Part shown: in pieces, positions 1 to 57,823 of the stretch
Layout: each line of letters opens with the position of its first letter
How positions within the stretch are numbered: the first letter of the stretch is position 1
Origin: Arenicellaceae bacterium
GTDB taxonomy: Bacteria; Pseudomonadota; Gammaproteobacteria; Arenicellales; Arenicellaceae
Assembly (NCBI GenBank): GCA_029246505.1
Contig: JAQWNC010000023.1
Location: 1 to 57,823, forward strand
Direction of reading: 5' to 3'
Length of the DNA: 57,823 bases
Notes under the pieces: generated by a model
What the model was told of the DNA's origin: nothing
What the model saw: only the letters and a program-made list of their open reading frames with translations
The model's database searches: none
Translations under genes and position numbers: made by a program

Positions 1-1
1 G

Positions 2-2233
2 GTTGACCTCGCGAACAAACACTTTGATGCCCCTCGAACCGAGGTTGCGCCAATTATTGACGGCATAGTTGGTGGCGACCCCGGGCTTGGCGCACATCAG
101 ATCGCGAATAAGCACTTTGATGCCCCTCGAACCGAGGTTGCGCCAATTATTGACGGCATAGTTGATGGCGACCCCGCCTGGCTTGGCGCACATCAGATTG
201 ATGACTTTTATCAAGTTCAGCCAAATGAGTACCTGCCTGCTTCTGAGAAAACCGAGGTTTTGGTCACCTACGACTCAAACAATTTATATGTCGCTGCTCG
301 ACTCTATTATCGAAATAAAGAAGATCTTATCGCCAATATATTACGACAGGGCGAAGGAACTGGTTCTGATGACAGGCTAGGTTTGATTCTAGACCCGTTT
401 GGTGACGGTCGTCGCGGATACATCTTTATTTTGAACAGAAACTCGGTCCGATCCGACTCTCTATTTGTTGGTACCAGTAATACCCAATCAAATTGGGAGG
501 GTATTTGGCAAGGCCAGGCAACCGATACTGAATACGGCTGGTCTGTAGAGATGCAAATACCGTTTAAAACGCTGTCTTTCGATCCTAATGCAACAACCTG
601 GGGAATTAATTTTCGACGCGATCACGAGCTAACCTCGGAACGTATGGGATGGTACTCGCAAAACCAGGCAATGAATCCGGGCACATCTGGAACTATGACG
701 GCTTTGCGCGACATTAATCAAGGTTTAGGCCTCGACGTTGAACCCTCGATTAGCTTGAATAAACATAAAGATAATGTGACGAGCGAATCTGCCAGCACCT
801 TTCAACCATCAATGGATGTGTTCTATAAAATAACGCCAGAGCTAAACGCTGCACTAACGATCAACACAGACTTTTCAGCCACTGAAGTAGACGACCGACA
901 GGTCAACCTCACTCAATTCAGTCTATTCTTTCCAGAAAAACGTGAGTTTTTCCTAAGGGATTTCGATATTTTCGACTTTGGTAATATTGGGGCAAATGAA
1001 AAGAGCACATCGTTTAGTGGCGCTGAAAGACAGAACGGCCGCCCATTTTTCTCACGAAAAATCGGCCTGGCGCGAAGCGGTGAAGCAATAGGTCTCGACG
1101 CTGGTGTTAAGATTAGTGGAGGTGTGGCAGGTTTGAATGTTGGTGGTCTGGTAATTCGTCAGGAAAAGTTCGCTACGCTTGATGCCACTGATATGTTTGT
1201 CGGCCGGCTCACAAAAGATGTTTTTCAGGAATCTAGCATTGGCGTGATCTATACCTATGGAGACCCGCGTTCAAACACGAACAACAGTTTGGTAGGGGCC
1301 GATTTTCGATACCGAAATACTCGTCTTGGACGTAGCCGTGCTTTTACTGCAGACGCCTGGTATCAGCAAACTTCAGGGGATTTAGAACTCGATGACGAAT
1401 ATGCTCTAGGAGTGAAGCTCGCGGTTCCCAGTACTCTCGGTTTCGGTGGTCATATACAATATCAGGAGGTTGCCGAAAACTTCAATCCGGCGCTTGGCTT
1501 TGTTACTCGCAAAGGAGTAAATCTAAAACGTGCCAAGGTATTTCACAGTACACGTTCAGTGGACGGCGTGATTCAACAATATAACCCTAGCGCAGAATAC
1601 ATCAGCTGGGAATATTTGGATAATGGTCAGGTACAGACGCGGATTTCCAAACTTCAACTGCTAGACGCAACTAACCAAAGTGGCGATCGAATATGGGGAT
1701 ATTGGTCACGCCGAAAAGCCAGCGTAAGAGGCATCGACGATCAACCCTTGCGTAATATTGCCATAACAGTGCCAACGGGAAACTACCAATGGACCGCCTG
1801 GGCTCTTGGAATAAGCACCAGTAGTCACCGAAGAATTTTTACTAGTACACGTGCCTTTTTTGGTGGCTATTACGGTGGAACTATTTTGAATGCACGGTCT
1901 GACGTTACATGGCGCCCTTCGCAAAAGTTCAGCTTCTCTTTGGGTGTACAACATTCGGATGTTGATCTACCTCAAGGCAGATTCATAACTCGGCTAAACG
2001 ACTTTACAGCCACATGGGTATTCTCGTCAAAACTGTCATGGTCTAATCTTTTCCAATACGACAATATTAGCGAAAATCTCGGTTTTAATAGCCGACTACA
2101 TTGGATTCCTAAGGCCGGACAGGACGTTTTTTTGGTATTTAATCAGGGTTGGCAATACCAGGATTTAGATAACTCCTTCACCACTACCGAAAGCGACCTA
2201 ACATTTAAAGCATCGTACTCCTTTAGATTTTAG
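2..2233 (+). CDS. CBM9-like / DUF5916 outer-membrane beta-barrel protein (5' end missing)
   Basis: The frame is open from base 2, so the gene starts before the window; 743 residues are visible. The first ~200 residues resemble the carbohydrate-binding family 9-like domain (PIIDG, then D-G-D-P-A-W-L, then VTYDSNNLYVAARLYYRN). The rest looks like the DUF5916 barrel: repeated short amphipathic strands, a FFPEKREFFL segment and a terminal phenylalanine (SYSFRF), the usual outer-membrane insertion signal. Family members are thought to sit in the outer membrane; their substrate is unknown, and the CBM9 name does not prove sugar binding. The start of the CBM9-like part is duplicated in frame (separate entry). 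Internal TTG or ATG codons downstream are not the true start. The family call is good; the function is unknown. Confidence 0.8.
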   Translation, partial: VDLANKHFDAPRTEVAPIIDGIVGGDPGLGAHQIANKHFDAPRTEVAPIIDGIVDGDPAWLGAHQIDDFYQVQPNEYLPASEKTEVLVTYDSNNLYVAARLYYRNKEDLIANILRQGEGTGSDDRLGLILDPFGDGRRGYIFILNRNSVRSDSLFVGTSNTQSNWEGIWQGQATDTEYGWSVEMQIPFKTLSFDPNATTWGINFRRDHELTSERMGWYSQNQAMNPGTSGTMTALRDINQGLGLDVEPSISLNKHKDNVTSESASTFQPSMDVFYKITPELNAALTINTDFSATEVDDRQVNLTQFSLFFPEKREFFLRDFDIFDFGNIGANEKSTSFSGAERQNGRPFFSRKIGLARSGEAIGLDAGVKISGGVAGLNVGGLVIRQEKFATLDATDMFVGRLTKDVFQESSIGVIYTYGDPRSNTNNSLVGADFRYRNTRLGRSRAFTADAWYQQTSGDLELDDEYALGVKLAVPSTLGFGGHIQYQEVAENFNPALGFVTRKGVNLKRAKVFHSTRSVDGVIQQYNPSAEYISWEYLDNGQVQTRISKLQLLDATNQSGDRIWGYWSRRKASVRGIDDQPLRNIAITVPTGNYQWTAWALGISTSSHRRIFTSTRAFFGGYYGGTILNARSDVTWRPSQKFSFSLGVQHSDVDLPQGRFITRLNDFTATWVFSSKLSWSNLFQYDNISENLGFNSRLHWIPKAGQDVFLVFNQGWQYQDLDNSFTTTESDLTFKASYSFRF
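10..198 (+). repeat. Imperfect tandem direct repeat, 93 bp + 96 bp, in frame
   Basis: Copy 1 is 10-102 and copy 2 is 103-198. They are nearly identical. Differences are a few substitutions (for example AACAAACAC versus AATAAGCAC, and GGT versus GAT) and a net 3-base loss in copy 1, which reads D-P-G-L-G where copy 2 reads D-P-A-W-L-G. Both copies are read in the same frame of the barrel gene and encode the CBM9-like entry strand N-K-H-F-D-A-P-R-T-E-V-A-P-I-I-D-G. Copy 2 runs on into the rest of the domain, so copy 1 looks like the extra one. Confidence 0.93.
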
Positions 2234-2239
2234 GTAACT

Positions 2240-2626
2240 CTAATTTAAATCTAGCGCATACGCCTTTAAAGCTTCTAACGGCACAATATCCAGCGCTCTC
2301 TCATGGGTCGCGGTCAAACGCACGCTCGGCGCCATATTTTGATCAAAGGCCTGGAGCCAACGGACAGCGCAAAGACACCACTGATCACCAGGATTCAAGC
2401 CCGGGAAATTGAATTGTGGCATCGGTGTAGATAAGTCATTACCAGTGGCTTTTGAGAACTGCAAAAATTCTTCGGTTAATCGCACACAGATTGTATGCGA
2501 ACCGACATCTTGCGCATTGGTATTACAACATCCATCCCGAAAAAACCCTGTTACGGGGTCGAAACTACAATCCTGTAATTCTCCCCCTAAAACGTTTAGA
2601 GCCTTTGATTCGACCTTTTTTAACAT
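2240..2626 (-). CDS. DUF2237 family protein
   Basis: 128 residues, the usual length for this small family, which has no established function. Recognisable features: LNVLGGELQDCSFDPVTGFF, the cysteine pair in RDGCCNT, QDVGSHTICVRLTEEFL, NDLSTPMPQFNFPGL, the second cysteine pair in WCLCAVRWLQA and the C-terminal ATHERALDIVPLE. The four conserved cysteines could bind a metal or form disulfides, but this is inference. The stop lies 7 bases from the stop of the convergent barrel gene. The upstream CoA-binding gene ends 3 bases before this ATG, so the two are probably co-transcribed. Confidence 0.85.
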   Translation of the reverse strand: MLKKVESKALNVLGGELQDCSFDPVTGFFRDGCCNTNAQDVGSHTICVRLTEEFLQFSKATGNDLSTPMPQFNFPGLNPGDQWCLCAVRWLQAFDQNMAPSVRLTATHERALDIVPLEALKAYALDLN

Positions 2627-2629
2627 ATG

Positions 2630-2989
2630 CTAATACTGTTTTGTGTTTAGTAGCACGAGTGTACATGCATGATCGACTAAAATTCCTACTTCCCGCAATG
2701 CCGCCTCCAATACTGGATTCTCAGAACCGGGATTGAATATAACGCGACGAGATTTTAACTCTAGTAAATCGTCAATCATCGAAGATGATCTACTGGCAGA
2801 GATATACATTGTCACGGTATCCACTATACCAGTAACATTGTTAAGCTCAGGGACGCAAAGCATACCTTCAATCTCGGTTATTCCAGGTCGCACCCCCACA
2901 ACTTCATGGTCATTTGCAACGAGCATTTGTTGAGCCTTGTTTGAATAGCGTTCTGGCTTGGGGCTGGCCCCGACAATAACTGTCCTCAT
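2630..2989 (-). CDS. CoA-binding domain protein (YccU-like)
   Basis: 119 residues forming a single Rossmann-like CoA-binding domain of the YccU/succinyl-CoA-ligase type. The N-terminal glycine motif is VIVGASPKPERYSNKA. The core strands are VVGVRPG and DTVTMYISA, and the late motif RRVIFNPGSENP matches the family's conserved PG-x-x-N/E region. Such proteins are cytoplasmic and presumed to bind CoA or a CoA-like nucleotide; no reaction is established. It lies upstream of the DUF2237 gene with a 3-base gap. The M2 peptidase gene ends 32 bases upstream on the same strand. Confidence 0.8.
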   Translation of the reverse strand: MRTVIVGASPKPERYSNKAQQMLVANDHEVVGVRPGITEIEGMLCVPELNNVTGIVDTVTMYISASRSSSMIDDLLELKSRRVIFNPGSENPVLEAALREVGILVDHACTLVLLNTKQY

Positions 2990-3021
2990 ATCTGTTAAAA
3001 GCTCCTTAAAAATTTAATTGC

Positions 3022-4818
3022 TTACCATCCACAAGCTTTACCCTCATTTTGTTCTTCCAACCACGCAGTCAGCGGTGAAAAGTACTCGACTAAGGCGTAC
3101 GCATCCATTTCACGCTGGCCAGTAAGTGCCTGCATAGCATCTGGCCATGGCTTGCTAGCACCAAGCGCGAGCATGTCGGCGAGCTGCACACCAGCATCAG
3201 TATTCCCATAAATAGAACACTCATGCAGCGCACCTTCGTGACTGGCCGTTTCGCACAATGATTTAAAAAATTGAAACTGCATAATAAACGACAGAAAGTA
3301 TCGTGTGTATGGCGTATTGCCGGGAATATGAAATTTGGCCCCTGGATCAAAGGCTTTTTCAGATCGCTCAACCGGCGCAGCTATACCTTGATACTCAGTC
3401 CTCAACGACCACCAAAGGTCATTATATTCTTCTTCAGTTACTTCACCCGAGAATACACGCCAGCGCCATTCGTCAATTAATTTTCCAAAAGGTAGAAAGG
3501 CAATTTTATCCAGAGCCATTTTCATCAACTGGTTAATGGTTGCTTCTTCACTAACTTCTACGCTTTCAATCAGGCCTTTATCTTTTAAGTATCCTGGCGT
3601 CATTGATAAGGTCAACGTGTCTCCAACGGCCTCATGGAAACCATCGTGCGCGCCACCTTTAAAGAGTAATGGTTGATCCTTGTACATCAAATAATAATAT
3701 ATATGCCCTAACTCATGATGAAGCGTTGAAAACTCCTCTTCGGTAGGCTCTACACATTGTTTAATTCGCACATCATTTCCATTATCCATGTCCCAAGCGC
3801 TCGCGTGGCAGACCACATCTCGATCTTCTGGCTTGGTTAGCATTGAGTTGCTCCAAAATGACTCCGGTAGCTCAGGCAAGCCAAGTGAGGTAAAGAACTC
3901 CTCCGCAACTTCGGTCATCTCTACCGCACTCCACCCCATAGATTCAATACTTGAGGTAACATCAAGCGCCAAAACTCCGGGGTATGGCTCAACTAGGTCA
4001 TAAATATTGGACCACTGTTGTGCCCACATATTGCCTAGGAGATGCGCAGGTATTGGCTCGCCATCAATCACCTTGTCGGCACCATAAGTATCTTGCAATC
4101 GATCGTGAACATAACATTGAAGCTGCTCATACATTGGTTCAACTTGAGACCACAACCGTTCTAGCTCTATCTCAAAATCTTGTACATTCATGTCGTAACC
4201 AGATTTCCACATCACGCCCAAATCTGCGTGCCCCATCTCAACCGCGCCCGCGTTGGCGATTTCCACCATCCTTGTGTACATTGGCCGCATGGGCTCTGCG
4301 ACCGTTCTCCAGCCCTCCCAAGCCTCTAATAGGACATCGTAGTCTCTGGAGCTATCAATCACATCTTCCAGCGCGCCAAGGTCTCTACAGTTCTGATATG
4401 CATCACAAAATTCGCCCGCACCATACATTCCCTCAAGCTCCGTGCTTATAGTTGATAATTCCGCACGCAGGGCCTGATCAGATGGCGCTGGTAGTGAAGT
4501 GCTCAACTTTAGAAGGTCTAAAGCACGCCTTGTTTCAACCGACATTTCTACGTCGTTATATTGCTTGGATTGCTCGACAGCCTTACTGAGGAACGCTAGC
4601 CACCGTTCGTTCGCCTTTGCAGCAATAAGCCCCGTATCTAGAGTAATGTAGGTGTTTCGTACCCAAGCCGCTGTTTCACTTTCACGGGCTACTAGCTGCA
4701 TTTCTTCCTGCACACGCTGCACAAATTCCGCAGCGGATTCAGCTGCAGACTCTTTATCTGAAGAGCACGCGTTAAGTAAGAGGGTGAATATAACGATAAA
4801 TACGATTTTAGCGCGCAT
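3022..4818 (-). CDS. Peptidase family M2 (ACE-like dipeptidyl carboxypeptidase), lipoprotein
   Basis: 598 residues, the normal size of a single-domain bacterial M2 peptidase. The N-terminus is a lipoprotein signal peptide: MRAK, a hydrophobic stretch and the lipobox LLNAC with Cys at residue 18, so it is likely membrane-anchored in the periplasm. Zinc site: HHELGH at about residues 366-371, followed by GFHEAVGD, whose Glu is the third metal ligand in ACE. The family removes C-terminal dipeptides from peptides; the role here is probably nutrient peptide degradation. The N-terminal acidic, glutamine-rich stretch after the lipobox is probably a linker or helix. It stands alone, with about 440 bases upstream that contain a dead csp gene. 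Confidence 0.9.
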   Translation of the reverse strand: MRAKIVFIVIFTLLLNACSSDKESAAESAAEFVQRVQEEMQLVARESETAAWVRNTYITLDTGLIAAKANERWLAFLSKAVEQSKQYNDVEMSVETRRALDLLKLSTSLPAPSDQALRAELSTISTELEGMYGAGEFCDAYQNCRDLGALEDVIDSSRDYDVLLEAWEGWRTVAEPMRPMYTRMVEIANAGAVEMGHADLGVMWKSGYDMNVQDFEIELERLWSQVEPMYEQLQCYVHDRLQDTYGADKVIDGEPIPAHLLGNMWAQQWSNIYDLVEPYPGVLALDVTSSIESMGWSAVEMTEVAEEFFTSLGLPELPESFWSNSMLTKPEDRDVVCHASAWDMDNGNDVRIKQCVEPTEEEFSTLHHELGHIYYYLMYKDQPLLFKGGAHDGFHEAVGDTLTLSMTPGYLKDKGLIESVEVSEEATINQLMKMALDKIAFLPFGKLIDEWRWRVFSGEVTEEEYNDLWWSLRTEYQGIAAPVERSEKAFDPGAKFHIPGNTPYTRYFLSFIMQFQFFKSLCETASHEGALHECSIYGNTDAGVQLADMLALGASKPWPDAMQALTGQREMDAYALVEYFSPLTAWLEEQNEGKACGW

Positions 4819-4984
4819 ACAAATTCCTCAAATATATACTATGGATTTTACAAGGCAGCTCGAATGATAACCTTGGCCGTGCAATAAATCAGTAGGCAAA
4901 ATAGAGTCAGCTATCAACTGAAGGGATGCTAGTAAATCGTAACATTAACTAATGGGTCAAAAGAACCGTGGCCTAACCTAGAGA

Positions 4985-5175
4985 GGCGTTACGTTTTAGG
5001 CTTTTAGGCCTTTACCACCTGGCACCACGTCCATGGTAGCTTTCTGTTCATCTACAAGTGTTTAACGGCCTTCAGAATTAATCGCAGATAAATGTACCTT
5101 TACCGCCTCCTTGCTCAATAAACCAAACCCCTTTTCATCGTTGAGCCATTTAACGGTTCCATCTACTTGTGGCAT
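4985..5175 (-). pseudogene. Cold-shock protein (CspA family) pseudogene
   Basis: Reading minus from the ATG at 5175-5173 gives MPQVDGTVKWLNDEKGFGLL, a clear cold-shock domain start. After SKEAVKVHLSAINSEGR the frame hits TAA (5064-5062), then resumes in the same frame as TLVDEQKATMDVVPGGKGLKA and meets a second TAA (4998-4996) just before N-V-T, the usual CspA C-terminus. Compared with the family, RNP1 (KGFGFI) has become KGFGLL and RNP2 (VFVHFS) has become VKVHLS. A few residues before RNP2 are missing. Two stops plus damaged RNA-binding motifs argue for a dead gene rather than sequencing error. Known Csp proteins are ~70-residue RNA chaperones. Confidence 0.85.
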
Positions 5176-5260
5176 ATGGATCTGTAAAATAAAACACCAA
5201 CCAAGCAATCGTTAGCTCTAATGCTCACTCAACATACTCTATAGCAGCTGGCGCTCCGCA

Positions 5261-6607
5261 CTAAGTCGATTCTTGCTTATACTCGCGGGTCAACCTGAAC
5301 ACTAGCGGCCCAAGTATAATTAAACCAATCAAATTTGGCACGGCCATTAGACCATTGAGGGTATCTGACAGTGTCCAGATAAAGTCAATTTTTACACTAG
5401 AAAACAAAAATACCGCTAATACCCAGAAAACTCTGTATACAATTACTGAACGCTCGCCTAATAAGTATTGCCAGCAACGTTCACCGTAATAGCTCCAACC
5501 GATTATGGTGGTAAAAGCGAACACCGCCAAGGTAATCGTAACCACATAATTTCCGCCGCTAAAACTTGAACCAAATGCCAAAGCCGTAAGTGGAGCACCA
5601 TTTTCGCCCGACATCCAGGTCTCAGAAGTAATAATACACAAGGCAGTAAGCGTGCAAATAACGATTGTATCTATAAACGTCCCCAGCATCGCAATATGGC
5701 CTTGGCGAACCGGGCTATTGGTGCGGGCAGCACCATGTGCAATTGCAGCGCTGCCTAAACCAGACTCATTTGAAAATACGCCCCTGGCAACACCAAACCT
5801 TATTGCAGCAGCAACTGCCGCTCCGGTAAACCCACCCGCTGCCGCAACCGGATTAAACGCACTGCTAATAATCAACTCAAAGGCTGCTGGTACTGCACTG
5901 GCATTAATGGTAATCACGGTGATAGCGCCACCTATGTATAAAACCACCATGGCCGGTACTAACTTGCCAGCCAGGTTTCCAATTCGCGTTACCCCTCCAA
6001 GTACAACAAAACCCACTAACACCGCAACTACTGCACCTGTTAGCATCTTCGGCACCTGAAAGTCATTGTTTAACACATCTGCCATTGAATGGATTTGCGT
6101 TCCATTGCCAATGCCGAATGCCGCGATTGCCCCAAAAATCGCAAAACTTACTGCCAGACCTTTTCCTAATCGAGGATAACGTTCTCCTACCCCATTTTTT
6201 AGGTAATACATTGGTCCACCAACATACTGCCCAGACGCATCAGTTTCGCGGAAATAAACTGCGCACACCGCCTCAGCATACTTGGTAGCCATGCCTACAA
6301 GAGCAATTAGCCACATGTAAAATACCGCCCCCGGCCCGCCTAAGGCTATCGCTGTCGCGACCCCAGCAATATTACCGGTACCGATTGTTGCAGACATTGC
6401 CGTCATAAGCGCTTGAAAAGGTGGAATCTCACCTCTTGCCCCAGCCTCGGAGCTTGCGAGCAATTTAAACCCGTAAGGAATTTTTCGCCAAGGTAAAAAC
6501 CGCAACCCAAAAGATAAATATAGGCCAACTGCGCCCAAAGCTATAAGCATGGGAGGCCCCCAAACCATCCCATTCAATTGATTTAGTAGCGCTTCAATTT
6601 GATCCAT
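5261..6607 (-). CDS. Alanine/glycine:cation symporter family protein (AGCS)
   Basis: 448 residues, typical of sodium:alanine/glycine symporters of the inner membrane. There are about 10-11 hydrophobic helices. Family landmarks: TIGTGNIAGVATAIALGGPG, MWLIALVGMATKYAEAV, YVGGPMYYLKNG, and FSNESGLGSAAIAHGAARTN near residue 280. The ATG at 6607 precedes a short N-terminal segment (MDQIEALLNQLNGMVWGP) usual for the family. It is monocistronic: an approximately 200-base gap upstream and the csp relic downstream. Substrate (alanine, glycine or serine) and ion (sodium or proton) cannot be told from sequence alone. Confidence 0.9.
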   Translation of the reverse strand: MDQIEALLNQLNGMVWGPPMLIALGAVGLYLSFGLRFLPWRKIPYGFKLLASSEAGARGEIPPFQALMTAMSATIGTGNIAGVATAIALGGPGAVFYMWLIALVGMATKYAEAVCAVYFRETDASGQYVGGPMYYLKNGVGERYPRLGKGLAVSFAIFGAIAAFGIGNGTQIHSMADVLNNDFQVPKMLTGAVVAVLVGFVVLGGVTRIGNLAGKLVPAMVVLYIGGAITVITINASAVPAAFELIISSAFNPVAAAGGFTGAAVAAAIRFGVARGVFSNESGLGSAAIAHGAARTNSPVRQGHIAMLGTFIDTIVICTLTALCIITSETWMSGENGAPLTALAFGSSFSGGNYVVTITLAVFAFTTIIGWSYYGERCWQYLLGERSVIVYRVFWVLAVFLFSSVKIDFIWTLSDTLNGLMAVPNLIGLIILGPLVFRLTREYKQEST

Positions 6608-6809
6608 TCTTACCTCTTACTGTTTCGATTAACCAGCTATTGTTTCACAAACATATTATAACTATTTGTAATATATAAGCCGCTTCCAGATTCGATGAAA
6701 TTAACCCAATACTAAAAAATAGCTTATCGCGGAACAGTGTCGCTCAGGGAACTCCTTACCGCGTGCTGAGGTCTAGCTCTTACAACCACGGCCATTTTAC
6801 AAAAGTCTT

Positions 6810-7277
6810 CTAATCTTCCTGATTAAAAGCAATTTTCAACGCTTCCATGTAGGGGTTTGCAATAGTTCGATTTAGCTTTACCAATTCCAACGCGCCTTCC
6901 AGTGACATACCCCGATATTTGTGAAGGTAGCCCACAACCGTACCCGGAGCTCGGCAAATTCCAGCCGTACAATGCACATACACTCGCTTCCCGGCACTCA
7001 ACAACCCATTCAACGCATCAACAGGCACCTTAATACTTCGGGCCATATCATCTGGATCAAAGTCAATTACCGGACACTGTACCCACTCAACCCCTTGCTG
7101 CACACAGGCCTCACGAATCTTGTTGATCGGTAAATGATACGTCTCAAAATCTTTATCTGACTGTAAACATAGTATCGCAGTGACTTTCATACCCCGCGCC
7201 AATCGATCTATATCGATTGGCGATGCGGGGCAAGAGCCTACAAAAATATCTGTTTCTATCCGGTCGTAATTAATCAT
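6810..7277 (-). CDS. Dual-specificity protein phosphatase (laforin/SEX4-like loop)
   Basis: About 155 residues with a cysteine-phosphatase fold. The signature loop HCTAGICRAPG contains the nucleophile Cys103 and the phosphate-binding Arg109; a likely general-acid Asp lies in DFDPDD around residues 72-77. The HCTAGxxRAP form of the CX5R loop is the one seen in plant and animal glucan phosphatases (SEX4, LSF, laforin), unlike most bacterial tyrosine phosphatases. No carbohydrate-binding module is present, so substrate is uncertain. I chose the ATG at 7277 (MINYDRIET); an in-frame TTG at 7298 would overlap the end of hemE. It is 11 bases after hemE, so probably co-transcribed with it. Confidence 0.75.
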   Translation of the reverse strand: MINYDRIETDIFVGSCPASPIDIDRLARGMKVTAILCLQSDKDFETYHLPINKIREACVQQGVEWVQCPVIDFDPDDMARSIKVPVDALNGLLSAGKRVYVHCTAGICRAPGTVVGYLHKYRGMSLEGALELVKLNRTIANPYMEALKIAFNQED

Positions 7278-7288
7278 GGATTTTTTTA

Positions 7289-8350
7289 CTATGCGCAAAA
7301 GTCTCGCACCGCTTCCACCAATGCAGTCATATTCTCAGGTTTCGCATTTGGTTGAATACCATGACCAAGATTAAATACATGCCCGGTGTTTTGACCATCT
7401 TGACTGAAACTGGACAACACTTGTTTGGCTCCCGCCTGCACGGCCTCGGTGGTGGTGCTCATTAATACTGGGTCCATATTACCTTGCAGCGCTACTCGGT
7501 CGCCCACTCGCGCCTTTGCAACGGCCATATCAATGGTCCAATCTAAACCTAAGCCATCGCAACCGGTATCGGCCATTGCCTCCAGCCAACCTCCACCACC
7601 TTTAGTAAATAGCACTATTGGTATTTCTGGGTGTTGCGCCTTAACTTCTGAGACTATTCGAGCCATATACTGAAGCGAAAAATCTTTATATGCTGGCGTA
7701 GATAGAATTCCGCCCCATGTATCAAATACCATTAAGGACTGCGCTCCAGCAGAGACCTGAGCATTTAAATACAGAATTACTGACTTGGTCACTATATCCA
7801 ATAGTTCATGCAACAAAGCGGGCTGCTCAAACATCAAACCCTTAATATGAACAAATTCTTTACTCCCCTTACCCTCAACCATATAGCTGGCAAGCGTCCA
7901 AGGGCTACCACTAAATCCAATTAACGGTACTCGGCCATTTAGAGCGGAACGTACAGTGCGTACAGCATCCATCACATAACCCAAATCTTGTTCCGGATCT
8001 GGAACCCCAAGGCGGTTAATAGACGCAGCATCTCGAAGCGGTCGGGCGAATACAGGGCCCACCCCCTCGTTAAGTGACAACCCCAAGCCCATCGCATCGG
8101 GTATGGTTAAAATATCAGAGAAAAGGATTGCTGCGTCCAGATTAAAGCGATCAATAGGCTGTAAAGTAACCTCACACGCCAATTCAGGTGTTTTACACAG
8201 TGTCAAAAAGTCACCGGCTTGCTTCCGAGTGGCAAGATATTCCGGAAGATACCGGCCGGCCTGGCGCATAACCCATATAGGTGTTCGCTCTACTCGTTCA
8301 CGCCTAAGCGCACGCAGTAGTAGATCATTTTCTAATTTAGTAATTGTCAT
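7289..8350 (-). CDS. hemE: Uroporphyrinogen decarboxylase
   Basis: 353 residues, full length. It decarboxylates the four acetate groups of uroporphyrinogen III to give coproporphyrinogen III in the cytoplasm, feeding HemF elsewhere in this window. Diagnostic: [17 protein letters not shown] near residue 26 (substrate-binding arginines), [12 protein letters not shown] with the catalytic Asp, [16 protein letters not shown], and the C-terminal [12 protein letters not shown] histidine motif. The ATG at 8350 is 9 bases after the pyrF stop. It is part of a minus-strand run aroK-aroB-pyrF-hemE-phosphatase. Confidence 0.97.
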
Positions 8351-8359
8351 GGGTATCGG

Positions 8360-9061
8360 CTAGCCACAAGCTGAGGCAATTTCCAGCTGAATGTTCTGGG
8401 CGGCCAGTAACGGATCAGGTGCTGCTATAATAGGACGGCCTACAACCAAATAGTCAGCACCGTTTTTCAATGCCTGCGTTGGGGTAACCACGCGCTTTTG
8501 ATCGTCATCGTTCTCTAGGGGTCGGATACCGGGAGATACAACCAAAAATCCTTGACCTAAAGATTGCCGCATAGCCGAGGCTTCCTGGCCACTGGCGACG
8601 ACGCCATCACACCCCAATTCGACTGCGCGGCTTGCGCGCGAAAGAACCAATGTTTCCACATCGCATTCGAATCCTAAATCATCCAGATCACCCCGATCCA
8701 AACTGGTTAATACAGTAACTGCCAGAATGCGCACATCCCCTTTATTTTCTGCAGCGGCACGCATAATTCCATCGTTTCCATGCACGGTAGCAAAAGTAAT
8801 TCCTCTACCCGCCAGCTGTTTTACGGCCTTTCCAACGGTAGCGGGGATGTCGAAAAACTTAAGGTCTACAAAGACTTTCTTTTTTTGCGCTACAAGCCAA
8901 TCAAGCAAGTCGAAATACTTTCCTGTCATGCACAACTGCAGACCTATCTTATAAAAGGTTACGCTATCTCCAAGTTGCGTTACCAACGACTTTGCCTGCT
9001 GTATATCTTCGAAATCAAGCGCAACAATCAACCGGTCACGCGACTCGATGCCATTATTCAT
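8360..9061 (-). CDS. pyrF: Orotidine 5'-phosphate decarboxylase
   Basis: 233 residues, full length. It converts OMP to UMP, the last step of de novo pyrimidine synthesis. Motifs: LIVALDFEDIQQA at the N-terminus, the catalytic K-D array in VFVDLKFFDIPATV, TVHGNDG, SPGIRPL and the phosphate-binding DYLVVGRPI. The ATG at 9061 lies 36 bases after the aroB stop, so it is probably in the same transcript. The TAG is 9 bases before the hemE ATG. Confidence 0.97.
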   Translation of the reverse strand: MNNGIESRDRLIVALDFEDIQQAKSLVTQLGDSVTFYKIGLQLCMTGKYFDLLDWLVAQKKKVFVDLKFFDIPATVGKAVKQLAGRGITFATVHGNDGIMRAAAENKGDVRILAVTVLTSLDRGDLDDLGFECDVETLVLSRASRAVELGCDGVVASGQEASAMRQSLGQGFLVVSPGIRPLENDDDQKRVVTPTQALKNGADYLVVGRPIIAAPDPLLAAQNIQLEIASACG

Positions 9062-9097
9062 TATCAGCTTCCACTATTACATATCATTGAATCAAAA

Positions 9098-10183
9098 CTA
9101 CTCGCTAAACATTCCGCTTAATTCGGAAATCAACTGCTCATCATTATAGTCACTTGAGACAAAAGCATCCCCAATATCCCGCAACAGAATTAGCCTTATT
9201 ACCCCACCTAAAACTTTTTTATCATGCCGCATATGCTTCACGAAAATCTCTGCATTCATATCTATCGGTGGCGCTAACGGAAGTCCGGCTCGTTCTATTA
9301 AACTTTTGGCTCGCTGCGATTTACCTTTTTCCAGCGACCCTGCTCGTTCTGAAAAGGACATCGCCATTAGCATGCCAATAGCTACTGCTTCCCCGTGCAG
9401 CCAGCGGGTGTAGTCGGTCGCGGTTTCAATCGCATGCCCAAACGTATGCCCAAAATTTAGCAATGCTCTTTCACCTTGCTCACGCTCATCTGCGGCAACA
9501 ACCTCAGCCTTATTCACGCAAGAACGCTCTATGGCATAGATAAGAGCATCTGCATCGCGCGATAACAATAATTCAATATTTTCTTCCAGCCAGACGAAGA
9601 ATGGCTCATCCCTGATCAAACCGTACTTAATTACCTCAGCTATACCAGCCGCCAGTTCGCGGTCTTCCAGGCTGGAAAGCGTGTCAACATCAACAATCAC
9701 AGCCTCTGGTTGATAGAACGCGCCAATCATATTCTTGCCGCTGGGATGATTCACTGCGGTTTTACCCCCAACTGACGAATCTACCTGAGCCAACAACGTT
9801 GTTGGTACCTGCAGAAAAGCAATGCCACGTTGATAGCATGCCGCGGCAAAGCCGGCGGTATCTCCGACCACTCCGCCACCAAGCGCGATAAGCAACGTCG
9901 AGCGGTCACATTCTGCGGCAACTAATTGGTCAAAAATACTGCTTAAAATAGTTAAATTCTTATGCTCCTCACCATCAGGCAGTAAAACAGTCGCCTTAAC
10001 GCGATCTTCTAGGCCAGCAACGAGCGCACCCATATAGAGCGGTGCGACCACCTCACTACTAACAATAATCACAGACCGACCTGCAACTATCTTTTGAAGT
10101 AGATCGTCGCTCACAAGCAGGCCACGGCCTATGTAAATCGGGTAGCTGCGCTTACCGAGCCGCACAGCAAGCTCTACGGCCAC
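9098..10183 (-). CDS. aroB: 3-dehydroquinate synthase
   Basis: 361 residues, full length. It is the second enzyme of the shikimate pathway (DAHP to 3-dehydroquinate; NAD and metal dependent). Motifs: [31 protein letters not shown] (NAD and substrate), [19 protein letters not shown], the metal-site [11 protein letters not shown], and a later GEAVAIGM. The start is GTG at 10183: the aroK TAG and this GTG share one G, an overlap that suggests translational coupling with aroK. Trp and chorismate demand is also served by the trp genes at the other end of the window. Confidence 0.97.
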
Positions 10184-10695
10184 TATATTTCGTCCAGCTT
10201 GGCGATGATCTCTCGAGTGACATACGTAACCGATCGTTCACCCGATATGACCGTAATATCCGCTTCCTGCCGATATAAGGGACCACGAACCGCTGTTAAC
10301 TCCTCCAACGTCGCCCGCGGGTCATCAATATCATTAAGCAATGGCCGATCACGTCGATTTCGAGTCCGCTTTACCTGTGCATCTATCGACGCATCCAAAT
10401 AAACAACCGTGCCAGCACGCCGCAGTAAAATACGATTTTCCTCCATTATAATCGCGCCTCCACCCGTTGCGAGCACAAGATTTTTAAGCTCGCAAAGTTT
10501 TTGAAGTATTTTATTCTCGCGCTTGCGAAAACCTTCTTCACCTTCTATATCAAAAATAGTTGAAATAGAGACGCCAAGCTGTTCTTCCAATGCCTCGTCA
10601 GCATCTACAAAGTCCAAACTAAAATGTTCAGCGAGCTGCTTCCCTACCGTTGTCTTTCCAGCGCCCATAGGGCCAATCAAAACTATATTACGCAT
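10183..10695 (-). CDS. aroK: Shikimate kinase
   Basis: 170 residues, full length for AroK. It phosphorylates shikimate with ATP. Walker A is [17 protein letters not shown] (residues ~5-21). Substrate-binding motifs are [21 protein letters not shown] and LATGGGAI; the LID-region arginine is in RRDRPLL. It is the first gene of the aroK-aroB-pyrF-hemE run and diverges from mrcA across ~350 bases. In Pseudomonas and relatives the pilMNOPQ genes lie between ponA and aroK; here nothing of them remains. Confidence 0.96.
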
Positions 10696-11044
10696 ATATC
10701 AATTAGCAAGGTAGCTACATGAGCCACCAAATCGAAATGTTTTACAAGAGGTTATATTCGTTGTTCTAGCCCAAATTTAGCTTGGGACTGATAATACGGG
10801 GAGTAAGGAAAATCAACAACTCCGTGCGATTATTTTGTACCGATTTCTTAAAAAAACTCAACACAATCGTATTCCTATGGGTTATTAGCTAATTTACCCA
10901 CCCCACGTGCGATGCGATACGGTACAGTATAACAATTGTCAGAATAATCTCCATGAAACCAACAATCTACCTACATTGTATAAGGGTACCTGTAAATAGG
11001 TTAATATAAAACGTTAATATTACTTTATTTAATTTATTTTCCCG
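10696..11044 (+). other. Divergent intergenic region between aroK and mrcA
   Basis: 349 bases with no gene I can support. It must hold the promoters for aroK (minus) and mrcA (plus). The half nearest mrcA is AT-rich (about 10981-11040). A small inverted repeat, CCCAA with TTGGG, sits at about 10770-10786. Two in-frame ATG microframes of under 20 codons have no convincing ribosome binding site. No trace of pilM, pilN, pilO, pilP or pilQ was seen. Confidence 0.6.
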
Positions 11045-13801
11045 TTGACATATTTACCCCTACCTTGGCGCCTGTTGTTTCTGGGCTTGGCATTACTTTC
11101 GTTTGGCACGATTTGTGCGTCAGTGCTGATAACTATATTAGGTAGCGACCTGCCTGAAGTAAGCTCGATTAGAGACTCAAGCCTTGACGTTCCATTACAA
11201 GTGTTTTCCTCGGAAGGCCTATTAATTGCAGAGTTCGGATCAGAACGACGCGAGCCAGTGCCCATTGAGCAAGCGCCTCAAGATTTGATCAATGCGCTAT
11301 TAGCCAGTGAAGACAGCGACTTTTTTGAACACCCAGGAATCGAACTCACAGGGATTATTAGAGCCTTATTGAGTAACGTGACATCTAGCGGCGCATTACA
11401 AGGTGCGAGCACCATCACACAACAAGTAGCACGAAACTTTTTCTTGAGTCCGGAACAAACCTATACACGCAAAATTAAGGAGATTTTACTTGCACTGCAA
11501 CTAGAGCAGAATTTGACGAAAAACGAAATTCTGGAACTTTACGTCAACAAAATATTTTTGGGTCAACGTGCATACGGTTTTGGTGCTGCTGCTAAAATTT
11601 ATTATGGAAAATCTTTGTCTGAATTAAGCCTCGCGCAATCAGCAATGCTTGCAGGACTGCCAAAAGCCCCCTCAAGAGATAATCCAGCAAGCAACCCAGT
11701 TCGTGCCGCGGAACGACGAAATTACGTACTTGGTAGAATGAACGAATTAGGAATGATCGATCAACCATCTTACAACGCTGCCAAAGTCGCCGTGGTCTCC
11801 GCTCAAAAATATCGGCCTAACGTCGAGCTAGATGCTCCATTTGTTGCCGAAATGGTACGCAGCTACTTATTAGATAAATATGGGGAACAAGCTTATTCAA
11901 CCGGATATCGTGTTTACACCACAATTAAAGCAGACCTGCAAATAGCTGCTGATAAAGCGTTGCGCAATGGTTTAATTAACTATGATCGTCGCCATGGGTA
12001 TCGAGGCGCAATCGAGCAACTCGACGAGAACGCCCTCGCGGAGTTAACCCAAATGCTTATAAATCCCAGCGCCGATGAAGAGCTACGTTCGAAACTTCGA
12101 GATCTGCTCATTCGACACCCCGATAGCGGAGAGTTAAAAGTTGCAATCGTTATAGGAACAAACGACGGAATCATCGAGAATGATGCAGCAGGCCCAAACG
12201 TAAAGATTCTGAATCGCAGGGGAGAGCTTATTCAACTGGGATTCGAATCGATAAGCTGGGCCGCGCCTTATTTAGATGACAACCGGGTTGCTAATCGACC
12301 CGAGGTACCCTCGGATGTTTTAGCTCCGGGAGATGTTATATATGTGGTCGAGCCAGATCTACCGATCGAACACCCGGACTATACTAATAGCTGGGCACTT
12401 GGGCAGCTACCTGCAGTCTCTGGCGCACTGATTTCTATGGCCCCCTCCACCGGAGCGATACAGGCTTTAAGCGGTGGCTTTGATTACTATCTCAGCAAAT
12501 ACAACCGGGTTGAACAAGCCCAAAGACAGCCTGGCTCAAATATTAAACCATTTATCTATGCTGCGGCTATAGACCAAGGCTATACCCCAGCCAGCTTGAT
12601 CAGCGGTGCGCCGATAGTTATTCAAGACACGAATCAAGGTACTCTATGGCGACCCGAGAATTATAGTGGCAAGTTTTTTGGCCCGACTCGTATACGGCGG
12701 GCGTTAAGCCTCTCTTTAAATCTGGTGTCGGTAAGAATACTAAGAGCATTAGGTATTCAGCCAACCATCGATTTTCTGGAAAACATCGGTATTAAAAGAG
12801 ATGGGATGCCCAATGGTCTGTCACTGGCACTTGGCGCAGGGACGCTATCACCGATGGATATGGCTGGAGCATACAATGTATTGGCTAATGGCGGTACTCG
12901 GACATCACCCCATATCATCGATTGGATCGAAGATGCACATGGCAATATTATTGAGCAACAAGTGCTAAAAACGGCATGCCGGCACTGCGACGCTTTTTTT
13001 CGCAAAGGAAAGCCAGTAGCTAGCGAGCTCCGCGGTAACCAATCCTTTACCAGTGAACCTTTCGAGGATGGCTTTGAGAAACTAACTATTGGCGCGCCTA
13101 ACGAAGGTCTGGTTGATGCTGAAACCGCTATCGATAGGCTAGCTATTGAAGAACCCGCTGCCCATAAACTAATTAGTGATGACCCGGCTAATGACGAAAT
13201 CCTAAATCCTAATACTTTTTCTATAGTGGAAGTACCGCTCGAACCACTCGTACCGGTAACAGATTTTGGTCAATCACCAATATATAGTTCACAGGCAATG
13301 AACCCAGTAACCAATTATCTGATCACAGACATTATGAAAGACGTGGTTCGGCAAGGCACAGCAACACGCGCACTGCAACTAGGTAGAACCGATTTAGCTG
13401 GAAAAACTGGCACCACAAACGATTTTATAGATGCATGGTTTTCTGGGTTTAACAACCACACTATGACGTCAGTCTGGGTAGGCTTTGACCAGCCAAGGTC
13501 TTTAGGAAATTCCGAATCAGGGGCGCGCGCCGCTCTACCGATTTGGATCGATTTCATGGATACAGCGACTGCTAGCCAGCCAAATACAGTACTGGAAAAG
13601 CCGGATACAATCGTTTCTCGCCAAATAAATAAAACAACGGGGAAGTTAAGTTCCGTGCTCGATCCGAATGCTTTTTTAGAAATATTTGCTGCCAAGACGG
13701 CGCCTAACGAAGCGCCAACTCCCGTACAAACCGATAATACTGGCGCAATTCAACCTAACTTTACCCCGCAAGAATCATCTTCGCAGGCCGATTTATTTTA
13801 A
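11045..13801 (+). CDS. mrcA: Penicillin-binding protein 1A (bifunctional murein synthase)
   Basis: 918 residues, class A PBP. An N-terminal membrane anchor (residues ~7-31) precedes the glycosyltransferase domain with EDSDFFEHPGIE (catalytic Glu), GASTITQQVARN and LYVNKIFLGQRAYGFGAAA. After an OB-like insert, the transpeptidase domain shows S-N-I-K in QPGSNIKPFIYAAA (the SxxK nucleophile), SLN (SxN) and GKTGTTND (KTG). It polymerises and crosslinks peptidoglycan on the periplasmic face. The only usable start is TTG at 11045: a stop lies 15 bases upstream in frame, no ATG precedes the membrane anchor, and no clear Shine-Dalgarno is present. A CRHC pair near residue 650 sits between the second and third transpeptidase motifs. 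Confidence 0.95.
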   Translation: MTYLPLPWRLLFLGLALLSFGTICASVLITILGSDLPEVSSIRDSSLDVPLQVFSSEGLLIAEFGSERREPVPIEQAPQDLINALLASEDSDFFEHPGIELTGIIRALLSNVTSSGALQGASTITQQVARNFFLSPEQTYTRKIKEILLALQLEQNLTKNEILELYVNKIFLGQRAYGFGAAAKIYYGKSLSELSLAQSAMLAGLPKAPSRDNPASNPVRAAERRNYVLGRMNELGMIDQPSYNAAKVAVVSAQKYRPNVELDAPFVAEMVRSYLLDKYGEQAYSTGYRVYTTIKADLQIAADKALRNGLINYDRRHGYRGAIEQLDENALAELTQMLINPSADEELRSKLRDLLIRHPDSGELKVAIVIGTNDGIIENDAAGPNVKILNRRGELIQLGFESISWAAPYLDDNRVANRPEVPSDVLAPGDVIYVVEPDLPIEHPDYTNSWALGQLPAVSGALISMAPSTGAIQALSGGFDYYLSKYNRVEQAQRQPGSNIKPFIYAAAIDQGYTPASLISGAPIVIQDTNQGTLWRPENYSGKFFGPTRIRRALSLSLNLVSVRILRALGIQPTIDFLENIGIKRDGMPNGLSLALGAGTLSPMDMAGAYNVLANGGTRTSPHIIDWIEDAHGNIIEQQVLKTACRHCDAFFRKGKPVASELRGNQSFTSEPFEDGFEKLTIGAPNEGLVDAETAIDRLAIEEPAAHKLISDDPANDEILNPNTFSIVEVPLEPLVPVTDFGQSPIYSSQAMNPVTNYLITDIMKDVVRQGTATRALQLGRTDLAGKTGTTNDFIDAWFSGFNNHTMTSVWVGFDQPRSLGNSESGARAALPIWIDFMDTATASQPNTVLEKPDTIVSRQINKTTGKLSSVLDPNAFLEIFAAKTAPNEAPTPVQTDNTGAIQPNFTPQESSSQADLF

Positions 13802-13880
13802 TCGTCCCTAAGAAGTTTGATGCCAGTGCTTATACCCCTCAGCTAGTCTATTCAGAAAGTTTATAAGCCGATAAATTAAA

Positions 13881-15326
13881 CTAAACCGGGCTTGGGAGGT
13901 CGGTGCTACCCATCAGGTATTTATCGACACTCGCCGCAGCTGAACGCCCTTCAGCTATTGCCCACACAATCAGACTCTGGCCATGCTGCATGTCTCCTGC
14001 TGTAAACACACCATCAACGTTAGTCATCCATTTCTGATCGCGCCAGACGTTACTGCGGTCGGTAAACTTCACACCAAGTTGTTCCAGCATGCCTGGCTTC
14101 TCCGAACCAGTAAAACCCATTGCCAACAACGTTAGATCACATTTCAACGTCGTGCGGCTATGTGGGACCTCATTAAAGGAAATTCGACCGGCATCTCGTA
14201 GAATTTCAACTTTTACCAACTCCAACTCTTTTAGATTACCCTGATCGTCCCCAATAAACTGATTGGTTTGAACCGAAAACTTTCGCTCACCACCTTCTTC
14301 ATGGGCGGAAGCTGTGCGCAGAATAAACGGCCACTGTGGCCAAGGGTTATCCTCGGCTCGCTCCTCAGGTAGACGCGGCATAATCTCAAGCGAAGTAACT
14401 GATGCAGCACCTTGTCGATGTGCGGTGCCAAGACAATCAGCCCCAGTATCACCACCACCGATAATCACCACGTGCTTACCTTTAGCATTTATCACCTCAG
14501 CTTCCGGAATATCATCGCCCATGCAAACGCGGTTCGATTGCGGAAGATAATCCATAGCCTGATAAACGCCCTTCAATTCACGACCGGCTATAGGTAAATC
14601 GCGACGCTCACAAGCACCACCCGTAAGTACTATTGCGTCGAATTCCTTGCGGAGCTCATTAGCATCAATATCAATGCCGATATGACTGTTCGGTTTGAAC
14701 ACCACCCCTTCGGCTCTCATTTGCTCCATTCTGCGATCGAGACGGTTTTTTTCCATCTTAAATTCAGGAATACCGTAACGCATTAAACCGCCGATACGAT
14801 CATCACGCTCAAATAAGGTGACCTCATGGCCTGCGCGCGCTAGTTGTTGAGCCACCGCCATCCCTGCAGGACCAGAACCAATTACGCCCACTTTCTTTCC
14901 GGTCTTATGTTCGGCCAACTCCGGCTCGATCCAACCGTTTTCCCAAGCCTTATCAATGATCGATAACTCGACCGCTTTAATAGTGACTGCTTCATCATTA
15001 ATACCTAGAACACACGAACCTTCACACGGTGCCGGGCATAACGTTCCAGTAAATTCAGGAAAATTATTAGTCGCGTGAAGGCGCTCAATAGCATCCTTCC
15101 ACTGATCACGGTAAACCAGATCATTCCAATCTGGAATCAGATTGCCTAATGGGCAAGCTTGATGGCAGAACGGAATGCCGCAGTCCATGCATCGTGAGGC
15201 CTGAGCCTTTAATGGCTCTATCGGCCATGTCTGCATGACCTGCTTCCAGTCTTGCTTACGCTCTTCTACCGGACGGTAGGCTTGCTTGGCTCTACCGTGC
15301 TCCAGAAACCCAGTTGGTTTACCCAT
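13881..15326 (-). CDS. gltD: Glutamate synthase (NADPH) small subunit
   Basis: About 481 residues. It transfers electrons from NADPH through FAD and two iron-sulfur clusters to GltB for glutamate formation from glutamine and 2-oxoglutarate. Cluster cysteines: [20 protein letters not shown] and [14 protein letters not shown]. Nucleotide motifs: [19 protein letters not shown] (FAD) and [13 protein letters not shown] (NADPH); [19 protein letters not shown] near the end. I chose ATG 15326 because a GGAGG lies 7 bases upstream and MGKPTGFLE is the usual start; a longer in-frame start at 15356 is less likely. The ATG lies inside the end of gltB (8-base overlap), so translation is probably coupled. 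Confidence 0.96.
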
Positions 15327-18300
15327 TTGCCGCCTCCATAATGGCTTCTTCTTCACTTAACCCGCTTTCTTTTCCACGTTTAATCGCATCAAGCACGCGT
15401 TTATATTCAACTGGCATGACCTTAATAAACTTGCTTTGATATTCGTCCCAATTGGTCAGTATGTTTTCTGCAACCGCACTCTGCGTGTATTGTAAATGAT
15501 TGCCAAGCAAGATCTTGACTTGTTCAACGTCCTCGTCAGCTTCTATCGTTTCGAGTTTTACCATGCCCATATTACATCGGGATTCAAAGTCGCCTTCATC
15601 ATCCAACACATAGGCAACTCCGCCAGACATGCCGGCGGCAAAATTACGCCCAGTTTTACCAATGATCACTGTGCAACCACCTGTCATGTACTCACAACCA
15701 TGATCGCCTACACCCTCTACTACCGTATTTACGCCGCTGTTACGCACACAAAAACGTTCGCCGGCAAGGCCGCGGAAGTAGGCCTCACCCTGAGTCGCAC
15801 CATAGAGAACGACATTCCCAACCAACGTATTCTCTTCCGCCACAAAGCTTGAATGTCTCGGTGGATAAACAATGATCTTGCCACCAGACAGCCCCTTGCC
15901 AATATAGTCATTGGCATCACCTTCCAGCGTGAGTGTTACACCTTTGGGCACGAAGGCACCAAAGCTCATGCCCGCCGAACCATAAAAATGAATATTAACC
16001 GTATCAGCAGGCAAACCTTTCCCACCATAACGTTTGGTGATGTGGTAACCCAGAATTGTGCCCGTAGTGCGGTTAGTATTTTTAATCGGCAATATAATGT
16101 CGACTTTCTTTTGTGCTTCCAAAGCATTCTTACAAAGTGGCAGTAGCTGAGTTACATCCAATGATTTTTCCAGTCCATGATCCTGCTTTTTAACACAATA
16201 GGCTTTATCTCCCGGACGTAATTCAGGTTTGTATAAGATGTTTGTAAAATCGAGGCCATCAGCCTTCCAGTGATCAATGGCCTTTTTAGTATCCAGCTTA
16301 TCGACCTGACCTATCATCTCATCGATCGTTCTGAACCCAAGTTTAGCCATGTATTCACGTACTTCCTCGGCTATAAATTTAAAGAAGTTCTCAACGAACT
16401 CTGGCTGGCCACTAAACTTTTTAATTAGTTCTGGATTTTGGGTGGCAACGCCAACCGGGCAGGTATTAAGATGACAAACACGCATCATGATACAACCCAT
16501 AACCACCAATGGTGCAGTTGCGAAACCAAACTCTTCTGCTCCCAATAAAGCGGCCACAACCACATCACGGCCCGTCTTTAACTGGCCATCGGTTTGCACA
16601 ACTATGCGATCACGCAGTCCATTCCGCACGAGCACTTGCTGAGTTTCCGCAACGCCCAATTCCCAAGGCAAGCCTGCATGTTTCAACGAGCTGATCGGCG
16701 ATGCACCGGTACCACCATCGTAACCTGAAATAAGCACCACATCAGAATACGCCTTAGCCACACCTGCAGCTACTGTACCAACACCAACCTCAGCGACTAG
16801 TTTTACATGAACACGTGCTGTTGGATTAGAGTTCTTTAGATCATGGATAAGTTGCGCCAAATCTTCGATCGAATAGATATCATGATGTGGCGGTGGAGAT
16901 ATGAGTTCTACCCATGGTGTAGAATTTCTTACTTCTGCAATCCACGGATACACTTTTGGACCCGGCAACTGACCACCCTCACCCGGCTTGGCACCTTGTG
17001 CCATCTTGATCTGAATATCATCAGCATTGGCCAGATACTCGCTGGTAACACCAAAGCGACCCGAAGCAACTTGCTTGATTGAGCTCCTTCTTAGGTCACC
17101 ATTCTCGTCCGGTATAAATCGGTCAGGGCTTTCACCACCTTCACCGGTATTAGATTTACCACCGATGCGATTCATCGCAATGGCCAAGGTTTCATGAGCC
17201 TGTCTACTAATCGAACCGTAAGACATCGCGCCGGTTGAAAAGCGTTTCATGATGGTTTCTATAGATTCAACTTCATCCAGCGGAATCGGGTAGTTAGCAT
17301 TATTGAACTCGAATAAACCTCGTAAAGTCGCTAGGTTTTCATTCTGGTCATCTACCAAGTGGGTATATTCCTTAAAAATTCTGTACTGCCCCGACCGAGT
17401 TGCGTGCTGTAATTTAAAAACGGTATCGGGATTGAATAGGTGATATTCACCATCACGTCGCCATTGATATTCTCCACCCCAATCCAAGTCTGGTTTTTTG
17501 ACTGCCCGTTCCGGAAACGCAGCGTGATGGCGAATGCTCATTTCTTTGGCTACTGTACCCAGTCCAATTCCTCCGATGCGAGATGCGGTCGAAGTAAAGT
17601 ATTTGTCGACAAAAGATTTATCCAAACCCACAGCTTCAAACACCTGCGCACCACAGTATGACTGCACAGTAGAAATTCCCATCTTGGCCATAATCTTAGT
17701 CAGGCCTTTATTCACCGCCTTGACGTAATTGTATGCCGCAGCCTTTTGGTCTATCGCCGGCAAGCCCCCGTTACTAGCCAGGTCTCCTAACGCCTCAAAA
17801 GCAAGGTAAGGATTAACCGCACCGATACCATAACCCAATAATACGGCGAAGTGATGTACTTCCCTTGGCTCACCCGACTCCAGAATCAAACCTACGCGAG
17901 TGCGCTTACCATTGCGAATCAAATGATGATGCACGCCCGCTGTTGCTAATAGCGCTGGAATAGCTGTCCTATGCTGATCGATTCCACGATCAGACAAAAT
18001 GATATAGCCATACCCTTCTTCTATCGCCTTATCAACCGCGACATAAACTTCTTCCAGAGCCTCATCGAGACCTGCACCAGCATCAGCGACTGGATACAAG
18101 ATCGGGACTATTTTAGATTTAAAACCTGGCAAGGCTATGTCTCGAATCTTTGCTAACTCTTCATTAGTTAGTACCGGGGAATGAAGCTTGATACGACGAC
18201 AGCTTTCTGGAGCCGGCTTTAACAAATTGCCTTCTGGTCCGATGGTAACCCCAACCTGAGTAACCAGTTCTTCACGGATACCATCCAATGGAGGATTGGT

Positions 18301-19875
18301 AACTTGTGCGAATAATTGCTTAAAATAGTCATACAACAAGCGCGAACGGTTTGACAATACGGCCAGTGCTGCATCTGTACCCATCGACCCAGTCGGCTCT
18401 ATACCGTTCGTAGCCATCGGTGCCATTAAGACTCTCAAGTCTTCATGTGTATAACCGAAGGCCTGTTGGCGCTGCAGTAAGGTATCCGCATCAGACCCAT
18501 GAATTTGTTTTGGCTGAGGTAAATTCTCGACTGGCATCAGGTGTTGTTTTAACCACTCTTCATACGGGAATTCATTAATAAACTCCCGCTTCAATTCCTC
18601 ATCGCCAATAATACGTCCCTGTTTAGTATCAACCATAAAGATACGGCCGGGATGCAGGCGACCTTTTTCCTTAATTTTTTCAGGCGCAACATCCAAAACA
18701 CCCACTTCCGACGCCATAATAACCATATCATCCGTAGTGACGTAATAACGAGAAGGTCGTAAACCGTTACGATCAAGCACTGCACCAATCACCTCACCAT
18801 CAGTAAATGCTACCGACGCTGGGCCATCCCACGGCTCCATTAAGCAAGCATGGTATTCGTAAAAAGCTTTCCGCTTCTCATCCATACTTTCATGGCCCGA
18901 CCAGGCCTCTGGAATCATCATTAATACGGCATGCGGTAATGGCCGACCCGCCATATGTAAGAATTCCACAACGTTATCGAAAACCGCGGAGTCACTGCCC
19001 CCTTCAATAGCAATCGGGTACAGCTTTTCTAAATTATCACCAAATAGTTCAGACCCACATAAAGATTCTCGCGCACGCATCCAGTTGCTATTGCCACGAA
19101 CCGTATTAATTTCACCGTTATGCGCAATATATCGAAACGGATGCGCCAATCGCCACTCGGGAAAAGTATTAGTTGAAAAACGTTGATGAACCAGTGCCAT
19201 CGCAGATTCAACATCAGGGTCACAAATATCCGGGAACATCGGCTCGAGCTGTGTGCCGGTTAACATACCTTTATATACAAAGGTACGAGATGACAACGAG
19301 GGAATATAAAAAAGACCTAATTCGGACAGATCTGAATTCCAAATCGCATTCTCAACACGTTTACGAATTACATAAAGCTTACGCTCGAAAACCTCCGCAT
19401 CAAGTTCATTATTCTTGGCAATAAAAATTTGCTTAAAAATTGGCTCAGTTGCTTTAGCCGATGGACCAAGTGGTGCATCATCGATCGGCACATCGCGCCA
19501 ACCTAATAATTTTTGACCCTCTTCTTCAACGATCTGCTCAATAAGCCTCTGACAGAATTTTAACTGCTCGGGATCAACCGGCAAAAACAACAAGCCAGCA
19601 CCGTAGCTATCCGCGTCTGGCAATTCGAATCCAATTTCGGCACAAACACGTTTAAAGAATTTATGCGGTTTTTGTATCAGAATGCCAACACCATCACCGG
19701 TGTTCTCTTCGTTGCCGCAGGCGCCGCGATGTAGCAAGTTTTTAAGAATAGTTAACGCATTGTCAACGATCTCATGGCTTTTCTGACCCTTAATGTTAAC
19801 GACAAACCCGACACCACAAGAGTCGTGCTCAGTTTGCGGATCGTATAAACCTTGTTGCTCTGAAGCTTGCTTCAT
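15319..19875 (-). CDS. gltB: Glutamate synthase (NADPH) large subunit
   Basis: 1518 residues, full length. Domains in order: class II glutamine amidotransferase with the nucleophile Cys20 (HDSCGVGF), exposed after loss of a short 19-residue propeptide; central domain; FMN-binding synthase domain ([46 protein letters not shown]); the 3Fe-4S site [19 protein letters not shown]; and the C-terminal beta-helix glutamate-synthase domain with repeated G-G motifs. It forms the GltBD ammonia-assimilating enzyme in the cytoplasm. The ATG at 19875 precedes [13 protein letters not shown], typical for the family. Confidence 0.98.
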
Positions 19876-20279
19876 TCTTAATTTGCTCTGTTGGTATTAT
19901 TACTTGGGAGCCCCGCTGACTTATACCAGGGACAGAAAGTAAGCCAGAAATGCTAGCGGCTCTCTGGTCATTTTTTTACATTCGATGCCCTTTCACCACA
20001 CCCTACGGAAAAAAGGGCAACGAATTATAAAGAAGCAAGCCTTCTATGTCACCACACGGCGCTGAATATTCTTGAAAAACGACAGATCGGGAGAACTAGC
20101 TGTTTTTAGTACATTTCAACATCCACCAATTCACTATGAGATTCCGCAGTAGCATTTATCTAGGTTACCCAAACAGCCGCTGTGCGTACTTTAAAAAAGG
20201 AATTTAAATACGCAAAACACTAGCTTTAACAAGTGCCGTACAGACATCTCAAAAGCCAGTTACAGTTAAGCACTTTCTA
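19876..20279 (-). other. gltB upstream region with an inverted repeat
   Basis: 404 bases between the topA stop and the gltB start. It must contain the gltB promoter. An 8-bp perfect inverted repeat, TGCCCTTT (19986-19993) with AAAGGGCA (20012-20019), has an 18-base spacer and sits about 110 bases upstream of gltB; it could be an operator or an RNA stem. I see no gene and no clear terminator for topA. Confidence 0.45.
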
Positions 20280-22949
20280 TTATACGATTTTTTTCTTGCT
20301 GGCCTTCTTTTTGACTGGCCTGGCTTTTTCCGTAACCACCCAACTGCCATTTTGATAAAATGCCTTCCAACCAGTCGCCTTACCCTCTACTTCTGATTGG
20401 ACGTACTGTTCTTTGGTCTTTCGACTATATCGAATCGCGGTTGGTATACCATCATCATCCGCAACTGGCGCATCAATTAGAAAGGAATACTTTGGATCAA
20501 TCTCGTCTTTATGTGGAAGTATTTCAGCTACCAGCGGTGCCCGAATTTCGCGATTGCGCGGAAATTTACTGGCCGCAAGAAACAAGCCCGAAGCACCATC
20601 CCGCAAAAGGTAATGATCTTCCACCTTAAGACATTGAAGCTCTGGCATTGCTACGGGGTCCATTTTAGGTGGGGCGGCTTCACCACTGCGCAGTAATTTA
20701 CGCGTGTTCTTACACTCCTCGTTTGTGCAACCAAAATACTTGCCAAAACGTCCATTTTTAAGCTGCATTTCACTAGCGCACTTATCACATTCAAGTACTG
20801 GCCCATCGTAGCCCTTAATCTTAAACGTGCCCGCTTCAACCTCAAATCCAGGGCAGTCAGGGTTGTTACCGCATATATGCAACTTGCGCGATTCATCCAG
20901 CAGATACGCATCCATCGCCGTATTGCACAATAAACATCGGTGCTTATTAATCAATAACTTTGATTCAGCTTCTTCATCTTCGTCTACACTGATAACTTCG
21001 TCGCCAGGCACCAGATTCATAGTATTTTTACAGCGCTTCTTCGGTGGCAGGACGTACCCGGAACAACCTAAAAAGACACCGGTACTACCGGTTCTAATTT
21101 GCATATTACGACCGCAATTTGTGCACTTTATATCTGTCTCAGTGGGAGAGTTCAGTCGCATACCGTCTTCATTATTTTCCGCCTTACGCAAGGTCGCAGA
21201 AAAATCGGTATAAAAATCGTCGAGTAATTTATCCCACTCTAGTTGCCCTTTGGAAACATCATCTAGCGAGCTTTCCATATTGGCGGTGAAGCCATAATCC
21301 ATTAGTTCACTAAAACTTTCGACCAAGCGACTGGTAACAATATCACCCATCTTTTCAGCATAAAAACGACGGTTTTCAGTATGTACATAACCCCGATCCT
21401 GGATCGTCGAAATGATAGAGGCATAGGTAGACGGTCGGCCGATCCCTCGTTTCTCCAACTCTTTAACCAAACTTGCTTCAGTATAACGAGGAGCTGATTT
21501 GGTAAAGTGCTGGACCGGCAATAATTCCATCAAGTCCAGTTTATCCCCAACTTTAAAGCTTGGAAGCACCCGATCTTCATCTTTCTTACTTACCTGCGGC
21601 AAGACTTTTTGGTATCCATCAAACTTCACCACTCGTCCACGAGTGCGCAGCTCAAACTCACCGGCTGTAACTATTAAGCTCGTACTAATAAATTCAGCCT
21701 TAGTCATTTGGCAGGCCACAAATTGGCTCCATATCAAGTGATACACTCGCTCGGCATCACGTTCGACATTGCTTACCTGCGTGGGTTTGACCCGAACATC
21801 GGATGGTCGGATAGCTTCATGTGCCTCTTGGGCGCCATCTTTATTTGTGTACTTCTGTGGTGCTGCAGGCAGGTACTTATCACCGTAGTTTTTTTGAATA
21901 AAGCCTCGGCATGCAGTTACCGCTTGGTTACTCAGATTAGTTGAGTCAGTACGCATGTACGTTATATAACCTGCTTCGTACAAGCGCTGTGCCATCATCA
22001 TTGTCTTTTTAACCCCAAAGCCGAGACGGGTACTAGCGGCTTGCTGCAGAGTAGAAGTTATGAATGGAGCACTTGGTTTAGATGACGTTGGTCGTTCAGT
22101 AAGTTCGGCAACTCCAAACCCTTCATTTTTTAACTTTTCTACCGCATCTTCCGTCTGCTTCTGATTTACTGGCTTGAATGCTTTGTGTTGATACTTCTTA
22201 ACATCAAACTTTGTTGCTTCTTTACCCGCCAAAGTAAGGTTCGCAAATAACTCCCAGTACTCTTCGGGTATAAAGGCCCGAATTTCCTGTTCACGTTCAA
22301 CTATTAATCGCACAGCAACTGATTGAACTCGACCGGCAGACAACCCTCTAGCTACTTTTGACCATAGTAGAGGAGACACCATAAACCCTACGACACGGTC
22401 CAGGAATCTACGTGCCTGTTGTGCATATACTCGGCTCATATCAACAGGGCCAGGCTTCTCGAACGCTTTGTTTATGGCTGACTTAGTAATTTCATTAAAT
22501 ACCACGCGGCGATATCGATCTGGATCACCGCCAATCGCTTCTTGTAAATGCCAGGCAATCGCCTCACCTTCTCTGTCCATATCAGTCGCGAGATATATCA
22601 CATCGGCATCCTTAGCCAAGCGCACTAACTCCTTGACCACTGTCTCTTTACCCGGAAGTACCTGATAGGTCGCTTCCCAACCATTGTACGGGTCAATTCC
22701 CATACGCTTGACAAGTTGTTCTTTAGCTTTCTTCGCACGATGAACAACTTTATTCTCTGGCGAAAGCTTACGAGTAATTGCTGCTTGTTTTGCTCGCTCT
22801 ATAGCATTAACAGGTTTACGATTTCCTCCGCTGGTTGGCAGGTCTCGAATATGCCCGATGCTGGATTTAACTATGTAATCATCGCCAAGATACTTATTAA
22901 TAGTTTTTGCCTTGGCAGGTGACTCAACAATAACTAACGCTTTACCCAC
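20280..22949 (-). CDS. topA: DNA topoisomerase I
   Basis: 889 residues, full length. It relaxes negative supercoils by single-strand passage. The Toprim domain opens with [19 protein letters not shown] and has [13 protein letters not shown]; the catalytic Tyr is in [13 protein letters not shown]. Three zinc-ribbon modules follow (CTNCG...GCSGY region, CLLCNTAM...[15 protein letters not shown]...CTNEEC), then a lysine-rich tail ([10 protein letters not shown]). The start is GTG at 22949, giving [11 protein letters not shown] as in relatives; the ribosome binding site is weak. Downstream of smg, the usual order. Confidence 0.98.
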
Positions 22950-23095
22950 TTTATTTACACCACTAACAGCAAACGTATATTTGTCATTCTAGTAATCAAA
23001 AGTTTTTATCGATTTAGTTTTAGCTCGGCAATAAAACCCAGCTGTCTACACTAGGCAGATCTGCGTATACATTATGTGGCTATTAATAATGCCGG

Positions 23096-23590
23096 TTAAT
23101 GAAGAAGCGCTTCAAAGTCTTCCGAGACCAACTCTTCAGCAAGACCGATTAGATCAGAACGTTCAGGATGATTACATAGCACCATCATTACAACCCATTT
23201 AAGATGATCAGCGCTTAGCTCGTCAGTCTCTATAGCCATCACTCTATCAATCACCAGCTCACGCGACTGACTATCCAGAACGCCTGCTTGTTCAAGTTGT
23301 ATAAGTAGTGACTTCCCTCCCATACCAAAACGCTGCGACTCAGAATCTGTGAACACGCGTATAGAAGGGTGCTCAACGTGCGGCAGCCAATCCGCCTCTG
23401 TGTTTGGGGCGTCTTCACACATGGTAAGAAGATCCTCCAACCAGGTAAATGCTTTGCTAATCTCTCCATCGGCAAATCCCGCCTGAGATAACTCTCGGCT
23501 AAGTATTTCCTGATCGGGCTGCAGCTCCCCACCCTCTGCCATATAATTTTCAAACAGGTACAAAAGGACCTCGAGCATGTCTTCTTTCAT
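23096..23590 (-). CDS. smg: DUF494 family protein Smg
   Basis: About 164 residues. It matches the Smg/DUF494 family: MKEDMLEVLLYLFENYM at the start, acidic helical body, and a C-terminal HLKWVVMMVLCNHPERSD motif. Its function is not established. I chose ATG 23590 because relatives begin M-K-E-x-x-L-x-V-L-x-Y-L-F-E-N-Y; an in-frame start at 23662 would add 24 residues with no family match. It lies upstream of topA on the same strand, as in many gammaproteobacteria. The gene that normally precedes it, dprA, is missing here. Confidence 0.88.
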   Translation of the reverse strand: MKEDMLEVLLYLFENYMAEGGELQPDQEILSRELSQAGFADGEISKAFTWLEDLLTMCEDAPNTEADWLPHVEHPSIRVFTDSESQRFGMGGKSLLIQLEQAGVLDSQSRELVIDRVMAIETDELSADHLKWVVMMVLCNHPERSDLIGLAEELVSEDFEALLH

Positions 23591-23755
23591 AATAGCGCTA
23601 ACGCAGTTTGGTGTAGGTGCCGTCGAATTTTCACGCAACAAGCTGTTCAAGTTCCATACCAATAAGAATGGATGAAACTTTGTCCGCCGTCAATCCGCTT
23701 CTGCAAATCAATGATTCCATTGAGGTGGAATTATAATCCAGCAGCTTAGGTAAGC

Positions 23756-24018
23756 GCTATTGATCCTCGGTTATAGAATCTAAGCGAATATTTGTGGCAC
23801 ACTCCACGTTGCTGTCTAGGCCAAGAGTAGGGAATACATCCTGAATGATGTGTTCGTAGGTGCTCCCCAGTGTCGCACCATCGCGCTGTAGCAGGTGGCA
23901 TCCAGCTGGTACAGGCGATAGAACGCCGATCCCGACACTGCACATACTAACCTGCCCTGCTTAGCTGCAACGCTCACGGTAATTAGCGAACCACTAACGA
24001 AGCGCAGCTTCGACTGCA
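23756..24018 (-). other. Unrecognised, frame-broken stretch between smg and the LysM relic
   Basis: On the minus strand two overlapping open frames look like one protein split by an indel near 23865: LITVSVAAKQGRLVCAVSG leading to CYSAMVRHWG, then, in another frame, STYEHIIQDVFPTLGLDS and VECATNIRLDSITED ending at TGA/TAG near 23757. I do not recognise it. It follows the LysM relic directly and could be its degraded remainder or an unrelated fragment. No dprA motif was seen. Confidence 0.4.
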
Positions 24019-24258
24019 ATCACCTGGGTAAATCAGATCAGGGTTATTAATAAATAGATTCACTTGCCAAATTTCTTACCCGCGCCACGGATCATTCAGA
24101 AATGTGCCCGCGATTTCCCAAAGTATATCTCCCTCCACCACGGTATACCTGGAAGGTGCATCAGACCGCATCAACAATTGGTCTGACTGCGCCAATAAAG
24201 ACTGATGAAACAAAGCCAAAATAAACGGTAGCAGCAAAAGGGTTTTAACCCCAAGTAA
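24019..24258 (-). pseudogene. LysM peptidoglycan-binding protein pseudogene (N-terminal relic)
   Basis: The minus strand encodes a signal peptide ([18 protein letters not shown]) followed by [20 protein letters not shown], a LysM domain. The next codons read W-R-G-stop (TAA at 24078-24076) where relatives have W-R-W-P-E-I-W; the same frame then resumes EIWQVNLFINNPDLIYPGD, the rest of the LysM domain, and is lost. There is no ATG before the signal peptide, and the ~300 residues expected after LysM are absent. Relatives are exported LysM proteins encoded beside dprA and divergent from def, exactly this position. Confidence 0.88.
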
Positions 24259-24354
24259 AATACCTTATGTTTACATTCGTAGAATTATTATTGTGTAGAA
24301 TACGGTTTTTAGTTCTGCTTTACCCAATGGCAAACACTAAGGCGCAAAACTCAA

Positions 24355-24849
24355 ATGGCTTTACTTGATATTTTGGTTTATCCACACCCGCGTTTACGTG
24401 ATATTGCTTATAAAGTAGATACTGTAACAGATGAGGAGCGTGAATTTATTAAAAACATGGCCGAAACCATGTATGCAGCATCAGGCATAGGTCTAGCAGC
24501 TATTCAGGTAGGGGTCAGTAAGCGGATTATAGTGATTGATATTTCAGATAATAGCGACGATTTACTAGTACTCATTAACCCTGAGATAATTAAACACAAT
24601 GGTATCCAAATATGCGAAGAAGGCTGCTTATCCGTACCAGAAGTATATGCAGAGGTAACTCGAGCTAAAGAAATTACCTATAAATACCTGAATCTAGACG
24701 GAAAGCCAGTCACACAAAACGCAGACGGATTACTAGCTATATGCGTACAACATGAAATCGATCATCTGGACGGAAAAGTGTTTGTCGATTATCTATCACG
24801 CATGAAACGAGACCGCATTCGAAAAAAACTGCTAAAAATTAATAAGTAG
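24355..24849 (+). CDS. def: Peptide deformylase
   Basis: 164 residues. It removes the formyl group from the initiator methionine of new proteins. All three metal-site motifs are present: GIGLAAIQVG (~residues 44-53), EEGCLSVPE (Cys metal ligand) and VQHEIDHLDG (two His ligands and catalytic Glu). The ATG at 24355 gives MALLDILVYPHPRLR, the standard start. It leads the def-fmt-rsmB translation cluster; fmt follows after 68 bases. Upstream lies the LysM relic, divergent. Confidence 0.97.
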   Translation: MALLDILVYPHPRLRDIAYKVDTVTDEEREFIKNMAETMYAASGIGLAAIQVGVSKRIIVIDISDNSDDLLVLINPEIIKHNGIQICEEGCLSVPEVYAEVTRAKEITYKYLNLDGKPVTQNADGLLAICVQHEIDHLDGKVFVDYLSRMKRDRIRKKLLKINK

Positions 24850-24917
24850 GAAACCGCCGCCTAAGCTTACCGATTAAACAACTCGCTTTAAAAAAATAGG
24901 AATTTATATACCCCTCT

Positions 24918-25841
24918 ATGTTGAATGTTGTGTTCATGGGTACACCCGAATTTGCAGCGCAGAGCCTTAAGCTGGTTATTAATTCGCATAATGTGCAATG
25001 CGTTTACACTCAACCAGATCGGCCTGCTGGTCGAGGCAGAAAATTAGCAGCGTCGGAGGTAAAACAGCTGGCCTTGGCCTCTGGAATAAATGTTCATCAA
25101 CCGGAAAATCTTAAAAATGAATTATCTATTCTGAATTCACTGAATCCAGACATCATTGTTGTTGTCGCCTATGGTCTATTGCTGCCTCAAGCAGTCCTTG
25201 ATATTCCACATTTTGGCTGTATAAACGTTCATGGCTCTTTATTGCCACGTTGGCGCGGAGCTGCACCCATTCAACGTGCAATCGAGGCAGGTGATGACAG
25301 ATCGGGAGTATGCATCATGCAAATGGAAGCTGGATTAGATACCGGGCCCGTTTATTCCAGTCGTGAAATATTATTAGACCAAACGACTACCGCTGGAGAT
25401 TTCCATAATCAATTGGCAAGCGCTGGTGCTGAAGCGCTAATCGAAGTTTTAAACGCTATAGAGCTCGGTCGGGCTGTCGCTATACCGCAGAGCGAAACTG
25501 GCGCGACTTATGCTGCAAAATTAACCCGCAGAGAAGGGCGTATCGATTGGCGAGGAAGCGCAATAGAAATTGAGCGCAAAATTCGGGCGTTTAATCCCTG
25601 GCCGATATGCTCTACATCTTATAAAGGTAAAGACTTACGTATTTTATTGAGCAGTGCTATCACTATTGATCACTCTGCAGAGCCCGGTGAAGTTATCCAG
25701 GTTACCCGGAACGCTATAACGGTGGCCTGTAGGGAGGGTGCGATAGTCTTCGCCAGCTTACAGAAACCAGGTGGCAAAGTACTAACCGCAAAAGAATTTT
25801 TGAATGGTCATAAAGTGACTATTGGAGAATTATTTTCATAA
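24918..25841 (+). CDS. fmt: Methionyl-tRNA formyltransferase
   Basis: 307 residues, full length. It formylates Met-tRNA(fMet) using 10-formyltetrahydrofolate. N-terminal formyltransferase domain: VVFMGTPEFAAQSL, catalytic region INVHGSLLPRWRGAAPIQRA (Asn, His) and the Asp in MEAGLDTGPV. C-terminal OB-like tRNA-binding domain begins near TYAAKLTRREGRIDW. It pairs functionally with def immediately upstream. The folate supply depends on folA and thyA, also in this window. Confidence 0.97.
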   Translation: MLNVVFMGTPEFAAQSLKLVINSHNVQCVYTQPDRPAGRGRKLAASEVKQLALASGINVHQPENLKNELSILNSLNPDIIVVVAYGLLLPQAVLDIPHFGCINVHGSLLPRWRGAAPIQRAIEAGDDRSGVCIMQMEAGLDTGPVYSSREILLDQTTTAGDFHNQLASAGAEALIEVLNAIELGRAVAIPQSETGATYAAKLTRREGRIDWRGSAIEIERKIRAFNPWPICSTSYKGKDLRILLSSAITIDHSAEPGEVIQVTRNAITVACREGAIVFASLQKPGGKVLTAKEFLNGHKVTIGELFS

Positions 25842-25879
25842 AATATGATGCTGATCAACAATATAAATACACTTGAGCA

Positions 25880-27169
25880 ATGAGCACAGTCAGACTACAA
25901 GCCGCGCTAGCCTGCCAGCATATTCTAGATTCAGGCAGTTCGCTTGATCAGGCTATAGACACGGCCAAAAAACGCGTCGAATCTGATGATATCGGTCAAC
26001 TTCAAGCTATTGTCTACGGCGTTATTCGACATCACATTTCACTAGAAGCGTTACTCAATCCACTATTAAAAAAACCGCTTCGAAGTAAGGATAGAGACGT
26101 TCACTTTTTACTACTCAGTGCGATTTATCAGCTAGTTGCAATGCGAGCACCCGACCATGCGGTAGTCAACGAATGTGTTAGTGCCACTAAACAGTTAAAA
26201 AAGAATTGGGCTAGAGCGTTGGTTAACGGCTGCTTAAGAGAGTTTTTGCGGGCTGGCGCTACGCGTCAAGAAAATTGGATTGATTCAGTTCAAGAGCACC
26301 CCGATTGGCTAAAAGTAAAACTAAGTGCTGAATGGAGCGATAAGGCTTATCTCATAATGGCTGAAAACATAGAGCCAGCTGAGTTAACACTGCGAGTTAA
26401 TAGAAATAAAAGTGATCGAACTGGCTACTTGAAGCTACTAGAAGAAAATGGCTTGCCGGCTACCCTTCACCCCTTTGCTCCGGATGCCATTGTTCTTAAT
26501 GAAGCGGTACCTGTCGAGCGATTGCCCGGTTTTAGCGATGGTCTTGCTTCGGTGCAAGACGCGGCAGCACAAATGGCAGGTATTTTATTAAATCCGCAGG
26601 TCGATGATCACGTGCTCGACGCCTGCTCAGCCCCTGGAGGTAAGACCGGTCATCTGTTAGAAATCACTAATGGCAACATTGATTTGGTCTCAGTGGATAT
26701 TAGCGAAAAAAGAATAAATCGAATTCGAGAAAATCTAGCCCGGCTAAATATGGAGTGTGAATTGATCACTGACGATTTATCGACTGCTCCAAATTGGTGG
26801 GACGGCCGACTATTTGATCGCATATTGTTAGATGCCCCCTGCAGCAGCACTGGCGTTATCAGGCGCCATCCAGATGTACTACGGCACCGAATAGCTCAAG
26901 ATATTCCACAACTCAATAAAACTCAGTTAGCAATACTTGCTCAACTATGGCGCTTGCTAAAACCTGGAGGCCTGATGCTTTATGCTACCTGCTCCATATT
27001 GAGCGAAGAAAATGATGTGGTAATTGATACCTTTGTCGAGACCCATAAAGACGCCATACCAATGCCATTACCACACCCGCAGGCCTTGCAAACAAGGCAT
27101 GGATACCAAACACTTCCAAGCCGGGGCATATCTGATGGTTTCTATATCTGTGGGCTGCTTAAATCGTGA
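25880..27169 (+). CDS. rsmB: 16S rRNA (cytosine-967-C5)-methyltransferase
   Basis: 429 residues. An N-terminal NusB-like RNA-binding domain (to about residue 140: LQAIVYGVIRHHISLEALL) precedes the SAM methyltransferase. SAM motif: LDACSAPGGKTGHLLE. The catalytic cysteines are in DAPCSSTGVIRRHPD and YATCSILSEEN, the two-cysteine arrangement of the NOL1/NOP2/Sun family. It modifies C967 of 16S rRNA. Third gene of def-fmt-rsmB. Confidence 0.96.
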   Translation: MSTVRLQAALACQHILDSGSSLDQAIDTAKKRVESDDIGQLQAIVYGVIRHHISLEALLNPLLKKPLRSKDRDVHFLLLSAIYQLVAMRAPDHAVVNECVSATKQLKKNWARALVNGCLREFLRAGATRQENWIDSVQEHPDWLKVKLSAEWSDKAYLIMAENIEPAELTLRVNRNKSDRTGYLKLLEENGLPATLHPFAPDAIVLNEAVPVERLPGFSDGLASVQDAAAQMAGILLNPQVDDHVLDACSAPGGKTGHLLEITNGNIDLVSVDISEKRINRIRENLARLNMECELITDDLSTAPNWWDGRLFDRILLDAPCSSTGVIRRHPDVLRHRIAQDIPQLNKTQLAILAQLWRLLKPGGLMLYATCSILSEENDVVIDTFVETHKDAIPMPLPHPQALQTRHGYQTLPSRGISDGFYICGLLKS

Positions 27170-27222
27170 GCCACTCATTAATATGGTTTCAATCAAAGCT
27201 TACGCACTGATAGGCTCTATAT

Positions 27223-27768
27223 ATGTCTAGAAACTATTGGTCGTGCGGCTTAATGCTGATAGCACTCGCAAGTTTTTCCAAACTTGCTATGTCCCAATTT
27301 TCGGTACAGCAATTACACGTCTCCAGTAATAACACAAACGTGCAGCTCATTACCGAATTGAAATTGATTTTTACCGAGCCGCTGCAACAAGCAGTTGACC
27401 ACGGAATCACATTGCAAATTGTCACGGAGTTCGGCTTACCCACAGAATATTGGTATGGCCGTGAAATCGTTTTGCTAAAAGAAATTCGATATTTTCTTTC
27501 GCGCAATGCTCTTTCGGGTCGTTACGTGGTCTACCAACAAGATAGAAATGAAACTAGAACCTTTCCAACACAGACAGCGGCGCTAAGACATATCTCGATT
27601 CCGCCAATCGTACTGATTCCGGCGATTGATTTGGATGATGCAGAAAACATTGCGATACGTGCCTTTGTAGATACATATAAACTACCCTCGCCGCTCCGTT
27701 TGCAGGCCTTTTTTTCCCGCAGATGGAGCCTGAATACTGACTGGACACTATGGCCAATTCAACTGTAA
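27223..27768 (+). CDS. DUF4390 domain protein, exported
   Basis: 181 residues with a signal peptide (MSRNYWSCGLMLIALASF...AMSQ). The body has the DUF4390 pattern of short beta strands (VQLITELKLIFTEPLQQAVDHG, YWYGREIVLLKEIRYFLSRN, RYVV). Function is unknown; the family is typically encoded just before ntrY in gammaproteobacteria, as here. Its last 19 bases overlap the start of ntrY, which argues for co-translation and perhaps a periplasmic accessory role to NtrYX. The latter is inference. Confidence 0.82.
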   Translation: MSRNYWSCGLMLIALASFSKLAMSQFSVQQLHVSSNNTNVQLITELKLIFTEPLQQAVDHGITLQIVTEFGLPTEYWYGREIVLLKEIRYFLSRNALSGRYVVYQQDRNETRTFPTQTAALRHISIPPIVLIPAIDLDDAENIAIRAFVDTYKLPSPLRLQAFFSRRWSLNTDWTLWPIQL

Positions 27769-29939
27769 TACAGAAACTTACCCATCCAGCGCTAGCGATA
27801 ACACTATCGCTGATACTCGTTGGTGGATTATTCGGCCTACTCTCCGTATCGCTTGACTCAAATACATCTGGGAGTTTCCATTGGGCGATGCTTATGCTCA
27901 ACAGCGTGGGTATGGCAGTTTTGATTCTGCTGGTAGTGCTAAATCTGTTCATATTACGCAAGCAATATAACCAAAAGGCGTTAGGTTCGAGGCTTACCGC
28001 CAGATTGGTTGGTACTTTTTTTCTGGTAACAGTAATTCCTTTACTATTGGTCTACTACATTGCTGTGCAATTTTTAAGCACCGGTGTAGACAGCTGGTTT
28101 GACGTACGAGTAGAACAAGCGATCGACGATGCCCTGCTATTAGGACAAACTACCCTTGAAAGCCTACAGCAAGACGCTATCGAAGATATCCAGTTTCAGG
28201 CAAACCAAATTCGTGACATTTTTGACAGGAACGAATTGGCTAGAGTGCTCGACAATATCCGTCTAAGTGCTGGCTATCGAGAGCTATCTGTGTTTACGCA
28301 AAATGGCACTATCCTCGCTTCTAGTTCTGGGGACGCCAGTATGTTGATTCCGGAGACGCCAGATGACACGATTCTCTCCCAGGTTCGTTTGGGGCAGACT
28401 TTCAGTAGTATTGAACCAGTTTCTGATCAAAATCAAATACTGCGTGTTGCCGCACCAATACATAGCCGCATCTTAGGCAGAGCATCCAGAGTCTTACACG
28501 CAAAAAATACTTTACCCTTACGTTACGCAAAACTTGCATCTAGCGTAGATGAAGCCTCTAACCAATACCAACAAATGGTTTTCTCGCGCGAACCAATTCG
28601 TGAGAATTTAGCGCTTACTTTGTCTGTCATTTCTTTGGTAGCTCTATTGCTATCCATATTGTGCGCCATTTATTTATCACGACGATTGGTCGCCCCCCTA
28701 GGCGAACTTGCCAAAGGCACACGTGCGGTTGCCGAGGGCAATTATTCAACAGAGCTATCTGTCACCTCACAAGATGAGCTGGGGATACTAGTTAGTTCAT
28801 TTAACAATATGACCAGCGAAATTCGGGGGACCCAACAGCTGGCGCGGCAGAGCCAAGAAGAATCTGATCGTCATAGTGCCTACCTTGAAATGGTGTTAAA
28901 AGGTCTTTCCTCCGGCGTTCTGGCGTTTGATGAACAAGATCGCCTAACAACATACAATATGGCGGCAGAAGAAATTTTAGGCGCGAATCTAGCTTTAAGC
29001 GTCGGCGATCTGAATTCCAACCTGGTTAAGGATAAAGCTAATTTACAGCCATTCTTTGAAGCAATTTCTAATCGCCTAGCAAAAGAGGATCAAGATTGGC
29101 AGGAGGAAATTACTATCCTGGGGCAACGCGGTAGGCAAGTATTAAACACTCGAGGAGCCATGCTCGCGCTTGATACCAGCAAGCATTCTGGCTCGGTAAT
29201 CGTATTTGACGATGTTACCAGCTTGATTCAAGCTCAAAGAAACGCCGCCTGGGGAGAAGTGGCAAAACGCCTTGCGCACGAAATCAAAAATCCTCTTACA
29301 CCTATTCAGCTCTCTGCAGAGCGCATTCGCCATAAATTTATGGATCAAGTTGAGCCCTCTCAAAAAGACGTTTTGGATCGTGCCACGCGAACAATTGTTC
29401 AGCAAGTTGAATCGATGAAAGACATGGTGAACGATTTCTCATCATACGCACAACCAGTTCGAACCGAATTAAGTGAAACTAAACTGCAAGACCTAGTTCG
29501 CGATGTTGCTGAGCTTCATCACCGGGATGATAAGCCGGTAACCATATCTTTTAACATTGACGAATCTATACCGGCAATTAAATCCAATGCAAGCGCCTTA
29601 CGTCAGGTCCTGAATAATTTGCTTATTAATGCCAAGCACGCCCTTTCGGAGACCAACAATCCAGAGATAACACTCGGCTTACGAAAGGCCGAGAATATTG
29701 CAGGCGACTACGTCGATTTAACCGTGTCAGATAATGGTTCTGGTATTCCTGCTGATTTGCAAGATTCTCTTTTTGACCCCTACGTTTCTAGTAGATCGAA
29801 AGGCTCTGGTCTCGGCCTGGCAATAGTGAGACGCATTGTTGAAGAGCACGGTGGTACAGTATGGGTTAAGTCCCTGCAAACCAACGGTGCCTGTTTTATT
29901 GTCCGGTTACCTTTATCAGGCACGACTGCCGATAAATAA
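27750..29939 (+). CDS. ntrY: Sensor histidine kinase NtrY
   Basis: 729 residues. Order: three or more membrane helices in the first ~110 residues, a periplasmic sensing segment (~residues 110-285), another helix, HAMP (RRLVAPLGELAKGTRAVAEG), a PAS-like domain (LEMVLKGLSSGVLAFDE), the phosphoacceptor His in VAKRLAHEIKNPLTPIQLSA, and the ATPase with N box (LNNLLINAKHAL), DNGSGIP and SKGSGLGLAIVRRI. It is an inner-membrane kinase that phosphorylates NtrX; in other bacteria it senses nitrogen or redox conditions. The ATG lies inside the DUF4390 gene. Confidence 0.94.
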   Translation: MANSTVIQKLTHPALAITLSLILVGGLFGLLSVSLDSNTSGSFHWAMLMLNSVGMAVLILLVVLNLFILRKQYNQKALGSRLTARLVGTFFLVTVIPLLLVYYIAVQFLSTGVDSWFDVRVEQAIDDALLLGQTTLESLQQDAIEDIQFQANQIRDIFDRNELARVLDNIRLSAGYRELSVFTQNGTILASSSGDASMLIPETPDDTILSQVRLGQTFSSIEPVSDQNQILRVAAPIHSRILGRASRVLHAKNTLPLRYAKLASSVDEASNQYQQMVFSREPIRENLALTLSVISLVALLLSILCAIYLSRRLVAPLGELAKGTRAVAEGNYSTELSVTSQDELGILVSSFNNMTSEIRGTQQLARQSQEESDRHSAYLEMVLKGLSSGVLAFDEQDRLTTYNMAAEEILGANLALSVGDLNSNLVKDKANLQPFFEAISNRLAKEDQDWQEEITILGQRGRQVLNTRGAMLALDTSKHSGSVIVFDDVTSLIQAQRNAAWGEVAKRLAHEIKNPLTPIQLSAERIRHKFMDQVEPSQKDVLDRATRTIVQQVESMKDMVNDFSSYAQPVRTELSETKLQDLVRDVAELHHRDDKPVTISFNIDESIPAIKSNASALRQVLNNLLINAKHALSETNNPEITLGLRKAENIAGDYVDLTVSDNGSGIPADLQDSLFDPYVSSRSKGSGLGLAIVRRIVEEHGGTVWVKSLQTNGACFIVRLPLSGTTADK

Positions 29940-29962
29940 CTCCTGTCGAATCATCTCAGTAT

Positions 29963-31330
29963 ATGAATAAACGTATTTTAATTGTTGATGACGAGCCTGA
30001 TATTCGTCAGATTGTCGGAGAAATCCTTGAAGATGAGGGTTATACGGTTGAGTACGCCCAAAATGCAGCAGAAGCTCGCAAATGTAAAATAGCCTTTAAC
30101 CCTGAACTCATTTTATTAGACATTTGGATGCCAAATGAAGACGGCATCGAGTTACTTAAGGACTGGCACAAGGCGCAACAAATCAGCTGTCCTATCATCA
30201 TGATCTCCGGTCATGGGAACGTAGAAACTGCCGTTGAAACATTAAAGTTTGGGGCGCAAGACTTTCTTGAAAAACCGCTTTCAACGGCTAAGCTACTAAT
30301 CACGGTCGAACGAACCTTACAATCTGAATCACTCAAAAAGGAAAACATCAAACTTAGAGGTCAGTTACTCCTTGGCACTGATATCATTGGTGAAAGCGTG
30401 CCCCTATCTGATCTCAAACGGCAGATAAGGCTGTTAGGGCCTACCGATGGGGCGGTATTCATTACCGGAGAACCTGGCAGCGGGAAAAGTACGGTCGCAC
30501 ACGCTATACATGCAAATAGCCCTCGGAGAAACTCTCAATTAGTAGAAGTTAGCCTGGCAGCAATCCCCCCTGAAACGCTGGCGCTCCAGCTTTTTGGATA
30601 CGAAAAAGCTAATGTAATTACCGCTGGGTTTTTCGAGCAAGCCCACGGTGGAACCTTACTGCTCGATGAACTTCTGGATTTAGATTTAGACACGCAAGCA
30701 AAACTTATAAGTGCTTTGCAAAAAAGTAGCTATATCCGGGTTGGCGGTAGCACCCAAATGCCTTTAGATGTGCGAGTAATCTCAACTACCAGCCAAAACA
30801 TTGATGCAGCAATTTCAGAAGGGCGTTTGCGCGAAGACCTCTTGTACCGGGTAAATGTTTTACCGATTGGGGTCCCCCCGTTAAGAGGCTCACCAAACGA
30901 TATTGAATTATTTGCCCAACATTTTATGGCGCTTACTGCTAAGCGGGAAAACCTGCCATTGCGTCACTATGAACCTGACGCTATAAGATCGCTGGCGCAA
31001 CATGAATGGCCAGGAAATTTACGTGAGTTGGCTAACCTCACACTACGGCTACTAATACTTAATCGTGGAGAAACAATCTCTGCAGACGAAACCAAATCAG
31101 CGTTGGGCAAAACGCTCACTCGGAACGACAATGACCGCTTGTTTAACGAATGTCTGGCACTCCACATTCGACAAGCCCGTGACCTCTTTGAAGAAGCCTA
31201 CCTGCGACATCATATAGTAGAGGTTGGCGGGAATGTGGGCAAACTCGCAGAGGTAGTTGGCATGGAAAGAACCCACCTATATCGCAAGCTAAAAACCTTG
31301 GGTATTGACCCTAAAAGTGGCAAGAGTTAA
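29963..31330 (+). CDS. ntrX: Response regulator NtrX (degenerate sigma54-interaction loop)
   Basis: 455 residues: receiver domain (VDDEP; phospho-acceptor Asp53 in LLLDIWMP; late Lys in FLEKPLS), AAA+ domain and a Fis-type helix-turn-helix (NVGKLAEVVGMERTHLYRKL). Walker A is GEPGSGKST (~169-177) and Walker B is GGTLLLDEL (~229-237), both intact. The GAFTGA loop that contacts sigma54 is absent: LFGYEKANVITAG occurs where activators have LFGHEKGAFTGA, followed by a shortened connection. It therefore probably binds DNA and ATP but may not activate sigma54 promoters. It follows ntrY by 23 bases. Confidence 0.94.
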   Translation: MNKRILIVDDEPDIRQIVGEILEDEGYTVEYAQNAAEARKCKIAFNPELILLDIWMPNEDGIELLKDWHKAQQISCPIIMISGHGNVETAVETLKFGAQDFLEKPLSTAKLLITVERTLQSESLKKENIKLRGQLLLGTDIIGESVPLSDLKRQIRLLGPTDGAVFITGEPGSGKSTVAHAIHANSPRRNSQLVEVSLAAIPPETLALQLFGYEKANVITAGFFEQAHGGTLLLDELLDLDLDTQAKLISALQKSSYIRVGGSTQMPLDVRVISTTSQNIDAAISEGRLREDLLYRVNVLPIGVPPLRGSPNDIELFAQHFMALTAKRENLPLRHYEPDAIRSLAQHEWPGNLRELANLTLRLLILNRGETISADETKSALGKTLTRNDNDRLFNECLALHIRQARDLFEEAYLRHHIVEVGGNVGKLAEVVGMERTHLYRKLKTLGIDPKSGKS

Positions 31331-31339
31331 ATACCAGCT

Positions 31340-32716
31340 ATGAAAATCATCATTCTCGGGGCCAGTCAGGTTGGCCAATCAATCTGTGAAGTGTTAGTTG
31401 GCGAAAATAATGATGTCACTGTTGTTGATTTGAATGGTGCTGCGCTTGCAAAGCTACTCGATCAGTTTGATATTCGAACTGTAAAAGGTAACGCCGCATA
31501 CCCCGCAATATTGAGTAATGCCGGGGCTGATGATGCAGACGTCGTTATAGCGGTCACCGATAGCGACGAGCTAAATATGCTCGCATGCCATATTGCCTCA
31601 ATAAAATTCGGGACTCCAACCAAAATTGCTCGAATCCGATCTAACCAATACCGTGATACTACCGACCTTTTCGGAGAGAATGGACTCGCTGTGGATGTTG
31701 TCATTAGCCCAGAAGCTATTTTAACTAACCTTATATCTCGTCTAGTTGATCATCCGGGGGCATTTCAAGTGCTTGATTTTGCAGCTGGAATTGTCCAACT
31801 AGTTGGTGTTAAGGCTTACCACGATGGGCCATTAGTAGGCTCACCGCTGCGAGACCTAAAAAAGCACATGCCCAACATCGAAACCAGAGTTGCCGCAATA
31901 TACCGCCGCAATGAAGTTATCAAACCAAAAGGACATACAATCATTAAACCCGATGATGAGGTTTTTTTCGTCGCCGCGCGAAAGCATATTCGCCGCGTGA
32001 TGGGAGAGATGCGCAAAATGGACGTTAAGGTTAAGCGTATTATGATTGCAGGCGGCGGCAATATTGGCTCGAGTCTTGCCCGTACACTGGAACTTAAAGG
32101 CTATAGCGTAAAAATCATAGAACAAAATAAAATCCGTGCAAAATCGATTGCTGCCGACTTAAACCACGTTGTCGTGCTAAATGGCGATGCTGCCGATACA
32201 GAGCTATTGTTACAAGAAAACATCGAATCTATGGATGCCTTTATTGCCGTTACTGAAAGCGATGAAATTAATATTCTCGCCGGTATGGTCGCAAAACGAA
32301 TGGGCGCAAAAAGAGTTATGACTTTAGTGAATAGGTCAGTGTATTTAGAAAAGCTGGAGCACCAAGATATTGACGTCGTTATTGCGCCCAGGGAAGTAAC
32401 CGTAGGCACTATCCTTGCGCATATACGCCAAGGTGACGTTGAAGCGGTCCATTCCCTGCGACGAGGACGAGCAGAAGCGATTGAGGCCGTTGCACATGGT
32501 GACAAGAAATCGTCAAAGGTTGTGGGGCGATATATACGCGAACTTACCCTACCCGAAGGAACAGGGATCGGAGCGATTGTACGCAACAATGAGGTGGTAA
32601 TACCCGATCGCGATGAGAAAATTGAGGCGGAAGACCATGTGATTCTATTTATGATTGATAAGAATCAAATTCACGACGTTGAAGCTTTATTCGAAGTAGA
32701 CGTATCCTTCATCTAG
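31340..32716 (+). CDS. trkA: Trk potassium uptake system, NAD-binding subunit TrkA
   Basis: 458 residues with two tandem TrkA-N/TrkA-C units. Nucleotide motifs: ILGASQVGQSICEVL (first; Ser replaces the middle Gly of GAGQVG) and IAGGGNIGSSLARTLE (second, canonical); conserved acidic partners AVTDSDELNMLACHIA and AVTESDEINILAGMVA. It is a cytoplasmic gating subunit for TrkH, which follows after 21 bases. It starts 9 bases after ntrX, so the whole def-to-trkH row may be one long transcript or overlapping transcripts. Confidence 0.97.
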   Translation: MKIIILGASQVGQSICEVLVGENNDVTVVDLNGAALAKLLDQFDIRTVKGNAAYPAILSNAGADDADVVIAVTDSDELNMLACHIASIKFGTPTKIARIRSNQYRDTTDLFGENGLAVDVVISPEAILTNLISRLVDHPGAFQVLDFAAGIVQLVGVKAYHDGPLVGSPLRDLKKHMPNIETRVAAIYRRNEVIKPKGHTIIKPDDEVFFVAARKHIRRVMGEMRKMDVKVKRIMIAGGGNIGSSLARTLELKGYSVKIIEQNKIRAKSIAADLNHVVVLNGDAADTELLLQENIESMDAFIAVTESDEINILAGMVAKRMGAKRVMTLVNRSVYLEKLEHQDIDVVIAPREVTVGTILAHIRQGDVEAVHSLRRGRAEAIEAVAHGDKKSSKVVGRYIRELTLPEGTGIGAIVRNNEVVIPDRDEKIEAEDHVILFMIDKNQIHDVEALFEVDVSFI

Positions 32717-32737
32717 TTCCGCATTAGCGAGTTTACA

Positions 32738-34189
32738 ATGCAAGTTCGGCTAGTAATAAAAATTCTTGGCTTGCTAATGATCTGCTTTAGCTCAGCTAAT
32801 TTGCCGCCAATTCTCATTTCTTTAATATTTGATGACGGTGCGGCTAGTCCATTTATTTTTTCTGGCCTAATTACCCTTTCTGTTGGCTTCGTTCTATGGT
32901 CTACCACCCGCACAGAAAAACGCGACCTACGGTACAGGGAGGGGTTTCTGGTGGTGGTACTTTTTTGGACGGTCCTTAGTGCAATTGGAGCGCTGCCGTT
33001 TTTACTACTCGAGTCACCTGACATTGTTATCGCTGATGCGTTTTTCGAATCAATGTCTGGCCTCACCACCACCGGAGCAACCGTAATACCGAAACTTTCA
33101 GATCTTCCGGCCTCTATACTTTTCTATCGCCAACAACTTCAATGGATGGGCGGTATGGGAATTATTGTTCTAGCAGTTGCAATTATGCCGATGCTTGGAG
33201 TCGGGGGGATGCAGCTGTTTCGAGCCGAAACGCCCGGCCCAATGAAAGACAATAAACTAACACCCCGCATAACCGAGACCGCAAAAGCCCTTTGGTACAT
33301 ATACGCTGGCTTAACATTAATATGTGCACTTTGTTACTTTTTGGCCGGCATGAATTGGTTCGATGCCATTAGTCACGCATTCTCTACCATCGCCATAGGT
33401 GGGTTTTCTCCCCATGATTCCAGCTTGGGTCACTTCCAAAGTGTACGTATAGAGTGGGTTGCCGTATTCTTCATGATTATCGCAGCCATGAACTTTTCAC
33501 TGCATTTCGTGGCCTGGAAATCACGCTCCCTACGACGCTATTTGCATGATCGAGAGGTACGAGCGCTTCTACTAATAGTGATTCTTGCAACCGGGCTAAC
33601 CTATCTAATTTTGGTAAAAGACCACGTATACAGTGAAGCCTCTCAGGCCTTTCAGCAAGGGGTATTTCACGTCGTCTCAGTTTTCACTACTACCGGTTAT
33701 ACCTCAAGCGGTTTCCACTTTTGGCCAGGTGCATTACCAGTCGGGCTGCTTATGCTTAGCTTTCTTGGCGGATGCGCGGGCTCTACGACGGGTGGCATCA
33801 AGCTACTCAGAATTCTTTTATTATACAAACAAGGCAAACGCGAAATTACTCGCCTTGTTCACCCCAGAGCAGAAATATCGATCAAACTGGGAGGTACACC
33901 AGTCTCAAACGATGTTATGAATTCTGTTTGGGCATTCTTTTCATTCTATATCTTAAGCTTCATTTTAATCGCCCTCGCTGTAACCACCCAAGGGATCGAT
34001 TGGATTACTGCCTTTTCAGCAACTGCCGCATGCCTCAACAATCTAGGCCCGGGACTCGGTGAAGTAAGTTTGCACTACGGGAATTTACCCTCTACGGTAA
34101 AAAGCATTTTAACCTTCGCAATGTTGCTTGGTCGTCTTGAGCTCTTTACGCTGTTGGTTCTATTCACGGCAACATTCTGGCGAAACTAA
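32738..34189 (+). CDS. trkH: Trk potassium transporter, membrane subunit TrkH
   Basis: 483 residues, inner membrane, about ten helices. The four selectivity-filter loops are visible: TTTGATV, IAIGGFSPHDSS, TTTGYTSSGF and NNLGPGLG. It imports potassium together with TrkA, encoded 21 bases upstream. The ATG at 32738 gives a hydrophobic first helix straight away, usual for TrkH. No terminator is evident in the 176 bases before msrB. Confidence 0.97.
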   Translation: MQVRLVIKILGLLMICFSSANLPPILISLIFDDGAASPFIFSGLITLSVGFVLWSTTRTEKRDLRYREGFLVVVLFWTVLSAIGALPFLLLESPDIVIADAFFESMSGLTTTGATVIPKLSDLPASILFYRQQLQWMGGMGIIVLAVAIMPMLGVGGMQLFRAETPGPMKDNKLTPRITETAKALWYIYAGLTLICALCYFLAGMNWFDAISHAFSTIAIGGFSPHDSSLGHFQSVRIEWVAVFFMIIAAMNFSLHFVAWKSRSLRRYLHDREVRALLLIVILATGLTYLILVKDHVYSEASQAFQQGVFHVVSVFTTTGYTSSGFHFWPGALPVGLLMLSFLGGCAGSTTGGIKLLRILLLYKQGKREITRLVHPRAEISIKLGGTPVSNDVMNSVWAFFSFYILSFILIALAVTTQGIDWITAFSATAACLNNLGPGLGEVSLHYGNLPSTVKSILTFAMLLGRLELFTLLVLFTATFWRN

Positions 34190-34365
34190 TATTTTACAAT
34201 AAAACAGTAAGTATTTTAGCGTTCTACTAGTATTAGTCGTAAAACAAAACTTCCTCCAATGGCCTGGTTTTAAACCCATTGTGTAACCAACATCCCCGGT
34301 CGAAGATTACCCCGCGCTTGGTATTTGTTACTCTAAACACATCCGTATTAACTTAAGATAAAGCT

Positions 34366-34800
34366 ATGACTGATTTTACCGAACATCATTTAGATAAAAA
34401 CCCAGAGTCAATTGAAAAACTAACATTGGCTGATGCCGAATGGCGCGAACGCTTACCTACTGAACGACATAAGGTACTAAGAAACGAAGGTACAGAACCA
34501 GCGGGCACGAGCGAATTAAATAATGAAACACGTAGCGGGGATTACTTATGCGCAGGCTGCGGTTTAAAGTTATTTACTACAGAAATGAAGTATGACAGCG
34601 GCACCGGTTGGCCTAGCTTTTTTATGCCCGTAGAAGGTCGCGTCGCTACAAAAACAGATTTTAAACTAGTCTATCCCCGTAAAGAGTATCACTGCGCACG
34701 TTGCGAAGGGCATCAAGGCCACGTATTCAATGACGGCCCTGAACCAACCGGGAAAAGGTATTGTAATAACGGCCTAGCGCTAATTTTTTCCCCAAGATAA
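34366..34800 (+). CDS. msrB: Peptide-methionine (R)-S-oxide reductase MsrB
   Basis: 144 residues. It repairs R-methionine sulfoxide in proteins, with no export signal. Zinc-site cysteine pairs: YLCAGCGLKLF and CARCEGHQGHVF. The catalytic Cys is in GKRYCNNGLALIF; most relatives have Ser or another residue where this one has Asn-Gly (RYCINS...). The active-site His is in HQGHVF, and GTGWPSFF is the substrate pocket. The ATG at 34366 starts a slightly extended N-terminus before LTDAEW-like LADAEWRERL. The region downstream is very AT-rich. Confidence 0.95.
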   Translation: MTDFTEHHLDKNPESIEKLTLADAEWRERLPTERHKVLRNEGTEPAGTSELNNETRSGDYLCAGCGLKLFTTEMKYDSGTGWPSFFMPVEGRVATKTDFKLVYPRKEYHCARCEGHQGHVFNDGPEPTGKRYCNNGLALIFSPR

Positions 34801-35529
34801 AAATGGAAGTTATATAAGAAATTATGGCTTTTATACCCACAATCTAAATATATGGCTATATATCAGTCACGTCCACATTATTTTATAGTAATACCAAACT
34901 AATGATTATAATTCTTTATATTTAATAAAATATGGGGAATATTTTACAAAAAGTCTAATAATATGGAAAAATATGTCATTTTCATACAATATAAAATTGG
35001 CTATTTATTAGAAATGTGTATTTTATTAACGGAAATTAGTTAATACAAATTTCAACCTTATTATACGAGAGCCATTATTTTTTAATTTTATAAAAAATAT
35101 CATATACGTCCCTTTATTTATATATATGTGGGAAATAAATTACATTTATTAGAATTTTAATACTACAAGTGGGTAATTATTATATTTAGGTCGAGGCTCC
35201 ACTATTGGTCGCAAAATACCGCTTTGCTCGACCACTATAAAACACCCGTTGCATCAATTCGTAAGGTTCGCTCAGAATTTGTTTTATTCTGAATAACAAA
35301 CGAGTACCCCCCAATGCTGGTCTATAGGAGCTAATTCTAAAATACCCCATTGGCGGCTTACCATCTGGCAGCTATCGATCCAAAACGCACCAATTGGGTG
35401 GGTACCACTGATTCACCCTCCGGCACTCGATCATTTTCTGGTAGACGATATCGACTACGCCAGCACCATCGACAACAACTGTTGGCCTTACATTAAAATA
35501 TCCGCTGCCAGTAAATCATTCCGCACCGC
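34801..35529. other. 729-base gap: AT-rich island followed by unrecognised sequence
   Basis: From 34801 to about 35190 the sequence is strikingly AT-rich with many short A/T runs and no open frame of note, unlike anything else in the window. From about 35190 to 35529 composition returns to normal, with broken reading frames on both strands that I cannot assign. A 7-bp stem (TCAGAAT 35272-35278, ATTCTGA 35286-35292, 7-base loop) is present without a T-run. I see no transposase motif or terminal inverted repeat, but a decayed gene or insertion is possible. Confidence 0.5.
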
Positions 35530-36021
35530 CTACAGCTGTTCTTCGTGGCTCGGATACGATTTGGCTATCAATATGGCTTTCCCCAATAATGCCCGCGCCC
35601 CTTCAACTCTAACGCTGGCAACCAACTGATTTACCTCACCTATCGTCAGATCTAAGTACAAAGAACTCTCGATGTTCTCTTTTAGCGCTGTATCAGTCGG
35701 TACGTTTTTCAACGATTCCAATAGTGCTGCTTCGGCATCCGGGAATAGTACAGCCGCGAGATTGTTCCTGCTAAGATCGTAGACATTTCGCGAGTCCAAA
35801 ATATTGGAATTGCCATCATTCTCAATGACGTTATTTACTGTTACTTCCAGGTCAGAGTCTTGAGAGCTTTCTGCTTGAGCTCTATGAGCATCAGTTGGAT
35901 ACTGAACGCTCGACTCAGGCACAACATCCATCTGGCCTAACTCCTGTGCCGTAATGTTTATCGCCGGAGACGCTACACTGATAACAACCGTCAGGGTAAG
36001 AGCTACACGCCGAGAGAACAT
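35530..36021 (-). CDS. Hypothetical exported protein coupled to argF
   Basis: 163 residues that I do not recognise. The N-terminus is a signal peptide (MFSRRVALTLTVVISVASPAINITAQ). The mature part is acidic and polar with low complexity (AESSQDSDLEV, NVIENDGNSNILDS) and then an alpha-helical C-terminal half (AAALLESLKNV, TIGEVNQLVASVRVEGARALL). Its ATG shares one base with the argF TGA (TGATG), which predicts translational coupling to ornithine carbamoyltransferase although the product should be periplasmic. No cysteine or obvious catalytic motif. It could be a lineage-specific protein that simply sits at the end of the arg operon. Confidence 0.65.
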   Translation of the reverse strand: MFSRRVALTLTVVISVASPAINITAQELGQMDVVPESSVQYPTDAHRAQAESSQDSDLEVTVNNVIENDGNSNILDSRNVYDLSRNNLAAVLFPDAEAALLESLKNVPTDTALKENIESSLYLDLTIGEVNQLVASVRVEGARALLGKAILIAKSYPSHEEQL

Positions 36022-36932
36022 CAGGCTAGCAGAAACTCCAGCAGAGCTTTCTGCCCATGCAGCCTGTTCTCAGCTTCTTGCCAAACAACGCTCTGGGGGC
36101 CATCAATCACACTTGCGGAAACTTCCATACCTCGATATGCAGGCAAGCAATGCATAAATAACGCATCGGGGTTTGCCACTGCCATCATCGATGCATCGAC
36201 GCAGAATCCATTGAAATCATGCACACGCTGTGCTTTTTCATCTTCCTGCCCCATGCTTGCCCATGTGTCCGTTACAACCAAATCTACACCCGCAACTGCC
36301 TCTTTTGGATCGGAGGTATGCACAACACTTGCCGACCGCGCGCTTAACATTGTCTCGTCAGGTTGATAACCCACTGGTGTCGCTATATTTAATGTAAACC
36401 CACATAGTTCGGCAGCATTCATCCACGAATGGCACATATTATTTCCATCACCGACCCACGCAACTTTCGCCCCGGCTATTTTGCCTCTAAGCTCTGCAAA
36501 CGTTAGGAGGTCTGCCAACAGCTGGCAAGGATGAAAATCATCCGTAAGACCATTTATTACCGGCACTTCAGAGTACTCTGCAAACAACTCTATTTGTTGA
36601 TGCTCATCAGTACGTATCATTACGCCGTCAACCATCCGTGAAATTACCCGCGCGCTATCTTCAATAGGTTCGCCTCGACCCAATTGAGAATCATTTGGGG
36701 ATAGAAAAATACTTCCTCCGCCTAACTGCCGCATACCAGTATCAAAGGATACGCGGGTACGAGTAGAGGACTTCGTGAATATCATTGCCAGAGTTTTACG
36801 AGAAAGCGGGGCGATCACTTCTCCCGCGGCTACGGCTGATTTTAATTCAACTGCACGCGACAATATGGACCTTAGTTCTGCTGAACTTAAATCCATTAAA
36901 GTAAGGAAATGTCTAACTTTAGAATTAGCCAT
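36021..36932 (-). CDS. argF: Ornithine carbamoyltransferase
   Basis: 303 residues, full length. It makes citrulline from ornithine and carbamoyl phosphate, preceding ArgG, which lies at 39218. Carbamoyl-phosphate loop: KSSTRTRVSFD (~residue 54). Others: HPCQLLADLLTF, the ornithine-binding DTWASMGQE, and MHCLPAYRG with the catalytic Cys (Tyr where most have His at the fourth position after HCLPA). It lies 3 bases after argD, so they are one transcriptional unit. The ATG is at 36932. Confidence 0.96.
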   Translation of the reverse strand: MANSKVRHFLTLMDLSSAELRSILSRAVELKSAVAAGEVIAPLSRKTLAMIFTKSSTRTRVSFDTGMRQLGGGSIFLSPNDSQLGRGEPIEDSARVISRMVDGVMIRTDEHQQIELFAEYSEVPVINGLTDDFHPCQLLADLLTFAELRGKIAGAKVAWVGDGNNMCHSWMNAAELCGFTLNIATPVGYQPDETMLSARSASVVHTSDPKEAVAGVDLVVTDTWASMGQEDEKAQRVHDFNGFCVDASMMAVANPDALFMHCLPAYRGMEVSASVIDGPQSVVWQEAENRLHGQKALLEFLLA

Positions 36933-36935
36933 ATA

Positions 36936-38114
36936 CTAAGCCTGATGGGACTCCAACACGGTGGCAATTGTAGACACAATTTGCTCAATCTCTGCATCAC
37001 CGATAATAGCTGGGGGTAACAAGCGGATAATTTTTCCGCCGCCAGTAACGTTTACCAACAATTTACGATCAAGTATCTTTTGCAACAACCTAGAGATTTC
37101 GACATTTAATTCAATCGCAATCATCAAGCCCAAACCCCTAATTTCAGAAACCAGCACATTCCCACCTAATTGTGTGGTCAGCGCCGACAATAATTTCTCC
37201 CCAATTTCCGCAGCACGTTCAACCGCCCCCTCAGCGTGCATCGTTTCTATAACGGTCTTTCCGACGACAGAAGCAAGTGGGCCACCGCCAAAAGTTGAAC
37301 CATGGGTTCCCGGTTTTAGGACCCCGACCGCCGGGCCATTCGCAACGCATGCGCCAATAGGCACACCAGCACCCAACGCTTTAGCCAGCGTCATTACATC
37401 TGGTTTTACATTTTCGTGCTGACAAGCAAACCACTTTCCAGTTCGCCCCATTCCCGTCTGGACCTCATCAAACATGAGCAGCCATTCATTTTGATCACAA
37501 ATCTCACGCAATCCGACCAGATATCCTTGATCAGGAATTAATACACCGCTCTCGCCCAAAATAGGCTCAACCAAAACAGCTACGACATCATCACTGTTAT
37601 TAGCTACTTGCCGAACGGCCTCTAAATCATTGTAGGGCAAGCGTTTAAAGCCTCCAAGTAATGGTTCAAAACCAGCCTGGTTTTTGCGACTTCCACCCGC
37701 GGAAATCGTTGCCATAGTCCGCCCATGAAATGCATCCTGAGTAACAACTATCGCCGGATTACTGATATTTTTATTGTGACCGTAAAGTCTGGCGATCTTA
37801 ATAGCAGCTTCGTTAGCTTCCGCCCCCGAGTTACAAAAAAACACACTATCCATTTCGCAAATTTTACTAATAGCCTCAGCCAATTGAATCTGCTCGGGAA
37901 TTTCAAACCAATTGCTTACATGCAGTAGTTTCTCAGCTTGCGCTTTAATTGCAGCAACTATCGCCGGATGAGAATGGCCAAGCGTAGTAACCGCAACCCC
38001 ACAAAGCGCATCTAAATATTTTTCACCACCAACCGAATATAACCACGCCCCCTCACCCCGCTCAAAAGCGACTGGCAAGCGACCATAAATTGGCATTAAG
38101 TGCTCCGTTTTCAT
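36936..38114 (-). CDS. argD: Acetylornithine aminotransferase
   Basis: About 392 residues. PLP-dependent conversion of N-acetylglutamate semialdehyde to N-acetylornithine. Motifs: FFCNSGAEANEAAIKIAR (phosphate/PLP pocket), DAFHGRTMATIS, LLMFDEVQTGMGRTGKWFA and the PLP lysine in MTLAKALGAGVPIGA. ATG 38114 (MKTEHLMPIYGR) is used here; an in-frame TTG lies just before it, and ATG 38096 with GGAG 7 bases upstream is a good alternative (MPIYGRLPVAF). A hairpin with a T-run ends 14 bases before the ATG (separate entry), so leader control is possible. Confidence 0.95.
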   Translation of the reverse strand: MKTEHLMPIYGRLPVAFERGEGAWLYSVGGEKYLDALCGVAVTTLGHSHPAIVAAIKAQAEKLLHVSNWFEIPEQIQLAEAISKICEMDSVFFCNSGAEANEAAIKIARLYGHNKNISNPAIVVTQDAFHGRTMATISAGGSRKNQAGFEPLLGGFKRLPYNDLEAVRQVANNSDDVVAVLVEPILGESGVLIPDQGYLVGLREICDQNEWLLMFDEVQTGMGRTGKWFACQHENVKPDVMTLAKALGAGVPIGACVANGPAVGVLKPGTHGSTFGGGPLASVVGKTVIETMHAEGAVERAAEIGEKLLSALTTQLGGNVLVSEIRGLGLMIAIELNVEISRLLQKILDRKLLVNVTGGGKIIRLLPPAIIGDAEIEQIVSTIATVLESHQA

Positions 38115-38128
38115 CAATAATCTCGTGT

Positions 38129-38160
38129 CTTAAAACAAAAACGCCCCGGTAGGGGCGTTT
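38129..38160 (-). terminator. Hairpin with T-run upstream of argD (terminator or attenuator)
   Basis: On the minus strand a 9-bp perfect stem AAACGCCCC/GGGGCGTTT (38139-38147 with 38152-38160, 4-base loop) is followed by TTTTTGTTTT (38138-38129). That is a strong rho-independent terminator shape for transcripts from the PuuD-like gene. Because it ends only 14 bases before the argD ATG, any promoter for argD upstream of it would have to read through, so it may be an attenuator. A second stem (CGCTTG 38187-38192 with CAAGCG 38206-38211), overlapping an alternative pairing TTGCC/GGCAA (38183-38187, 38204-38208), lies just ahead in the transcript. Confidence 0.8.
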
Positions 38161-38228
38161 CTTCAATCTCTGATAGCCTAGTTTGCCGCTTGGCGTCTAA
38201 TCTGGCAAGCGCCTAACAGGCACAACCA

Positions 38229-38726
38229 CTAACCAAATATACCCATGGTATGTGCTGCGGTACCTGAAATCATAAAAAACAACATTGGAATTGATAACAT
38301 TGTATTTGTTCGGGAGGCGAGAAAAGCGATTCTGGCCGCCTTAGCCTTCTCTTCATCACTGGCCTCTACCAATCCAAGCACTTTCTTTTGGTTTGGCCAA
38401 ATTAACACCCATACGTTAAACAACATTATCGTACCCATCCAGGCGCCAATTCCCATTGGTGCCGCGGCGCCACTTAATGTAAATGCGGCATGCAGTCCCC
38501 AAGACCCTCGCTCAAGGTACACAGCACCAGTCAACCATGTGACGGCAGCTGCCATACGGAACCAGAGCAGTGCATTTGGTGCGATATGCTTGGTAATACC
38601 CGCAGCCGTACCATCGGCTTTAGCTTTCCCCAGCCCAGGCACTTGAATAAAATTAAAATAATACAACAAGCCAATCCAGGTGACGCCAGCAAGGACGTGT
38701 ATCCAACGATCAATAACGAGTTCCAT
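38229..38726 (-). CDS. Urate hydroxylase PuuD-like membrane protein (Urate_ox_N domain)
   Basis: 165 residues, about four membrane helices. It matches the membrane N-terminal domain of PuuD-type proteins (PF06181): RWIHVLAGVTWIGLLYYFNF, HIAPNALLWFRMAAAVTW and GIGAWMGTIMLFNVWVLIWPNQKKVL. Full PuuD proteins add a cytochrome c domain; this one lacks it, so urate oxidation is not implied. A GGGG lies 7 bases before ATG 38726. A 30-residue membrane peptide is encoded 65 bases upstream on the same strand. Lone Urate_ox_N proteins are common in proteobacteria; function is uncertain, a membrane haem or redox role being inference. Confidence 0.78.
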   Translation of the reverse strand: MELVIDRWIHVLAGVTWIGLLYYFNFIQVPGLGKAKADGTAAGITKHIAPNALLWFRMAAAVTWLTGAVYLERGSWGLHAAFTLSGAAAPMGIGAWMGTIMLFNVWVLIWPNQKKVLGLVEASDEEKAKAARIAFLASRTNTMLSIPMLFFMISGTAAHTMGIFG

Positions 38727-38791
38727 AATTTTCCCCTATGAATTTTCTATAAATTTAATTAGTAAATCAGCTAAATCACTTCAAAGAATGC

Positions 38792-38884
38792 TTAACCAAC
38801 CAATGCCCGCGCAACGTAATAAAATACAACAGTAAGTACGACCCCAGCGATAATAGTGCCTACAATTGAGTCTAATGGATTCAT
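38792..38884 (-). CDS. 30-residue single-helix membrane peptide (small ORF)
   Basis: ATG at 38884-38882, stop TAA at 38794-38792. A textbook ribosome binding site, GGAGG at 38894-38890, sits 5 bases upstream of the ATG. The peptide begins MNPLDSIVGT and is one hydrophobic helix (IIAGVVLTVVFYYVARAL) with a short polar N-terminus and one Arg near the end. That is the architecture of small membrane-complex subunits such as CydX or CcoQ types, but I recognise no specific family. It lies 65 bases upstream of the PuuD-like gene on the same strand and is probably co-transcribed with it. No strong competing frame. Confidence 0.72.
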   Translation of the reverse strand: MNPLDSIVGTIIAGVVLTVVFYYVARALVG

Positions 38885-38894
38885 TTTTGCCTCC

Positions 38895-39217
38895 TTTTCG
38901 ATAACAGCTTATATGGATAAAAAGTTCTAGAAAAAGTGAGTGTAGCATAGCTATACAACATAAATTTAGACCAAAATTCTACTAATACAATCTCGCATAC
39001 CAACCGCAACAATTCGTTAATAGAGCTACAATTCACCAGCACCGTTTATGCCTGGTATAGGCTCCTTGCGTACATATAAATCAATCCCGCGCAATAATAT
39101 CAATTCAACGTTTAATCAACAGGCTTGACCACACCGGCCGACTCAAAGACACTAAGCGCCGCTAAGGTTGGTTTATAATGCAAACTAAAATATAGGCAGT
39201 AATAATCAAGGTTAAAT
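38895..39217. promoter_or_regulatory. Divergent promoter region between the small membrane peptide and argG
   Basis: About 320 bases that must carry the argG promoter (plus) and that of the small peptide/PuuD-like unit (minus). A near palindrome, TAGCATAGCTA, with TGTA/TACA flanks, lies at about 38942-38958. I did not see a convincing ARG-box pair, RNA motif or gene. AT-rich sequence occurs in 39041-39120. Confidence 0.4.
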
Positions 39218-40426
39218 ATGGCAAAAGTTAATAAAGTAGTACTCGCCTATTCTGGAGGTCTGGACACATCAATCATTCTGAAATGGCTTCAGGAAGAATA
39301 CAGATGTGAAGTAGTAACGTTTACTGCAGACATTGGCCAAGGTGAGGAGGTTGAGCCCGCGCGTAATAAGGCTGAACAAATGGGCGTAAATGATATTTAT
39401 ATCGATGACCTCACTGAAGAGTTCGCATCTGATTTTGTTTTCCCGATGATGCGTGCAAACGCAATATACGAAGGTGAATACCGGTTAGGCACTTCAATCG
39501 CACGGCCGCTTATTGCCAAACGCCTTATAGAAATCGCCGCAGAAACTGGCGCTGATGCTATTTCGCACGGGGCCACAGGTAAAGGCAATGACCAGGTTCG
39601 CTTTGAGCTCGGCGCGTACGCGCTAAACCCAGACATAAAAGTTATCGCACCTTGGCGGGAATGGGAATTGAACTCGCGAGATAAATTACTTGCCTATGCC
39701 GATGAGCACGGCATTCCCGTAGAGAAAAAAGCTGACGGAAAATCCTTATACTCAATGGATGCAAATCTACTGCATATTTCATACGAAGGCGGTATTTTGG
39801 AAGACCCGTGGGCAGAAGCCGAAGATCAAATGTGGCGCTGGACCACCTCTCCGGAACAAGCACCTGACCAAGCAAAATATCTTGAACTTGAATTTAGTAA
39901 CGGTGACATTATTGGGGTTGATGGTGAACTAATGAGCCCTGCGAATATTATGCGACTGTTGAATAAAATCGGGGGGGAGCATGGTATTGGACGTGATGAT
40001 ATCGTCGAAAACCGATACGTAGGCATGAAATCACGTGGTTGTTATGAGACACCCGCCGGAACCATCATGTTGCGCGCACATCGCGCGATGGAATCACTAA
40101 CGCTCGATCGCGAGGTAGCACATCTTCGTGACGAGTTTATGCCGCGCTACGCCAAATTGATTTACAACGGTTACTGGTGGAGCCCGGAACGGGAAATGCT
40201 ACAAACTATGGTCGATGCATCTCAACAGCACGTCAACGGCACGGTGCGCCTAAAGTTATACAAAGGATCTGTCAGTATTACAGGGCGCAAATCTGACGAT
40301 TCGTTGTTTGACGAGCGCATCGCAACATTTGAAGACGATGATGGCGCCTACAACCAGGCCGATGCAGAAGGCTTCATTAAGCTAAATGCATTGCGCTTAC
40401 GTATTGGCGCGAAACGCAAACGTTAA
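39218..40426 (+). CDS. argG: Argininosuccinate synthase
   Basis: 402 residues, full length. It joins citrulline and aspartate with ATP. The PP-loop is [18 protein letters not shown] (residues ~7-24). Others: [46 protein letters not shown]-like [19 protein letters not shown], and [17 protein letters not shown] 39218 has a plausible AAGG upstream. It is divergent from argDF, which feed it citrulline, across the region containing the small membrane peptide. Confidence 0.97.
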
Positions 40427-40491
40427 TTCGCCTCCAAATTACTGCGGGAAAGACCAACAAATAATTCAATGGTGCGAACTGGAAATAGTCT

Positions 40492-40905
40492 ATGCTCTGG
40501 GTAAAAGCATTACATATTATTTTTATGGTGACTTGGATGGCAGGCATTTTTTACCTGCCACGGCTTTTTGTCTACCATTCCATGACCGAGAACCAGGCCA
40601 GCAAAGATCGGTTCAAAATAATGGAGCGTAAGCTATATCTTGGAATTATGATGCCGGGCATGATTCTAACGCTAGTTTCCGGCCTGTATTTATGGCTAGG
40701 TTATGGCTTTAGCGGTGGCTGGCTGCACGCTAAGCTCACCCTGGTTTCGCTATTAATCGCATACCATTTTTGGTGTGGCGCTACGGTAAAACTGTTCCTC
40801 AGCGACAACAACGAACGGTCTCATAAATTCTATCGAGTGGTAAACGAGTTACCTGTGCTATTACTATTCGCAATCGTTATTCTGGTTGTAGTTAAACCTT
40901 TCTAA
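40492..40905 (+). CDS. hemJ: Protoporphyrinogen oxidase HemJ (UPF0093)
   Basis: 137 residues, four membrane helices. HemJ oxidises protoporphyrinogen IX to protoporphyrin IX in the inner membrane in many proteobacteria that lack HemG or HemY. Conserved: [20 protein letters not shown] (His near residue 8, Arg near 24), [24 protein letters not shown] (conserved Lys) and YHFWCG. With hemE and hemF it supplies haem synthesis in this window. It starts 66 bases after argG. Confidence 0.9.
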
Positions 40906-40918
40906 CGACCTAATCATA

Positions 40919-41380
40919 ATGTTTATCGTGGTGCTATATGAACCAGAGATCGCACCAAATACCGGGAATATCATTCGGTTATGCGCTAATACAGGTGCTG
41001 AGCTTCACTTAATTGAACCACTCGGATTTAGCCCTGATGCAAAAAAATTGCGTCGAGCAGGACTGGATTATCACGATTGGGTAAAAGTGAACACCCACAG
41101 TAGCTACGATGATTTTTACGCCGGACATGCAGGAAGAGTTTTTACCTTATCTACCCACCACTCAAATCCGTACAGCGAAGCAGAGTTCACACCCGGCGAT
41201 GCTTTTGTCTTTGGCCCGGAGACACGGGGCCTACCGCAGCCAGTTCGAAATAGCGTTCCAGTTGATCAACGATTAGTGCTCCCGATGGTCCCGAACAATC
41301 GAAGCCTTAATCTGTCAAATTCTGTTGCCGTAGTGGTGTTCGAAGCATGGCGGCAACTAGGCTTTTCGGGTGCGCAATAA
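40919..41380 (+). CDS. trmL: tRNA (cytidine/uridine-34 2'-O)-methyltransferase TrmL
   Basis: 153 residues. SPOUT-class methyltransferase that 2'-O-methylates the wobble base of tRNA-Leu. N-terminal [20 protein letters not shown], the SAM-knot elements FGPETRGLP and [20 protein letters not shown] are all present. Only 13 bases separate it from hemJ. Confidence 0.94.
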
Positions 41381-41412
41381 CAGAAGTTATTTACTAAAAC
41401 TTACAGAAAATC

Positions 41413-41435
41413 GATAGATAGATAGATAGTATACT
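41413..41435 (+). repeat. GATA tetranucleotide repeat next to a -10-like TATACT
   Basis: Four GATA units plus GATAG (41413-41429) abut TATACT (41430-41435) about 48 bases before the Yip1 ATG. A TTACAG hexamer at 41401-41406 is 23 bases upstream of TATACT. Length change in the repeat would shift that spacing, so expression could be phase-variable, but the promoter is only inferred. Confidence 0.5.
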
Positions 41436-41482
41436 TTGGTGAAATCAGGCCCCGCCTAAACAAGCACTTGGAGGAAAGAACT

Positions 41483-42190
41483 ATGTCAGAGTCTAGTAGT
41501 TTCAGCATTGAAGTAGTAATTACGCAAATAAAACAGATCATTACTGATCCGGCAGGTTTTTACAAAAACATGCCAAAAACCGGTGGCTACGGTGAACCAA
41601 TTATATTTGTACTGGTATCTACACTGGCCGGAGGTATAGTGTATGCGGGCCTATCTATAATTGGCTTGACCCCGGGTCCAGGTATCGGTATTGGCGCTAT
41701 AATAGCCTTCCCCATCGGCGGGTTAATTGGCAGCTTCGTTCTTTCGGCAATATTGTTTGTTATATGGAAGTTAATGGGGTCACCAGAAAATTTTGAAACT
41801 TCCTATCGGTGTGTCGCTTATTCCTTCGGGCTAATGCCAGTTTTAGCTGTATGTATGGTGGTTCCGTATCTCGGCACTATAATTCGCACTTTGTGGGGGA
41901 CCTGGCTGGCAATAATTCAAAGTACCGAAGTGCATGGTAGAGCGAAACCGACGGCAACGATGGTTTTTGGAATACTTGCCGCTCTGATGGTATTCACCGG
42001 GCTAAGCGCTGAATACGCGTCTCGTCAAGCGATGGAGCAAGCAGAAGAATACCTTCAGGGCTCAAGTGAAGCACAATCAAACGCCCTGGAAAATCTAGAG
42101 GATATGAGCTCAGAAGATATGGGCAAAGCTGTCGGTGAGTTTATGAAAGGCCTTCAAGAAGCATCCAAGCAGAGCGAAGAAGGTCAATAA
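41483..42190 (+). CDS. Yip1-domain membrane protein
   Basis: About 235 residues. Four or five helices (VSTLAGGIVYAGLSIIGLTP, GLIGSFVLSAILFVIWKLMG, FGLMPVLAVCMVVPYLGT, VFGILAALMVFTGLSA) match the YIP1 family of small membrane proteins of unknown bacterial function. The C-terminal ~50 residues are acidic and alpha-helical (EQAEEYLQGSSEAQSNALEN, KGLQEASKQSEEGQ), presumably a cytoplasmic coiled region. GGAGG 8 bases before ATG 41483 decides the start; an upstream TTG at 41468 is not needed. Confidence 0.8.
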   Translation: MSESSSFSIEVVITQIKQIITDPAGFYKNMPKTGGYGEPIIFVLVSTLAGGIVYAGLSIIGLTPGPGIGIGAIIAFPIGGLIGSFVLSAILFVIWKLMGSPENFETSYRCVAYSFGLMPVLAVCMVVPYLGTIIRTLWGTWLAIIQSTEVHGRAKPTATMVFGILAALMVFTGLSAEYASRQAMEQAEEYLQGSSEAQSNALENLEDMSSEDMGKAVGEFMKGLQEASKQSEEGQ

Positions 42191-42219
42191 CAATCTATTA
42201 ACCAGTTTCTGAACCTGAA

Positions 42220-42248
42220 ACCGGGGCAGCCTGTTCAGCTGCCCCGGT
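42220..42248 (+). terminator. Strong GC-rich hairpin, probably bidirectional terminator
   Basis: An 11-bp perfect stem, ACCGGGGCAGC (42220-42230) with GCTGCCCCGGT (42238-42248), has a 7-base loop. It sits 29 bases after the Yip1 stop and just beyond the thiC relic end on the other strand. The T-runs on both sides are weak. A second perfect 8-bp stem, GAATAGTA/TACTATTC (42265-42272 with 42278-42285), spans the relic's stop codon. Confidence 0.7.
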
Positions 42249-42279
42249 ACTTTGTATCTAGTAAGAATAGTAAAAACTA

Positions 42280-42713
<434 letters not shown>

Positions 42714-42754
42714 AATTAGTTCCTTAATAGCCCTTTTCAAAGCTCATTTTAATC

Positions 42755-42820
42755 GAAAAGAAACTAACATTCGCTGGATTCACAACCCGTTGGCGGCAGC
42801 TGATGGTCAATAGCGAATCA
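42755..42820 (-). promoter_or_regulatory. Possible remnant of a TPP riboswitch upstream of the thiC relic
   Basis: Reading minus about 50-100 bases before the relic ATG, the stretch AATCCAGCGAATGTTAG resembles the 3' conserved arm of the thi-box (consensus around GCCAGCG-AGGGAA). The 5' arm with its CTGAGA signature is not recognisable. It is in the right place for a decayed riboswitch; the match is short, so the call is tentative. Confidence 0.3.
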
Positions 42821-42959
42821 AGCAAAGAAATATAAAACTATCGCAACTATATTGAGTTGCCCTTTGTTACTCTTTGCAGCATATAATTCAACCATAAAAT
42901 GGAAATACAGTGTTTCAATATCTTCGATGTTAGGCGCCATCAATGTCGATATTAAAATT

Positions 42960-44351
42960 ATGCCGACCAAATTAGAAATTAGATTTATTAGTTGCATGCT
43001 GGCTCTTTCATCTGCGTCAGCTTTCGCGCAAGTAGAGCCTATTGCATCGATCGAAGCGGGTTCCGACCTCGTAGAGATACTTTCTGACGCACGTGCTAAT
43101 GACCCAACGTATCAGGCAAGTAAACTTCGATTGGATGCCGACCTTGAAGGCTTACCTGAAGCTCGTTCGTCTTTATTTCCACAGATATCTGCCAATGTTA
43201 TCGGAAACGATATCGATGAATCTGCATCTGTAACTGGGGGCAATAACCCTTTTCTCGTGCAAGGTAACGTAATGTATACGGCGCACTCATATGGACTGCA
43301 GTTGCGTCAGGTGATTTTCAGTCCTGCAATATTTTCACAAGTTAGGCGCGCCCAAATTGAAGCGGAAATCGCCAATGCCGGACTAGAAATTGCCAATCAA
43401 GATTTACTCCTTCGCGCTGCCCGAGGCTATTTTGAGGTCCTTCTGGCGAATGACAATTTAGATCTCGCATCTGCGAACCTTAAGTCTTCTGAAGAGCAGT
43501 ATAGGCAAATTGAAAGTCGCTATGAGGTTGGTTTAGCGACAAGGGCAGATTTCCAGCAGGCCCTTGCTCGATGGCAAACTGCAATTGCAGACGATATTGT
43601 TGCGCGTAATAGCATGCAGAGCATCGAGCGAATTCTGGAGGTTATTACGGATACTCGTTACTCAAATTTAGCCGATTTGCCAGACGATACAGACGTATCA
43701 CTTGTGCTTGCCGGCATTGATCGAACAAGCTGGATTAAATTGGTAGAAGAGAATAATTTATCTCTGTACCAGCAGCAGTTGCGACTAGAAGTCGCGGGAC
43801 GCTCTGTAGACATTGAGAAGGCCGGCCATTATCCAACTCTTGATGCGGTTATTGATTACGGCACACGGGTCAACAACGGTGGCCTATTTGGTGCGGCAAC
43901 ACGCAATCAGACTACTAATGCATCACTTCAACTCTCTATCCCGATATTTACCGGTGGCCGAGTTCAAAGTCGTATACGGTCTGCCAACTACGAATTTGAG
44001 GCCGTTCGCCAAGACCTCTCTTTCACCCACAGCCAAGTAATGACTGATGCCGAAAATCTGCTTGATCAATTATCTAGCCAAATACAAATAATTGAAGCTC
44101 TATCCAAAGCCGTCGAAGCAAATGAGCTCGCACTTGAAGCAAAACAAGAAGGTTTTAAAGCGGGTATAGAGACAAATTTGAACGTTCTTGATGCGCAACG
44201 TGATCTATTCCAGGCCAGCTTAAATTATAACCGTGCTAGATACGATACGTTGATATTAAGGCTACAGCTCGAGCAAATCGCTGGTAATTTGAGTGATATG
44301 CATCTGGGACAATTAAATGTGATGTTGGTCCCGCCACCCTCTGGCAGATAA
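42960..44351 (+). CDS. tolC: TolC-family outer-membrane efflux protein
   Basis: About 463 residues. I placed the start at ATG 42960 because MPTKLEIRFISCMLALSSASAFAQ is a clean signal peptide; longer in-frame starts (42852 or 42927) have no ribosome binding site or homology. The mature protein has the two-repeat coiled-coil barrel pattern: LADARANDPTYQASKLRL-type start (LSDARANDPTYQASKLRLDA), RYEVGLATRADFQQALA, then a second repeat ending EGFKAGIETNLNVLDAQRDLF. It exports drugs or type I substrates with an inner-membrane partner not seen here. The symbol rests on the family only. Confidence 0.88.
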   Translation: MPTKLEIRFISCMLALSSASAFAQVEPIASIEAGSDLVEILSDARANDPTYQASKLRLDADLEGLPEARSSLFPQISANVIGNDIDESASVTGGNNPFLVQGNVMYTAHSYGLQLRQVIFSPAIFSQVRRAQIEAEIANAGLEIANQDLLLRAARGYFEVLLANDNLDLASANLKSSEEQYRQIESRYEVGLATRADFQQALARWQTAIADDIVARNSMQSIERILEVITDTRYSNLADLPDDTDVSLVLAGIDRTSWIKLVEENNLSLYQQQLRLEVAGRSVDIEKAGHYPTLDAVIDYGTRVNNGGLFGAATRNQTTNASLQLSIPIFTGGRVQSRIRSANYEFEAVRQDLSFTHSQVMTDAENLLDQLSSQIQIIEALSKAVEANELALEAKQEGFKAGIETNLNVLDAQRDLFQASLNYNRARYDTLILRLQLEQIAGNLSDMHLGQLNVMLVPPPSGR

Positions 44352-44363
44352 AAACGCGTTTGC

Positions 44364-45626
44364 CTAGATAAAGCCTTTGGTATTTAGAAGCGCTGAGACC
44401 TTTGCTAGTGCCCCGGAATGGTCAAGTATCAATTGCTTTCCCAGCTGGCCACAATCATGCCGTAAATTGGGGTCACTCAAAAGACGATTGACCACTTCGA
44501 ATAGTTGATCTTCGTCATTAATCTGAAACCCTGCTCGAGTATCTACAACCCAGCGACTTATCTCGGCAAAGTTAAACATATGTGGACCAAAGCAAACCGA
44601 AACACCTAACGCACACGGTTCCAACAAATTTTGGCCTCCCAGTTCAACTAAACTGCCACCAACAAAGGCAACGTCAGCCACCCCATAGAGCAGTGACAAC
44701 TCGCCCATAGTATCAGCAAGATACACATCGGTACCGGTATCTAATTTGTCTACCTGTGACCGACGAGCAAGCTTAAAACCAAAGCGTCTAGAAAGTCTGG
44801 CGACAGAGTCAAAACGCTCGGGGTGTCGAGGCGCCAACACTAATAATAATTTTGGGTGAACTTGCCTTATGCGCTGAAATACTCGCAGTATAATTTGCTC
44901 CTCGCCGTCACGGGTACTACCACAAATCCAGACAGGTCGATCACCCGCGATCTTGCGGCGTATATCTTGTGCGGCTTCACCAGTACTAGCAGGTATTGCC
45001 GCATCAACCTTTATGCTTCCGGTTACATGTGAGCGCTCAGCCGGTGCCCCAATCGACACAATACGTAAAGCGTCATCCTCGCTTTGGATTAAAAATAATT
45101 TTACCGCACCAAGCAAGGGAGCAAACAATGACCGAAATCTTGCATACCGCTCCCTTGATCGATCTGACAAGCGCACATTTATGTACGCCAAGCGCACATT
45201 ATTTTTCTGACACTCGCGGATTAAATTAGGCCAAATTTCGGTTTCCACAATTAAACCAACTTGTGGCCGAATCCTAGACAAAAATTGTCGAACACCCATG
45301 CCAGTGTCATAGGGCAAATAACAATGCTCAACACGACCAGCGAATAATTGATCTACCGTGATTGAGCCGGTGGGTGTGGTTGTAGTCACACAAATTTTAC
45401 AGTTCGGGCGTTCTCTTAAAATAGATTGTACTAATGGCGCTATCGCTCGCACTTCACCAACTGAGACCGCATGTATCCAACAATCAATCGGCCCCTCAAT
45501 AGTTACTAAACCAAACCTTTCACCCCAACGTTGCCAGTAAGCTCTATTGCGAAACCCTTTGACCAATTGCATTAACAAGGTCACGGGTAGCAATAAATAC
45601 ATCATAAGGCGATAAATTATTAGCAT
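44364..45626 (-). CDS. waaA: 3-deoxy-D-manno-octulosonic acid transferase (KdtA)
   Basis: About 420 residues, full length. It adds Kdo to lipid A on the cytoplasmic side of the inner membrane. An N-terminal helix ([19 protein letters not shown]) is followed by CWIHAVSVGEVRAI (catalytic Glu), VGLIVETEIWPNL, CGSTRDGEEQ and the sugar-nucleotide pocket FVGGSLVELGGQNLLEPCALG. ATG 45626 is usual; its A overlaps the hemF TGA (TGATG), so coupling with hemF is likely. A longer in-frame start lies inside hemF and is unlikely. It converges with tolC. Confidence 0.94.
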   Translation of the reverse strand: MLIIYRLMMYLLLPVTLLMQLVKGFRNRAYWQRWGERFGLVTIEGPIDCWIHAVSVGEVRAIAPLVQSILRERPNCKICVTTTTPTGSITVDQLFAGRVEHCYLPYDTGMGVRQFLSRIRPQVGLIVETEIWPNLIRECQKNNVRLAYINVRLSDRSRERYARFRSLFAPLLGAVKLFLIQSEDDALRIVSIGAPAERSHVTGSIKVDAAIPASTGEAAQDIRRKIAGDRPVWICGSTRDGEEQIILRVFQRIRQVHPKLLLVLAPRHPERFDSVARLSRRFGFKLARRSQVDKLDTGTDVYLADTMGELSLLYGVADVAFVGGSLVELGGQNLLEPCALGVSVCFGPHMFNFAEISRWVVDTRAGFQINDEDQLFEVVNRLLSDPNLRHDCGQLGKQLILDHSGALAKVSALLNTKGFI

Positions 45627-46549
45627 CAGGCAAGCCAATCGCGCGCAATAAGATAATGTTCTATTAAATTTTGCTCCGCCGAGCCGGCCCGCGGAGACAG
45701 GCCGTACTCCCAACGAACCAACGGCGGCAAACTCATTAAGATAGATTCTGTCCGACCACCACTTTGTAACCCAAACAAAGTTCCTCGATCAAAAACGAGA
45801 TTGAACTCAACATAGCGGCCACGACGATACAACTGCCACTGCCGTTCTTTCTCTCCCCAAGGTGTCTCGTGCCTACGCTTTAGTATTGGCAAATAAGCAG
45901 GCAAAAAATGATTTCCAACACTGCACATAAAAGAAAATGCGGTTAGAAAATCTGGTGAATTCAGATCATCAAAAAATAATCCCCCAACACCGCGCTGTTC
46001 TTCTCGATGCTTTAGATAAAAGTACTCATCACACCATACCTTATACTTCTCATGAGCACCTTCCTCAAAACCTTCACAAGCTGTTCGAGAAATTGTGTGC
46101 CAATGCACTACATCTTCGTCAAAACCGTAATAAGGAGTTAGATCAAATCCACCGCCAAACCACCAAACCGGGTTCGAGGTATTCTGGTCAGCAATAAAAA
46201 ATCTTACGTTTGCATGTGATGTAGGTGCGAAGGGATTCAATGGATGAATAACCAGAGATACTCCTAAGGCCTCAAACGCCTTACCTGCGAGATCTGGGCG
46301 TTGATTGGTCGCTGACGCTGGCAACGATTCTCCCTTTATATGAGAAAAATTAACTCCGCCTTTTTCAATAACCGAGCCCTCAGCAAGTACTCGACTTTGC
46401 CCGTCCCCGCCGGACTCATAGTCCCACCGATCCTCCTGGAATTTACCACCATCTACGCCCTCGAGTCCGCGACAGACACTATTCTGCAGCTCGAGTAAGT
46501 AATCTCTTACTACCGATATATTAGGTGTGTTTTCTATTTCTTTATTCAT
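45626..46549 (-). CDS. hemF: Coproporphyrinogen III oxidase, oxygen-dependent
   Basis: 307 residues, full length. It makes protoporphyrinogen IX from coproporphyrinogen III using O2, between HemE and HemJ. Motifs: [70 protein letters not shown], and [20 protein letters not shown]. Oxygen dependence fits an aerobic lifestyle. It follows tsaC by 21 bases. Confidence 0.97.
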
Positions 46550-46570
46550 AAGCTACGTTCAATTAACCGC

Positions 46571-47137
46571 CTATTTGGACGTACCACGAAGTAATATGCC
46601 GCTTGACCCGTCCCGTATTTCGGTAGCGTTTACCAAATTACCGATCTTGCCATGAACCAGGCTTTGTAACCGACCTCCGAAACATTTACTTACTTGCTGT
46701 GCTGATGTAAACGCAGGCCGCCCCTGAATATTCGCGCTCGTCGAGACGATTGGTCCACCAAATAATGAACATAAGCGTGCTGCCACAGGATGAGCAGTAA
46801 CACGAACGGCAATACCAGAATGCCCCCCAACCAACCATCGGTCTAGCGGTATTGCTGCAGGAACAACCCAAGTATACGGCCCAGGCCAGCCAGAAATAAT
46901 ATTCTCGTATTGTTCGCTGACCCGAATATCAACCCAGGATTCGAGTTGCTCCACGTTCGACGCAACAAGAATCAGACCTTTATCCCTTTTTCTTTTCTTT
47001 AGATTCAATAGCCTTCGAACGGCAATATTATTTTCAGGGTCACAACCCAAACCAAAACAAGATTCGGTTGGGTAGGCGATTATACCGCCAGCCCGCATGG
47101 CATTGACGGCATCGCAAAGGCTAGCATGGCTAACCAT
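46571..47137 (-). CDS. tsaC: Threonylcarbamoyl-AMP synthase TsaC
   Basis: 188 residues. First step of t6A37 tRNA modification (threonine, bicarbonate and ATP). YrdC-type motifs: GGIIAYPTESCFGLGCDP near the start, the K-R-x-R substrate patch in LNLKKRKRDKGLILVASN, and PIVSTSANIQGRPA. The short length (no Sua5 C-terminal domain) indicates the TsaC rather than TsaC2 form. It starts 8 bases after purE. Confidence 0.93.
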   Translation of the reverse strand: MVSHASLCDAVNAMRAGGIIAYPTESCFGLGCDPENNIAVRRLLNLKKRKRDKGLILVASNVEQLESWVDIRVSEQYENIISGWPGPYTWVVPAAIPLDRWLVGGHSGIAVRVTAHPVAARLCSLFGGPIVSTSANIQGRPAFTSAQQVSKCFGGRLQSLVHGKIGNLVNATEIRDGSSGILLRGTSK

Positions 47138-47145
47138 TTAGAATG

Positions 47146-47652
47146 CTATGTATTCTGAGCAGACTGCAGTTTACGATCTTTCTCAAGCACTGCCTCTGCG
47201 GCTTCAGCTCTTTCACTAACAACTCGCTCAGCTAAGTCGCTATCGGAAATAGACAGTATCTGAGCAGCCAGATACGCGGCGTTCTTTGCTCCCGCCCTCC
47301 CAATAGCAACTGATGCAACGGGAACACCGCCCGGCATCTGCACTGTTGAAAGCAGTGCGTCCTGACCATTTAGGGGCCCTCCATCCATGGGCACGCCAAT
47401 CACGGGTTTCAGCGTTAGTCCTGCTACCGTTCCTGCCAAATGTGCAGCTAGTCCGGCGGCAGCAATAAACACACAACAGCCTCGCGCTTCGGCGTCTTTA
47501 ACATAGGCATGCGTTGCAGCTGGCGTTCTATGGGCCGAGGTTATTTTTACTTCACGCGGGACTAATAATTTGTCCAGAATGTCCAAAGTATTTTGCATTA
47601 CTGGCAAGTCTGAATCAGACCCCATTAACACTGCCACAAAAGGTTTTGTCAT
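47146..47652 (-). CDS. purE: N5-carboxyaminoimidazole ribonucleotide mutase (PurE)
   Basis: 168 residues, class I PurE. It converts N5-CAIR to CAIR in purine synthesis. Motifs: VLMGSDSDLPVM, VKITSAHRTPAA (catalytic His) and PVIGVPMDGGPLNGQDALLS-VQMPGGVPVA. PurK, its usual partner, is not in the window. It starts a small unit with tsaC, hemF and waaA; the 92-base gap upstream to folA may hold a promoter. Confidence 0.95.
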   Translation of the reverse strand: MTKPFVAVLMGSDSDLPVMQNTLDILDKLLVPREVKITSAHRTPAATHAYVKDAEARGCCVFIAAAGLAAHLAGTVAGLTLKPVIGVPMDGGPLNGQDALLSTVQMPGGVPVASVAIGRAGAKNAAYLAAQILSISDSDLAERVVSERAEAAEAVLEKDRKLQSAQNT

Positions 47653-47744
47653 TATCAGTTTCCGTAAAAAATCGAAATTATAGTATTCTGAAGCGCAGAC
47701 CGCATCCGATAATACTCCTTATATAGTCTATATATGGGCAAGTT

Positions 47745-48236
47745 CTACGATCGAATGTAACTAACGTATGCGAACACAGGCAAACTATCCGGATGATGTA
47801 CTCGGGAGCTCTCGATGTACCCGTATTCATCGAAATCTGGAAACCATACATCAACTTGCACGGGCGTATCATCGACCTCGGTCAGTTCCAGACGATGCGC
47901 ACAGTCTAAAAACAAGTCATATATCTCGCTTCCACCGATAACAAAAATTCGTTCCTCACCTGCAGCCAAATCTAACGCCTTATCTGACGAAGACGCGCAG
48001 TCAACCCCAATATGCGACCAGCCTTTATTCCGCGTGATAACTATGTTCTGTCGACCGGGAAGCGGGCGGCCTATGGAATCGAAAGTTTTTCTACCCATTA
48101 TGATCGGTGATCCCATAGTCATCTGCTTGAACCGGGGCAAATCCCCCGGTATCTGCCAAAGTAGCTTATTTTGATACCCCAGCTCCCGATTCTTACCAAT
48201 AGCCGCAATTAAAACAACTTCAGGTGAATCAGTCAT
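47745..48236 (-). CDS. folA: Dihydrofolate reductase
   Basis: 163 residues. It regenerates tetrahydrofolate consumed by ThyA, encoded 11 bases upstream. Motifs: VVLIAAIGKNRELGYQNKLLW (catalytic-loop; Asp of E. coli numbered 27 aligns with IPGDLPRFK), IIMGRKTFDSIGRPLPGR, and the NADPH-binding RIFVIGGSEIYDLF. The ATG at 48236 gives MTDSPEVVLIAAI. Confidence 0.95.
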   Translation of the reverse strand: MTDSPEVVLIAAIGKNRELGYQNKLLWQIPGDLPRFKQMTMGSPIIMGRKTFDSIGRPLPGRQNIVITRNKGWSHIGVDCASSSDKALDLAAGEERIFVIGGSEIYDLFLDCAHRLELTEVDDTPVQVDVWFPDFDEYGYIESSRVHHPDSLPVFAYVSYIRS

Positions 48237-48247
48237 TTTGTCATACC

Positions 48248-49156
48248 CTAAACCGCAATAAGCGCTTTAATCGCGGGACAAGGGTTGTAGTCAATTAACT
48301 CAAAATCATCGAACGTGAAATCAAAAAGTTGCTTAACGCCGGGATCGATCTTTAAACTTGGCAAACTGGATGGTGTTCTACTCAACTGCTCCGACACCTG
48401 TGCTGCATGATTATTGTATATATGCACATCACCAAAAGTATGCACGAATTCACCTAGCTCCAAACCCGAAACATGCGCAACCATCATGGTAAGCAAGGCA
48501 TAGCTGGCAATATTAAACGGCACACCCAAAAATACATCCGCCGAACGCTGATAAAGCTGACAACTTAGCCGGCCATCGGTGGACACATGAAATTGAAACA
48601 ATGTGTGGCATGGGGGTAGCCCGGCTTTACTCATTTCCTCTACTTCAGGCGGGTTCCACGCCGACACAATGAGGCGTCGGGAGCTTGGGTTTGTACGGAT
48701 CTCATTTAACACCCAAGTCAATTGATCAAACCCATTGAAGTCGCGCCATTGCTTGCCGTAGACCGGACCAAGTTCACCCCATTTATCCGCAAACGCTTTA
48801 TCCTCACGGACCCGGTTAACAAACGTTTCCAATTCTACCCGCCATTTATCTGAGAGCATGACCAACTGACTATCCAAACCCTTATGTCGAAGATAATTCT
48901 GAAACGGCCACTCATTCCAAATACCGACCTTGTTATCGACCAGATATTTGATATTGGTTTCCCCGCGCACAAACCATAGCAGTTCATGGATAATGCTGCG
49001 TATAAAAACCTTTTTAGTAGTGAGTAGCGGGAACCCTTCCGCCAAGTCCATTCTTATCTGACGACCAAAAAGACTCCGGGTCCCAGTGCCAGTGCGATCA
49101 TCACGGCCAGCGCCATGATCAAGAATGTCCTGCAGCAAATCGAGGTAAACTTTCAC
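48248..49156 (-). CDS. thyA: Thymidylate synthase (long form)
   Basis: 302 residues. It makes dTMP from dUMP using methylenetetrahydrofolate. The nucleophile Cys is in [14 protein letters not shown], with [34 protein letters not shown] and [12 protein letters not shown]. About 40 residues longer than E. coli ThyA because of an insertion near residues 85-125 ([12 protein letters not shown] to FADKWGE), as in the Lactobacillus-type enzymes. It sits 8-12 bases from purD and folA, so they are probably one transcript. Confidence 0.96.
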
Positions 49157-49165
49157 ATGCTGTCC

Positions 49166-50461
49166 TTATCTAGCCACTGTGTTCTCTCGTGCAATCGCTC
49201 GATGGCCAATGTCAGTTCGCACATAGACATCGTTCCAACTAATTTTATCGACCGCTTCATAAGCTAATCTTTGCGCTTCGCTAACGCTATCACCAAGTGC
49301 GGTAACACACAAAACGCGACCACCATTTGTCACCACAAGCTTGTCATCGAGAATAGTGCCAGCGTGGAAAACCTTCACAGAGTTTGCATCTGCTTCAGTC
49401 AACCCAACTATTTCATCACCCTTAGAATAAGATTCAGGATACCCACCAGCAGCCATCACAACACCTAGCGCTACGCGACTGTCCCAATCGGCGCTCACCT
49501 GATCCAAACGACCCTCTACAGCAGCAACACATAATGCGGCCAAATTAGATTTTAACCGCATCATTATCGGCTGTGTTTCGGGATCCCCAAATCGGCAGTT
49601 GTATTCAATGACTCGCGCGATACCATCGTTTCCAATCATCAATCCAGCGTAAAGAAACCCTGTATAAGGCAACCCATCGGCAGCCATACCTGCGACCGTT
49701 GGCTCAATTATTTTGCGCATGACTTGATCAAACACATCAGGCGTCACCACTGACGCAGGAGAATAAGCGCCCATACCCCCAGTATTAGGCCCCGTATCGC
49801 CATTATCTCTGGCTTTATGATCCTGTGAAGTCGCAAGCGGTAGAATATTCTTACCATCAACCATAACGATAAAGCTAGCTTCCTCGCCAGCCAAAAACTC
49901 TTCAACCACCACTCGTGCACCGGCATTGCCGAATTTATTATCAACTAACATATCGCATGCCGCCGCACACGCTTGTTCGACCGTGTTTGCAACAATCACA
50001 CCTTTTCCAGCCGCCAGCCCATCAGCTTTTATTACAATTGGAGCACCGACCTTAGCGATATATGCACAGGCCTTATCAGCATCGGTAAACGACTGATAGG
50101 CGCCGGTAGGAATATGCTGCCGTACTAAAAAATCTTTGGTAAAGACCTTTGAACCTTCCAACTGCGCAGCCCCTGCACTTGGCCCAAAGCAACGCAAACC
50201 AGCCTCAGTAAACCGATCAACTACCCCCATCACTAGAGGCGTCTCGGGCCCTACAATCGTCAACTCTACGTTCTCAGCTTTCGCCAATACTAATAATGCA
50301 TCTATATCTTCTACTAAAATAGAAAAATTCTGCATTTTAGGCTCACTTCCTGTACCCGCATTACCGGGAGCAAGCAGGACGCTCTCTACATTTTCATCCT
50401 GCGCTAATTTCCACGCTAGGGCATGTTCACGGCCACCGCCGCCAATCACTAATACTTTCAT
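49166..50461 (-). CDS. purD: Phosphoribosylamine-glycine ligase
   Basis: About 431 residues, full length. Second step of de novo purine synthesis. N-terminal VLVIGGGGREHALAWKLAQ, ATP-grasp motifs VIKADGLAAGKGVIVA, VVEEFLAGEEASFIVMVDG, PNTGGMGAYSPA and VIEYNCRFGDPETQP. I used ATG 50461; an in-frame TTG immediately before it is redundant. purH, the common neighbour, is absent. It follows the VOC gene by 88 bases. Confidence 0.96.
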   Translation of the reverse strand: MKVLVIGGGGREHALAWKLAQDENVESVLLAPGNAGTGSEPKMQNFSILVEDIDALLVLAKAENVELTIVGPETPLVMGVVDRFTEAGLRCFGPSAGAAQLEGSKVFTKDFLVRQHIPTGAYQSFTDADKACAYIAKVGAPIVIKADGLAAGKGVIVANTVEQACAAACDMLVDNKFGNAGARVVVEEFLAGEEASFIVMVDGKNILPLATSQDHKARDNGDTGPNTGGMGAYSPASVVTPDVFDQVMRKIIEPTVAGMAADGLPYTGFLYAGLMIGNDGIARVIEYNCRFGDPETQPIMMRLKSNLAALCVAAVEGRLDQVSADWDSRVALGVVMAAGGYPESYSKGDEIVGLTEADANSVKVFHAGTILDDKLVVTNGGRVLCVTALGDSVSEAQRLAYEAVDKISWNDVYVRTDIGHRAIARENTVAR

Positions 50462-50549
50462 CAAGTTCCACTAGCCATATAAATAAGCCCCGTTTTTCGC
50501 GGTAAACAGATGTTACCTTGGTACTGAATAAATGTCTCGATTAGGTCTT

Positions 50550-50951
50550 TTACAGCACTTTTTTTCCAGATATAGGCGGGTGAAAAATAATCTGAATATT
50601 GTTTCCTTCTGGGTCAGCACAATAATAGCTTCGAGCTCCATCCCGATGTGTTTTCGCCTTATTATGCAAGGTTACGCCGTGTTCTTTCATATAGTCATAC
50701 CAAAGCGTAACGTCTCCAATATCGTTAATAATTATTCCGATATGATCCAGCGCTTGCAGATCGGCTCTAGAAGCGTCCTGCACCCGGTGAAGCGCCAAGC
50801 TATCAACGCCGCTACATAAATAGACATTATCTGCATCTGGCCTCCACTCGAGCTTAAAGCCAAGAATGTCTATATAAAAGCGCTCCATACAGTCAAGGTC
50901 TATAACATTTAGTGCGACATGTCGAAGACCAGCATGGCTTGGTCTTTTCAT
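50550..50951 (-). CDS. VOC family (glyoxalase-like) protein
   Basis: About 133 residues, two beta-alpha-beta-beta-beta modules of the vicinal oxygen chelate fold: LRHVALNVIDLDCMERFY (His metal ligand) and LDHIGIIINDIGDV (second His), ending YYCADPEGNNIQIIFH with a Glu/Asp ligand region. Such proteins bind a divalent metal; the substrate is unknown. Its ATG shares one base with the TGA of the OsmC-like gene, so they are probably translated together. Confidence 0.82.
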   Translation of the reverse strand: MKRPSHAGLRHVALNVIDLDCMERFYIDILGFKLEWRPDADNVYLCSGVDSLALHRVQDASRADLQALDHIGIIINDIGDVTLWYDYMKEHGVTLHNKAKTHRDGARSYYCADPEGNNIQIIFHPPISGKKVL

Positions 50952-51361
50952 CAAACTATCTCGTAACTATGAGTGATGTCAGCGGTTTTACTAATCATAA
51001 TCGACGCGGAACAGTACTTTTCTGCTGATAATTCGACGGCACGCTTTACCAAGGCATATTTTAAATCTTCACCACTTACACGAAAATGCATATTCACCTT
51101 AACAAAGACTTTCGGGTCTTCGTTCGCTCTTGTCGCCTGTAACTCACACTCGCACGTAGCAACATCCTGCCGACTTTTACGCAATATATGCACCAAATCA
51201 AAAGATGCACAACCGCCCATGCCAACCAGCACTGCCTCCATAGGACGAATGCCTTTTTCCTGGCCTCCATATTCAGCCGGACCATCCATCACAATAGTAT
51301 GGCCACTACCAGCGGTACCTTCAAAGCTAACGCCGTCTATTAACTTTATCGTTGCTTGCAT
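50951..51361 (-). CDS. OsmC-family peroxiredoxin-like protein (YhfA type)
   Basis: 136 residues, OsmC/Ohr fold. The two reactive cysteines are visible: GMGGCASFDLVHILRK (~residue 51) and SAEKYCSASIMI (~residue 117), with the conserved PMEAVLVGMGG. Family members reduce organic hydroperoxides or handle sulfur; this form resembles YhfA. It starts 9 bases after trpC and overlaps the VOC gene. Confidence 0.88.
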   Translation of the reverse strand: MQATIKLIDGVSFEGTAGSGHTIVMDGPAEYGGQEKGIRPMEAVLVGMGGCASFDLVHILRKSRQDVATCECELQATRANEDPKVFVKVNMHFRVSGEDLKYALVKRAVELSAEKYCSASIMISKTADITHSYEIV

Positions 51362-51370
51362 AATAAAACC

Positions 51371-52180
51371 TCAATAAAACAAACGCGTTAACTCAGCGCC
51401 AGGGTTGTCGGCCCGCATAAATGCCTCACCGACCAAAAACGTATTTACCATATGATCTCTCATATGGCGCACATTATCTTTGGTATGAATACCACTTTCC
51501 GTTACGACAATTCGATCAGTAGGGATTTGCGCAAGCAAATCTACCGTCGTCTCCAACGACGTCTCAAAAGTCCTAAGGTCACGATTATTAATACCAATCA
51601 AGCGTGTATCCAATGCTAGAGCACGTTGTAATTCGTTCTCATCATGTACCTCAACTAACACGTCCATATCGAGCTCAGCGGCGAGTGCGGCCATCGTATG
51701 AAGTAACTCATCCTCAAGCACCGCCACAATCAACAAGATACAGTCCGCCCCAAGCGCTCTGGCTTCCCATACCTGCCATTCGTCAATCATAAAATCCTTA
51801 CGCAGAACAGGCAAGTCACAAGCGTCTCTCGCCTGAATAAGATACGCATTAGCACCCTGGAAAAAATGTTGATCGGTTAAAACAGATAAGCAACTAGCAC
51901 CACCATGCTGATAACTTGTAGCAATTTCCGCCGGTATGAAATGCTCTCGAATCACACCTTTGCTAGGAGAGGCTTTTTTAACTTCTGCTACAACGGCTGA
52001 CCTGCCGGCAGAAAGAGCAGTTTCAATTGCTTGTAAAAAACCCCGGGGCGCCGATTGCTGCACCACAGCTTGCTCCAACTCACTTAGTGGTCGAGCGGCC
52101 TTGGTGTTAAGTAACTCTTGTTGTTTATGTTCAACAATACGACTCAACACATTATCGGCTTCAAGTTTTACCAAACGCAT
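51371..52180 (-). CDS. trpC: Indole-3-glycerol phosphate synthase
   Basis: 269 residues. It closes the indole ring of CdRP in tryptophan synthesis. Motifs: [17 protein letters not shown] (catalytic Lys), [35 protein letters not shown] and [13 protein letters not shown]. Separate from TrpF (no PRAI domain). It follows trpD by 12 bases; trpF, trpB and trpA are not in this window, as in species with split trp operons. Confidence 0.97.
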
Positions 52181-52192
52181 TACGTCGCCTTT

Positions 52193-53221
52193 TTAGCTGG
52201 TAGCTTGAAATTGATTGGTAAACGCAACGAAGTGATCCCGCACCTTTAAGGCGGATCCATCTGCAATGACCTGCTCGGCTCTTACAACCCCATCTGCCAG
52301 AGATTCCACCAAGCCCGACACGTAAATACCCGCGCCTGCATTCATAACCACCGCATCTCGCGCTGGTCCGGCCTGATTGCCAAGTACTCGATTAATCATT
52401 TCTAGCGACTGCTGGGCATCATCAACTTTAATTTCGTCGATAGAACCCCCTTGTAGCCCAAAATCAGACGGTGATATGATTTTCTCAATAAGCACACCGC
52501 CGGACCACTCCGCTACCTTAGTAGGCGCAGCAATCGAAATTTCATCAATGCCATCTTCAGAACACACCACAAATGCATGCTCACTGCCCAGCTTAGCCAA
52601 TACTTGCGCAATCGGTAAGACCAGCTCAAGTGAAAACACACCGACAACATGCCGTTTAACACTTGCCGGATTTGTTAAGGGCCCCAGCACATTAAAAATA
52701 GTGCGCACCGCCATTTCTTTTCGGGGTCCAATTGCATACTTCATAGCACCATGATGATTTGGTGCGAACATAAAGCCTACTTGAGTATTTTTTACTGCCT
52801 CGGCGACTTGCCCAGGAGTCAAATTTAGATTCGCTCCCGCAGCTTCCAACAAATCAGCGCTACCCGAGCTACTGGATACCGAACGATTACCATGCTTAGC
52901 GACGTAGGCCCCGGCTGCACCAGCGACAAAGGTACTGGCGGTTGATATATTAAAAGTTCGCGCTCCGTCGCCCCCAGTACCAACAATATCAATCAAATTC
53001 GGTACATCCAGTTCGACATGGCTGGCTAAAGAGGACATAACCTCAGCAGCAGTAGTAATCTCTTCTACAGTCTCACCCTTCATTCGTAGGCCAATTAAAA
53101 ATCCCCCAATTTGTGCGGGCGTTGCCTCCCCGGTCATTAGCTGGGTCATTACCGATTGCATTTCTTTCGGCAACAAATCTTGTCGATCTAAAACCTTTGC
53201 TATCGCTTGTTGAATCTTCAT
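52193..53221 (-). CDS. trpD: Anthranilate phosphoribosyltransferase
   Basis: 342 residues, not fused to TrpG. It couples anthranilate to PRPP. Motifs: DIVGTGGDGARTFNISTA (PRPP-binding), KHGNRSVSSSSGSADLLEA, HHGAMKYAIGPRKEMAVRTIFN and GPLTNPASVKRHVVGV. The 52-base gap to trpG is the largest within the trp unit. Confidence 0.97.
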   Translation of the reverse strand: MKIQQAIAKVLDRQDLLPKEMQSVMTQLMTGEATPAQIGGFLIGLRMKGETVEEITTAAEVMSSLASHVELDVPNLIDIVGTGGDGARTFNISTASTFVAGAAGAYVAKHGNRSVSSSSGSADLLEAAGANLNLTPGQVAEAVKNTQVGFMFAPNHHGAMKYAIGPRKEMAVRTIFNVLGPLTNPASVKRHVVGVFSLELVLPIAQVLAKLGSEHAFVVCSEDGIDEISIAAPTKVAEWSGGVLIEKIISPSDFGLQGGSIDEIKVDDAQQSLEMINRVLGNQAGPARDAVVMNAGAGIYVSGLVESLADGVVRAEQVIADGSALKVRDHFVAFTNQFQATS

Positions 53222-53272
53222 GTTTGATCTCTTAAAGCTATAAATTCCTGATGGCGCGTTAAATATTTCACT

Positions 53273-53836
53273 CTACATTTCAAGAAAGTTTTCTAACAAG
53301 CGATGACCATGTTCCGTCAAAATAGACTCAGGATGATATTGCACACCCACTAATGGCAGGTCTCGATGCTGCAAACCCATAATTTCACCATCGCTAGTCC
53401 AGGCAGTTACTTCAAGTTCTGCAGGCAAGCTTTTACGTTCAACAACCAATGAATGGTAACGCGTAACACGGTAGGGCGAAGGAATATCAGCAAAAAGTGC
53501 AGACCCATCATGCTCTATCATTGAGGTTTTACCGTGCATTACGTCGTTGGCATGCACTATTTTCCCCCCAAACGCCTGACCAATACTTTGATGACCCAGA
53601 CATACCCCCATTAACGGAATTTTACCGGCAAAATGAGTGATTACCTGAATCGATATTCCAGCTGTATCCGGTTTGCCCGGTCCAGGAGAGACCATAATGC
53701 GATCTGGTGAGAGTTTAGCGATCTCCTCTACAGATATCTCATCATTCCGAAAAGTTTGAACTTTTTGGCCAAGCTGACCAAGGTATTGGACCAGGTTATA
53801 GGTAAAAGAGTCGTAGTTATCAATCATAACTAACAT
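53273..53836 (-). CDS. trpG: Anthranilate synthase component II (glutamine amidotransferase)
   Basis: 187 residues, class I amidotransferase that feeds ammonia to Trp[20 protein letters not shown] at the start, oxyanion SPGPGKPD, nucleophile Cys in [16 protein letters not shown], and catalytic His in [13 protein letters not shown]. The ATG lies inside the end of trpE (7-base overlap), so both subunits are probably made in equal amounts. It could also serve PabB. Confidence 0.96.
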
Positions 53837-55368
53837 TTTTCAACCCCTCCGACCTTTTGATCCGCCATGCCACTATCGGGGTGCTTTAGTTGACCAAGAC
53901 CATTTTTAGCCATTTTTACAGCCGTCATAATTGCTTTGCGTTTTTTCAGCGTCTCTTTCCATTCGTATAGAGGCACAGAATCCGCCACAATTCCTCCTCC
54001 AGCTTGCAAGAACAGACGGCCATCTTTAACAACAGCTGTGCGTATTGCGATTGCAGTATCCATATTCCCATTCCAGCCTATGTAACCCACAGCACCACTG
54101 TATATACCGCGTTTGACTGGTTCTAATTCATTGATGATTTCCATCGCTCGAATTTTCGGCGCCCCACTTACAGTTCCCGCCGGAAATGTCGCTTTAAACA
54201 CATCGATTGCGTCCATCCCTTCGCGCAACTGCCCTTCAACATTTGAAACAATATGCATTACGTGGGAATAGCGCTCAATAATAAATTCATCCGTTAATTT
54301 TACGCTACCAATCTCTGCAATTCGACCGACGTCATTTCGACCAAGATCTATTAACATCAAGTGCTCTGCACGCTCCTTAGGATCAGTCAACAATTCTTGT
54401 TCGAGCGCAATATCTTCTTCAACCGTTTTACCGCGTCGCCTGGTTCCCGCTATGGGACGAACGGTTACTTTATTATTTTCCTGTCGGACCAAAATTTCCG
54501 GTGACGAGCCAATAATTTGAAAATCCCCCATGTTCAAAAAATACATATAGGGAGATGGATTAATAGTTCGCAATGCACGATAAACATCAATTGGGGCAGA
54601 GGTGTATTCCATTTCTATACGTTGAGATAAAACCACTTGCATGATATCGCCATCACGAATGTAGTCACGACACCGCTCAACCGCTTGCTCAAATTCACTC
54701 TGAGAAAAATGTACCTTATAGGGAGGCTCGGTAACCGATTCACTTTTTCTCCCTATGGAAACACCCAAACTCTGCTGCAAGCCCAACCTTGAGGCATCCA
54801 ACCTGACACTTGCTGCCGCAAAATCGTCTGGATCGTTTAGATCAATCAGGGTAACCAAAAATACCCTGCCTGTAAGGTTATCGAACACCACAACATCCTT
54901 CGAAATAAGCAACATAATATCAGGGGCACCAATTGCATCAGGCTTATTTTGATTGGCGAGCCGGCTTTCAATATAAGAAATACTTTCATAGCCAAAAAAC
55001 CCTACCAGCCCCCCAAACATCTCTGGCAAACCCTCTATGGGTGCTACTCGATATAAACTCTGAAGCTTACGAACTTCCTCGAGTGGGTCCTCAGCATCAA
55101 AACTTTTAACCTGAATACCCGAAACTTCTTGTGAAATCGTATTGCCAAATACTCGAAACACCTCGTCTGCTGGTAAACCGATAATTGAGTATCGGCCCCA
55201 TTCATTCCCACCCACAACAGACTCAAATAAATAAGTGTAAGGAGCATCAGCCAGCTTCAAATAAGTGCTAACCGGGGTATCTAAGTCGGCCAGTGTTTCC
55301 ATCACCAGCGGAATGTGTGTATAGCCCTGTTGGGCTAACGCGAGAAGATCATTTTTTTCTAAATTCAT
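53830..55368 (-). CDS. trpE: Anthranilate synthase component I
   Basis: 512 residues. It makes anthranilate from chorismate. The N-terminal [17 protein letters not shown] corresponds to the tryptophan feedback site. Catalytic end: [14 protein letters not shown]-type ([20 protein letters not shown]), [44 protein letters not shown] and [19 protein letters not shown] 55368. A leader peptide with three Trp codons lies 39 bases upstream (separate entry), so it is probably attenuated. Confidence 0.97.
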
Positions 55369-55407
55369 TGTTCATCACCAAATAAAAAACCAAAAGAAAG
55401 CCGTGCA

Positions 55408-55464
55408 CTAGCTATTTCGCCAACATGCTCGCCATATCCAGTTTTGTGGTTTGATAATGATCAT
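55408..55464 (-). CDS. trpL: trp leader peptide (attenuator)
   Basis: Minus-strand ATG 55464-55462 to TAG 55410-55408 encodes 18 residues with Trp at positions 9, 11 and 15 (W-I-W-R-A-C-W). Three Trp in 18 codons is far above chance and the position, 40 bases before trpE, is that of a trp leader. A weak AAAGAA precedes the ATG. After the stop comes a small stem (AGCT/GGCT) and a U-rich tract (TCTTTTGGTTTTTTATTT). Ribosome stalling at Trp codons would control read-through. I could not draw a strong terminator stem by eye. Confidence 0.8.
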   Translation of the reverse strand: MIIIKPQNWIWRACWRNS

Positions 55465-55526
55465 CGTTCTTTTCTAAGCTTTAATTGTTAATTGCTATCT
55501 GTTTTTATCGACTACAGCCCCGCTAA

Positions 55527-56222
55527 CTATAGTCCCACCAACTCTGGGATTTCAGTGAACCGGCGTATGATTGCCGTTACGTTCGCTTTCGTCAAGTCCA
55601 ATCCCTGGGTGTAACCCCAACTGGCCGCAAGAACCGGCATATTAATCGCATTTGCAGCGCTAATATCGCTGCTTGAATCACCCACCATGACCGTTCGATC
55701 AATCGATACCGACAATTGGGCGCACGCATATACCAGCGGAGCTGGGTCGGGTTTTTTGACCGTCAGCGTATCACCTCCAACAACTAAGCTAAAAAAGGGC
55801 ATCATGCAAGCTTCCTCAAGCAGCTTGCATGCAAGCCGCGTAGGCTTGTTAGTTACTACCGCTAGCTTAATCTCGTGGTACCTTAATAACTCCAATGTTT
55901 CAGGAACGCCGGGATAAAGCTGAGAGGATTCATAAACTTGCTCCGAATAATAATTCTTAAAATCAGCAAATAAATCATCAAACTTTAAAGAATGCGATGC
56001 AGATATTTTGGTGTCTGGATCTACTTCACCACTTATCGCACGAATTAGTAACATCTCTGCGCCATTGCCAATCCAACTGCGTATCTGCTCAATACCCCTG
56101 ACTGGTAAACCAAAATCCGCCAGTGCACGGTTCAATGCGGCAGCAAGATCAAACACGCTATCGACCAAAGTGCCATCGAGATCAAACAGAATTGCTAAGG
56201 GGTTTTGTAAACTGTGTAGCAT
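55527..56222 (-). CDS. gph: Phosphoglycolate phosphatase (HAD family)
   Basis: 231 residues. HAD motif I is AILFDLDGTLVDSVFDL (nucleophile and acid Asp), motif II KLAVVTNKPT, and motif III/IV KPDPAPL with VMVGDSSSDISAANA. Removes phosphoglycolate formed in DNA repair or photorespiration-like reactions. Common order rpe-gph-trpE is preserved. Confidence 0.92.
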   Translation of the reverse strand: MLHSLQNPLAILFDLDGTLVDSVFDLAAALNRALADFGLPVRGIEQIRSWIGNGAEMLLIRAISGEVDPDTKISASHSLKFDDLFADFKNYYSEQVYESSQLYPGVPETLELLRYHEIKLAVVTNKPTRLACKLLEEACMMPFFSLVVGGDTLTVKKPDPAPLVYACAQLSVSIDRTVMVGDSSSDISAANAINMPVLAASWGYTQGLDLTKANVTAIIRRFTEIPELVGL

Positions 56223-56336
56223 CCAAATCCATATAAGGATAAATCGGCGCTAGCGAAATCATATACGCTGCGATTTAAAAATGTTGTGGGGTAATCATTA
56301 AGCTCACCCAATAAAAAGATGATTACGTGCAGTTGC

Positions 56337-56999
56337 TCAGTCCATTTCTGCGCGCATTTTTTTAATTACTTCGGCGTAGTCTTGCATACCAAATATAGCT
56401 GAGCCAGAGACAAACGTATCTGCACCCGCAGCAGCGATTTCGCCAATATTCTCGACTTTAATCCCACCATCAACCTCCAGGCGAATATCCTTTCCAGATT
56501 CATCAATCATCGCACGAAGCGCTCGAACCTTCTCCGTTACATACGGGATATAAGACTGACCACCAAACCCCGGGTTAACAGACATTAGCAGTACTATATC
56601 CAATTGATCAAGCACCACTTCAATAGTGCTCACTGGGGTGGCCGGGTTCAGCACTAAACCGCTTTTACAACCGGCCTCTCGGATGAGCTGTAACGTCCGA
56701 TCGACATGCTGCGATGCTTCAGGATGAAAGGTAATGTAGCTAGCGCCCGCGTTTGCGAAATCGTAAACCAAACTGTCTACTGGACTAACCATTAAGTGCA
56801 CGTCTATCGGCGCTGCAATACCGTAGTCACGCAATGCCTTACAAACCATGGGTCCTATCGTAAGGTTTGGCACGTAATGGTTGTCCATTACGTCAAAATG
56901 AAGCCAGTCAGCGCCGGCTGATAACACCGCATCGACGTCTTCACCCAGGCGGGCGAAATCTGCAGATAGTATAGAAGGGGCGATTATTTTTTTCGACAT
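56337..56999 (-). CDS. rpe: Ribulose-phosphate 3-epimerase
   Basis: 220 residues, TIM barrel that interconverts ribulose-5-P and xylulose-5-P. Motifs: [36 protein letters not shown] (metal His and Asp), [15 protein letters not shown] and [13 protein letters not shown] 8-bp inverted repeat GTAATCAT/ATGATTAC (56291-56298 with 56319-56326) lies between it and gph. Confidence 0.97.
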
Positions 57000-57163
57000 T
57001 CTATGATTTTCTCAACACGGTTCTGTTCCCTTAAACGAGCCCAATAACATTTAATTACGCGCTTACTTTACCAGTAATATTAATGCTTTTCTGCTCTTCT
57101 AACCATCAATGGCAAAATGATCCACTGTACGCAAATCAACAAGCTTACGCTGAAATAAGACGA

Positions 57164-57823
57164 CTATTCGTTTGAAACCCCATGTGGAACGTGGCCAGTG
57201 GGTACATGTTTACTAGCCGACTCACAATGCCCTTGCTGGTCATCAAAAAATATATCCGCGCCCAATTTTTGCAGGAATTCACCTTTATCCAAGCCACCCA
57301 GGAAAACCGCCTCATCAATTCGAATGTTCCATGCCCGTAGGGTTCGAATTACACGTTCATGCGCAGGTGCAGCACGGGCAGTCACCAGCGCCGTACGAAT
57401 AGGCGACTTATCCGGTGAAAAATCCGATTGAATTGTATGAATTGCCGCCAGCACATTTTTAAATGGCCCTCCCGGCAAAGGTTGTTTTGCCGAGGCGACT
57501 TCTGATTCAGTAAAAGCATTAAGACCTTTTTGTTTATATATTCGCTCCGCCTCATCAGAAAAAAGCACAGCATCGCCATCAAATGCCATCACCAGTTTTT
57601 CAGTTTCTCTTGCTTCACTGCCTACCGAAGAAGGCAATATTGTCGCAGCGGCATAACCAGAATTTAGCGTCTCTCCGACATCACTGGGATCATTAGACAA
57701 AAATAAATCCGCCGCAAATGGCTCAACGTATCGAAAAGGGCTAGCTCCACTGGTAAACACCGCCCGGGTAATAGGTAATCCATAATGCGCTATAGAGTTG
57801 AATATTCTAAGGCCTGTATCTGC
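57164..57823 (-). CDS. 5'-nucleotidase (PF06189 family), 5' end beyond window
   Basis: The frame stays open to the window edge; 219 C-terminal residues are visible. Landmarks: RIFNSIAHYGLPITRAVFTS, GASPFRYVEPFAADLFLS, MAFDGDAVLFSDEAERIY, PIRTALVTARAAPAHERVIR, DEAVFLGGLDKGEFLQ and IFFDDQQGHCESA. These fit a HAD-like 5'-nucleotidase of the bacterial PF06189 type, which hydrolyses nucleoside monophosphates. The natural start lies outside; GTG 57760 is internal. The gap to rpe is 164 bases. Confidence 0.85.
   Translation of the reverse strand, partial: ADTGLRIFNSIAHYGLPITRAVFTSGASPFRYVEPFAADLFLSNDPSDVGETLNSGYAAATILPSSVGSEARETEKLVMAFDGDAVLFSDEAERIYKQKGLNAFTESEVASAKQPLPGGPFKNVLAAIHTIQSDFSPDKSPIRTALVTARAAPAHERVIRTLRAWNIRIDEAVFLGGLDKGEFLQKLGADIFFDDQQGHCESASKHVPTGHVPHGVSNE

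Follow-up and report, generated by a model that had tools for sequence, protein, structure and literature searches.

The membrane urate oxidase PuuD consists of eight helices and a cytochrome c, and single-helix proteins such as CcoQ/FixQ and KdpF serve as accessory subunits of membrane complexes. CydX, the small subunit of cytochrome bd, is described as a tiny single-helix protein that is encoded beside its large membrane partner (PMC5322542). For the short DUF989 proteins, Doniselli et al. (2015; PMC4562309) describe four helices, which they identify with helices I, II, V and VI of PuuD, and their account of these four says nothing of a further helix, whether in trans or fused. Here, we describe a 30-residue microprotein that is encoded just upstream of such a short protein in a 57,823-nucleotide stretch of DNA from an Arenicellaceae bacterium (contig JAQWNC010000023.1; the window in the following), and that is most likely an overlooked fifth helix of the short DUF989 proteins. 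To the reading that the frame is a genuine protein-coding microgene, and its product a subunit of the short Urate_ox_N protein, we assign a probability of roughly 0.9. No description of the microprotein was found in the open-licence literature on DUF989, COG3748 or small subunits, as far as titles and the openings of abstracts reveal.

The microgene occupies positions 38792..38884 on the minus strand, with its ATG at 38884 and its TAA stop ending at 38792, and its 30 codons specify MNPLDSIVGTIIAGVVLTVVFYYVARALVG, a single hydrophobic helix. A Shine-Dalgarno sequence, AGGAGG, is read at 38890..38895 on the same strand, 5 nt before the ATG. An earlier note on this DNA had pointed to a 30-codon ATG frame with GGAGG 5 bases upstream and had called its product one transmembrane helix, and both statements hold, as the frame and its start signal are present and the product contains a 17-residue stretch with a mean Kyte-Doolittle hydropathy above 1.8. 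The frame is more than chance would bring, because the window contains 301 frames of 25-45 codons that open with ATG, of which only three have a strong Shine-Dalgarno sequence (AGGAGG, GGAGG or AGGAG) 4-10 nt upstream of the start, and the 38792-38884 frame is the only one that also has a helix by this hydropathy measure. The partner gene at 38229..38726 starts 65 nt downstream on the same strand and encodes a short Urate_ox_N (DUF989) membrane protein of 165 aa, which matches Pfam PF06181 with 76.4 bits (cut-off 26.9). The match is partial, with its best stretch at 161-241 of 295, and it is the sole PF06181 match found in the organism's own 2.64-Mb genome (97.5% complete), so that the neighbour is indeed the lone Urate_ox_N membrane protein that had been proposed. 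The partner has no cysteine at all and therefore no CXXCH cytochrome c.

The peptide is conserved in relatives. A tblastn search of 60 relatives and the own genome, with a confidence limit of E<0.03, gave homologous frames at 20 non-self places in 19 genomes, 54-77% identical, and each of the 20 is followed immediately, on its own strand, by a PuuD-like frame or is fused to one; none of the nine weaker hits that were fetched has a PuuD-like frame downstream. GGAG stands no more than 22 nt before the start in 20 of the 21 rows shown (the exception is L014). The separate microgenes are 25-36 codons long, and 117 distinct ones start with ATG (112) or GTG (5); 100 of these 117 have a Shine-Dalgarno motif at the proper distance, as against 7.4% of 1170 random ATGs. 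The pooled pN/pS is 0.21 (35 pairs, each sequence used once), compared with 1.13 and 2.62 in the shifted frames, and the differences at codon positions 1, 2 and 3 number 135, 53 and 337. Because pN/pS is low and the differences are concentrated at the third codon position, the microgene is, judged from these alignments, under purifying selection at the protein level. Conservation of the frame and the ratio of synonymous to nonsynonymous changes had both been suggested as ways of checking the proposal, and both speak for it.

For the analysis of linkage, loci were collected with a PuuD-like profile alone and the peptide was not used for selection, since a peptide-based collection of loci would be circular. 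The module, separate or fused, is present at all 80 named loci collected in this way, which are the best 80 of 595; 79 of them were called by script, and L051 by eye (MKYFLDSLGWTVFWGVVLTLILYNVVKYALQ). The expectation that the peptide would turn up at other Urate_ox_N genes was thus borne out within these 80. In a class sample of 369 genomes (peptide profile at E<1e-3, partner at E<=1e-12), the peptide was found in 91 genomes and the partner in 125; all 91 peptide genomes also carry the partner, and none carries the peptide alone. The 34 remaining genomes with a partner were inspected singly: 17 have the module at the C-terminus of the partner (G063 included, where the frame is interrupted), nine have divergent N-terminal helices that we take as fusions, two a divergent separate microgene, two are full PuuD with cytochrome c, two are remnants, and one is cut by the contig end. 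Altogether, 119 of 120 evaluable partner genomes have the module, 91 by profile and 28 by inspection; in G124 (L261), the partner is present and inspection of the locus found no module. The remnants, G117 (L281) and G253 (L282), retain only an 81-aa frame that is the last third of the partner, no microgene was found at either locus, and in G357, which belongs to the same genus (g80), microgene and partner are both intact; the remnant frames sit between what we take to be pyrC-like and argD-like sequence. The window genus itself is uninformative, as in G001, its single other genome, a contig end truncates the partner.

Three architectures are found. In the split form, the microgene lies 1-105 nt upstream of the partner at the partner-selected loci, and this is the arrangement of the window, of many gammaproteobacteria and of the named betaproteobacterial loci, including Methylophilus, Thiobacillus, Gallionella and Methylopumilus, with L085 and L086 (fused, Methylophilaceae) as exceptions. 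Methylophilus methylotrophus (L091) and Thiobacillus denitrificans RG (L054) are laboratory strains with the split form. In the N-terminal fusion, which occurs in many genomes of the class, the module precedes the core in one frame, as in L029 from the window's order (MNPLRSVRGTIIGGTVLAVIIAAATSGININVGSLIVWFHVLAGITW...). Loci from other classes of the phylum are N-fused in 37 of 38 cases, L162 being split, and these 38 loci are presumably alphaproteobacterial. One genome of the window's order contains both L029 (G026:C179) and a split pair, L004 (G026:C8); as this assembly has 730 contigs and 5% contamination, either of the two may be foreign. The C-fused form consists of the core, one extra helix and then a GKxGPMASVxGVIHxSxxLTxV-like segment, and it makes up one well supported clade that includes the window-family relatives L252-L254. 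HHalign aligned the microprotein profile with this C-terminal module at 95.9% over 28 columns and with three other helix segments of the C-fused proteins at no more than 1.1%. HMMER hits at the C-terminal end were obtained in nine of 17 C-fused proteins (eight above 5 bits, four above 12), and 25 of 39 divergent N-fused proteins scored above 5 bits; in the controls, reversed sequences reached at most 4.6 bits, and the only one of 1281 neighbouring frames above 5 bits contains a microgene (L224). In the C-fused L270 (G063:C40), a single in-frame TGA stop stands before the last core helix, which may be a sequencing error, a pseudogene or recoding.

The state count covers 257 distinct cores besides the window, with several loci representing the same genome found twice. 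The script called a protein N-fused when it had a hydrophobic N-terminal stretch, the motif not being required, and in the divergent N-fused rows L257, L259, L263 and L264 the stretch was counted by hydrophobicity, with homology to the module not shown. L051, L089, L162, L166, L256 and L185 were assigned by eye, and L075, which the script had falsely called fused, was set to split; L280 (contig edge), the remnants L281 and L282, and L270 (interrupted frame) were left out, and L001, L002, L119 and L142, which are the window itself, were dropped. The set A3 comprises 113 of the 119 listed N-fused proteins, L147, L149, L163, L170, L171 and L233 being omitted besides L075. Since the same helix is fused to the partner in relatives, these natural fusions argue for a subunit role of the microprotein. 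The microprotein is a new family, which occurs as the NPLDS microprotein or as the N- or C-fused module, and for which we propose as defining features the motif M(K)NPL.S..GT and a short DUF989 protein to which it is linked or fused; the window peptide has both.

How often the architecture has changed was read from trees. In a 98-row maximum-likelihood tree (thinned at 75% identity; L251, L277 and rows with fewer than 130 residues omitted), the labels split and N-fused need 11 changes each, and the supported branches force six and five changes, respectively; the bootstrap trees need 10-12 changes between split and fused, and a quick tree of 258 rows needs 14 state changes in all. Counted on unrooted trees, these changes may be gains or losses of the fusion. 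Because the two pieces have been repeatedly fused or split in evolution, we regard these trees as strong evidence that they work together. The idea of the earlier note that the peptide is an overlooked partner of the PuuD-like protein is thus supported by purifying selection, by the linkage in 91 of 91 genomes and by the natural fusions, and the physical association of the two is what we infer from these.

The fusions also suggest how the helix may be placed. In the PuuD topology, the core is N-out and C-out, with cytoplasmic loops I-II and V-VI (PMC4562309). A helix in front of an N-out core should therefore run from inside to outside, and a helix behind a C-out core needs one bridging helix for the same direction, which is what the C-fusions have; their extra helix would thus bring the module into the membrane in the same direction. 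The AF2 model of the natural N-fusion L029 (pLDDT 94.6, pTM 0.87) has four core helices plus the module, which forms a helix at residues 3-5, a break at 6 and the module helix at 7-26, and the model of the C-fusion L252 (pLDDT 88.8, pTM 0.86) has the bridge at 160-178, a helix at 182-185, a break at 186 and the module helix at 187-207; the two models thus agree in detail. We propose that the microprotein is a subunit, consisting of one helix, of the Urate_ox_N (DUF989) protein that is encoded 65 nt downstream, and it may be a structural helix supplied in trans. The N-terminus of the module helix (NPLDS) would be cytoplasmic and its C-terminal end periplasmic, the helix would pack on the four-helix core and thereby complete and stabilise a five-helix complex, and Asp5 would lie near Arg132 of the partner at the cytoplasmic face; jointly, these docking details have about an even chance of being right. 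The charges of the microproteins themselves speak against the N-in orientation: those of 29 or more residues have a mean net charge of -0.21 at residues 1-8 and of +0.86 from residue 23 on, so that the positive-inside rule alone does not favour N-in for them, and those of 25 residues have a net charge near zero at both ends.

The contact between Asp5 (codon at 38870..38872, minus strand) and Arg132 (codon at 38331..38333, minus strand) is proposed from covariation, and in the topology of PMC4562309, Arg132 falls in the loop between PuuD helices V and VI. Corrected mutual information was calculated for 22 module and 162 core columns, with 104 split and 72 N-fused pairs treated apart. The two coupling maps correlate with a rho of 0.42, which may come partly from column variability, and the control with rolled core columns gave a mean of 0.01, a standard deviation of 0.08 and a maximum of 0.21. 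With both maps combined, the top pair is formed by module position 4 (Asp5, with the N of NPL counted as 1) and the Arg132 position, a pair chosen after looking at all 22 x 162. Across 188 loci, some of them near-copies, an acid at the Asp5 position goes with Arg at the Arg132 position in 106 of 106 cases, a neutral residue goes with Lys or Arg there in 37 of 43, and Lys or Arg at the Asp5 position goes with Lys or Arg in none of 39. When the tree is taken into account, there are seven supported independent pairs, among fused rows, that differ in the basic module residue, and the positive core residue is lost in 5.8 of them on average, with none in the opposite direction (median p 0.03); split rows alone yield one or two supported pairs, and acid/Arg over all rows three, which is too few. 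Corrected for the tree, these sequences thus lend modest support to the Asp5/Arg132 covariation, and this support stems from fused rows. Two more of the top pairs, 12 with 141 and 20 with 149, would advance in parallel along the last core helix, as expected if the module packs on helix VI in parallel. However, helix VI is not enriched in the 30 strongest couplings, of which it has two (5.0 expected), and it is the variable loop before helix V that is enriched, with nine (2.8 expected).

We also weighed other explanations for the conserved frame. The frame immediately precedes the partner, with gaps of only 1-105 nt at the partner-selected loci, and this is also where a leader peptide would be expected, which would be translated only to set downstream expression and whose amino-acid sequence would be irrelevant. 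However, a pN/pS of 0.21 speaks for selection at the amino-acid level, and a leader would leave unexplained that in many relatives the peptide belongs to the partner's own chain, at one end or the other, so that we consider this reading very improbable. The length and hydrophobicity of the peptide would also suit a small hydrophobic toxin of a type I toxin-antitoxin system, and two relatives match NCBIfam NF033608 (Fst) weakly, with E 0.25 and 0.024 and 11.2 and 14.4 bits. Both scores are under the family cut-off of 26 bits, however, the window peptide has no match, and a toxin would hardly be linked to, and fused with, one membrane protein; we give this reading next to no weight. Equally little credit goes to a CydX- or CcoQ-type oxidase subunit that merely adjoins a PuuD-like gene: size and single helix are similar, but the window peptide has no Pfam match at E<=5, none of 18 relatives matches the CydX or CcoQ families at E<=1, and in the confident cases the neighbour is the Urate_ox_N gene. 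Weak matches of the peptide or its relatives were obtained to PHROG 26070 (E 0.005) and to five Pfam families, the latter in one or two of the 18 relatives (E 0.04-0.15).

A different question, which leaves the subunit reading untouched, is where the module came from. It may be helix VIII of PuuD, detached from the main chain. On this reading, the C-fused proteins preserve the helix order of PuuD (I, II, V, VI, VII, VIII), and the other two forms, split and N-fused, would have come about when VIII was relocated and VII was lost. The C-fused proteins are collinear with full PuuD (HHalign 99.5%, 198 columns), an alignment in which the bridge falls on VII and the module on VIII; yet its last stretch carries no confidence, the microprotein profile, compared with 20 PuuD, matched nothing at helix VIII and scored best, insignificantly, near helix III (4.2%), and the tree is unrooted. 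We therefore hold this refinement to be tentative and rather doubtful. More speculative still is the wider picture in which short DUF989 proteins would be five-helix assemblies with one mobile helix, a relocated PuuD helix VIII, that has shifted many times in evolution between three genetic states (own microgene, N-terminus, C-terminus after a bridging helix) and keeps its direction in the membrane as well as, in one chain or in two, its charge-compensated contact; if true, this would be a natural circular permutation by gene fission. Both readings are weakened by the split rows, which by themselves yield too few pairs for the covariation, and by the missing enrichment of helix VI.

To return to the complex that microprotein and partner would form, we draw no conclusion on its function from the fold searches. 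For the N-fused model, Foldseek gave no match at E<=0.001, and a second fold search listed four-helix bundles at Z 9.5-13.6, values common for helical bundles, including cytochrome b6, STEAP1, STEAP4 and designed di-haem proteins; the resemblance to haem-b bundles is within chance level for helical bundles. The first core helix contains a histidine that does not vary in either the N-fused or the C-fused alignment, and PDB sequence searches gave no match for the partner or the peptide. Urate oxidation as in PuuD is unlikely because the partner has no cytochrome c and because HIUase and OHCU decarboxylase were not found, the own genome (97.5% complete) having no match to PF00576 or PF09349. The next gene downstream is an argD-type aminotransferase (PF00202; 36936..38117, minus strand), followed by argF, an ornithine carbamoyltransferase (PF02729/PF00185; 36021..36932, minus strand), and both are frequent neighbours: among the loci with downstream sequence, the split ones have the two together downstream in 41 of 83 cases, the N-fused ones in 34 of 84, the C-fused ones in three of 17 and the LPH-type ones in none of five, and L261 does not have them. 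This adjacency may reflect old synteny rather than function. The opposite strand of the window carries argG and a UPF0093 gene, presumably of the HemJ type. The latter encodes a membrane protein at 40492-40905 (+), just past argG and near the short DUF989 gene, and the UPF0093 protein and the short DUF989 protein both start with an H......TW.G-type helix.

A divergent short DUF989 paralogue was seen at seven loci, namely L249, L250, L271, L278, L279 and the plasmid records L314 (NZ_CP029178.1) and L315 (NZ_CP073765.1), in a conserved cluster with the order pqqA (24 aa), pqqD, pqqE, an LPHD-type microgene, short DUF989 and a serC-like aminotransferase. In L315, a gene annotated as dihydroorotate oxidase follows, and similar sequence was recognised by eye in L249, L271, L278 and L279. 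The LPHD-type microgene occurs in six of the seven loci; the gene table of L314, which is incomplete, does not list it, and it is missing in L315, where no microgene was found in the 71-nt gap. Neither plasmid record has pqqB or pqqC annotated within 2 kb, and in both the short DUF989 protein is annotated as urate hydroxylase PuuD. The gene order hints that this cluster may be a PQQ-like, peptide-derived cofactor route that uses the membrane protein.

A widespread family, the short DUF989 proteins, thus appears to have been described without one of its helices, which was overlooked because its gene, of a kind passed over by gene finders, is only 25-36 codons long in many lineages. Cloning a split-type member alone would omit a subunit, and the pairing of microprotein and partner gives a handle on what the complex does. 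The three architectures furthermore represent a natural experiment on how a transmembrane helix leaves and rejoins a protein.

Compared with the described systems, the window partner resembles the short DUF989 proteins of PMC4562309, as it has a partial PF06181 match, four core helices (as modelled in the fused relative), no cytochrome c with its CXXCH motif and a gene context outside purine metabolism, and it differs from that account of four helices by the additional one. Its core is homologous to that of PuuD, with which the C-fused short forms are collinear, whereas a CXXCH is present in all 20 full-length PuuD fetched and absent from the window partner. CcoQ/FixQ and KdpF have different partners, and the window peptide matches no Pfam family at E<=5. 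The earlier note had likened the peptide to CydX and CcoQ, and this comparison holds as an analogy of tiny single helices and not as a sequence relation, as none of the 18 microprotein relatives matches the CydX family at E<=1. CydX genes stand beside cydAB, and here the neighbour is a Urate_ox_N gene, in the window as in the confident cases. If the subunit reading is right, the microprotein would work much as CydX does, as a tiny single helix encoded beside the gene of its large partner; unlike CydX, it belongs to another partner family, and its helix also occurs as part of the partner, joined to one end or the other.
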